Below, piece by piece: positions 1-25,777 of a stretch of DNA of 25,777 nt. Position 1 is the stretch's first letter. Every line of letters starts with the position of its first letter. Source of the stretch: a virus; the IMG/VR virus record IMGVR_UViG_3300050821_001977, positions 1 through 25,777 of that record; one strand, written 5' to 3'. The translations under genes were made by a program, and so were the position numbers. The notes beneath the pieces are model-generated. The model was not told where the DNA came from and ran no database searches. It worked only from the letters and a program-made list of their open reading frames with translations.

Positions 1-212
1 CACCGGTTGAAGATGCGCGGCCGCTTGTAGCCTACGGCTCGGGCGATGCCGTGGGGCGCCAGGAGCCTGTGCAGGACGTGGCTGGTCACCGACCGGTAGT
101 CGCCCCCGGCCTGCCGGATGCGCCGGCAGGAGGCCTCGTACGGCTCCCTGAAGAGACGCGAGAGGGCGCGCGGTGTGCAGGCGTTGGCGTGGTAGTAGGT
201 GGCGGCGCTCAC
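1..212 (-). CDS. Hypothetical protein, N-terminal part, cut by window edge
   Basis: A leftward reading frame stays open from a GTG at 210-212 to the window edge, giving at least 70 residues. AGGAG lies about ten bases upstream of the GTG; an ATG nine bases upstream of it is followed within two codons by a stop, which favours the GTG. The product is Arg/His/Tyr-rich with two Cys (start VSAATYYHANACTPR) and shows no motif I recognise. It lies 85 bases downstream of another leftward gene and is probably co-transcribed with it, away from the structural genes. The overlapping rightward frame at 51-401 has no convincing ribosome site and reads as a shadow. Function unknown. Confidence 0.5.
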   Translation of the reverse strand, partial: MSAATYYHANACTPRALSRLFREPYEASCRRIRQAGGDYRSVTSHVLHRLLAPHGIARAVGYKRPRIFNR

Positions 213-297
213 TTAGTTCATGCTCCTGGTTTATCGGTACGGGTCAACTATAGCACAGCTGCGGCTGGGTGCAAGCGTGATCTACGTCACGGTTTCT

Positions 298-651
298 TTA
301 CTTGTATCGAGGTGGCCACTCGCCTGGGTTCAGCTGCACCCTGTTGGCTCTGGCTCGACGCCAGCCACCGCGCTTCTGCGGGCCGTACTTGGCGGCGATG
401 ATCGCGGGGTCACGCTGCGCTATCAGCGCCTCGATAGAGCGCACTACGCTCTCCATCTCTGGGCACGCGGCGCGTACTCTGGCGCTGTGCTGCGGCCCCC
501 AGTGGCCTAGCCTCGGCGGCAGCTTGTAGGTCTTGGCGTCCACAGCCTGCCCAACTAGCGACAGCGCGTCGTAGTGTTTCAGGATGCGGACGCGCAATTC
601 TGCGTATTGGTTATGGAGCACTGTCTGCTCCGCGTGTACCTTGGTCACCAT
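298..651 (-). CDS. Hypothetical protein, leftward
   Basis: This leftward frame encodes 117 residues from an ATG at 649-651, preceded by GGAGGG at good spacing; a GTG six bases earlier would place the ribosome site too close. The protein begins MVTKVHAEQTVLHNQY, has a helical charged first half (roughly residues 5-50) and a basic tail with KRGGWRRARANR near residues 93-105. No signal peptide, membrane segment or catalytic motif is visible. It is the promoter-proximal of two leftward genes, running opposite to everything else in the window, and its 5' side borders the palindrome-rich non-coding region that probably controls it. It could be an early or regulatory phage gene, but nothing in the sequence proves that. 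Confidence 0.55.
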   Translation of the reverse strand: MVTKVHAEQTVLHNQYAELRVRILKHYDALSLVGQAVDAKTYKLPPRLGHWGPQHSARVRAACPEMESVVRSIEALIAQRDPAIIAAKYGPQKRGGWRRARANRVQLNPGEWPPRYK

Positions 652-711
652 GTGCACCCTCCGTTTGTTGGGATCAAGCCACCACGGTACACTGACTGCA
701 TGTGACAGGTC

Positions 712-840
712 AAGGGGGTGATGATAGTTGATCCTCAGACAGTCGCGGGCTGCGTTGGCATTATATAGATTATCATCCTAGGTTGGTCCTAAGCCAAAAA
801 GAGCGCGTACCGTCTGGGGATCATCTATCATCACCCCCTG
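712..840. repeat. 29-base inverted repeat pair (712-740 and 812-840)
   Basis: The left arm at 712-740 and the reverse complement of the right arm at 812-840 match at 26 of 29 positions, counted by hand; the shared core is GGGGGTGATGATAG. The arms are separated by 71 bases. The left arm overlaps the end of a TTGACC hexamer on the minus strand, and the right arm runs into the first tandem repeat at 840. It could be paired binding sites for a regulator, a long cruciform, or the ends of a small element. No flanking target-site duplication was seen. Confidence 0.75.
760..765 (-). promoter_or_regulatory. Candidate leftward promoter -10 hexamer
   Basis: Read on the minus strand, 760-765 is a perfect TATAAT. 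It lies between the arms of the 29-base inverted repeat and would drive the leftward gene at 298-651. No good -35 hexamer sits 16-18 bases upstream, so the call is tentative; an activator binding the repeat arms could make up for this. Confidence 0.3.
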
Positions 841-922
841 AGTCGTGCCGTCGGGGCCTATCACGCCCTCCCCGAGTCGTGCCGTCGGGCCTATCGCACC
901 CTCCCCGAGTCGTGCCGTCGGG
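840..922. repeat. Three tandem repeats of about 33 bases, last one truncated
   Basis: Units begin GAGTCGTGCCGTCGGG at 840, 874 and 907. The first is 34 bases (840-873), the second 33 (874-906), and the third matches only for its first 16 bases (907-922). Each full unit continues CCTATC and ends CCCTCCCC. There are no spacers, so this is not a CRISPR array. Such repeats in a phage control region may bind a replication or regulatory protein. Confidence 0.8.
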
Positions 923-1004
923 ACCACGGACCACCCCCAGCTCGCGAGCATGCTGCACTGCAGTCAAAGATCAGGCGTTTCATTCATACCTAACCCCTCG
1001 ATCT

Positions 1005-1019
1005 ATGAATTGAATTCAT
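1005..1019. promoter_or_regulatory. 15-base palindrome, operator-like
   Basis: ATGAATTGAATTCAT is a perfect inverted repeat of seven bases on each side of a central G. It is AT-rich in a GC-rich genome and contains GAATTC. The size and symmetry suit a homodimeric regulator, but no regulator gene is visible in this window. Confidence 0.4.
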
Positions 1020-1032
1020 GCTGCATCGCACG

Positions 1033-1064
1033 CTCGACCACGATACGACCGTTTCGTGGTCGAG
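1033..1064. other. Perfect 11-bp stem hairpin
   Basis: CTCGACCACGA at 1033-1043 is the exact reverse complement of TCGTGGTCGAG at 1054-1064, with a ten-base loop. No run of T follows on either strand, so it does not look like an intrinsic terminator. It may be a protein-binding cruciform or an RNA structure. Confidence 0.6.
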
Positions 1065-1095
1065 GTGGGGCTCGGGCTAGCTGGTATGTGGTATG

Positions 1096-1142
1096 TGATA
1101 TATCAGCTCGGGTCGCGGGGGTACCCCGGATCTGATATATCA
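1096..1142. promoter_or_regulatory. Paired TGATATATCA palindromes around GGGGTACCCC
   Basis: The 10-base palindrome TGATATATCA occurs at 1096-1105 and again at 1133-1142, centres 37 bases apart. Midway lies a third perfect palindrome, GGGGTACCCC, at 1118-1127. Two identical symmetric AT-rich sites on either side of a GC-rich one resemble a cooperative operator or a replication-initiator site. The function is inferred only. Confidence 0.5.
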
Positions 1143-1161
1143 GGGATAGGACCGAAAACCC

Positions 1162-1178
1162 CCTGAGGAAGCCTCAGG
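1162..1178. other. 7-bp stem, 3-base loop hairpin
   Basis: CCTGAGG and CCTCAGG pair perfectly around AAG. No T run follows, so termination is doubtful. It lies about 115 bases upstream of the endonuclease promoter. Confidence 0.4.
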
Positions 1179-1247
1179 TACAGGTACGACGCCATCGTCA
1201 GAGCCCGGGGCCGAATCGTTTAGGGTCACCCCAGACGGCCAGGAACC

Positions 1248-1264
1248 ATCGTCACCATCGTCAC
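1248..1264 (+). repeat. 17-base direct repeat, left copy, flanking endonuclease gene
   Basis: ATCGTCACCATCGTCAC occurs here and again at 1980-1996. The unit contains two copies of ATCGTCAC. The two copies bracket the HNH endonuclease gene together with its own promoter, so they may mark the limits of a mobile cassette or its target duplication. Confidence 0.7.
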
Positions 1265-1276
1265 TCCATAAAACCC

Positions 1277-1305
1277 TTGACCCCACACCGGGAGTGGGTT
1301 ATATT
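1277..1305 (+). promoter_or_regulatory. Sigma-70 type promoter of the first HNH endonuclease
   Basis: TTGACC at 1277-1282 is followed after exactly 17 bases by TATATT at 1300-1305, a near-consensus housekeeping promoter. Seven bases downstream of the -10 hexamer is 1312, the A of the ATG start, so transcription is predicted to start at or within a base or two of the start codon. Confidence 0.75.
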
Positions 1306-1311
1306 TTGTTT

Positions 1312-1977
1312 ATGGCAACCATCTTTACCGAGACCGGCACCCAGCGATCTCACAACAGGTTCGAGGGTCGACCCTGCAAGAACTGCGGGAGCGCAACCCG
1401 CTACGTCAGCGGTCGAGGCTGTGTCGCGTGTATCAATGCGCGGACGAACAAGGCGAAGATCGAGAACCGCGAGAGGTACCTCGCACACAAGCACGCGTCT
1501 GCGCACCGGACCTGGAAGAAAAAATCCGCGATCCGAAAGGCGGCGCAGGCGAAGCGGGCGGAGGAGTCCCGGCAGCGGACGGCGCGTTTTGTCGATCTGA
1601 TACGGTTCGGTGTTGAGAACGAGATGTCATTTCCCGCCATAGCGAGCGCGATAGGTAGGAGGCTCACCGCAGTTACGAACGCCGCCGCGAGGGCTGGTAT
1701 CAAGGGTGTTGGCCGTTCATCGGGTAACCTGTACACCGGTATGCCCCAGGCACAGTTTCTGATACGTGCGATGGCGACCCCGAAGTGGGTCGACCAGACC
1801 GCGATCCTTGAGATATATCGCGAGCGCGACAAAAGGCGTCTGGACGGTGAGGACGCCGTCGTCGATCACATAGTGCCGATCAAGCACCCGCGGGTCTGCG
1901 GGCTACACGTCCCCTGGAACCTGTGTATAATCAATAACATAGACAACCAAAAGAAAAGTAACAAATTTGAGGGGTGA
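1312..1977 (+). CDS. HNH homing endonuclease (free-standing)
   Basis: A 221-residue protein. A zinc-binding pair of Cys knuckles lies at C22/C25 and C37/C40, followed by a strongly basic stretch (about 43-92) and a helix-turn-helix-like segment at about 104-130 (FPAIASAIGRRLTAVTNAAA). The C-terminal HNH domain reads DHIVPIKHPRVCGLHVPWN at residues 185-203, followed by IDNQKKSNKF, matching the phage HNH pattern with catalytic His186. It should cut a DNA target site and promote its own spread. I chose the ATG at 1312 over a GTG at 1294 because the latter lies inside the promoter. No Shine-Dalgarno precedes 1312, consistent with leaderless initiation. The gene is a self-contained unit bracketed by direct repeats. 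Confidence 0.85.
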   Translation: MATIFTETGTQRSHNRFEGRPCKNCGSATRYVSGRGCVACINARTNKAKIENRERYLAHKHASAHRTWKKKSAIRKAAQAKRAEESRQRTARFVDLIRFGVENEMSFPAIASAIGRRLTAVTNAAARAGIKGVGRSSGNLYTGMPQAQFLIRAMATPKWVDQTAILEIYRERDKRRLDGEDAVVDHIVPIKHPRVCGLHVPWNLCIINNIDNQKKSNKFEG

Positions 1978-1979
1978 CA

Positions 1980-1996
1980 ATCGTCACCATCGTCAC
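1980..1996 (+). repeat. 17-base direct repeat, right copy
   Basis: A perfect copy of the sequence at 1248-1264, starting two bases after the endonuclease stop codon. Confidence 0.7.
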
Positions 1997-2077
1997 GTCC
2001 AGTACACGCGTTTTTTGCCCTAACTCAGGTGGAGGGGGCTCACTCCCGAGCCTCCTGTTGAACTTAAGGATCCAAGT

Positions 2078-2287
2078 ATGGCTGACCAGCCCCCGGCGAT
2101 GTATACTCGCGAGAACCTGACCGCGCTCTTCAAGTGCAGCCACGGCGAGCTGGGCCGGCTCCTCGCCCGCAAGATGGCGCCGCTCCCGGTGCGCATCGAC
2201 GGGCAGATACTGTGGTACATTGACGAAGTCCAAAACGCCCAGGCGCAAGTCATGCGGACCCTGGAGCGGTGGAAGACGCGCCGATGA
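2078..2287 (+). CDS. Small putative DNA-binding protein (excisionase/AlpA-like)
   Basis: A 69-residue protein with ribosome site AAGGA at good spacing to the ATG at 2078. The sequence MYTRENLTALFKCSHGELGRLL, quoted in part, followed by a PLPVRIDGQILWYIDEV stretch at about 35-52 has the shape of a small winged helix-turn-helix of the AlpA/Xis type: a recognition helix, a beta hairpin carrying basic and Gly residues, then a C-terminal helix. This is a resemblance seen by eye, not a firm family match. It heads a run of mini-genes joined by ATGA overlaps and so is probably the first gene of the rightward operon. It could be a regulator or a small structural protein. Confidence 0.6.
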   Translation: MADQPPAMYTRENLTALFKCSHGELGRLLARKMAPLPVRIDGQILWYIDEVQNAQAQVMRTLERWKTRR

Positions 2288-2427
2288 CGAAGACCGTATC
2301 CCGCAAAGTCAAGTCCCGGTGGATACGCGGCGCGGCCCGCTATGATGCGAAGCAGGCGGCAGAGATCAGCAAGAAGTACCACGAGCACGGCGGCTGGAAG
2401 AACGGCGCGAAGGTGCGCCGCAAGTGA
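2284..2427 (+). CDS. 47-residue basic hypothetical protein
   Basis: The ATG overlaps the preceding stop as ATGA (2284-2287). The product begins MTKTVSRKVKSRWIRGAARY and ends KNGAKVRRK; it is strongly basic, with Lys and Arg at both ends and an AAEISKKYHEHGGW segment in the middle. No family recognised. The stop again overlaps the next start. High third-position GC matches the neighbours, which supports real coding. Confidence 0.5.
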   Translation: MTKTVSRKVKSRWIRGAARYDAKQAAEISKKYHEHGGWKNGAKVRRK

Positions 2428-2528
2428 AGGGCCGGCTCAAGTTCCAGGTGTGGTGCGAAGACAAGTCTCAGTGGCGCACCGCCTACTGTCTGGTCACGAT
2501 GCTGCACGAGAACCTGATATCCACATGA
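2424..2528 (+). CDS. 34-residue hypothetical protein, possibly frameshifted
   Basis: GTG at 2424 overlaps the previous stop (GTGA). The product starts VKGRLKFQVWCEDKSQWRTA and ends ENLIST. It may be the front part of a longer protein whose remainder (KAFGFKVRVGSECR) is now in the next frame, since the two pieces read naturally as one small alpha/beta protein. Either a natural frameshift mutation or translational coupling at the ATGA overlap would explain it. Function unknown. Confidence 0.4.
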   Translation: MKGRLKFQVWCEDKSQWRTAYCLVTMLHENLIST

Positions 2529-2572
2529 AGGCGTTCGGTTTCAAGGTACGCGTCGGGAGCGAGTGCAGATGA
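2525..2572 (+). CDS. 15-residue mini-ORF or 3' part of the preceding gene
   Basis: ATG at 2525 lies in an ATGA overlap with the stop of the 34-residue frame. The product is MKAFGFKVRVGSECR. It is too short to be convincing alone and is best read as either a coupling peptide or the displaced C-terminus of the previous gene. Its stop overlaps the next start in the same ATGA manner. Confidence 0.25.
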   Translation: MKAFGFKVRVGSECR

Positions 2573-2640
2573 AGTTCATCGGGCGCCTGTTCCTCTGCAT
2601 CATGATCGCGTACGCGCTCCTGCGGATGATGCTCACATGA
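2569..2640 (+). CDS. 23-residue putative single-pass membrane peptide
   Basis: ATG at 2569 overlaps the preceding stop (ATGA) and its own stop overlaps the next ATG. The product begins MKFIGRLFLCIMIAYALLRM and is almost entirely hydrophobic after a short basic start, as expected of a small transmembrane peptide. Function unknown. Confidence 0.4.
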   Translation: MKFIGRLFLCIMIAYALLRMMLT

Positions 2641-2840
2641 CCCAGAACTTCTGGCGGTGCGCGCACCACCCGAGCGCGATAGATAATTTTTTCGAGAAAC
2701 GTAAGTGCGCCCACTACTGCCACGCGACTGAGCTGCGGTGGTTTGATGGCGGCGTACACCAGAACTTGTCGGTAGTGAAACCAACCGACCTCCGGGAACA
2801 CGGCCCGAACGCAGCGATGGCTAAGCCTCCCTGCCCGTGA
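2637..2840 (+). CDS. Small Cys/His-rich hypothetical protein
   Basis: A 67-residue protein starting in an ATGA overlap at 2637. Cys and His are concentrated in the first 30 residues (C8, H10, H11, C24, H26, C28, H29), which could bind zinc, although the spacing fits no zinc finger I can name. Residues 31-67 are mixed and end in MAKPPCP. It is the last gene of the six-member overlapping chain; a 64-base gap with an AGGAA ribosome site separates it from the next gene. Function unknown. Confidence 0.5.
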   Translation: MTQNFWRCAHHPSAIDNFFEKRKCAHYCHATELRWFDGGVHQNLSVVKPTDLREHGPNAAMAKPPCP

Positions 2841-2904
2841 GCTATTAGAACCGGGTGGTGAGAGACCCGACGACGATGCGATTCTATACGAGGAACCTCA
2901 CCAC

Positions 2905-3432
2905 ATGGCGATTGGAAATCTTGGCGCTGCCCCCGGCGCGCAGCCCGTAGCCGGCCCGACCGGCGCGAACATCTGGCTGGACACCGGCCCCGCGGCGGGC
3001 TCTGCCCCGGTCGGTCAGGCCGGGAACCCCGCGCCCTTCGGGTCGGTCGCGTTCTTCAACTCCAGCTTCGAGTCGCTGCTCGCGGCGGTCTCGCGCGGCG
3101 AGGTCTCGCTGAACCAGGTCTACGCGGTCGCCGGCCTCGGCGGTCTCGGCAACGCGAACGGTAACCCGACCCTGATGCAAGCGATCAGCCAGGGCGTACC
3201 GCAGAACGCAACGAACGGGATCGGCGTCGTGTCGGGTCCCGGCGTCGGCGCCGGCAACGGCGGCGCGGCGGCGGCGCAGATCTCTGGGACCGGCGGCCTC
3301 GGCGCGGCGATCTCGACCGGGTCGGGGAACTCCTCGACCAACTTCGGCGGGTCACAGCTCGCCGACCCTAAGCAGATGGTGAACGCTACCGCGGTCGCGC
3401 TCGCGTCCCCGGCACAATACGGCGGAAACTAA
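2905..3432 (+). CDS. Low-complexity virion-like protein, array member 1
   Basis: A 175-residue protein rich in Gly, Ala, Asn, Pro and Ser, preceded by AGGAA. It has no hydrophobic segment and few charges. The most ordered part is near residues 52-72 (SSFESLLAAVSRGEVSLNQ), with a weaker second copy at about 88-102 (TLMQAISQGVPQNA). The SLL...SRG core recurs in the next genes. Position directly upstream of a tail-fibre gene suggests a tail or capsid appendage component. No family recognised. Confidence 0.6.
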   Translation: MAIGNLGAAPGAQPVAGPTGANIWLDTGPAAGSAPVGQAGNPAPFGSVAFFNSSFESLLAAVSRGEVSLNQVYAVAGLGGLGNANGNPTLMQAISQGVPQNATNGIGVVSGPGVGAGNGGAAAAQISGTGGLGAAISTGSGNSSTNFGGSQLADPKQMVNATAVALASPAQYGGN

Positions 3433-3433
3433 G

Positions 3434-3964
3434 GTGGCGATCTACTCAACCATCGGCACGATCGTAGTCGGCCAGCCGATCTCTCCGAACTTCGGCGCGC
3501 AGAACGGTGCCGCCACCGTAGGGCCCGTGACCATCCAGCAGCCGACCACCGCCCCGGTGCCCGGCGGCATGCAGGCGACCGGCGTGCAGATGTCACTCCT
3601 CGAAGCGTGCTCACGCGGGATCATCCCGCGCAACGCGCAGCTCGCGACGATCGCTGGCCAGGCGGTGAGCGCGGGCATCTCTGCGCTGCAAGGTGACGGC
3701 GTGTCGGTCGACGAGGCGCTGTCGTCTGGCAACGGCATGCAGGTGAACTTGGGCGTCGCGGTGCCACCGAACGCGAGCAACAACGTCGCGACGACGACGA
3801 TGGGCGTCAACAACCAAGAATTCGTCGAAGGCACGGGCAACTTGAACGCTGGCCTCTCGACCGGCCCGACACCGACCAACAACGAGTCTGTGGTGAGCCA
3901 GCCGCTCCCCGGCTCGACCACGACCGCGAACGTGACACTGCTCACAGGAGTTTTTCAGGGATGA
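3434..3964 (+). CDS. Low-complexity virion-like protein, array member 2
   Basis: A 176-residue protein from GTG at 3434, one base after the preceding stop, with GGCGGAAAC upstream. An early GQPISPNFGAQNGAATVGP stretch leads to the core MSLLEACSRGIIPRNAQ at about residues 53-69 and a second, weaker core at 91-105 (SVDEALSSGNGMQVN). The rest is rich in Asn, Thr, Gly and Val with very few charges. It overlaps the next start by four bases, indicating translational coupling. Function unknown. Confidence 0.6.
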   Translation: MAIYSTIGTIVVGQPISPNFGAQNGAATVGPVTIQQPTTAPVPGGMQATGVQMSLLEACSRGIIPRNAQLATIAGQAVSAGISALQGDGVSVDEALSSGNGMQVNLGVAVPPNASNNVATTTMGVNNQEFVEGTGNLNAGLSTGPTPTNNESVVSQPLPGSTTTANVTLLTGVFQG

Positions 3965-4440
3965 CTATGTACGGCTCGCCTTACGGCACCACACTCAACA
4001 ACACCGGCTTCCAGGGCACACAGCCCGGGAACCCCGTGCAGGCGACACTCTCGCCCGTGAACCCCGGCGTGGGCCTCTTCCCGCCGAACTCAAACAACGC
4101 GAGCGGTGACACCGTGATGGCGTCTGCCTCTCGCGCGACGCTGCCGCTGAACGCGCAAGGGTCAGGGTACGGCGTGACCTCGCAGGCAGGGGCCGGACCC
4201 GGCGCCTCCGGCGGGCGGACGATGGCGGAGGCGCTCTCGGTCGGTGACCGGAACGGCACCGGCACACAGGTCGGCGGAGACACATTGAACAGCGACCTGA
4301 ACGGCGGTCAGAGCCTTGGCGCTGGCGGCGCGAACCAGACCGAAGGCCCCACCTCGGGCGAAGCGAGCCAGGCGGCGACCACGCAAGCGATCAACACGCT
4401 CACCCTACAGGGCGGCGCGTCGCCGGTCTACGGGGGCTGA
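3961..4440 (+). CDS. Low-complexity virion-like protein, array member 3
   Basis: A 159-residue protein starting in an ATGA overlap at 3961; a second in-frame ATG follows at 3967. Sequences such as YGSPYGTTLNNTGFQGTQPG are disordered and uncharged. The degenerate core is DTVMASASRATLPLNAQ at about 50-66, with a second copy RTMAEALSVGDRNG at 86-99. The shared double-core layout with members 1 and 2 supports common descent. Function unknown; probably part of a virion appendage. Confidence 0.55.
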   Translation: MTMYGSPYGTTLNNTGFQGTQPGNPVQATLSPVNPGVGLFPPNSNNASGDTVMASASRATLPLNAQGSGYGVTSQAGAGPGASGGRTMAEALSVGDRNGTGTQVGGDTLNSDLNGGQSLGAGGANQTEGPTSGEASQAATTQAINTLTLQGGASPVYGG

Positions 4441-4441
4441 T

Positions 4442-4927
4442 ATGGCGAACACTTTCTGGAACCCAACCGCTACCCCCGACGCGTTCGCTACGTCCGTCGG
4501 CATGCCCGGCGCGGCGCCGGTCCCCGGCGGCACGCTGATGACCGGGAACCCGAACCCGGGCGGACTCCAAGACAACTGCCTCGGCACCGAGCCAGGTACA
4601 CCGCAGAACCCGGTCCAGCAGCTGACGGGCACGCAGGTCTCCTCGGGCCTGATCCCAACGAACCTGCAGCCGACGACCACGCTCCAGGGCGCGGGCCCGG
4701 CGAACCAGGGCGGCAACGCGGGCGGTGACTCGCTGCTCGCGCAGATGTCGCGCGGCCAGGTAATCTTGGCGGACTCAACCTACGGCCAGGGCGGGTTCAT
4801 CCCGCAGAACGGCGGAGCGAGCCCGCAGGCGGTTACCCCGGCAGCGAACATTACGCAGCCGGCGACGGCGCGCGTAGCGAACATCGTCACGTACCCGGCG
4901 AACGCACCGAACCTCTCGGGGATGTAG
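4442..4927 (+). CDS. Low-complexity virion-like protein, array member 4
   Basis: A 161-residue protein from the ATG at 4442, one base after the preceding stop and seven bases after a GGGGG run; an open frame extends further upstream, but only by overlapping member 3. Pro/Asn/Thr/Gly-rich text such as NPNPGGLQDNCLGTEPGTP precedes the core DSLLAQMSRGQVILADSTYG at about 96-115. The C-terminal part contains VTPAANITQPATARVANIV. It is the clearest match to the SLL...SRG core of members 1 and 2. Confidence 0.6.
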   Translation: MANTFWNPTATPDAFATSVGMPGAAPVPGGTLMTGNPNPGGLQDNCLGTEPGTPQNPVQQLTGTQVSSGLIPTNLQPTTTLQGAGPANQGGNAGGDSLLAQMSRGQVILADSTYGQGGFIPQNGGASPQAVTPAANITQPATARVANIVTYPANAPNLSGM

Positions 4928-5251
4928 TTGACCGCGGCGAACGGCGGACAGACGCTGACACCGAACGTTGACGTGCTCGCGGTCGCCGGCATGGGCGGCG
5001 ACGTGTGGGGCGCGAACGGTGGCGGCGCGGTACCGATCGCGCAGCCCAAGTCGCCGCTCGTGAACATGTCGAACGCGTCGCGCGACGCGACGACCATCTA
5101 CGACGCGAAGAACAACCTGGTGATCCCGGCCGGGCTATCGAACGGTTCGGTCAGCGGGCGGACCGCGGACCAGGTCTACGCTGACGACAGCACGTCGCAG
5201 GTGTGGACCGCGGACCAGGAGTCTCCGGCGGTGGCGGACAGCCAGCTATGA
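4928..5251 (+). CDS. Low-complexity virion-like protein, array member 5 (TTG start)
   Basis: A 107-residue protein beginning at the TTG immediately after the preceding stop, with GGGGA six bases upstream. No ATG or GTG near the start fits better. A degenerate core PLVNMSNASRDATTIYD lies at about residues 43-59. The C-terminus is acidic and its stop overlaps the tail-fibre ATG in an ATGA. The tight coupling suggests it is made together with the fibre, perhaps as an adaptor, which is inference. Confidence 0.5.
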   Translation: MTAANGGQTLTPNVDVLAVAGMGGDVWGANGGGAVPIAQPKSPLVNMSNASRDATTIYDAKNNLVIPAGLSNGSVSGRTADQVYADDSTSQVWTADQESPAVADSQL

Positions 5252-7263
5252 CGACGCAGCGCCTGATCGTCACGACGCCAGCGAACAGCGGCCAGGGCGA
5301 CTCCCCGAAGAGTGCGTTCGATAAGATCAACTTAAATTTCTCTGACCTATACGGTACAGGGACGAGCGGCGGCGCGGTCAACATACTGTTCACTGCGCCC
5401 GGCGCGCCGGCACCGATCACGGTCGCGGCGGCGCTGATCGCGCAGCCTATCAACGTCACAGAGTACGGCGCCGCGGGCGACGGCGTGACGGACGATACAG
5501 CCGCGTTCAATCTGACGGCACTGAACTGCCGGCCGGCGGTACCGTACACCGGCTCGACGATCGCGGGCGCGCCCGCGGGCGATATCTACGTGCCCCCGGG
5601 CACGTACCTGATCACCTCGCAGATCAACACCAACGGCGCCAACATTACGTGGACGCTGGCGGACGGTGCGATCATTACGCCGGTTGGCGGGTACGCGCTG
5701 CTGAACGGTCGGATCCTGCGCGCGGGCAAGCAGGACACGCAGTACACGTTCGGAATTTTCTATACCGCGACGGGGTTCTCGACACGCAACAACGTGCCGG
5801 TCGACTCGCCCCCGGCGGTGATGGGTTACCTGACACCGTCGCAGGTGTCGACGTACGCGACGAAGGACAGCGTTGCGTGCTACGCGGACAATACGGGTGT
5901 GTCCCCGCTCGCGACTATCGCGGGCGGCGGTACGACGTACACCACGACGACGATCAACTTTACGACACCGCTGAGCGCGTCGGTCTTGGGCCAGCTGCGC
6001 ATTGGCATGATCATCCAGACACTGAACAATGCGGTGTCTTTCTACGACGGGTTCGTCCTGAGCTGGACATCGACATCGATCACGGTGTCGGGCTGGTTCC
6101 AGCAAGGTAACGCCGCCGCCGGCCAGACCCCACCGAACGGGTTCGGCGCGTACGTCAGCCCCACCACGAAGCTGTGGGCCTACAACGGCAACGTGACGCT
6201 GACCGCGGTCGGCGGCGCGATCGCGCGGCAGGGCGCCGGGATCGAGATGGGCGTCCTGAACATGGTCTCCGCGCCGTCGGGGTTCATCGGCACGCTCCCG
6301 CTGCTGTGGGCCTACGACGCGGTGAACTTGGGCACGTTCGCGTGCGACACCGCCTTCAACGCTCGCCATAACAGCGCCGGCTTCTTCACCGGGTTCCAGG
6401 TCTCTGGCGTCAACAACGCCGGCACGACAGTCTACGGGTACTTCGACCAGACGATCTACGGGACGCCCGCCACCGGGACCGTGGTCGGGTTCATTCACGC
6501 GCCGGCCAACGTCGCGGCGGCCGCGACAGGCACCGTCGTCAGCTTCCAAGCGAGCCCGATGACGTTGGGCGGTGGCGGGGCGACGCTCGGGACGCAGATC
6601 GGGTTCTTGGCGACGGCGATGTCTTCCGCGACCAACAACCGCGGGTTCGTGGGCCAGCTCGCAGCCGGCGCGAACAACTACAACCTGTACATGAGCGGCA
6701 CGGCGCAGAACTATCTGCAGGGGCAGGTAGGTATCGGCATCGTCCCGACCGCGACGAACGCGCTGCTTACAGGCACCACAAATTTGACTGGGGTCGTGCA
6801 GCAAGCGATCCGCGCCGCGGACACGCTCTCGGGCACCACGGTCAGCGTCGGGGTAGACGTTGCGGCGACTATCGCCGCGAGCACTACGGTAGCAAACTTT
6901 CGCGGCATCGAAGTTCATACCGTCGTTCTTAACGGTGGCTCGTTGGTCACCGTCCAGGACGCTATCTTTGTCGATGATCAGCTGGCGGGCAGCACGCGCG
7001 CCAGCGGCATCGCACTCAACGTAAGCTCTGGCGCTGGAAAATTCAACGTCTTCGCTCAGGGTACCGCGCAGAATCTGATGGCCGGCCCATTGAACTTTAC
7101 TGGGGCGGCGAGCAGTGTCGCGGCCGGTGTAAATGTTGGTGGTACCACACAAACGACCGTCGGCGCTGCGGGCGCCGCGAGCGCATTGCCAGCGAACCCT
7201 TTAGGTTACTTGATTGCCTTCGTCGCGGGCACTAAGGTCGCGATTCCATATTACAACGGGTGA
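5248..7263 (+). CDS. Tail fibre/spike with beta-helix domain
   Basis: A 671-residue protein from the ATG in the ATGA overlap at 5248. Residues 11-35 carry a common phage fibre N-terminal motif (NSGQGDSPKSAFDKINLNF...LY). Residues 69-155 resemble a pectate-lyase-type beta-helix start, with NVTEYGAAGDGVTDDTAAFN and a YVPPGTYLI turn. The middle is Gly/Ala/Thr-rich beta sequence. Two related strand repeats with GTAQN appear near 490 and 610, and the end reads GYLIAFVAGTKVAIPYYNG, a common trimeric fibre terminus. It is the likely receptor-binding protein, perhaps with glycan-degrading activity, though no catalytic residues can be assigned. Codon choice becomes less GC-rich from roughly position 6770 onward. 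Confidence 0.8.
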   Translation: MTTQRLIVTTPANSGQGDSPKSAFDKINLNFSDLYGTGTSGGAVNILFTAPGAPAPITVAAALIAQPINVTEYGAAGDGVTDDTAAFNLTALNCRPAVPYTGSTIAGAPAGDIYVPPGTYLITSQINTNGANITWTLADGAIITPVGGYALLNGRILRAGKQDTQYTFGIFYTATGFSTRNNVPVDSPPAVMGYLTPSQVSTYATKDSVACYADNTGVSPLATIAGGGTTYTTTTINFTTPLSASVLGQLRIGMIIQTLNNAVSFYDGFVLSWTSTSITVSGWFQQGNAAAGQTPPNGFGAYVSPTTKLWAYNGNVTLTAVGGAIARQGAGIEMGVLNMVSAPSGFIGTLPLLWAYDAVNLGTFACDTAFNARHNSAGFFTGFQVSGVNNAGTTVYGYFDQTIYGTPATGTVVGFIHAPANVAAAATGTVVSFQASPMTLGGGGATLGTQIGFLATAMSSATNNRGFVGQLAAGANNYNLYMSGTAQNYLQGQVGIGIVPTATNALLTGTTNLTGVVQQAIRAADTLSGTTVSVGVDVAATIAASTTVANFRGIEVHTVVLNGGSLVTVQDAIFVDDQLAGSTRASGIALNVSSGAGKFNVFAQGTAQNLMAGPLNFTGAASSVAAGVNVGGTTQTTVGAAGAASALPANPLGYLIAFVAGTKVAIPYYNG

Positions 7264-7272
7264 GGAAACTTT

Positions 7273-7536
7273 ATGCAGCCGATTAATCCAGTGGAAGTGG
7301 ACGGGCGCCTCCATGCTCTGCAACAGCAACGGAACAACGCGACGGACCAGGTAGTCATCCTGTCGGGTCAGCTCGCGGTTGCGCAGTCACAGCTCGCAGC
7401 GTTCCATCAGAAGGCCGCGGACGACGCGAAGGCTGCCGAAGCTGCGAAGGCGAAGAAGTCTGCGAAGGCAGCGAAGGCCGCTGCCGCGAAGGCGCTGCCG
7501 GCACTACCGCCGAAGCTGGTAAAGACGGCTAAATAA
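7273..7536 (+). CDS. Small coiled-coil, Lys/Ala-rich protein
   Basis: An 87-residue protein with a strong ribosome site (GAGGAAAC) before the ATG at 7273. Residues 10-50 form a heptad-like helix (LHALQQQRNNATDQVVILSG, then LAVAQSQLAAF). Residues 52-75 are a nearly pure Ala/Lys helix with repeated KAAKAAA units, and the end is PALPPKLVKTAK. The arrangement suggests an oligomerising rod with a basic, possibly nucleic-acid-binding tail. It sits between fibre and virion genes. Function unknown. Confidence 0.6.
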   Translation: MQPINPVEVDGRLHALQQQRNNATDQVVILSGQLAVAQSQLAAFHQKAADDAKAAEAAKAKKSAKAAKAAAAKALPALPPKLVKTAK

Positions 7537-7545
7537 TTTTTTCAT

Positions 7546-7581
7546 GCAGGCACCCGCCTGCTGCTTATCCGCCACTGGCGG
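7546..7581. other. Two adjacent hairpins between genes
   Basis: GCAGGC (7546-7551) pairs with GCCTGC (7556-7561) around ACCC, and CCGCC (7569-7573) pairs with GGCGG (7577-7581) around ACT. A T-run lies before, not after, the first stem, so this is not a standard rightward terminator; on the other strand the equivalent run is A. Possibly an mRNA processing or stability structure. Confidence 0.4.
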
Positions 7582-7618
7582 CGTCTAGTTGATTGCGCGC
7601 GAGCGCTGAGGGAACTTC

Positions 7619-8104
7619 ATGACATTTTTAGGCGTCTTCCGAGACGATTTTTATAACGCGGTCTCCGCGTTGGCGCAGTCGCAATTCAACGCCACCACGC
7701 AGCTCACGGGTACCGTACTCGCGGCGACGCTGATGGCGGGCGCGGGCGACTGCTACGTCGGCGCCAGCGGCACCGCCGCGACGGCGATCACGACCGACTC
7801 CGCGATCAACATCATCGCGCAGATTCAGATCGCGGTAGCGACAGCGTACAAGCAAGGTCTCGGCTCGTTCGCGGCCGGCGTCAACCCGCCGCCCGGCGTA
7901 CCGAACCTGTTCAATACGACCTGGACGCTGACGATCAACAACCAGAACTCGGGCACGATGACGCTCACGGGCGGAGCCGGCGTCACGATCACGGGTACGG
8001 CCACTATCGCGACGGTCACGTCGCGCGTGTTCGTTCTCACGATCACGTCCCCGACCACGGTCACTATGCAGAGTGTTGGCGCGTTCCTGAGCACCGCACC
8101 GTAA
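7619..8104 (+). CDS. Putative virion protein, beta-rich
   Basis: A 161-residue protein with GAGGGAAC before the ATG at 7619. The start (MTFLGVFRDDFYNAVSALAQ) is helical; the second half (about 95-161) is Thr/Ile/Val beta sequence such as TMTLTGGAGVTITGTATIAT, typical of phage fibre or decoration proteins. There is no signal peptide or membrane segment. Gene order, between a fibre gene and small accessory genes, supports a structural role. Family unknown. Confidence 0.55.
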   Translation: MTFLGVFRDDFYNAVSALAQSQFNATTQLTGTVLAATLMAGAGDCYVGASGTAATAITTDSAINIIAQIQIAVATAYKQGLGSFAAGVNPPPGVPNLFNTTWTLTINNQNSGTMTLTGGAGVTITGTATIATVTSRVFVLTITSPTTVTMQSVGAFLSTAP

Positions 8105-8134
8105 TTTTTCGATTCAACCAGAGAGGATTTTCAC

Positions 8135-8377
8135 ATGGGTAAGAAAGAATCAGCCAACATGAAGGGCGAAGAGTACTTGAAGGGCCGCAAGGCCGGCGTC
8201 GAGGGCACCCACGGCGCGAGCCGGAAGGGTGTCGCCGAGAAGACGCTGCTCCCGCACTCGGACGTCAACGACTCCGGCGGCGAGAGCGAGCTGAACGAGT
8301 GCGCTCGCCGGCTCTATCAAGACGCGGTCCATAACCGCGGCGACAAAGACGGCGACAAAGCGCTCACCGAGCGGTAA
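8135..8377 (+). CDS. Small charged hypothetical protein
   Basis: An 80-residue protein with GAGAGGA before the ATG at 8135. It is highly charged and hydrophilic (MGKKESANMKGEEYLKGRKA at the start, NRGDKDGDKALTER at the end) with one Cys and no hydrophobic core. It opens a run of three abutting basic genes (8135-8886). It might be a DNA-associated or injected internal protein, but no family is recognised. Confidence 0.55.
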   Translation: MGKKESANMKGEEYLKGRKAGVEGTHGASRKGVAEKTLLPHSDVNDSGGESELNECARRLYQDAVHNRGDKDGDKALTER

Positions 8378-8581
8378 GTGCCGAGCAAGTCCCCAGCTCA
8401 GGCTAGACTGATGCGGGCGGCCGCTCACGGGTGGAAGAAACCCGGGGGCGGCGGCCCGTCGGTCGCCGTGGGGAAAGAGTTCATGCACGCTGACGAGCGT
8501 AAGAACGCACACAAGTCCAAAGAGGGCCGTGCAGATCACAAGCGTGAGATGAACGACTGGGCAGAGGGGAAAAAGAAATGA
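8378..8581 (+). CDS. Small basic phage protein, MPSKSxAQAR family
   Basis: A 67-residue protein from the GTG immediately after the previous stop. Its start, PSKSPAQARLMRAAAHGWKK, then VGKEFMHAD, follows a pattern I recognise from many small conserved phage proteins of unknown function (PSKSxxQARxMxAxAH...VxKEFxxAD). The C-terminus is Lys/His-rich (KNAHKSKEGRADHKREMNDW). It overlaps the next gene by four bases (ATGA). The conserved pattern makes this a secure gene despite its size; its role is unknown. Confidence 0.65.
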   Translation: MPSKSPAQARLMRAAAHGWKKPGGGGPSVAVGKEFMHADERKNAHKSKEGRADHKREMNDWAEGKKK

Positions 8582-8886
8582 TTGGTGACGCGGTAGCGGC
8601 CGGCAAGCGTGGCAACACCTACGCCAAAGGCCCTGAATTTAAAAAGAAAAACTCCGAAGGACGTAGCTACAAACACGTCGAAGGGAAACGCGCCAGCCAC
8701 GGTGGCGGTGACCATGAGACAAAGAAAGTTGCCAAGAGCGCGCACAAGACAGGACCGCGCCCGGGCACCAACACGTCCGACAAGCAGGCGCCGCACAAGC
8801 AGAAAGAGCGCAAAGAAGTACGCCACGTCGACCAGGGACAGATCCTGAACGAGTGGTGCGCTGGAAAGCGCGGCAGTTATAAATAA
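8578..8886 (+). CDS. Small Lys/His-rich basic protein
   Basis: A 102-residue protein coupled to the previous gene by an ATGA overlap at 8578. It is strongly basic throughout (for example EFKKKNSEGRSYKHVEGKRA and HKQKERKEVRHVD), with a single Cys near the end (NEWCAGKRGSYK). Its stop codon shares one base with the start of the second endonuclease (TAATG). It may bind nucleic acid or be packaged in the virion. No family recognised. Confidence 0.55.
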   Translation: MIGDAVAAGKRGNTYAKGPEFKKKNSEGRSYKHVEGKRASHGGGDHETKKVAKSAHKTGPRPGTNTSDKQAPHKQKERKEVRHVDQGQILNEWCAGKRGSYK

Positions 8887-9401
8887 TGCCAGCGAATCAC
8901 ATCACATGGGTCTGTCCGAAAGGACATGATAAACGTGCAGTTGGTAAGACCAAACGCGGCATGTGTAAACTATGTGAGCGCGAGCGCTCCGCTGCGCAAC
9001 GCGGAACCCCCGCCAGGATCGCAACGTCAGCGAGATATACGGCAGCGAATAAACAGCGATTAGCTGAATACGGTGCGCGCTATATACGAGAAAATCGCGA
9101 TAGATTAAATGCTAAAGAAGCAGCGCGTCGCGCGATGAAACTTAATCAGGAATGCATCTGCTGTTCAAAAGAGCAGAAGCTCCAACTTTATCAGATAGCG
9201 GCGATGGTCTCATACGATGTAGATCACCGAGTGCCTTTGGCACTCGGAGGTCATCATTGTGTGAAAAATCTTCAGCCGCTTTCTGAAGCAGATCACAGCA
9301 GAAAAACAGCGGATGACGTTCGTCGCATACGTGACACACGTGTACGCAACAAACTTCTGCGCCAATGGCCGCGACCAAGTGCGGTGGGAGAAATATCTTG
9401 A
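8886..9401 (+). CDS. HNH homing endonuclease (free-standing, seamlessly inserted)
   Basis: A 171-residue protein. An N-terminal zinc motif C10-x3-H14 ... C27-x2-C30 is followed by a basic helical linker (about 31-88) and a C-terminal HNH domain. Zinc ligands are likely in ECICC at 89-93, the catalytic DVDHRVPLALGGHH is at 111-124, then N128 and H137. It should be a site-specific DNA endonuclease spreading itself among related phages. The start ATG overlaps the upstream stop (TAATG) and its stop overlaps a downstream TTG start (TTGA), so it sits between two genes with no spare sequence. Codons are clearly more AT-rich than in the neighbours, suggesting recent acquisition. Confidence 0.85.
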   Translation: MPANHITWVCPKGHDKRAVGKTKRGMCKLCERERSAAQRGTPARIATSARYTAANKQRLAEYGARYIRENRDRLNAKEAARRAMKLNQECICCSKEQKLQLYQIAAMVSYDVDHRVPLALGGHHCVKNLQPLSEADHSRKTADDVRRIRDTRVRNKLLRQWPRPSAVGEIS

Positions 9402-9718
9402 GCCTGGACACCGTTTTCAAGCCTACGGGACCCACGGTCCTTATAGCAGCCACAGCGACGCAGGTCGCGTCACAGAACGCTGGTGGCGTGTACATGTTCC
9501 GTGTAATCAATCTGGCGACTACTCTGCAGCGCTTCTCGTGGGCGCGCACCGCGGCGCAGGCTACGGCGTTAGGTGGCGCGGCCGCTACGGCCTTAGGTAC
9601 ACCGAACACCATCGCCATGCTAGGCGGTAGCGTGGAGACCTTCGAGATCCCGTGCGACTCGTTCGTCATCGCCAGCACCGCGACCGGGTTCGAGTTCACT
9701 CCGGGGCAAGGCTCGTGA
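9398..9718 (+). CDS. Small conserved phage virion-associated protein
   Basis: A 106-residue protein. I place the start at the TTG at 9398, with GGGAG seven bases upstream, rather than the ATG at 9365, because the encoded LSLDTVFKPTGPTVLIAATA matches how related small podovirus proteins begin. The rest is beta-rich (YMFRVINLATTLQRFSWARTA, ending VIASTATGFEFTPGQGS). It is probably a small tail or capsid accessory protein. Its start lies in the stop of the endonuclease and its stop in the start of the next gene, so it is translationally coupled on both sides. Confidence 0.65.
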   Translation: MSLDTVFKPTGPTVLIAATATQVASQNAGGVYMFRVINLATTLQRFSWARTAAQATALGGAAATALGTPNTIAMLGGSVETFEIPCDSFVIASTATGFEFTPGQGS

Positions 9719-10677
9719 GTCTCCGCTTCGCTGGCGGCGTGGCGACGGGCGGCGGCGCGGGCGTCGCGGCGCAGACGGTCGTCACATCGTTCGCCGGTAG
9801 CGGCACGTTCACGAAACCTCCCGGGCTCCCGCAATGGGTTCGTGCTTACGTGTGCGGTGGCGGTGGCGGCGGTGGGTCCGGCGCGCTCGAAGCGGCTATC
9901 GGGTTACTCAGTGGCGGTGGCGGCGGCGGAGGCGGCGGGTTTTCGATTATTGATATCCCTCCCTCGGCACTTGGCCCAACGACTGCGGTCACCGTCGGCG
10001 CGGCTGGCGTTGGCGGTGCCGCAGTTTCTGTGAACGGCGCAGGTAATAACGGCACCGCTGGCGGTCAGTCTAGCTTTGGCACCTTTGCGTTTGGTAATGG
10101 CGGCGGCGGCGGAGCTGGCGGACAAGTCGGCGCAGCTAACTCTGGTGGCGGTGGAGCCGGCGGAGTCATTAGCGGTGGAGCAGGCGGGAACGGAACTAAC
10201 GCTGCTGGCGGTGCTGGCGCCCCTTTCTCACCGTCTGGAGGCTTTGGTTCGGGTGGCGGTTCGCCATCTACCACGGGGGCCGCCTCTGCTGGAGGTGGGG
10301 GACTAAATGGTGCTGCTGGACCGGCGGCGGGGTTAGGGTTATGGGGCTCCGTTGGGGGTGCAGCAGGTGGCGGTACTTCGGCGGTAGCGGCGTTTACTGG
10401 CGGTGGCGGCTTAGGGAACGCGTGGTCAGCCTCTTCAGCTGGCGGCGCAGCTGGCGCTATCAACGGTGCTGGCGGACCTGGTACAGTTCAAGATCCGTGG
10501 GCGCCGGGCTCTGGCCCAGGCGGCGGCGGATCTAGTATTACGACGAATGGCGGTGCCGGTGGCGCAGGAATCAACGGCTCCGGCGGCGGCGGCGGTGGCG
10601 GCGCGGTGGGCGCGTTCTCCAGCGGCGCGGGCGGCAACGGCGGCGCAGGGTTCGTAGTTGTTGTAGTAGGGTACTGA
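9715..10677 (+). CDS. Glycine-rich fibre-tip-like adhesin
   Basis: A 320-residue protein from the GTG at 9715 (GTGA overlap); the frame is open further upstream but overlaps the previous gene. Residues 20-45 carry VVTSFAGSGTFTKPPGLPQW, then VRAYVCGGGGGGGSG, the usual opening of phage glycine-rich domains. From about residue 43 to the end, nearly half the residues are glycine in long runs broken by Asn, Ser and Ala, ending GFVVVVVGY. Glycine-rich domains of this kind form packed polyglycine helices in phage adhesins such as the gp38 tips of T2-like phages. This suggests receptor binding or a tail-tip role. Codons shift towards GGT/GCT in the middle. Confidence 0.7.
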   Translation: MSLRFAGGVATGGGAGVAAQTVVTSFAGSGTFTKPPGLPQWVRAYVCGGGGGGGSGALEAAIGLLSGGGGGGGGGFSIIDIPPSALGPTTAVTVGAAGVGGAAVSVNGAGNNGTAGGQSSFGTFAFGNGGGGGAGGQVGAANSGGGGAGGVISGGAGGNGTNAAGGAGAPFSPSGGFGSGGGSPSTTGAASAGGGGLNGAAGPAAGLGLWGSVGGAAGGGTSAVAAFTGGGGLGNAWSASSAGGAAGAINGAGGPGTVQDPWAPGSGPGGGGSSITTNGGAGGAGINGSGGGGGGGAVGAFSSGAGGNGGAGFVVVVVGY

Positions 10678-10678
10678 G

Positions 10679-11176
10679 GTGGCGCTCTACGCTATCGTAG
10701 CTCCCGGCGGCGCGATCTTGAACATGGTGCAGTGGGACGGCGTGTCGCCGTTCAACGTCGCGCCGAACACCGCGGTCTTAGCGACCGGTCAACCGAACGC
10801 GCAGACAGGTGGAACCTTCATCACCGGGGTGTGGACCGCGCCTAGCGCGCCGGTCACTCCGCAAGGTATTATTTTTCAAAACTCGCCGACGAGCGGCGCG
10901 ACGCTGAACCTACCTAACTCGCCGCAACCGCAGGCGAAATTGTATGCGTACCTGACGCCAGCGAGCGGGCTCGCGGCGCTGACGCTGGTGCTACCCCCGT
11001 CGCCGCTCGACGGTGACCAGGTGACCGTCATGTCGACGCAGGCGATCACGACGCTGACGGTCAACCCGTCACCGAACCAGACACGCCTGAATTTTCCGGC
11101 GTCGTTCGCTCTCGCGGCCGGCGTCTCGCAAGGGATCACGTTCTCCGCGCAGCTCGGCGGCTGGTTCCATCTGTAA
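10679..11176 (+). CDS. Putative fibre accessory/virion protein with beta module
   Basis: A 165-residue protein from the GTG at 10679, one base after the preceding stop. The first 60 residues include VAPGGAILNMVQWDGVSPF, resembling small tail-associated proteins. Residues 88-165 form a beta module with ASGLAALTLVLPPSPLDGDQ and TVMSTQAITTLTV, ending in GITFSAQLGGWFHL. Similar modules occur at the ends of many phage fibre proteins, and a relative appears in the protein at 21594-22010. It probably works with the adjacent glycine-rich protein. Exact role unknown. Confidence 0.6.
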   Translation: MALYAIVAPGGAILNMVQWDGVSPFNVAPNTAVLATGQPNAQTGGTFITGVWTAPSAPVTPQGIIFQNSPTSGATLNLPNSPQPQAKLYAYLTPASGLAALTLVLPPSPLDGDQVTVMSTQAITTLTVNPSPNQTRLNFPASFALAAGVSQGITFSAQLGGWFHL

Positions 11177-11191
11177 CATGAGGACGAAGTA

Positions 11192-11563
11192 ATGGCAGAC
11201 ATTGCCCCGATGCTCGGTGCCATACTCGGCATCAGCAAGACCCCGAAGGGTCAAGACAAGAAGCGCGCCAAGAAACCGCACGGCAAGAAGACCACGGGCG
11301 GTGAGCACTCCGTCACAGAGCCGGCGCAGCAGCATGGTGAGCTGGCGTCGTACCAGGCGCCGAAGCCGATCCCTGACAAGAAACTGATCAAAGAGAACGC
11401 GAAGCACACGCTGCGTCGCGCGACCGACGACTGGGTCGAGGGACGGATCACCACGAAGGAGCACAAGGCGGTGCACGAGCGGACGAAGCATGTTCTTTCG
11501 GGAAAGCACCCGCACGAGTTCCGCGGTACGAGCGGCGAGCGGTCATTCAAGAAACTGCGATGA
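11192..11563 (+). CDS. Basic small phage protein
   Basis: A 123-residue protein with GAGGACGAAG before the ATG at 11192. A short hydrophobic start (MADIAPMLGAILGI) leads into a basic region (KGQDKKRAKKPHGKKTTGG) and a helical C-terminal half with KENAKHTLRRATDDWVEGRI and HKAVHERTKHVLSGKHPHEF. It resembles the other Lys/His-rich proteins of this window in composition. Possibly an internal virion or DNA-binding protein; family not recognised. Confidence 0.55.
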   Translation: MADIAPMLGAILGISKTPKGQDKKRAKKPHGKKTTGGEHSVTEPAQQHGELASYQAPKPIPDKKLIKENAKHTLRRATDDWVEGRITTKEHKAVHERTKHVLSGKHPHEFRGTSGERSFKKLR

Positions 11564-11637
11564 TTATCCTGACTCAAATCCGTCTCGGGGTCTGCTATTG
11601 CAGCATTCGTCTTGACCGCTCCTGGCGGTAATTACGC

Positions 11638-12081
11638 ATGGTAATCGGGAACCGATACTTACAGGGAAGCCCGATTCTGCCGTATGCCAACGTCAAGGCA
11701 TACCCCGGCACGGATCTTTTTATGGATCTACAGTTCGTCGACCATACGAACACGCCGGTCATCCCGACCTCGATCAGTATAGAGATCGACGATATCACGA
11801 ACAGCGTGGTGATGGCAGGACCAACCACGTTGAGTGCTGCCGGCGCGACAGGTTCCGCCGGCACGCCGTTCACGTACCCAGCGTTCGCTGGGTCGATGTA
11901 TTTGCAGGTGCTGGGGTCGGCGTGGCAGATGACGTTCCCGTACATCGGGTCGCAGCTGTGCCAGGTCGGTATGCAGTTTACGGCCGTTGACTCAGTCACC
12001 GGCCAGCCGTTCACGTCGAACGCGGTCATCGCAATTGTGGAGCTGTGCGCGCTCGCTACGGTAAGCGGGCTCCCGTTTTAA
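11638..12081 (+). CDS. Putative virion protein
   Basis: A 147-residue protein from the ATG at 11638; an in-frame stop lies three codons upstream, so the start cannot be much earlier, although the ribosome site is weak (GGCGGTAA). It is beta-rich, few in charges (VKAYPGTDLFMDLQFVDHTN, TSISIEIDDITN, MTFPYIGSQLCQVGMQFTAV) and contains two Cys. It could be an immunoglobulin-like or tail-associated domain, but I recognise no family. It follows a 74-base gap and precedes the co-chaperonin pair. Confidence 0.55.
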   Translation: MVIGNRYLQGSPILPYANVKAYPGTDLFMDLQFVDHTNTPVIPTSISIEIDDITNSVVMAGPTTLSAAGATGSAGTPFTYPAFAGSMYLQVLGSAWQMTFPYIGSQLCQVGMQFTAVDSVTGQPFTSNAVIAIVELCALATVSGLPF

Positions 12082-12105
12082 TTTCGTAAGGTGAGAGGTA
12101 CGAAA

Positions 12106-12396
12106 ATGTCGAAGATAGATTTTAGCCAGCGGCTGCTGGATGACTTGATTGCGGTGGCGCTCCTGGATAAGGCTGAGGGCGTGATCAAGCTGCCGGATTG
12201 GCAGCGTATCCTGCGCGGCGAAGTCGTCGCGGTCGGGCCTGGACGGATGCTCCCGCTCGGCGAGCGCGCTCCTATGGAGTGCAGCGTCGGAGACATCGTC
12301 TCTTTCGCGGCCACCGCAGGAATGGACTCGGACTATGGCGTTGGAAAAAAGATTCGGCTCATGAAAGATACCGACGTCGACGCGGTGATCTTATGA
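12106..12396 (+). CDS. GroES-like co-chaperonin
   Basis: A 96-residue protein, the same size as bacterial GroES (97). From about residue 36 it follows the GroES fold: RGEVVAVGPGRMLPLGERAP, then MECSVGDIVSF, then KKIRLMKDTDVDAVI, corresponding to the RGEVLAVGNGR, VGDIV and final DILAIV parts of E. coli GroES. The segment EGVIKLPDWQR at about 24-34 is placed like a shortened mobile loop, with VIKL where GroES has its GroEL-binding IVL. It would cap host GroEL, as T4 gp31 does for coat folding. I chose the ATG at 12106 (AAGGTGAGAGG upstream) over a GTG at 12091. Its stop overlaps the next GroES-like gene. Confidence 0.85.
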   Translation: MSKIDFSQRLLDDLIAVALLDKAEGVIKLPDWQRILRGEVVAVGPGRMLPLGERAPMECSVGDIVSFAATAGMDSDYGVGKKIRLMKDTDVDAVIL

Positions 12397-12935
12397 TGCT
12401 CACCGAAGAATTAGAAGACGTCGGCCGTCGCACGCGAGTGCTACGCGATCGCGTGCTCGTGAAGGTACTCCCGTATGTACATCCGACGCTGGTAACTCCC
12501 GGTATCGAGGTACATAAGGGGGTAGTAATCGCGGTTGGCTATGGCCGGCGCCAGCGGCGTAAGGTCGCGTTCAAGCAAGAGATCAGCGACGGGCCGCCCG
12601 TGCTGAGCGCGGATGGAAAGGTCATGCAGTTCGCGAAGAGCAAGCTCTCGGGCAAGACGCTGTGGTTCGAGGACGGTCCAGAGACGGGCGCGATAATTCC
12701 GATGCAAGTGAAGCCAGGCGACGTGATCGAGTTCAGCTTCCGCAATATTACCTTCGTCGACTTCGATAAGGTAGGATTCCCGGGCATCGGCGACCTCGCG
12801 TTTGTCTGGCAAAAAGCGGTGTATAGCGTCGACCCGGACGAGTCGCTGAACGAGTGCCTGATGTGGCAGCAGAGCGCCGGCTACGACCGCAAAGGCAATT
12901 TTATGAGCGGGAGCGAAGATTGGCACCGGGCATGA
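12393..12935 (+). CDS. Second, enlarged GroES-like protein
   Basis: A 180-residue protein starting in an ATGA overlap at 12393. Residues 13-50 read TRVLRDRVLVKVLP, then TPGIEVHKGVVIAVGYG, the standard first half of the GroES barrel (RVIVK ... GGIVL ... GEVLAVG). Residues 107-118 (VKPGDVIEFSFR) match the VGDIV strand. Between them is an insert of about 50 residues with LSGKTLWFEDGPETGAII, and an extension follows residue 135. It is nearly twice GroES size, so it may pair with the first protein in a mixed ring, cap GroEL differently or have a new role. The tandem arrangement is clear from sequence; the functions are inferred. Confidence 0.7.
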   Translation: MMLTEELEDVGRRTRVLRDRVLVKVLPYVHPTLVTPGIEVHKGVVIAVGYGRRQRRKVAFKQEISDGPPVLSADGKVMQFAKSKLSGKTLWFEDGPETGAIIPMQVKPGDVIEFSFRNITFVDFDKVGFPGIGDLAFVWQKAVYSVDPDESLNECLMWQQSAGYDRKGNFMSGSEDWHRA

Positions 12936-14014
12936 GCGAGACAGAGCTAGGGTTCACGCCGCCGAAGCACCCGTGGGGCAAGTGGCCGAAGATCAAGCCG
13001 GAGACTGTGGCGCCGCTGCGTGACGACAAGCCGGACCTGTACAACTACATGCCGACCCGGTTCGTCACCAAAGACGAGGCGAAGGCCCGCGGCTGGAAAC
13101 ATTTTTGGGTCGGTGAGATCTGCGTCACCGGGCACCGCGCCGCGCGCTACGTCGCGAACGGCAGCATGTGCGTCGACTGCATCCGCATCGAGAAGGGTCA
13201 GCTGCCGGTGTACGGCAAGGGCGTCCCGGAGCTGGAGGCGGCGCGTCGCCGCAACTACACGCAGAAAAATACTGCGCCGGTCATAGGGCCGCCGGTACCG
13301 AACGCTGCAGAGAAAGCGTTCTTAATGAAGTACGCGGAGCTGAAAGACTTCGCGCTCGCCGCCGACGCGTGCGGGCGCACTGAATCTGAATTTTTGGCGA
13401 TACTGAGCTGGAACGTGACGTTCCGCGAGGCAGTGAACCGGCTCGAAGAGAGTATCGGCGTCGCCAGAACGCAGCAGGTAACGGAAGATTTTGATTGGAC
13501 CGACGACAAGCAGCGAGTTTTTCTGATCACGTACGCCAACACGGCGGACATGAAGCAGGCGCTACGCTCCGTCGGCGCCACCAACGTGCAATTCCACAAG
13601 GAGCTGACCGACAACTCGGACTTTCAGCGCGGTTTTGACGAGGCTACGCAGATTGCGCGGGCTGTGTTCGATCACGCGGCTGGCGCCTCAGCCATAAAGG
13701 GCGACGCGAAGATGCTCGGCCGCATCGCGGCAAACTTTTTTCCTGAAAAGTACGGTGAGAACCTGAAGGTGGACCTCAACGTCAAGCAGAACCTAACGTT
13801 GGACCAGGCACATGCGCAAATTACCAGCTTGCTATCAAGATTTGATCGACAGGGTCTACTCCCCGCTGCCAGAGTCTCTGACGAACTTGTTGAAGAAGCA
13901 GAATATCGGCTCATTGAGTCTGCAGGAGTCGACGAAGCTGATCCAGATCCTGAGCCAGCGGGCGCTGATCCAGGACCAGACCCAAATAGTGACCTGGTTT
14001 CAGGATCCGAGTGA
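12932..14014 (+). CDS. Putative terminase small subunit with N-terminal zinc motif
   Basis: A 360-residue protein from the ATG at 12932, overlapping the previous stop by four bases. Residues 62-83 hold a zinc motif C64-x3-H68-x11-C80-x2-C83 in the style of phage HNH enzymes. Two helix-turn-helix-like repeats follow at about 127-172 (ALAADACGRTESEFLAIL) and 192-236 (MKQALRSVGATNVQFHKELT). Next comes RAVFDHAAGASAIKGDAKML, then IAANFFPEKYGE, the pattern of terminase small subunits. These recognise phage DNA and feed it to the large subunit, encoded immediately downstream. From about residue 295 the frame overlaps the large-subunit gene and its codons turn AT-rich at third positions, so the acidic DP-rich tail is probably a later extension. 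Confidence 0.65.
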   Translation: MSETELGFTPPKHPWGKWPKIKPETVAPLRDDKPDLYNYMPTRFVTKDEAKARGWKHFWVGEICVTGHRAARYVANGSMCVDCIRIEKGQLPVYGKGVPELEAARRRNYTQKNTAPVIGPPVPNAAEKAFLMKYAELKDFALAADACGRTESEFLAILSWNVTFREAVNRLEESIGVARTQQVTEDFDWTDDKQRVFLITYANTADMKQALRSVGATNVQFHKELTDNSDFQRGFDEATQIARAVFDHAAGASAIKGDAKMLGRIAANFFPEKYGENLKVDLNVKQNLTLDQAHAQITSLLSRFDRQGLLPAARVSDELVEEAEYRLIESAGVDEADPDPEPAGADPGPDPNSDLVSGSE

Positions 14015-14720
14015 CCACCCGGCACTGAAGAACTGCCCGTTAGGTAGAAAACACTACCCGAAGCAGATGGAGTTCTTCACCAACGAGTCGATCGACGACG
14101 AGATCGCGCTCTTCGGTGGAAACAGGACAGGGAAAACACACTGCGGGTGCTTCGCGGACGCGCTGCACCTCACCGGGCTCTACCCGGCGTGGTGGCCGGG
14201 ACGAAAATTCAACAAACCCATCAATATGTGGGTAGCGACCGATACCGCGAAGAACACGCGCGATATTTTGCAAGAAAAAATGTGTGGTAAGCCGGGCGTT
14301 GAGCAGGCGTACGGCACCGGGATGATCCCCGGTGACCTTTTGGTGCGGCGGACGGTGAAGCACGGCCTCGCCGACGCGTTCGAGACAGTTTTCGTGCGTC
14401 ACGTGTCCGGCGGGCTCTCGACGCTGCAGTTCAAGTCGTACGACCAGGGCCGTGAAGCGTTCCAGGGTACGGCGCAGGACCGGATCCACCTCGACGAAGA
14501 GCCGAAGCTGGAGATCTACGCCGAGTGCCTGCTCCGGCTCATGAGCACGGTGCCCGGCGAGACGAACGGCACGCTGGTACTGACAGAGACGCCCATGCTA
14601 GGGGTCTCAGACCTGATGATCAAGTTTATGCCGGACCTGTCGCCCGAACCTGACGCCATGCCGGCGCAGAGCTGGGGTAACGAGGAAGAAGAGGAGGTCG
14701 TCGTCGATGAAAACGTGTAG
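13812..14720 (+). CDS. Terminase large subunit, ATPase chain (split gene, N part)
   Basis: A 302-residue chain carrying the packaging ATPase: Walker A GGNRTGKT at 102-109, Walker B IHLDEE at 225-230, and a coupling motif TLVLTETP at 254-261. It ends EEEEEVVVDENV at a TAG where intact terminases continue into the nuclease domain. The continuation is found in the same frame at 15108-15878, after an inserted endonuclease gene. Third positions in the first 203 bases, overlapping the small subunit, are GC-rich in this frame, supporting the early start at 13812, although the ribosome site is weak and later starts are possible. The chain would drive DNA translocation at the portal and must meet its separate nuclease chain to make a complete motor. 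Confidence 0.85.
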   Translation: MRKLPACYQDLIDRVYSPLPESLTNLLKKQNIGSLSLQESTKLIQILSQRALIQDQTQIVTWFQDPSDHPALKNCPLGRKHYPKQMEFFTNESIDDEIALFGGNRTGKTHCGCFADALHLTGLYPAWWPGRKFNKPINMWVATDTAKNTRDILQEKMCGKPGVEQAYGTGMIPGDLLVRRTVKHGLADAFETVFVRHVSGGLSTLQFKSYDQGREAFQGTAQDRIHLDEEPKLEIYAECLLRLMSTVPGETNGTLVLTETPMLGVSDLMIKFMPDLSPEPDAMPAQSWGNEEEEEVVVDENV

Positions 14721-15111
14721 GAATGGACACGCCGTCGGTCGCGATAAACACGGCACTTGTATTGAATGCGGTCGCGCTGCAGTAACACGGTACAGATCTA
14801 AAAACCGTTTGAAAGTAAACGCGCAAGCGGCGCAGCACTATCATAGCGACCCGGTGCATAAAGAGCGGGCTAAATTACGACGTAGAGTAGAGAAAGGTCT
14901 TCCGCAGCCAACGCGTCCAGAGCCAGATCTTTGCGAATGTTGCGCAAAAAAACCGGACAACCGCGCTCTATGTATCGATCACGATCATGAGACAGGAGCA
15001 TTTCGTGGTTGGCTTTGTTACAAATGTAACGCCGGTATCGGTATGCTGGGTGATAATGCGACTGGAATCGAGTTAGCTCGGCGGTATTTTCTAGCCGTGG
15101 AACTTACTTGA
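14707..15111 (+). CDS. Endonuclease VII-family HNH homing endonuclease inside the terminase gene
   Basis: A 134-residue protein. The N-terminal zinc motif is C4-x3-H8-x9-C18-x2-C21. The C-terminal half matches the recombination endonuclease VII family: CECC at 76-79, IDHDHETGAFRGWLCYKCN at 90-108 with catalytic D/H residues and the C104/C107 pair, then IGMLGDN. It starts 14 bases inside the end of the ATPase chain, and its stop overlaps a TTG that starts the nuclease chain (TTGA). It lies in a different frame from the terminase, so it is not an intein. It fills essentially the whole insertion, leaving no room for a group I intron core. Its AT-rich codons mark it as recently acquired. Confidence 0.85.
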   Translation: MKTCRNGHAVGRDKHGTCIECGRAAVTRYRSKNRLKVNAQAAQHYHSDPVHKERAKLRRRVEKGLPQPTRPEPDLCECCAKKPDNRALCIDHDHETGAFRGWLCYKCNAGIGMLGDNATGIELARRYFLAVELT

Positions 15112-15878
15112 AGGCGGTTTTTTTAGATATGGACGACGTCCCTCACTTGAGTGATATCGAGAAGAAGAAAATTCTAGCTGGAGTTCCGTCCTGGCAGCTG
15201 CAGGCGCGAAAGTCCGGCATACCCGGGCACGGTGTCGGCGCGATCTACCCGATACCGGAAGACGTGATGCTGATCCAGCCGTTCGATATCCCGGCGCACT
15301 GGCCGCGATCGTTCGGTATGGACCCGGGCTGGAACTGCACCGCGGTGGTCTGGTTCGCGTGGGACACCGACAACGGATTCAAAGACGCCTCCGGCAACCA
15401 ACGGTTCCCGGCGGTGGCGTACGACGAATACTACCGCGGCCAGGCGGACCCGGCCGTGCACGTCGCGGCGATCAACCGCCGCGGTCCGTGGATACACGGC
15501 GTCATCGACCCCGCCGCGCAGAAGGCGCGCGGTACCGACGGCGAGCTGTTGATTGATACGTACTGCAACTTAGGGCTCAAGGTCAGCAAGGCCGACAACA
15601 CGGTCGTGACCGGGCTCGTGCAGACCTGGGACATGCTCTCGACGCAGCAGCTGCGCATCTTCAACACACTGACGAACTGGCGCAAAGAGGTGCGCCTGTA
15701 CCGCCGCGACGAGAAGGGGAACATCATCAAGAAGAACGACCACCTCATGGATGCCACCCGCTACAACGTCATGAGCGGGTACGAGGTGGCGAAGGCGCCG
15801 CCCGCGACCGACGGCGGGCTCCCGTGGTTCAGCTGGGCGCCAGAGATGGCGACACACGGCGGCATATGGAGTGGGTGA
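15108..15878 (+). CDS. Terminase large subunit, nuclease chain (split gene, C part)
   Basis: A 256-residue chain from the TTG at 15108 in the TTGA overlap. It begins KAVFLDMDDVPHLSDIEKKK, the linker that normally follows the ATPase domain, and then has an RNase H-like nuclease domain: GMDPGWN with D72, GVIDPAAQ with D134, and NDHLMDATRY with D211 and D215. These acidic residues would bind the two metals that cut concatemeric DNA. No conserved residue appears lost, so the fragment looks functional rather than decaying. It needs separate translation, because at least two in-frame stops (14718-14720 and 14745-14747) lie between the parts. The two chains presumably assemble non-covalently. Confidence 0.85.
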   Translation: MKAVFLDMDDVPHLSDIEKKKILAGVPSWQLQARKSGIPGHGVGAIYPIPEDVMLIQPFDIPAHWPRSFGMDPGWNCTAVVWFAWDTDNGFKDASGNQRFPAVAYDEYYRGQADPAVHVAAINRRGPWIHGVIDPAAQKARGTDGELLIDTYCNLGLKVSKADNTVVTGLVQTWDMLSTQQLRIFNTLTNWRKEVRLYRRDEKGNIIKKNDHLMDATRYNVMSGYEVAKAPPATDGGLPWFSWAPEMATHGGIWSG

Positions 15879-16063
15879 AGCCCATCGACCAGGTAGAGGC
15901 TGAGCTGCGCCAGCAGGGCATGTTCTTGTTGGCTGACGCGGACGGGAAGAGGCTGTGGTTCTACGGCTACAAGAGCCAGCCCACACTCAACAGGGTGATG
16001 GACTCCCTGAGGAACCGCAGGGTAGAGATGGTGAAATTTTTAACTGCACGAGCGAGAGGGTGA
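15866..16063 (+). CDS. Small hypothetical protein between terminase and portal
   Basis: A 65-residue protein from the ATG at 15866, overlapping the terminase stop by 13 bases; the frame is open further upstream but would lie deeper inside the terminase. The sequence MEWVKPIDQVEAELRQQGMF, then LLADADGKRLWFYGYKSQPT, followed by a basic helix (SLRNRRVEMVKFLTARARG), looks like a compact alpha/beta protein. No family recognised. Conserved packaging-region position suggests a packaging or head accessory role. Confidence 0.55.
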   Translation: MEWVKPIDQVEAELRQQGMFLLADADGKRLWFYGYKSQPTLNRVMDSLRNRRVEMVKFLTARARG

Positions 16064-16070
16064 GACCAAT

Positions 16071-16568
16071 ATGAGCGTTACATTGAAGTTAGTGCACGAA
16101 GAGGGTATCCGCCTGCGACAGCAAGCGGCCCACAAGATCGAGCACAAGGACGAGAAGACGGGGACGGCGACACAGTCCGTCGACTGGCGCTTCACGAAGC
16201 GGCCGGCGTCGCACGGTGGCGGTGTCGTTGAAGAGTGTCAGCAGGACGAAGACCCGCGGCGCGTTGATTCGAGCGGGCGCAAGCTGCAGCTCGGTACGTA
16301 CACCGTACACATCACCGCCGGCATGAACAATCTGGTCATTGAGCGCAAGGGCAAGGTCGCCCCGTTCAGTTTCAAGAACCCCGCGATCCGTAACCAGGTC
16401 CGCGTCCAGCACCAGAAGCTGGTCGACAGCGGCCGAAAAACAAAGGACCAGAAGCCTGTGCACGAGTGGAAGAACGACGGGACAGCGAAGTACATCCCGC
16501 CCAACACATTCGACGGCGTATTCGTCGGTGACGGGCAGCGCGCGATACTGGACGAGATGCCCACATAA
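16071..16568 (+). CDS. Hypothetical protein upstream of portal
   Basis: A 165-residue protein with GAGAGGGTGAGA before the ATG at 16071. It is hydrophilic, with a charged N-terminal helix (LVHEEGIRLRQQAAHKIEHK), a Gly/His patch (RPASHGGGVVEE at about 45-56), a beta stretch (LQLGTYTVHITAGMNNLVIE) and a C-terminal segment ending FDGVFVGDGQRAILDEMPT. No membrane segment and no recognised motif. The stop shares a base with the portal start (TAATG), so the two are coupled, suggesting a role near the portal vertex. Confidence 0.6.
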   Translation: MSVTLKLVHEEGIRLRQQAAHKIEHKDEKTGTATQSVDWRFTKRPASHGGGVVEECQQDEDPRRVDSSGRKLQLGTYTVHITAGMNNLVIERKGKVAPFSFKNPAIRNQVRVQHQKLVDSGRKTKDQKPVHEWKNDGTAKYIPPNTFDGVFVGDGQRAILDEMPT

Positions 16569-18994
16569 TGAGCGGTAACGCTTCGGACAATTGGGATCTG
16601 ATCGGGGACGTGCCGGGACAGCGCGGCACGCTCCCTGATTCGCCTGGGTTCCAGATAAAGGACCACGGGGGCCTGCTCTCGCGTATCCGCAACTTCTACG
16701 ATGAAGGTGTCGGCGCGTGGGAAGAGAACCGCCGGATGCACTCCGAAGACCTAAACTTCATCTACAACGCGGAGGCGATGGGTCAGTGGGACCCGGTCGT
16801 ACTCCAGAACCGGCGCGGTAAGCCGTGCTACACGTTCAACCGTTGCCTGCAGCCCGTGAACATGGTGGTGGCAGATATGAGGCAGACGCGCCCTGCCGGC
16901 AAGGTGCGGCCCGCGTCTGACGGCGCGTCCGAAGCGGTCGCCGACGTGTTCGCCGGCCTGTGCCGCTCCATCGAGCAGTGTAGCCGCGCGGATCAGATCT
17001 ACAAAGAACAGTTTAAGTTCGCCGTCGCGGGCGGTTTCGGTGCGTGGCGCATCATGCCGACCTATATGCAGGATGACGGCGAGGGCGCGTTCGACCAGGT
17101 CCTGCGCATCATCAATATCTCGAACCCGCAGACGGTGGTGTGGGACCCGCAGTGCGCTGACGCGTGCGCGGCCGACGCCAACCGGTGCATCGTAGCGGAG
17201 CGCATCTCCGACGAGATCTACGAGGCGCTGTACCCAGACGGCAACATGAACAGCTTCAATGTCTCGCGAGACAGCTACGGCTGGTTCACCGACAAAGAGG
17301 TCCGCATCGCCGAATACTTCGAGCGCGTACCGCGCGAGAAGATGATCGCCAAGATGACCGACGGGTCCGTGCGCGAGTACGACGCCGACCTTAAGGCGAC
17401 CGAAGCGCACCTCGAAGAGCATGGGCTCACGTTCGAGAAGAGCGGTGTCACCCGCGTCGCCACGAACAAGAAGACCGGTAAGAAGATGATCCGTAAGACC
17501 ACGAAGTGGCAGGTCATGTGGGCCAAGATCGACGGCTCGACCGTCCTCGAAGGTCCGTACTACTACGACTGGAAACGTATCCCTGTCGTGCGGTGCCCCG
17601 GCCGGTACATCAACATCGAAGGCCGAAAGAAATTCCAGTCGCTGATCCGTCACTCCAAGGACGCGCAGCGCAGCTACAACTCCCGCGCGTCGGACATGAT
17701 CGAGCGTAGCGCGCTCCTACCGAAGGCGCCGTACCTCGTCACTGAGGCGATGATCAAGGGCTACGAGAACGAGTGGAACCAGGCGAACGTCGCCTCGCGC
17801 CCGTACCTACCCTACAACGTCGACAAGAACGCGGAGGGCGGCATGCCGTTCCGCACGCCGCCGCTAGACCTCCCGCAGGGTGCGATGGCGCTCGCGCAGA
17901 TGTCGATCCAAGATATTCAGGCCACCATCGGCTACTTCGACCCAGCGCTGGGTAACTCTGAGGATATGAACCGTGTCTCGGGTAAAGCGCTCGTGCAACA
18001 CACGAAGCGCTCTGACCTTGGCAGCTTCGAGTTCATCGACGGCTTTAGCTCCGCGCTGCAGCTTACCTGGGAGATGATGGTCGACATGATCCCGCCCACG
18101 ATGGACTCGGAGCGTGTCGAGCGCATCATCGGTCACGACGGTGTCGAGAAGATGGTCGAGATCAACAAAGAGCACGAGCTGACCGGCGACATCATGAACG
18201 ACCTCTCGAAGGGTACGTATGACGTCGAGGTCACTATCGGCCCAAGCTTCCAGTCGGCGCGCCAGGAGGCGCTCGACACACTGATCTCGTTCTCTGAGGC
18301 GATGCCACAGAACGCGCCAATGATCGCGGACCTGATCGCGAAGAACATCGACTCGCCGGACGCGCAAGAGATGTCGAACCGTCTGAGGATCCCACTGATA
18401 CAGCAGGGCATCATCCAGCCGAACGAGAAAGAGAAGGCGGCCGGCGTCGGCGCACAGAAGAGCCAGGCGCAGCAGATGCAAGAGCAACAGCAGCAGCTTG
18501 AGATGCAGCTGCTGCAGGGCAAGACTACGAAGATGACGGCTGACGCACAGATCGCTCAGTCTCGCGCGCAGGCCAGCCCGATGGAGCAACAGAAGATCCA
18601 GTACGAGACCGCCGGCAAGCACCTGGCGAACATCAAGCTGGCGCATGAGATCGGCGCCGACCAGAAAGAGCAGCAGTCCGACATGCAGTCTGCGCAGATG
18701 GACCTCGCCGCCAAGCACGTCGGGAACCTGCAGGACATGACGCACGCTGCCCAGCAGCACCAGCAGGGTCAGCAGGTGCAGCAAGCGCAGGACCAGGCCG
18801 ACCACCAGCGCGCTCAGCAGGTGCACGAGGCCGAGATGCAGCGCGCGTCGATGGCGCACGAGGCCGAGATGCAGCGCATGCACGCGAAGCACGCGCTGAC
18901 GATGAAGCATACCCAGGAGTTGAACGAGCAGAAGGTTGCCGCCGCGAAGGCGCTGGCCGCTGCCAAACCCAAGAAGCCGAAAAAGGCTGCTTGA
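16568..18994 (+). CDS. Portal protein, P22-like
   Basis: An 808-residue portal. The N-terminal part has the P22-type hallmarks: EGVGAWEENRRMHSEDLNFI at about 47-65, then NRRGKPCYTFNRCLQPVNMV at 81-100, MRQTRPAGKVRP at 104-115 and the FKFAVAGGFGAWRI strand-helix region at 149-162. It forms the twelve-subunit ring at one capsid vertex through which the terminase pumps DNA and to which the tail attaches. From about residue 625 to the end it is Gln/Ala/Met/Lys/His-rich coiled coil with repeats such as HEAEMQR, comparable to the long barrel helix of P22 portal but longer (P22 portal is 725 residues). The C-terminus is Lys/Pro/Ala-rich. Confidence 0.9.
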   Translation: MSGNASDNWDLIGDVPGQRGTLPDSPGFQIKDHGGLLSRIRNFYDEGVGAWEENRRMHSEDLNFIYNAEAMGQWDPVVLQNRRGKPCYTFNRCLQPVNMVVADMRQTRPAGKVRPASDGASEAVADVFAGLCRSIEQCSRADQIYKEQFKFAVAGGFGAWRIMPTYMQDDGEGAFDQVLRIINISNPQTVVWDPQCADACAADANRCIVAERISDEIYEALYPDGNMNSFNVSRDSYGWFTDKEVRIAEYFERVPREKMIAKMTDGSVREYDADLKATEAHLEEHGLTFEKSGVTRVATNKKTGKKMIRKTTKWQVMWAKIDGSTVLEGPYYYDWKRIPVVRCPGRYINIEGRKKFQSLIRHSKDAQRSYNSRASDMIERSALLPKAPYLVTEAMIKGYENEWNQANVASRPYLPYNVDKNAEGGMPFRTPPLDLPQGAMALAQMSIQDIQATIGYFDPALGNSEDMNRVSGKALVQHTKRSDLGSFEFIDGFSSALQLTWEMMVDMIPPTMDSERVERIIGHDGVEKMVEINKEHELTGDIMNDLSKGTYDVEVTIGPSFQSARQEALDTLISFSEAMPQNAPMIADLIAKNIDSPDAQEMSNRLRIPLIQQGIIQPNEKEKAAGVGAQKSQAQQMQEQQQQLEMQLLQGKTTKMTADAQIAQSRAQASPMEQQKIQYETAGKHLANIKLAHEIGADQKEQQSDMQSAQMDLAAKHVGNLQDMTHAAQQHQQGQQVQQAQDQADHQRAQQVHEAEMQRASMAHEAEMQRMHAKHALTMKHTQELNEQKVAAAKALAAAKPKKPKKAA

Positions 18995-19053
18995 TTTCCA
19001 GTCTGGTGAGACTCGCCTCGCGGCAGCGTATGCCGTGTAACTAGGAGACTATC

Positions 19054-20262
19054 ATGGCCTTTACCCGTGCTGATTTGGAGAATTACGAAAAGCAACCGCA
19101 GAAATCGGTCGACGACAAGTTGAACCCGTTCCGCGGTGCCACCCCCGCCCGTGCCGCTGACGCTGCCGCCGTCGCTGCCGTCGCCGCGGGACAAGTTGAT
19201 GCCACGCCTGGTGGCAGAGCTGCAGCTGCAGCCCAGGACCCGCTCGTTGACGATGATGCCCCTATCGTTGACGAAGACGGAACACTCGGCGACCAGACCG
19301 ACTCTGGTGAAGGGACTTCGGACGAAGACGCGGACACGTCCACCGCATCCGTCGATCTCAGCGATGATACAGACCCTAACACGGACTTGACTGGCGAAGC
19401 AGGCGACGAAGAGGCGCCACCTGCTCGGCCGGCCCCGAAGAAAGGATCTGCTGAGGAACGCATAGTAGAGCTGAACGATCTGCTCGAAGGCACGAAGATA
19501 TTTGGCAAGCATATGCAGAGCCAGCTCAAGGACGCCCTGTCCGAGCTGGAGCGTTTGAAGAGCGGCGGTGAACCCACCGCCTCCCAAACTAAAGCTGCCG
19601 TTGCCCCTCCTGTTGAGAAAGACGAGCCGATGCCGGACCTAGCCGACGCGGACATCGCCTTCGACAACGACAAGTATCGGGCCAAGATGCAGAAGTGGTC
19701 ACGAGACCAGGCGAAGATCGCTGCTCGCGAGATCGTTCGCGAGATGACGGGTGCTGACGAAGCGCAACGGCGCCGAGCGGCAGTCGAAGAGAAAATCGAG
19801 AAGTTCGCGAAAGCAACTCCCGATTACGAAGCGGTCGTCACAAAAAATCCGATTCTAGCTGCGCATCAGCTGGCACCGGACGCTGGTATCGCCGTCGCTC
19901 AATCCGAGTACACCGGCCGGTTGTTGTATAAGTTCGGGAAGGATACCGCGCTCGCCATTCGGACGGCGAAGCAGTCTCCGGCCCAACAGCTTGTCACCAT
20001 CGGCGAGATGATCGCGGAATGTAAGAGCGAAGACCGCGCCAAAGGCAAGAACGGCAACGGCTCTCGACCCGACGCGCAACAGGGTCAAAAGAAGTCCATC
20101 ACCAAGGCGCCGCCTCCTCCCACCCCGACGAAGGGTGGTGGACGTGCGCAAGCGCGCGATCCCGTCGACCCAAACATGTCGATGGAAGAGTTCGCGCGCC
20201 AGCACAGAGGCAGCAAACAGTCAGCTCGCGATGCCGCACGGCGCGGTCGCGGACTGAACTAA
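19054..20262 (+). CDS. Scaffolding protein
   Basis: A 402-residue protein with a good ribosome site (TAGGAG) before the ATG at 19054. Residues 20-125 are Ala-, Asp- and Thr-rich and acidic, while residues 128-265 form charged helices (EERIVELNDLLEGTKIFGKH, KYRAKMQKWSRDQAKIAARE). The C-terminus is basic and helical: MEEFARQHRGSKQSARDAAR, then RGRGLN, like the coat-binding end of P22 scaffold. Lying between portal and coat, it would guide procapsid assembly and leave on DNA packaging. It is longer than P22 scaffold (303 residues), mainly because of the acidic front part. Confidence 0.85.
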   Translation: MAFTRADLENYEKQPQKSVDDKLNPFRGATPARAADAAAVAAVAAGQVDATPGGRAAAAAQDPLVDDDAPIVDEDGTLGDQTDSGEGTSDEDADTSTASVDLSDDTDPNTDLTGEAGDEEAPPARPAPKKGSAEERIVELNDLLEGTKIFGKHMQSQLKDALSELERLKSGGEPTASQTKAAVAPPVEKDEPMPDLADADIAFDNDKYRAKMQKWSRDQAKIAAREIVREMTGADEAQRRRAAVEEKIEKFAKATPDYEAVVTKNPILAAHQLAPDAGIAVAQSEYTGRLLYKFGKDTALAIRTAKQSPAQQLVTIGEMIAECKSEDRAKGKNGNGSRPDAQQGQKKSITKAPPPPTPTKGGGRAQARDPVDPNMSMEEFARQHRGSKQSARDAARRGRGLN

Positions 20263-20281
20263 AATAAATCGGAAAGGATAA

Positions 20282-21565
20282 ATGGCTAACTCACTCATAA
20301 CCGCTCAATGGGTCGCTCGCAAGGCTCTCGTCTTGCTGCACGCCAAGAGCAACTTCACGGGTCGCACGAACCGTGACTATCAGAGCCTGCTGCCCGGCCC
20401 CATCAACGGGGTCATCTTGGGTCAACAGCTCTCGATCCGTCTGCCGTTCCAGTACACATTGCGTACTGGTCCGCAGATGAACGCACAGAACTCGGTACAG
20501 CGCTTCGCCACCCTGTTGGTCAACCAACAGCTCGGCGTCGACATCAATTTCACCTCGGTGGAGCGCGCGATGTTGCTGAACAACTTCGAGGAGCAAGTGC
20601 TCGAACCCGCTATGGCGCGCCTCGCGGCCGGCATCGAGAACTTCACCACGGGCCAAGTCAACAACGTCCCGAAGTTCACGGGCGCCTTCAACACCACGGC
20701 AACCTACGACCAGCTGCTGCAGAATGAGCAGTACCTGACGGAAGCTCTGGCCCCTGAAGACGACCGGCGTACTTTCACGGCGACCCCGCAAACTTCGCGG
20801 TACTTCGTCCGTGACAACAAAGGTCTCTTCAACCCCGAGTCCACGGTCTCCGACCAGTGGCTGGAGGGTGTGATCGCTGACAAGGCCGCGGGCTACGTCT
20901 GCTTCCGTAACACGAAGCTGCCGACGCACGTCATCGGTACGTTCAGCACGACCTCCGTCCCCGTTGTGAACGGTGCCGGACAATCGAACCCTGGCGCCGG
21001 CAACGCGTTCGTGTCAACGTTCACGTTGAACACCAACGGCTGGGCCTCGGGTCTCTCGACCCTGAACGCGGGCGATGTGATATCCATCGCTGGCGTGAAC
21101 GAAGTTGACCCCGAGACGAAGGCGTCCCTGGGCCGACCCAAGCAGTTCGTTGTGACTGCAACCATCAGCGATACCGCGGGCGCGATCTCGATTCCGATTG
21201 CCCCTGGTATCATCACTGGCGGTGCGTACCAGAACGTGGACAACGTTCCGGCCTCGGGCGCTGCGATCAGCGTCTTCGGTCAGAGCGGCGCTGCCGCGAT
21301 CGCCGCGCTCAACGGCGCGTTGATCAAGCAGTCACTCGGCTGGTACCGGGACGCGATCGTGTTTGCGAACCCCCCGATGCTCGACCTCAGCCCCCTCGTC
21401 AAGATGACGGCTGCGGAAGCGTTCGAAGGGTACAACATCCGCTTCGCGCAACAGTGGGACCCGTCTAACGACGTGCTCCCGGCTCGTCTCGACTCGATTG
21501 TCGGCGCCGTGCTCGCTTACCCCGAGCTGGCCGTGCGGAACATCGAAGTCGCCTCGGCTGCTTAA
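20282..21565 (+). CDS. Major coat protein, P22 gp5-like
   Basis: A 427-residue protein, close to P22 coat (430), with GGAAAGGAT before the ATG at 20282. The start, MANSLITAQWVARKALVLLH, and the helix FTSVERAMLLNNFEEQVLEP follow P22-type coat proteins of the HK97 fold. The stretch at about 235-340 (GWASGLSTLNAGDVISIAGV, FVVTATISDTAG) corresponds to the inserted beta domain of P22 coat. The C-terminal FEGYNIRFAQQWDPSNDVLP and RLDSIVGAVLAYPELAVRN complete the fold. It forms the icosahedral shell with the scaffold encoded just upstream. Codon use is GC-rich and orderly, as expected of a highly expressed gene. Confidence 0.92.
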   Translation: MANSLITAQWVARKALVLLHAKSNFTGRTNRDYQSLLPGPINGVILGQQLSIRLPFQYTLRTGPQMNAQNSVQRFATLLVNQQLGVDINFTSVERAMLLNNFEEQVLEPAMARLAAGIENFTTGQVNNVPKFTGAFNTTATYDQLLQNEQYLTEALAPEDDRRTFTATPQTSRYFVRDNKGLFNPESTVSDQWLEGVIADKAAGYVCFRNTKLPTHVIGTFSTTSVPVVNGAGQSNPGAGNAFVSTFTLNTNGWASGLSTLNAGDVISIAGVNEVDPETKASLGRPKQFVVTATISDTAGAISIPIAPGIITGGAYQNVDNVPASGAAISVFGQSGAAAIAALNGALIKQSLGWYRDAIVFANPPMLDLSPLVKMTAAEAFEGYNIRFAQQWDPSNDVLPARLDSIVGAVLAYPELAVRNIEVASAA

Positions 21566-21593
21566 TCTTAGCTAACACAGAAGGAAACTCAAA

Positions 21594-22010
21594 ATGGCTA
21601 ACATTCAAGGCGGCTACGGTCACGGCGATGTGTTCGGCATTCCGTTCGATTTCTACGGCGGCGCGACCCTGGTGACAGGGTCAACCATCACGATGCAAAC
21701 CAATCAGCTGGTGGTCAACCCCACCGGTACGTTGGCTGCTCTGACGGTCAACCTCCCGTTGAATCCGACGGACGGCACCTGCGCGGAGATTACCACCACG
21801 CAAACACTGACCGCTCTGACTGTAAACGCAAACACTGGCGACGTCATCGTCAACGGTAACCTCACCGCTATTTCTACTGGTCTTACGCCCGCGGCGTCAA
21901 CCGGTGTCGGCAGCGCGACGGCGACAATCAAATACAAGTACACCCTGAACGGCTTCCAACCAGCCAGCGGTGCAGCGGTCAATCCGCGTACTTGGATCCG
22001 CGTTCAGTAA
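21594..22010 (+). CDS. Putative head decoration/virion protein
   Basis: A 138-residue protein with a strong AGAAGGAAA ribosome site before the ATG at 21594. It begins MANIQGGYGHGDVFGIPFDF and continues with beta-rich sequence including PTGTLAALTVNLPLNPTDGT and TTTQTLTALTVNANTGD at about 42-82. This resembles the C-terminal module of the protein at 10679-11176. Placed directly after the coat gene and before a terminator, it is probably co-expressed with the coat at high level and could decorate the capsid or form head fibres. Confidence 0.6.
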   Translation: MANIQGGYGHGDVFGIPFDFYGGATLVTGSTITMQTNQLVVNPTGTLAALTVNLPLNPTDGTCAEITTTQTLTALTVNANTGDVIVNGNLTAISTGLTPAASTGVGSATATIKYKYTLNGFQPASGAAVNPRTWIRVQ

Positions 22011-22018
22011 CGCACTCG

Positions 22019-22049
22019 GAGGTGCGACCAGAAGGTCGCACCTCTTTTT
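22019..22049 (+). terminator. Strong Rho-independent terminator after the coat operon
   Basis: GAGGTGCGACC (22019-22029) pairs perfectly with GGTCGCACCTC (22034-22044) around an AGAA loop, followed by TTTTT (22045-22049). An 11-bp GC-rich stem with a T run is a textbook intrinsic terminator, nine bases after the stop of the preceding gene. Confidence 0.93.
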
Positions 22050-22065
22050 AAATTGGAGATCGAAG

Positions 22066-22419
22066 TTGACTATCTATAATATTACGACTGACGTAGCTTT
22101 TACTGACCCTACAACTGTCCCTGCTGGGTGCCCGGTTCTTGTACAGCACTACGCACAAACGATATACACCGTAACCATCGGACCTGACACTACCCCGTAC
22201 GCCGGGTGTGCGCAATTACCGTCTGGCTCAACCGTCGGTAGCGTGCTAGAATTATTTGGCGACTATGTGATGGCGCATAGCGTAGTTTTTTATCCTGCTG
22301 CAGGCGAAACAATTCAGAATATTCCGATAGGACCGTCCTGTGGAAATTTAAGTGTGGCTGCAGGGAGTAACCGCGTTCTGCAGAAGATTACCGCTACAGA
22401 TTGGCGGATCCTCGTATAA
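22066..22419 (+). CDS. Small virion-like protein with TTG start
   Basis: A 117-residue protein from the TTG at 22066, with GGAG seven bases upstream; a longer frame to 21970 would run through the terminator and the previous gene, so it is rejected. The protein is Thr/Tyr/Pro-rich beta sequence (TIYNITTDVAFTDPTTVPAG, QTIYTVTIGPDTTPYAGC) and ends LQKITATDWRILV, typical of small phage structural proteins. It is less GC-rich than its neighbours, hinting at separate acquisition. A TATAAT at 22075-22080 lies inside its start but has no good -35 partner. Confidence 0.6.
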   Translation: MTIYNITTDVAFTDPTTVPAGCPVLVQHYAQTIYTVTIGPDTTPYAGCAQLPSGSTVGSVLELFGDYVMAHSVVFYPAAGETIQNIPIGPSCGNLSVAAGSNRVLQKITATDWRILV

Positions 22420-22530
22420 GAATAGCGCCGCCGCCCTCACCCGGTAGGCGCTTGTGGTGAACGTCCACCCACTAAGTAAAGTAGACGCGACAGCTCGGAG
22501 AGACGGCACTGAATTTTTAAAAGAGGCGAC

Positions 22531-22965
22531 GTGGCTCAAACCAACCAGCAGATCATCACCGAATCGTTCCAGATTCTTGGCGTCGTACGCGAGGGGCGGC
22601 AACCTACGCCTACGCAGTCCGCCAACGGGATGACGATCCTCAACGACAACCTCCTGACGCAGATGCGCGACGGTTGGGGGAATATCGGCTGGTACCCGCA
22701 GACGGTTGCGCAGTTGAATAACATCGCGCCTCTCAAAGACGAAGACCTGGCAGACGTCAAGTACTGCCTGGCCGCGTGGCTCTCCGTACGGTACGGTATC
22801 ACGATACCTCCGCCGGAGAGTCCCGACGACGAATTCTCATTGGCCGGGATGGTCAGGAACGCGTTCCGCCGCCTGACCAAACGGTACCTCAAGTACACCG
22901 AATGTGATCTTGGCGAGTTGAGTAGACCCCAGGGTGGACCATGGGGCGGGCCGAATTGGCTGTGA
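22531..22965 (+). CDS. Head completion protein, P22 gp4-like
   Basis: A 144-residue protein from the GTG at 22531, preceded by AAAGAGG. The helical pattern TNQQIITESFQILGVVREGR, then SANGMTILNDNLLTQMRDGW, and later LAAWLSVRYGI matches P22 gp4-type tail accessory proteins, which bind under the portal ring and start closing the packaged head. P22 gp4 is 166 residues. The C-terminus, RPQGGPWGGPNWL, is Gly/Pro/Trp-rich. The following gp10-like gene supports the assignment, since gp4 and gp10 are neighbours in P22. The 111-base gap upstream holds a 6-bp inverted repeat (22424-22429/22447-22452) of unknown use. Confidence 0.75.
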   Translation: MAQTNQQIITESFQILGVVREGRQPTPTQSANGMTILNDNLLTQMRDGWGNIGWYPQTVAQLNNIAPLKDEDLADVKYCLAAWLSVRYGITIPPPESPDDEFSLAGMVRNAFRRLTKRYLKYTECDLGELSRPQGGPWGGPNWL

Positions 22966-22979
22966 AATCAAGCACTTAG

Positions 22980-24524
22980 ATGGGCCAGGCCGTACCCGAA
23001 ACGATACCGCTGCCTCTTGCTTCGTATCAGCTCGCTGACCTTCGGGCCGGCGCGAAGCGGCTGATCGGTTGCTACCCTGAGCCCGCGCCGCAGGCGCAGG
23101 TTGACGACGTCAAGGACCAGCAGCCCGCGGTACTCCGGCGGTGGCCCGGTATCTCGACGTTCACGCCGAGCGGGCTCACGAACCCGATACGCGGCATGTG
23201 GGAGATGGCCGGCACCGTGTACGCGGTGGTCGGGTTCGATCTATTTACGGTGAGCGCGGCGGGCGTGTTCACTCTGGTGCCTGGCTCGACCAGCGCCATC
23301 ATCGGGACCGGGTTCGTGCGGATGACAGACAACGGCGCGTGCCTGGTGATCCTGGTGCCGGGCACCGACACCTGCTTCACGTACACACCGTTCGCTGGCG
23401 GTGGCGGGCTGCAGCAGCTGACCAGCGCGTTCTTCTTGGCGCTAGGCGGCGCGATCGATGTCTGGTATGTCGACACGTTCATCGTGTTCCTGGCGAACAA
23501 CAACGGCGGGAACGGGTCGTACACGTTCTTCAACGACGACGGCCGCCAGGTGACCGGGAACGCGCAGATCACGTTCACCACCGCCGCCTCATTCAACCGG
23601 CAGTTCGGCACGGACCCGTTCTACGGGATGTGCGTCGACCACCGAGAGATCTTGTTGTTTGGCTCTCGGTCATCTGAAGGTTTCGTGAACACCGGGAACC
23701 CGACCGGGACACCGTTCAGTGCGGCGTCGGACACGTACATGCCGTACGGCGTGCACCCGCAGTGCCCCTTCAGCATCGCGCTCCAGGACAACTCGGTGAT
23801 GTGGGTCGCGAACGATTTGACGGTGCGCCGACGTAACGGGCAGACACCGGTAAGGATATCGACGGCGGGCGTCGAGGCGGTGCTCTCGAACGCGAACAAG
23901 TACGGGCTCCTGGCCGGCATGTACGCGCTCTCGTCGCCAGCCGGCGGCCCGACATGGAACGGTCACCCGTTCTTTATTTTGACGTTACCGCTCGCGGAGC
24001 GCTCGCTCGTCTATGACTGCGTGACGCAGCAGTGGTTCGACCTGGTGTCAGAGATCAACGGGCAAGAGATACAGTACCGCGGGCTCGTGTACCTGAACGC
24101 GTTCGGCAAGCAGCTAATCGGTGACTCAGAGAGCGGCACGATCGGGTACCTGGACGACACCGTCCAGAACGAGTTCGGGAACGTGAACGCGCCGGTCGTG
24201 TGCGCGTTCACGACGCAGCCGATCTATAAAGCCAACAACCGCCAGATCGTGCGCCGGATCGAGGCGGTGGTGACGGCCGGCGCCGGCCCGACCCCGGGCG
24301 TGGCGCCGCGCATCAACCTGCTGCTCTCAGACAACTGGGGCGAGACGTTCGACGTGTCGGGCGACGACTCGCAGACGCTCGGGGTGCCGGGCGATACATC
24401 GAACCGCGCGGTATGGTGGAACCTCGGGCAGTACTACAGCCTGGTGTGCCAGTTCCGTGTGACGGACGCGTCCCCAACGTTCGCGGTCGACATCACCGCG
24501 ATGGTTGAGCCGTGCAAGTGGTAA
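22980..24524 (+). CDS. Packaged DNA stabilisation protein, P22 gp10-like
   Basis: A 514-residue protein. The start, PLPLASYQLADLRAGAKRLI, then GCYPEPAPQ and LRRWPGISTF, is typical of the P22 gp10 family (472 residues), the hub that joins gp4 to the tail needle and tailspikes. The middle is beta-propeller-like, with repeated Trp/Gly strands such as MWVANDLTVRRRNGQTPVRI and GVEAVLSNANKYG; the end reads NRAVWWNLGQYYSLVCQFRV. The ribosome site before the ATG at 22980 is weak, so coupling to the gp4-like gene 14 bases upstream is likely. It would seal the packaged head. Confidence 0.82.
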   Translation: MGQAVPETIPLPLASYQLADLRAGAKRLIGCYPEPAPQAQVDDVKDQQPAVLRRWPGISTFTPSGLTNPIRGMWEMAGTVYAVVGFDLFTVSAAGVFTLVPGSTSAIIGTGFVRMTDNGACLVILVPGTDTCFTYTPFAGGGGLQQLTSAFFLALGGAIDVWYVDTFIVFLANNNGGNGSYTFFNDDGRQVTGNAQITFTTAASFNRQFGTDPFYGMCVDHREILLFGSRSSEGFVNTGNPTGTPFSAASDTYMPYGVHPQCPFSIALQDNSVMWVANDLTVRRRNGQTPVRISTAGVEAVLSNANKYGLLAGMYALSSPAGGPTWNGHPFFILTLPLAERSLVYDCVTQQWFDLVSEINGQEIQYRGLVYLNAFGKQLIGDSESGTIGYLDDTVQNEFGNVNAPVVCAFTTQPIYKANNRQIVRRIEAVVTAGAGPTPGVAPRINLLLSDNWGETFDVSGDDSQTLGVPGDTSNRAVWWNLGQYYSLVCQFRVTDASPTFAVDITAMVEPCKW

Positions 24525-24525
24525 C

Positions 24526-24888
24526 GTGCCGCTCCCACTAAAGTCGAAGCCGGGGCTCTCGGGGACGACAACGCTCTCGATCCCGAAGGACTGGGACGCG
24601 ACCTGGTTCCGGTGGCTGATCCACAACCAGCTGAAGGGTGCGGACGTCCGCAACGCCGTCGGCGTGAACGGTATCATTGTGTCGGGCAACATCGCGAGCC
24701 CGTACGCGACGATCGGTCTCGGGACGCCCACGGGCGTGTCACAGTCAGGGTCGATCTATCAGGGGTCTGGCGCGCCGTCGAACGCGAACGGCAACAACGG
24801 CGACGTCTACTTCAGGACCGACACGCCCGCGGTCGCCAACCAGAGAATCTACATTAAATCCGCCGGGGTTTGGACAGGTATCGTATGA
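24526..24888 (+). CDS. Putative tail needle or fibre-associated protein
   Basis: A 120-residue protein from the GTG at 24526, one base after the gp10-like stop. The N-terminal half (PLKSKPGLSGTTTLSIPKDW, DATWFRWLIHNQLKG) appears to be an attachment segment. The C-terminal part (GSIYQGSGAPSNANGNNGDV, then YFRTDTP, QRIYIKSAGVWTGIV) is a short beta module found at the tips of many phage fibres. P22 places its tail needle gene after gp10, so a needle or small fibre is likely, but it is too short for a P22-like needle. Assignment tentative. Confidence 0.6.
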   Translation: MPLPLKSKPGLSGTTTLSIPKDWDATWFRWLIHNQLKGADVRNAVGVNGIIVSGNIASPYATIGLGTPTGVSQSGSIYQGSGAPSNANGNNGDVYFRTDTPAVANQRIYIKSAGVWTGIV

Positions 24889-24898
24889 GAGGTGAGAC

Positions 24899-25159
24899 AT
24901 GACAACAGACGCACACGAGTTAGCACAGCACATCAGGGACGCGCTGAAGGATCACCCGCACGCTGAGGTGCGCGTGAACCCGAACGTTCAGGCGCCGATC
25001 CCGCCGAACATCGCCAGCAACCTGCTGGAATTTTTACGTCGCGTGCAGTCGACGGGTATGGAGGCCGTGGCGTGGGTGGAAGCCTACCAGTACGTCCAGC
25101 AGTACGCGCCGCAACCGCAGCCGGGTGTGCCGTTCGGTGGGCTGCCCCCGAAGGAATGA
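24899..25159 (+). CDS. Small hypothetical protein before lysis genes
   Basis: An 86-residue protein with AGAGGTGAG before the ATG at 24899. Charged helical N-terminus (HELAQHIRDALKDHPHAEVR), a Pro-rich link (VNPNVQAPIPPN), a helix (NLLEFLRRVQSTGMEAVAWV) and a Pro/Gly-rich end. No membrane segment clear enough to call a holin. Its stop is followed one base later by the start of a membrane protein, suggesting co-expression with lysis genes. Function unknown. Confidence 0.55.
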   Translation: MTTDAHELAQHIRDALKDHPHAEVRVNPNVQAPIPPNIASNLLEFLRRVQSTGMEAVAWVEAYQYVQQYAPQPQPGVPFGGLPPKE

Positions 25160-25160
25160 G

Positions 25161-25454
25161 ATGTCAATGTTGAAGTGGACGATGGAGTCAGCTTGGGCCG
25201 CAGCCGCCGTACTAATAACCACAACCGGCGGCGTGTATACAACCGTCTACCACTCGGGGCAGACTAACCAACAGATATCCGAGATGCGGACCGACATCGC
25301 AGCTACAGACGCGCACGTCGCGAAGCACGACGACCAGCTCGACACCATCAAGCAACAGAACGCGGCGATGCAGCAGTCCCTGAACGACATCAAAGATACC
25401 GTCCACGATATTCAGACACAGGTGAGGAAACCACAGCATGGCGATCACAACTGA
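25161..25454 (+). CDS. Putative lysis membrane protein (holin- or i-spanin-like)
   Basis: A 97-residue protein from the ATG at 25161, with AAGGA upstream; the frame extends upstream but only into the previous gene. A single hydrophobic segment at about 9-30 (ESAWAAAAVLITTTGGVYTT) is followed by a coiled coil at about 35-90 (QISEMRTDIAATDAHVAKHD, QQNAAMQQSLNDIKDTVHDI). One N-terminal membrane anchor plus a periplasmic coiled coil fits an i-spanin; a holin is the alternative. It overlaps the endolysin gene by 17 bases, the usual neighbourhood for lysis partners. No o-spanin is visible before the window ends. Confidence 0.6.
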   Translation: MSMLKWTMESAWAAAAVLITTTGGVYTTVYHSGQTNQQISEMRTDIAATDAHVAKHDDQLDTIKQQNAAMQQSLNDIKDTVHDIQTQVRKPQHGDHN

Positions 25455-25777
25455 CACGGTACTCGACCCGTCGATCGACCGGCGGCTCGCGATTGACTTA
25501 GATGCGGCAGAGAAAGACGAACTCGTCGCGTACCTGGACACGAAAGGTAACTGGACCTGTGGCCGCGGGCACGAGATGCCGCGCCCGGCGCCGGGCCGGT
25601 CGTGGGAAGGGTTCACGGTCATCCAGTCCACCAGCGACCGGTGGTTCTGCACCGACATCATGAACGCGATGCGTCTCGCACAGAAGTGGGACGAGTTCAC
25701 GTCGTGCGACACCGACTGCCGCAAGAACGCGCTCTATGAGATCGCGTTCAACATGGGCGGGCGCTGGGAAGAGTTCG
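25438..25777 (+). CDS. Endolysin, T4 lysozyme-type (GH24), cut by window edge
   Basis: The first 113 residues of a GH24 lysozyme. Glu25, Asp34 and Thr40 keep exactly the T4 lysozyme spacing of E11, D20 and T26, in a context EKDELVAYLDTKGNWTCGRGH that parallels the T4 catalytic stretch. Later NALYEIAFNMGGRWEEF matches the conserved FNMG helix. A roughly 20-residue N-terminal extension precedes the catalytic Glu and has no hydrophobic anchor, so export would need a holin. It would cleave the peptidoglycan glycan strands at lysis. The C-terminus lies outside the window. Confidence 0.85.
   Translation, partial: MAITTDTVLDPSIDRRLAIDLDAAEKDELVAYLDTKGNWTCGRGHEMPRPAPGRSWEGFTVIQSTSDRWFCTDIMNAMRLAQKWDEFTSCDTDCRKNALYEIAFNMGGRWEEF

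What the first reader, a model, noticed from the sequence alone, without database searches (positions are those of the whole stretch)
12106..12935. Two tandem GroES-like co-chaperonin genes in a podovirus
Both proteins show GroES barrel motifs: GEVVAVG with VGDIV in the first, GVVIAVG with PGDVIEF in the second. The first has GroES size and a shortened mobile-loop-like segment with VIKL; the second has an insert of about 50 residues and a C-terminal extension. They are coupled by ATGA. Known: single phage co-chaperonins such as T4 gp31 help coat folding by capping GroEL. A pair with one enlarged member suggests a mixed cap, division of labour, or a co-chaperonin turned to a new role.
Basis: partly seen in the sequence, partly recalled or inferred. 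Interest (0 to 1): 0.72.

Follow-up and report, generated by a model that had tools for sequence, protein, structure and literature searches.

The report
Phage paired GroES-like chaperonin-lid genes
A family of uncultured, mostly soil viruses of bacteria carries two side-by-side genes for the lid of the bacterial protein-folding machine GroEL, one ordinary and one enlarged at its roof and tail; every relative checked keeps both, which suggests that the virus fits the host's folding chamber with a custom, possibly two-part, lid.

Summary
Gene 1 (P1, 12106-12396, 96 aa) is a Cpn10/GroES protein (Pfam 36 bits). Gene 2 (P2, 12393-12935, 180 aa) is below Pfam's cut-off, but two AlphaFold models match Cpn10 structures before all others, and its distant relatives in three contigs pass the Pfam cut-off. 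The genes overlap by ATGA.

The pair is a conserved unit. In all 54 distinct P2 loci with enough upstream sequence, P1 lies just upstream; 37 of them keep the 4-base overlap. It sits in a fixed late block: 147-aa gene, P1, P2, small-terminase-like gene, split large terminase, P22-type portal, scaffold and coat. No GroEL gene was found in 20 relatives.

P2's insert (about 43 residues) lies in the roof hairpin, the part that T4 gp31 lacks, and starts with GRRxRRK. Its predicted-disordered C-tail is its most conserved part. A different phage group (L067 and relatives) carries its own tandem pair of ordinary-size Cpn10 genes.

Best reading: two diverged lid subunits that act with host GroEL to fold virion proteins, probably coat. 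Mixed ring, two separate rings, or a repurposed P2 cannot be told apart from sequence. New variant of a known kind.

The parts
12106..12396 (+). P1: 96-aa co-chaperonin of near-standard GroES size; loop tripeptide IKL, VAVGPGR, VGDIVSF
   Evidence: Pfam Cpn10 36 bits, PHROG 3188; family profile hits solved Cpn10s, best 4.2e-16
12393..12935 (+). P2: 180-aa enlarged co-chaperonin with roof insert and C-terminal tail
   Evidence: AF2 models pLDDT 72 and 76; the 35 best Foldseek PDB hits all Cpn10-type; VIA Z 11.3 to Mtb Cpn10, 8.8 to T4 gp31; distant homologues pass the Pfam cut-off
12393..12396 (+). ATGA overlap: P1 stop and P2 start
   Evidence: direct reading; the same -4 spacing in 37 of 54 loci
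12474..12518 (+). P2 residues 28-42, mobile-loop position (YVHPTLVTPGIEVHK); L33 invariant in 38 sequences and next to GroES IVL in alignment
12552..12680 (+). P2 residues 54-96, insert in the roof hairpin, opening with GRRQRRK; its middle ~20 residues are missing in several relatives
   Evidence: alignments
12834..12932 (+). P2 residues 148-180, C-terminal tail (...QQSAGYDRKGNFMSGSEDWHRA), predicted mostly disordered but most conserved; absent in L121, L122, L124
   Evidence: pLDDT 36-56 from residue 151 in both models; lowest dN/dS of four P2 segments
11638..12081 (+). 147-aa gene of unknown function, directly upstream of P1 in nearly all relatives checked
   Evidence: no Pfam or PHROG hit; synteny
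12932..14014 (+). small-terminase-like gene, start overlapping P2 stop by ATGA (assignment weak, by position)
   Evidence: PHROG 4044 at 0.093 only; synteny

Best explanation
P1 and P2 are two diverged lid (co-chaperonin) subunits that a P22-type podovirus makes together, late in infection, to cap the host's GroEL and help virion proteins fold, most likely the abundant coat protein. Shown here: both belong to the Cpn10 superfamily, are adjacent and usually overlap, are under purifying selection, and stay together across a broad phage clade. Inferred: P1 binds GroEL through its canonical-like loop; P2 binds through its divergent HPxLxTPGI loop, or rides in a ring with P1; P2's enlarged basic roof and conserved tail adapt the dome to a client or dock it to another virion protein. 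A mixed P1/P2 ring and two separate homomeric rings are about equally likely on this evidence.
For: Cpn10 membership; P2 fold; P1 and P2 profiles align over the Cpn10 core at 92.5% probability. Fixed pairing, 54 of 54 loci, 37 with ATGA. Constraint on both. Conserved late-module neighbourhood up to portal, scaffold and coat. No GroEL gene in 20 relatives, so host GroEL is the likely partner. A different phage group has its own tandem pair. Precedents: T4 gp31 replaces GroES for coat folding (PMC6318259); chloroplast Cpn10/Cpn20 work as mixed rings (PMC4242682, PMC5780408); P22 coat folding depends on GroEL/GroES (title of Nakonechny and Teschke 1998, cited in PMC2267774; the paper itself was not read).
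Against: P2's loop lacks the usual GG[I/V]xLP, so its GroEL binding is unproven. Ring formation, stoichiometry, GroEL binding and client were not tested. Constant pairing may reflect operon linkage only. Most compared records are fragments, so lack of GroEL is not certain.
Confidence: 0.62

Rival explanations
1. P2 keeps the Cpn10 barrel but no longer caps GroEL. It has become an assembly factor, adaptor or virion protein that uses its basic roof arm and conserved tail to bind scaffold, terminase, DNA or another partner, while P1 alone is the co-chaperonin.
For: P2's loop is divergent; the conserved, predicted-disordered tail and the GRRxRRK arm look like binding segments; P2 lies next to the packaging genes.
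Against: The distant P2s of L121, L122 and L124 are close to plain Cpn10; the loop leucine L33 is invariant in 38 sequences; P1 always accompanies P2.
Confidence: 0.25
2. P1 and P2 form two separate homomeric lids with different clients: P1 a general GroES substitute, P2 a specialised lid. (A version of the main explanation, scored on its own.)
For: Both keep terminal strands that in GroES make subunit contacts (structural knowledge); T4 gp31 is a homomeric phage lid; Bdellovibrio has two groES genes with different timing (PMC3464611).
Against: Overlapping genes suggest simultaneous production; the two are never separated in 54 loci.
Confidence: 0.3
3. The pair blocks or redirects host GroEL, for example by displacing host GroES, rather than mainly folding phage proteins.
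For: No GroEL gene in 20 relatives, so any action is on host GroEL.
Against: Placement in the conserved late structural block suits assembly better.
Confidence: 0.08

Closest known systems
Bacterial GroES / Cpn10 (PF00166)
   Same: P1 matches by sequence and size; P2 by fold, core motifs and through distant relatives
   Different: P1 loop about five residues shorter than Thermus Cpn10; P2 has a roof insert of about 43 residues, an N-terminal helix and a C-terminal tail
T4 gp31 co-chaperonin
   Same: phage-encoded Cpn10 fold presumed to work on host GroEL (VIA Z 8.8 for P2)
   Different: gp31 is single and lacks roof loops (PMC6318259); P2 enlarges the roof and has a partner P1
Chloroplast Cpn10/Cpn20 co-chaperonins
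   Same: several diverged co-chaperonins in one compartment, shown to form mixed rings
   Different: Cpn20 joins two Cpn10 domains in one chain; here they are two genes with one domain each
Other phage GroES proteins (PHROG 3188, BFVD entries)
   Same: fold and annotation; several viral entries are also enlarged (about 125-200 aa)
   Different: no P2 relative in 50,697 annotated phage records

Membership tests
Cpn10/GroES (P1) | score over Pfam PF00166 cut-off | tested here: met
   36 bits against 21.1
Cpn10/GroES (P2) | score over Pfam PF00166 cut-off | tested here: not met
   18.6 bits; but homologues in L121, L122, L124 score 30.5, 26.3, 32.2
Cpn10/GroES (P2) | Cpn10 beta-barrel fold | tested here: met
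   Foldseek 4.1e-5, the 35 best hits all Cpn10-type; VIA Z 11.3, 86 residues, 2.6 A to 1p3h
Cpn10/GroES (P1) | mobile loop with hydrophobic tripeptide | tested here: met
   I-x-L in most family members; L111 is an exception
Cpn10/GroES (P2) | mobile loop with hydrophobic tripeptide | tested here: inconclusive
   loop present and low-confidence, L33 invariant, but sequence is HPxLxTPGI
Cpn10/GroES (both) | ring of seven and nucleotide-dependent GroEL binding | not testable with these tools
   no multimer prediction or assay available
gp31-type co-chaperonin (P2) | absence of roof loops | tested here: not met
   roof hairpin kept and enlarged
Cpn20-type co-chaperonin | two Cpn10 domains in one chain | tested here: not met
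   one barrel in each of two proteins

The most novel reading that the evidence does not exclude
A phage-encoded two-subunit GroEL lid: P1 and P2 assemble into one mixed ring in which P2 adds basic roof arms and a conserved tail that adapt the chamber to coat folding or dock it to the assembling head.
Probability: 0.3. Interest if true: 0.75.

Novelty: new variant of a known kind. Interest (0 to 1): 0.5.

Why it matters
Phage co-chaperonins such as gp31 showed how a virus can retune the host folding chamber by changing its lid. A conserved pair with one roof-enlarged member would be a natural test of how the lid controls chamber size and client choice, and perhaps the first phage mixed lid. 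A second tandem pair in a different phage group suggests the design is recurrent.

Tried and rejected
P2 and its distant homologue L122 gave no hit in annotated phages. A genome scan gave one hit, a contig of a Solirubrobacterales metagenome bin (L125); it carries the same phage gene block, and I do not take it as proof of host. A profile of the close P2 relatives alone barely matched the P1 profile or solved Cpn10s; the wider P2 alignment did match the P1 profile. A tree could not settle whether P1 and P2 come from one duplication: holding them together is not rejected (p-AU 0.217) and most inner branches are weak. Paper searches found no report of tandem phage co-chaperonins, but the main virioplankton chaperonin paper is not held. 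Readings rejected: P2 as an unrelated protein (fold result), and P2 as an ORF artefact (dN/dS and recurrence).

Full report
Observation. The window is a 25,777-base virus record. At 12106-12396 and 12393-12935 lie two overlapping plus-strand ORFs of 96 and 180 aa, sharing ATGA. P1 matches Pfam Cpn10 at 36 bits and PHROG 3188; P2 reaches only 18.6 bits against a cut-off of 21.1. The window's other late genes are P22-like: portal, scaffold, coat and head closure, plus a pectate-lyase-like tailspike.

P2 is a Cpn10-fold protein. AlphaFold models from two alignments had mean pLDDT 72.4 and 76.1. VIA gave Z 11.3 to M. tuberculosis Cpn10 and 8.8 to T4 gp31 for the second model, against 6.2 or less for non-Cpn10 chains. 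Most of the best viral matches that carry a name are annotated GroES proteins. Distant P2 homologues in L121, L122 and L124 pass the Pfam cut-off by sequence, and the P1 and P2 profiles align at 92.5% probability.

Anatomy. In alignment with Salmonella GroES (L138), P2's GRR matches the GRI of GroES and P2's ETGAIIPMQVKPGD matches DNGTVQPLDVKVGD; the extra ~43 residues lie between, in the roof hairpin (the name and role of the roof hairpin rest on PMC6318259, and general knowledge of GroES). The start of the insert, GRRxRRK, is nearly invariant; its middle ~20 residues are missing in L041, L052 and others. The C-tail, with low pLDDT from residue 151 on, has the lowest median dN/dS of four P2 segments (0.127, against 0.151-0.231). 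dS is near saturation in many pairs, so these ratios are rough. Whether the arm points into or out of the dome is not known.

Conservation. Scans of IMG/VR gave dozens of relatives. After removal of exact repeats, 54 P2 loci have more than 450 bases upstream, and all 54 have P1 there; 37 show the -4 overlap. Start sites were set by motif, and near-identical sequences count separately. Gene order is conserved to portal, scaffold and coat where the loci reach that far, even in L121, L122 and L124 at 37-42% P2 identity. No GroEL gene was found in 20 records, many of them fragments. The contigs come from metagenomes that I take, from one bog bin and from memory of the record series, to be mostly soil and peat; this was not checked record by record.

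A second tandem pair. L067 and relatives L126, L127, L130, L132-L134 carry two adjacent ordinary-size Cpn10 genes with different loops, such as GGIYMPE and GGLVLPG. The tree does not resolve how they relate to P1 and P2.

Mechanism. Shown: fold, pairing, constraint, setting. Inferred: binding to host GroEL, coat as client, ring type. gp31 is a homomeric phage lid without roof loops, so P2 goes the other way by enlarging the roof. Chloroplast lids show that diverged co-chaperonins can form working mixed rings. Overlapping genes are compatible with matched production.

Verdict. The finding is real and well conserved. It is a new variant of phage co-chaperonins. Interest is moderate until ring composition and GroEL binding are tested.

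Noticed in passing
window 13812-14720 and 15108-15878: The large terminase is encoded as two ORFs (ATPase part and nuclease part); the same split is seen in the 16 relatives checked.
   Followed up: partly
window 14707-15111; also L020, L090, L108, L033, L041, L124: Endonuclease VII-like genes sit at different places in this block in different relatives, including between the terminase halves and between P1 and P2, as mobile endonuclease genes do.
   Followed up: partly
L067, L126-L134: A different phage group has a tandem pair of ordinary-size Cpn10 genes with diverged mobile loops.
   Followed up: partly
window 11638-12081: A 147-aa gene without family match lies directly upstream of P1 across the clade.
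   Followed up: no
window 12932-12935: P2's stop and the next gene's start also overlap by ATGA, so three genes in a row are coupled in the window.
   Followed up: no

What the first reader, a model, noticed from the sequence alone, without database searches (positions are those of the whole stretch)
13812..15878. Terminase large subunit split between ATPase and nuclease by an endonuclease VII-family gene
Seen: Walker A and B lie on a 302-residue chain; the nuclease Asp residues (D72, D134, D211/D215) lie on a separate 256-residue chain in the same frame. A complete 134-residue endonuclease occupies nearly all of the gap and overlaps both neighbours (14-base overlap and TTGA). At least two in-frame stops rule out readthrough, and there is no space for an intron core. 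Known: a comparable natural split is the NrdA of phage Aeh1, divided by MobE, where the fragments assemble into active enzyme. Inference: this phage packages DNA with a two-chain motor, and conserved residues on both parts argue against decay. A split exactly at the domain boundary of a packaging motor would be unusual.
Basis: partly seen in the sequence, partly recalled or inferred. Interest (0 to 1): 0.88.

Follow-up and report, generated by a model that had tools for sequence, protein, structure and literature searches.

The report
Two-gene phage packaging motor, mobile endonuclease inserted
This phage makes its DNA-packaging motor protein as two separate chains, and comparison with 223 relatives shows that the break is old and recurs at the same spot, inside the ATPase domain just before its lid, while the endonuclease gene sitting in it is only a recent mobile lodger.

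Summary
In detail: an ATPase chain (13812-14720), an endonuclease VII-family gene (14707-15111) and a nuclease chain (15108-15878) overlap as described, with no intron signal. The nearest relative (L005, 95% identical) and nearly all other close relatives have the same two-chain TerL with no endonuclease. All 71 relatives at >=53% identity are split; among more distant ones split and fused genes mix, and the tree needs at least 12 changes. The break is not exactly at the ATPase/nuclease boundary: the downstream chain carries the ATPase "lid" subdomain plus linker and nuclease. Its start lies exactly 9 residues before the [WM]DDVPH motif in 82 of 135 scored split loci. Both chains are under purifying selection and keep their catalytic residues. 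The junction is colonised repeatedly: EndoVII five times and a second HNH type four times within this clade, with deletion scars in others. Best reading: a stably two-subunit terminase whose chains assemble (inferred), with a free-standing homing-type endonuclease inserted at the second chain's start codon. Separate ATPase and nuclease genes are already reported for Arthrobacter cluster AY phages, so this is a new variant of a known kind.

The parts
13812..14720 (+). TerL N chain (302 aa): ASCE ATPase core without the lid
   Evidence: PF03237 E 1.1e-10; AF2 pLDDT 90.5; best PDB fold matches include D6E, HK97 and T4 large terminases
14115..14138 (+). Walker A, GGNRTGKT (residues 102-109)
   Evidence: N104, R105, G107, K108 invariant in 60 sequences
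14478..14501 (+). Walker B and catalytic Glu, ...LDEE (residues 223-230)
   Evidence: D228, E229, E230 invariant
14583..14594 (+). coupling motif TETP (residues 258-261)
   Evidence: T260 and P261 invariant, T258 nearly so; N chains end 15-49 residues after it
14692..14697 (+). AGGAGG, Shine-Dalgarno-like site inside the codons of the acidic N-chain tail, 9 nt before the ATG at 14707
   Evidence: read directly; a similar GAGGAGG-VVVD-ATGA layout stands before the C-chain start in many empty-site relatives
14707..15107 (+). inserted segment (401 nt, ATGA...TTGA) relative to the empty site of L005, where ATGAAGGCGGT starts the C chain directly
   Evidence: junction comparison
14707..15111 (+). 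EndoVII-family HNH endonuclease (134 aa), Cys pairs at 76-79 and 104-107 and DHDH at 91-94 intact
   Evidence: PF02945, phrog_2633; motifs; dN/dS 0.054 against L012
15108..15878 (+). TerL C chain (256 aa, TTG start): lid subdomain, linker and RNase H-like nuclease
   Evidence: PF17289; P22 gp2 nuclease 4DKW sequence E 9.9e-30 and D6E TerL E 1.6e-6; fold match to 4DKW E 1e-13
15114..15221 (+). lid-equivalent region (C-chain residues about 3-38), upstream of the nuclease domain
   Evidence: aligns with the D6E lid residues up to the linker 230-241 (with PMC5727402); lower AF2 confidence when folded alone
15321..15323 (+). nuclease Asp D72
   Evidence: invariant in 65 sequences
15507..15509 (+). 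nuclease Asp D134
   Evidence: invariant in 65 sequences
15738..15752 (+). nuclease D211, H212 and D215
   Evidence: invariant in 65 sequences

Best explanation
The phage's large terminase is a stable two-subunit enzyme. One gene makes the ASCE ATPase core; the next makes the lid subdomain, linker and RNase H-like nuclease. The chains are read from consecutive, overlapping cistrons (inferred translational coupling) and, by inference, bind each other to rebuild one TerL unit, because the lid that transmits ATP hydrolysis sits on the nuclease chain. The split is ancestral to this clade and arose or was lost many times at the same place in the wider family. The EndoVII gene is a later, free-standing homing-type element that replaced the C chain's ATGA start with an ATGA...TTGA cassette, leaving both TerL chains whole and giving the C chain a TTG start. 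Shown by sequence: anatomy, clade-wide split, empty and occupied sites, scars, selection, position of the break. Inferred: assembly into one motor, homing activity, use of TTG by coupling.
For: All 71 distinct TerLs at >=53% identity to the window's C chain are split; of 223 distinct loci 142 are split and 81 fused. Splits without insert mostly overlap by 1, 4, 8 or 26 nt. The C chain lies in frame +1 (41), +2 (37) or 0 (5) relative to N, so no single frameshift or readthrough could join them. C starts lie exactly 9 aa before [WM]DDVPH in 82 of 135 loci and 99 are ATG; N tail plus C head roughly equals the fused linker of 25-41 residues. dN/dS in comparisons with the window is 0.03-0.15 for N and 0.04-0.22 for C. 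N and C distances correlate in split loci (r 0.72; fused 0.47). The window's nearest relative L005 has the empty site. EndoVII inserts appear 5 times and HNH2 4 times independently in the clade tree, with scars in L021, L057, L037, L054 and L087. Break position: (Terminase_6N spans 61-293 in fused L003, whose junction is near residue 241), PMC5727402.
Against: No experiment and no complex model: only the single chains were folded, and the lid part of the C chain is only moderately confident alone. The D6E alignment that places the lid is remote (E 1.6e-6). EndoVII and HNH2 relatives also sit elsewhere in these genomes (22 of 31 places are off the junction), so specific homing to this junction is not shown. 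The window's C chain has a TTG start with only a weak upstream SD. The tree is a quick search with SH-aLRT support only.
Confidence: 0.82

Rival explanations
1. One reading: insertion of this EndoVII gene created the split in this phage, as MobE did to NrdA in Aeh1.
For: The gene sits exactly at the junction and overlaps both chains; mobE, mobA and seg43 insertions with split genes are known in T4-like phages (PMC2988022).
Against: L005 (95%) and most of the >=53% identity clade are split without the gene; deep members L122, L126, L127 and L129 are also split without insert.
Confidence: 0.04
2. The chains are rejoined by a group I intron, intein, trans-splicing or programmed frameshift, giving one TerL.
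For: Introns and inteins occur in TerL genes (PMC3322345, PMC7156551).
Against: No Rfam hit, no unusual fold, no room besides the ORF, all three relative frames occur in empty-site relatives, and stops separate in-frame pairs.
Confidence: 0.03
3. The chains work separately: the N chain packages alone and the C chain is an independent nuclease.
For: The phi29 packaging ATPase has only a vestigial nuclease domain (PMC7672431, title and abstract); cargo up to 2 kb can lie between the genes.
Against: The lid, which couples ATP hydrolysis to movement in models based on T4, Sf6 and D6E (PMC5727402), is on the C chain; N and C distances stay correlated even with cargo over 300 nt (r 0.71).
Confidence: 0.08
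4. The endonuclease is a working part of the packaging machine rather than a mobile element (as proposed for HNH proteins next to terminases in some cos phages; from memory).
For: It lies in the packaging operon and is under purifying selection.
Against: Absent from the nearest relative and most of the clade; replaced by other families or scars at the same site.
Confidence: 0.03

Closest known systems
Arthrobacter cluster AY phages (e.g. BillyTP, PP978841): TerL ATPase and nuclease domains in two consecutive genes (PMC11920828, PMC12820723)
   Same: Two overlapping consecutive genes carry the TerL domains; most of that cluster has it.
   Different: Different TerL family (nuclease is PF20441, ATPase gene not matched by Pfam); nuclease chain only 198 aa; no endonuclease insert in BillyTP.
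Aeh1 NrdA split by MobE; T4 gene 60 and mobA; Aeromonas phage 25 gp43A/gp43B with seg (reviewed in PMC2988022)
   Same: Essential phage enzyme in pieces with a free-standing homing endonuclease at the break; overlapping cistrons are also described for free-standing endonucleases; fragments give active enzyme in the tested cases.
   Different: Here the split is far more widespread than the endonuclease and predates it, as suspected there for gp43; the gene is a packaging motor, and one site is occupied repeatedly by several endonuclease families.
Large terminase of P22 (gp2) and D6E
   Same: The C chain matches the P22 nuclease domain and the D6E lid, linker and nuclease.
   Different: Those are single chains.
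TerL genes with inteins or introns (Mic1 PMC7156551, Campylobacter phage IBB_35 PMC3322345)
   Same: TerL as a host gene for homing elements.
   Different: Those elements are reported as inteins or introns; here nothing splices out and the chains stay separate.

Membership tests
Terminase large subunit (TerL) | Walker A, Walker B and catalytic Glu of an ASCE ATPase | tested here: met
Terminase large subunit (TerL) | RNase H-like nuclease with conserved Asp residues | tested here: met
Terminase large subunit (TerL) | single polypeptide with both domains | tested here: not met
   split in the window and all 71 distinct TerLs at >=53% identity
Terminase large subunit (TerL) | packages DNA at the portal | not testable with these tools
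   position beside a P22-type portal gene is consistent
Free-standing HNH/EndoVII homing endonuclease | HNH/EndoVII nuclease family with intact metal-site residues | tested here: met
   PF02945 E 8.5e-13 and Cys/DHDH motifs
Free-standing HNH/EndoVII homing endonuclease | patchy presence with empty sites in close relatives | tested here: met
   L005 empty; 5 independent appearances
Free-standing HNH/EndoVII homing endonuclease | cuts the empty allele and is copied into it | not testable with these tools
   no assay possible
Homing-endonuclease-created genes-in-pieces (NrdA Aeh1 type) | uninterrupted single gene in relatives lacking the endonuclease | tested here: not met
   close relatives lacking it are split
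Homing-endonuclease-created genes-in-pieces (NrdA Aeh1 type) | fragments assemble into active enzyme | not testable with these tools
   only indirect support (selection, correlated distances)
Group I intron | conserved catalytic RNA core | tested here: not met
   no Rfam match

The most novel reading that the evidence does not exclude
A heteromeric viral packaging motor in which the ASCE core and the force-transmitting lid are on different polypeptides; the break is a recurrent, structurally permitted fission site that also serves as a docking place for mobile and accessory genes, and separate chains may let the phage tune ATPase and nuclease amounts independently.
Probability: 0.4. Interest if true: 0.8.

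Novelty: new variant of a known kind. Interest (0 to 1): 0.64.

Why it matters
Models of viral DNA packaging make the lid the lever that turns ATP hydrolysis into movement and treat it as one chain with the ATPase core. A natural, recurrent break between the two, in prophages of cultured bacteria as well as in metagenomes, makes it directly testable whether that covalent link is needed. The empty, occupied and scarred sites in close relatives also give a comparative series for how mobile endonucleases enter and leave a gene boundary.

Tried and rejected
Intron or structured RNA at the junction: no Rfam match and an ordinary fold. Programmed frameshift or readthrough: relative frames 0, +1 and +2 all occur. 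Sequence artefact or decay: ruled out by dozens of independent contigs and low dN/dS. N-chain profile against PDB sequences found nothing; fold search did. BillyTP chains found no PDB sequence match, so its break could not be placed on a structure. Paper searches for split terminases found only the cluster AY notes. The 142:81 split-to-fused ratio is not a prevalence estimate, since searches return best matches only.

Full report
Observation. The three genes are as described: N chain 13812-14720, EndoVII 14707-15111, C chain 15108-15878, with overlaps of 14 nt and TTGA, both TerL chains in one frame and at least two in-frame stops between them. Pfam names them Terminase_6N, Endonuclease_7 and Terminase_6C. 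There is no intron match and no unusual RNA fold.

The split does not come from this endonuclease. A scan with the C chain fetched 70 relatives in IMG/VR. Every one in which both parts could be read was split at the same junction, most with no gene between the parts. With more scans of viral contigs and bacterial genomes the set grew to 223 distinct TerLs, 142 split and 81 fused; all 71 at >=53% identity to the window's C chain are split. The window's nearest relative L005 reads ...GAGGAGGTAGTCGTCGATGAAGGCGGTATTCCTTGATATGG, with the C chain starting at that ATG; the window has ATGAAAACG...ACTTGAAGGCGG instead. The insert is thus a 401-nt ATGA...TTGA cassette put at the C chain's start codon, and the C chain now starts with TTG.

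A recurrent break. On a tree of 134 TerLs with fused outgroups the split/fused state needs at least 12 changes, 6 of them forced by well-supported branches. The splits include prophages of cultured Vibrio galatheae, Neptunomonas, Litchfieldella, Halomonas, Azospirillum and Eilatimonas. In 82 of 135 scored split loci the C chain starts exactly 9 residues before the [WM]DDVPH motif, and N chains end 15-49 residues after the coupling motif TxTP; in fused proteins these two motifs are 25-41 residues apart. So little or nothing is lost at the break and its place is nearly fixed.

Where the break lies. C-chain positions 43-215 match the P22 gp2 nuclease construct 4DKW (E 9.9e-30), and positions 7-215 match D6E TerL from about residue 196 on (allowing for a 3-residue numbering offset that I inferred from the residues named in the paper). 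In D6E the lid residues Y213, M216 and R224 precede a linker at 230-241 (PMC5727402), so about 36 residues of lid lie at the start of the C chain. Pfam agrees: Terminase_6N covers residues 61-293 of fused L003, whose junction is near residue 241, but only profile positions 1-151 of 215 on the split N chain of L172. AF2 models: N chain pLDDT 90.5, nearest solved folds are mostly large terminases; C chain pLDDT 83.7, nearest fold 4DKW, with the lid part less certain when folded alone. The break is therefore between ASCE core and lid.

Function. Walker A and B and the nuclease Asp residues are invariant over fused and split sequences. dN/dS against ten relatives is 0.03-0.15 (N) and 0.04-0.22 (C). 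N and C distances correlate in split loci (r 0.72), at least as well as in fused ones (0.47), even with more than 300 nt of cargo between the genes (0.71). Relative frames of +1, +2 and 0 without insert (41, 37, 5) leave no shared frameshift that could join the chains. Two functional chains that assemble is the simplest account; the assembly itself is inferred.

The junction as a docking site. Within the window clade EndoVII genes appear 5 times and a second HNH type 4 times on the tree. Several empty junctions hold remnants: L021 keeps the first 15 and last 27 nt of the L023 gene, L057 the first 44 nt of the L052 gene, L087 both ends of the EndoVII gene, L037 and L054 one end. L017 shows the flanks of the junction duplicated around its EndoVII gene. 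Elsewhere junctions hold HNH genes with NUMOD4 or AP2 motifs, one T5orf172/MUG113 domain, one Tad2-like protein, one MotA_ExbB protein and many unknown ORFs. The window's EndoVII has intact motifs and is under purifying selection (dN/dS 0.054 against L012) but is synonymously more diverged from L012 (dS 2.0) than the flanking TerL genes (0.64-0.78), as expected for separate arrivals. Relatives of these endonucleases also occur at other places in the same genomes (22 of 31 places), so the junction is one repeated site among others.

Literature. Separate ATPase and nuclease genes are stated for Arthrobacter cluster AY phages (PMC11920828, PMC12820723); BillyTP's pair belongs to another TerL family. 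Endonuclease-split enzymes are known in T4-like phages, where an endonuclease entering an already split gene was considered for gp43 (PMC2988022). I found no paper on the recurrent core/lid break or on its repeated occupation; most subscription literature is not held.

Limits. The collections return best matches, so counts are not prevalence. The big tree is a quick search. No complex prediction and no experiment could be run.

Noticed in passing
window 1294-1977 and 8886-9401: Two further HNH/EndoVII-like genes in the same phage (phrog_26577/phrog_1035; PF01844 HNH), so the genome carries at least three.
   Followed up: partly
window 13812-14014: The TerL N chain overlaps the upstream 386-aa gene (12854-14014, possibly TerS) by 203 nt in another frame; the true N start was not settled.
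   Followed up: no
window 13812-14717 against PHROGs: phrog_31467, a 261-position family of 'unknown function', matches the lone TerL ATPase chain (E 2.9e-47), while nuclease-sized families (phrog_5653, phrog_10250) are called terminase: split TerLs seem to be under-annotated.
   Followed up: no
L017:1320-1960: Tandem duplication of the junction flanks (C-chain head and N-chain tail repeated) around an EndoVII gene, perhaps an imprecise insertion event.
   Followed up: no
junction cargo ORFs of alignment A5: One cargo gene between split TerL halves is Tad2-like (Thoeris anti-defence, E 1.4e-23); another (in L291) is MotA_ExbB-like.
   Followed up: no
L159, L226, L291, L307: TerL halves separated by about 1.2-2 kb, in L226, L291 and L307 with several unidentified ORFs.
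   Followed up: partly
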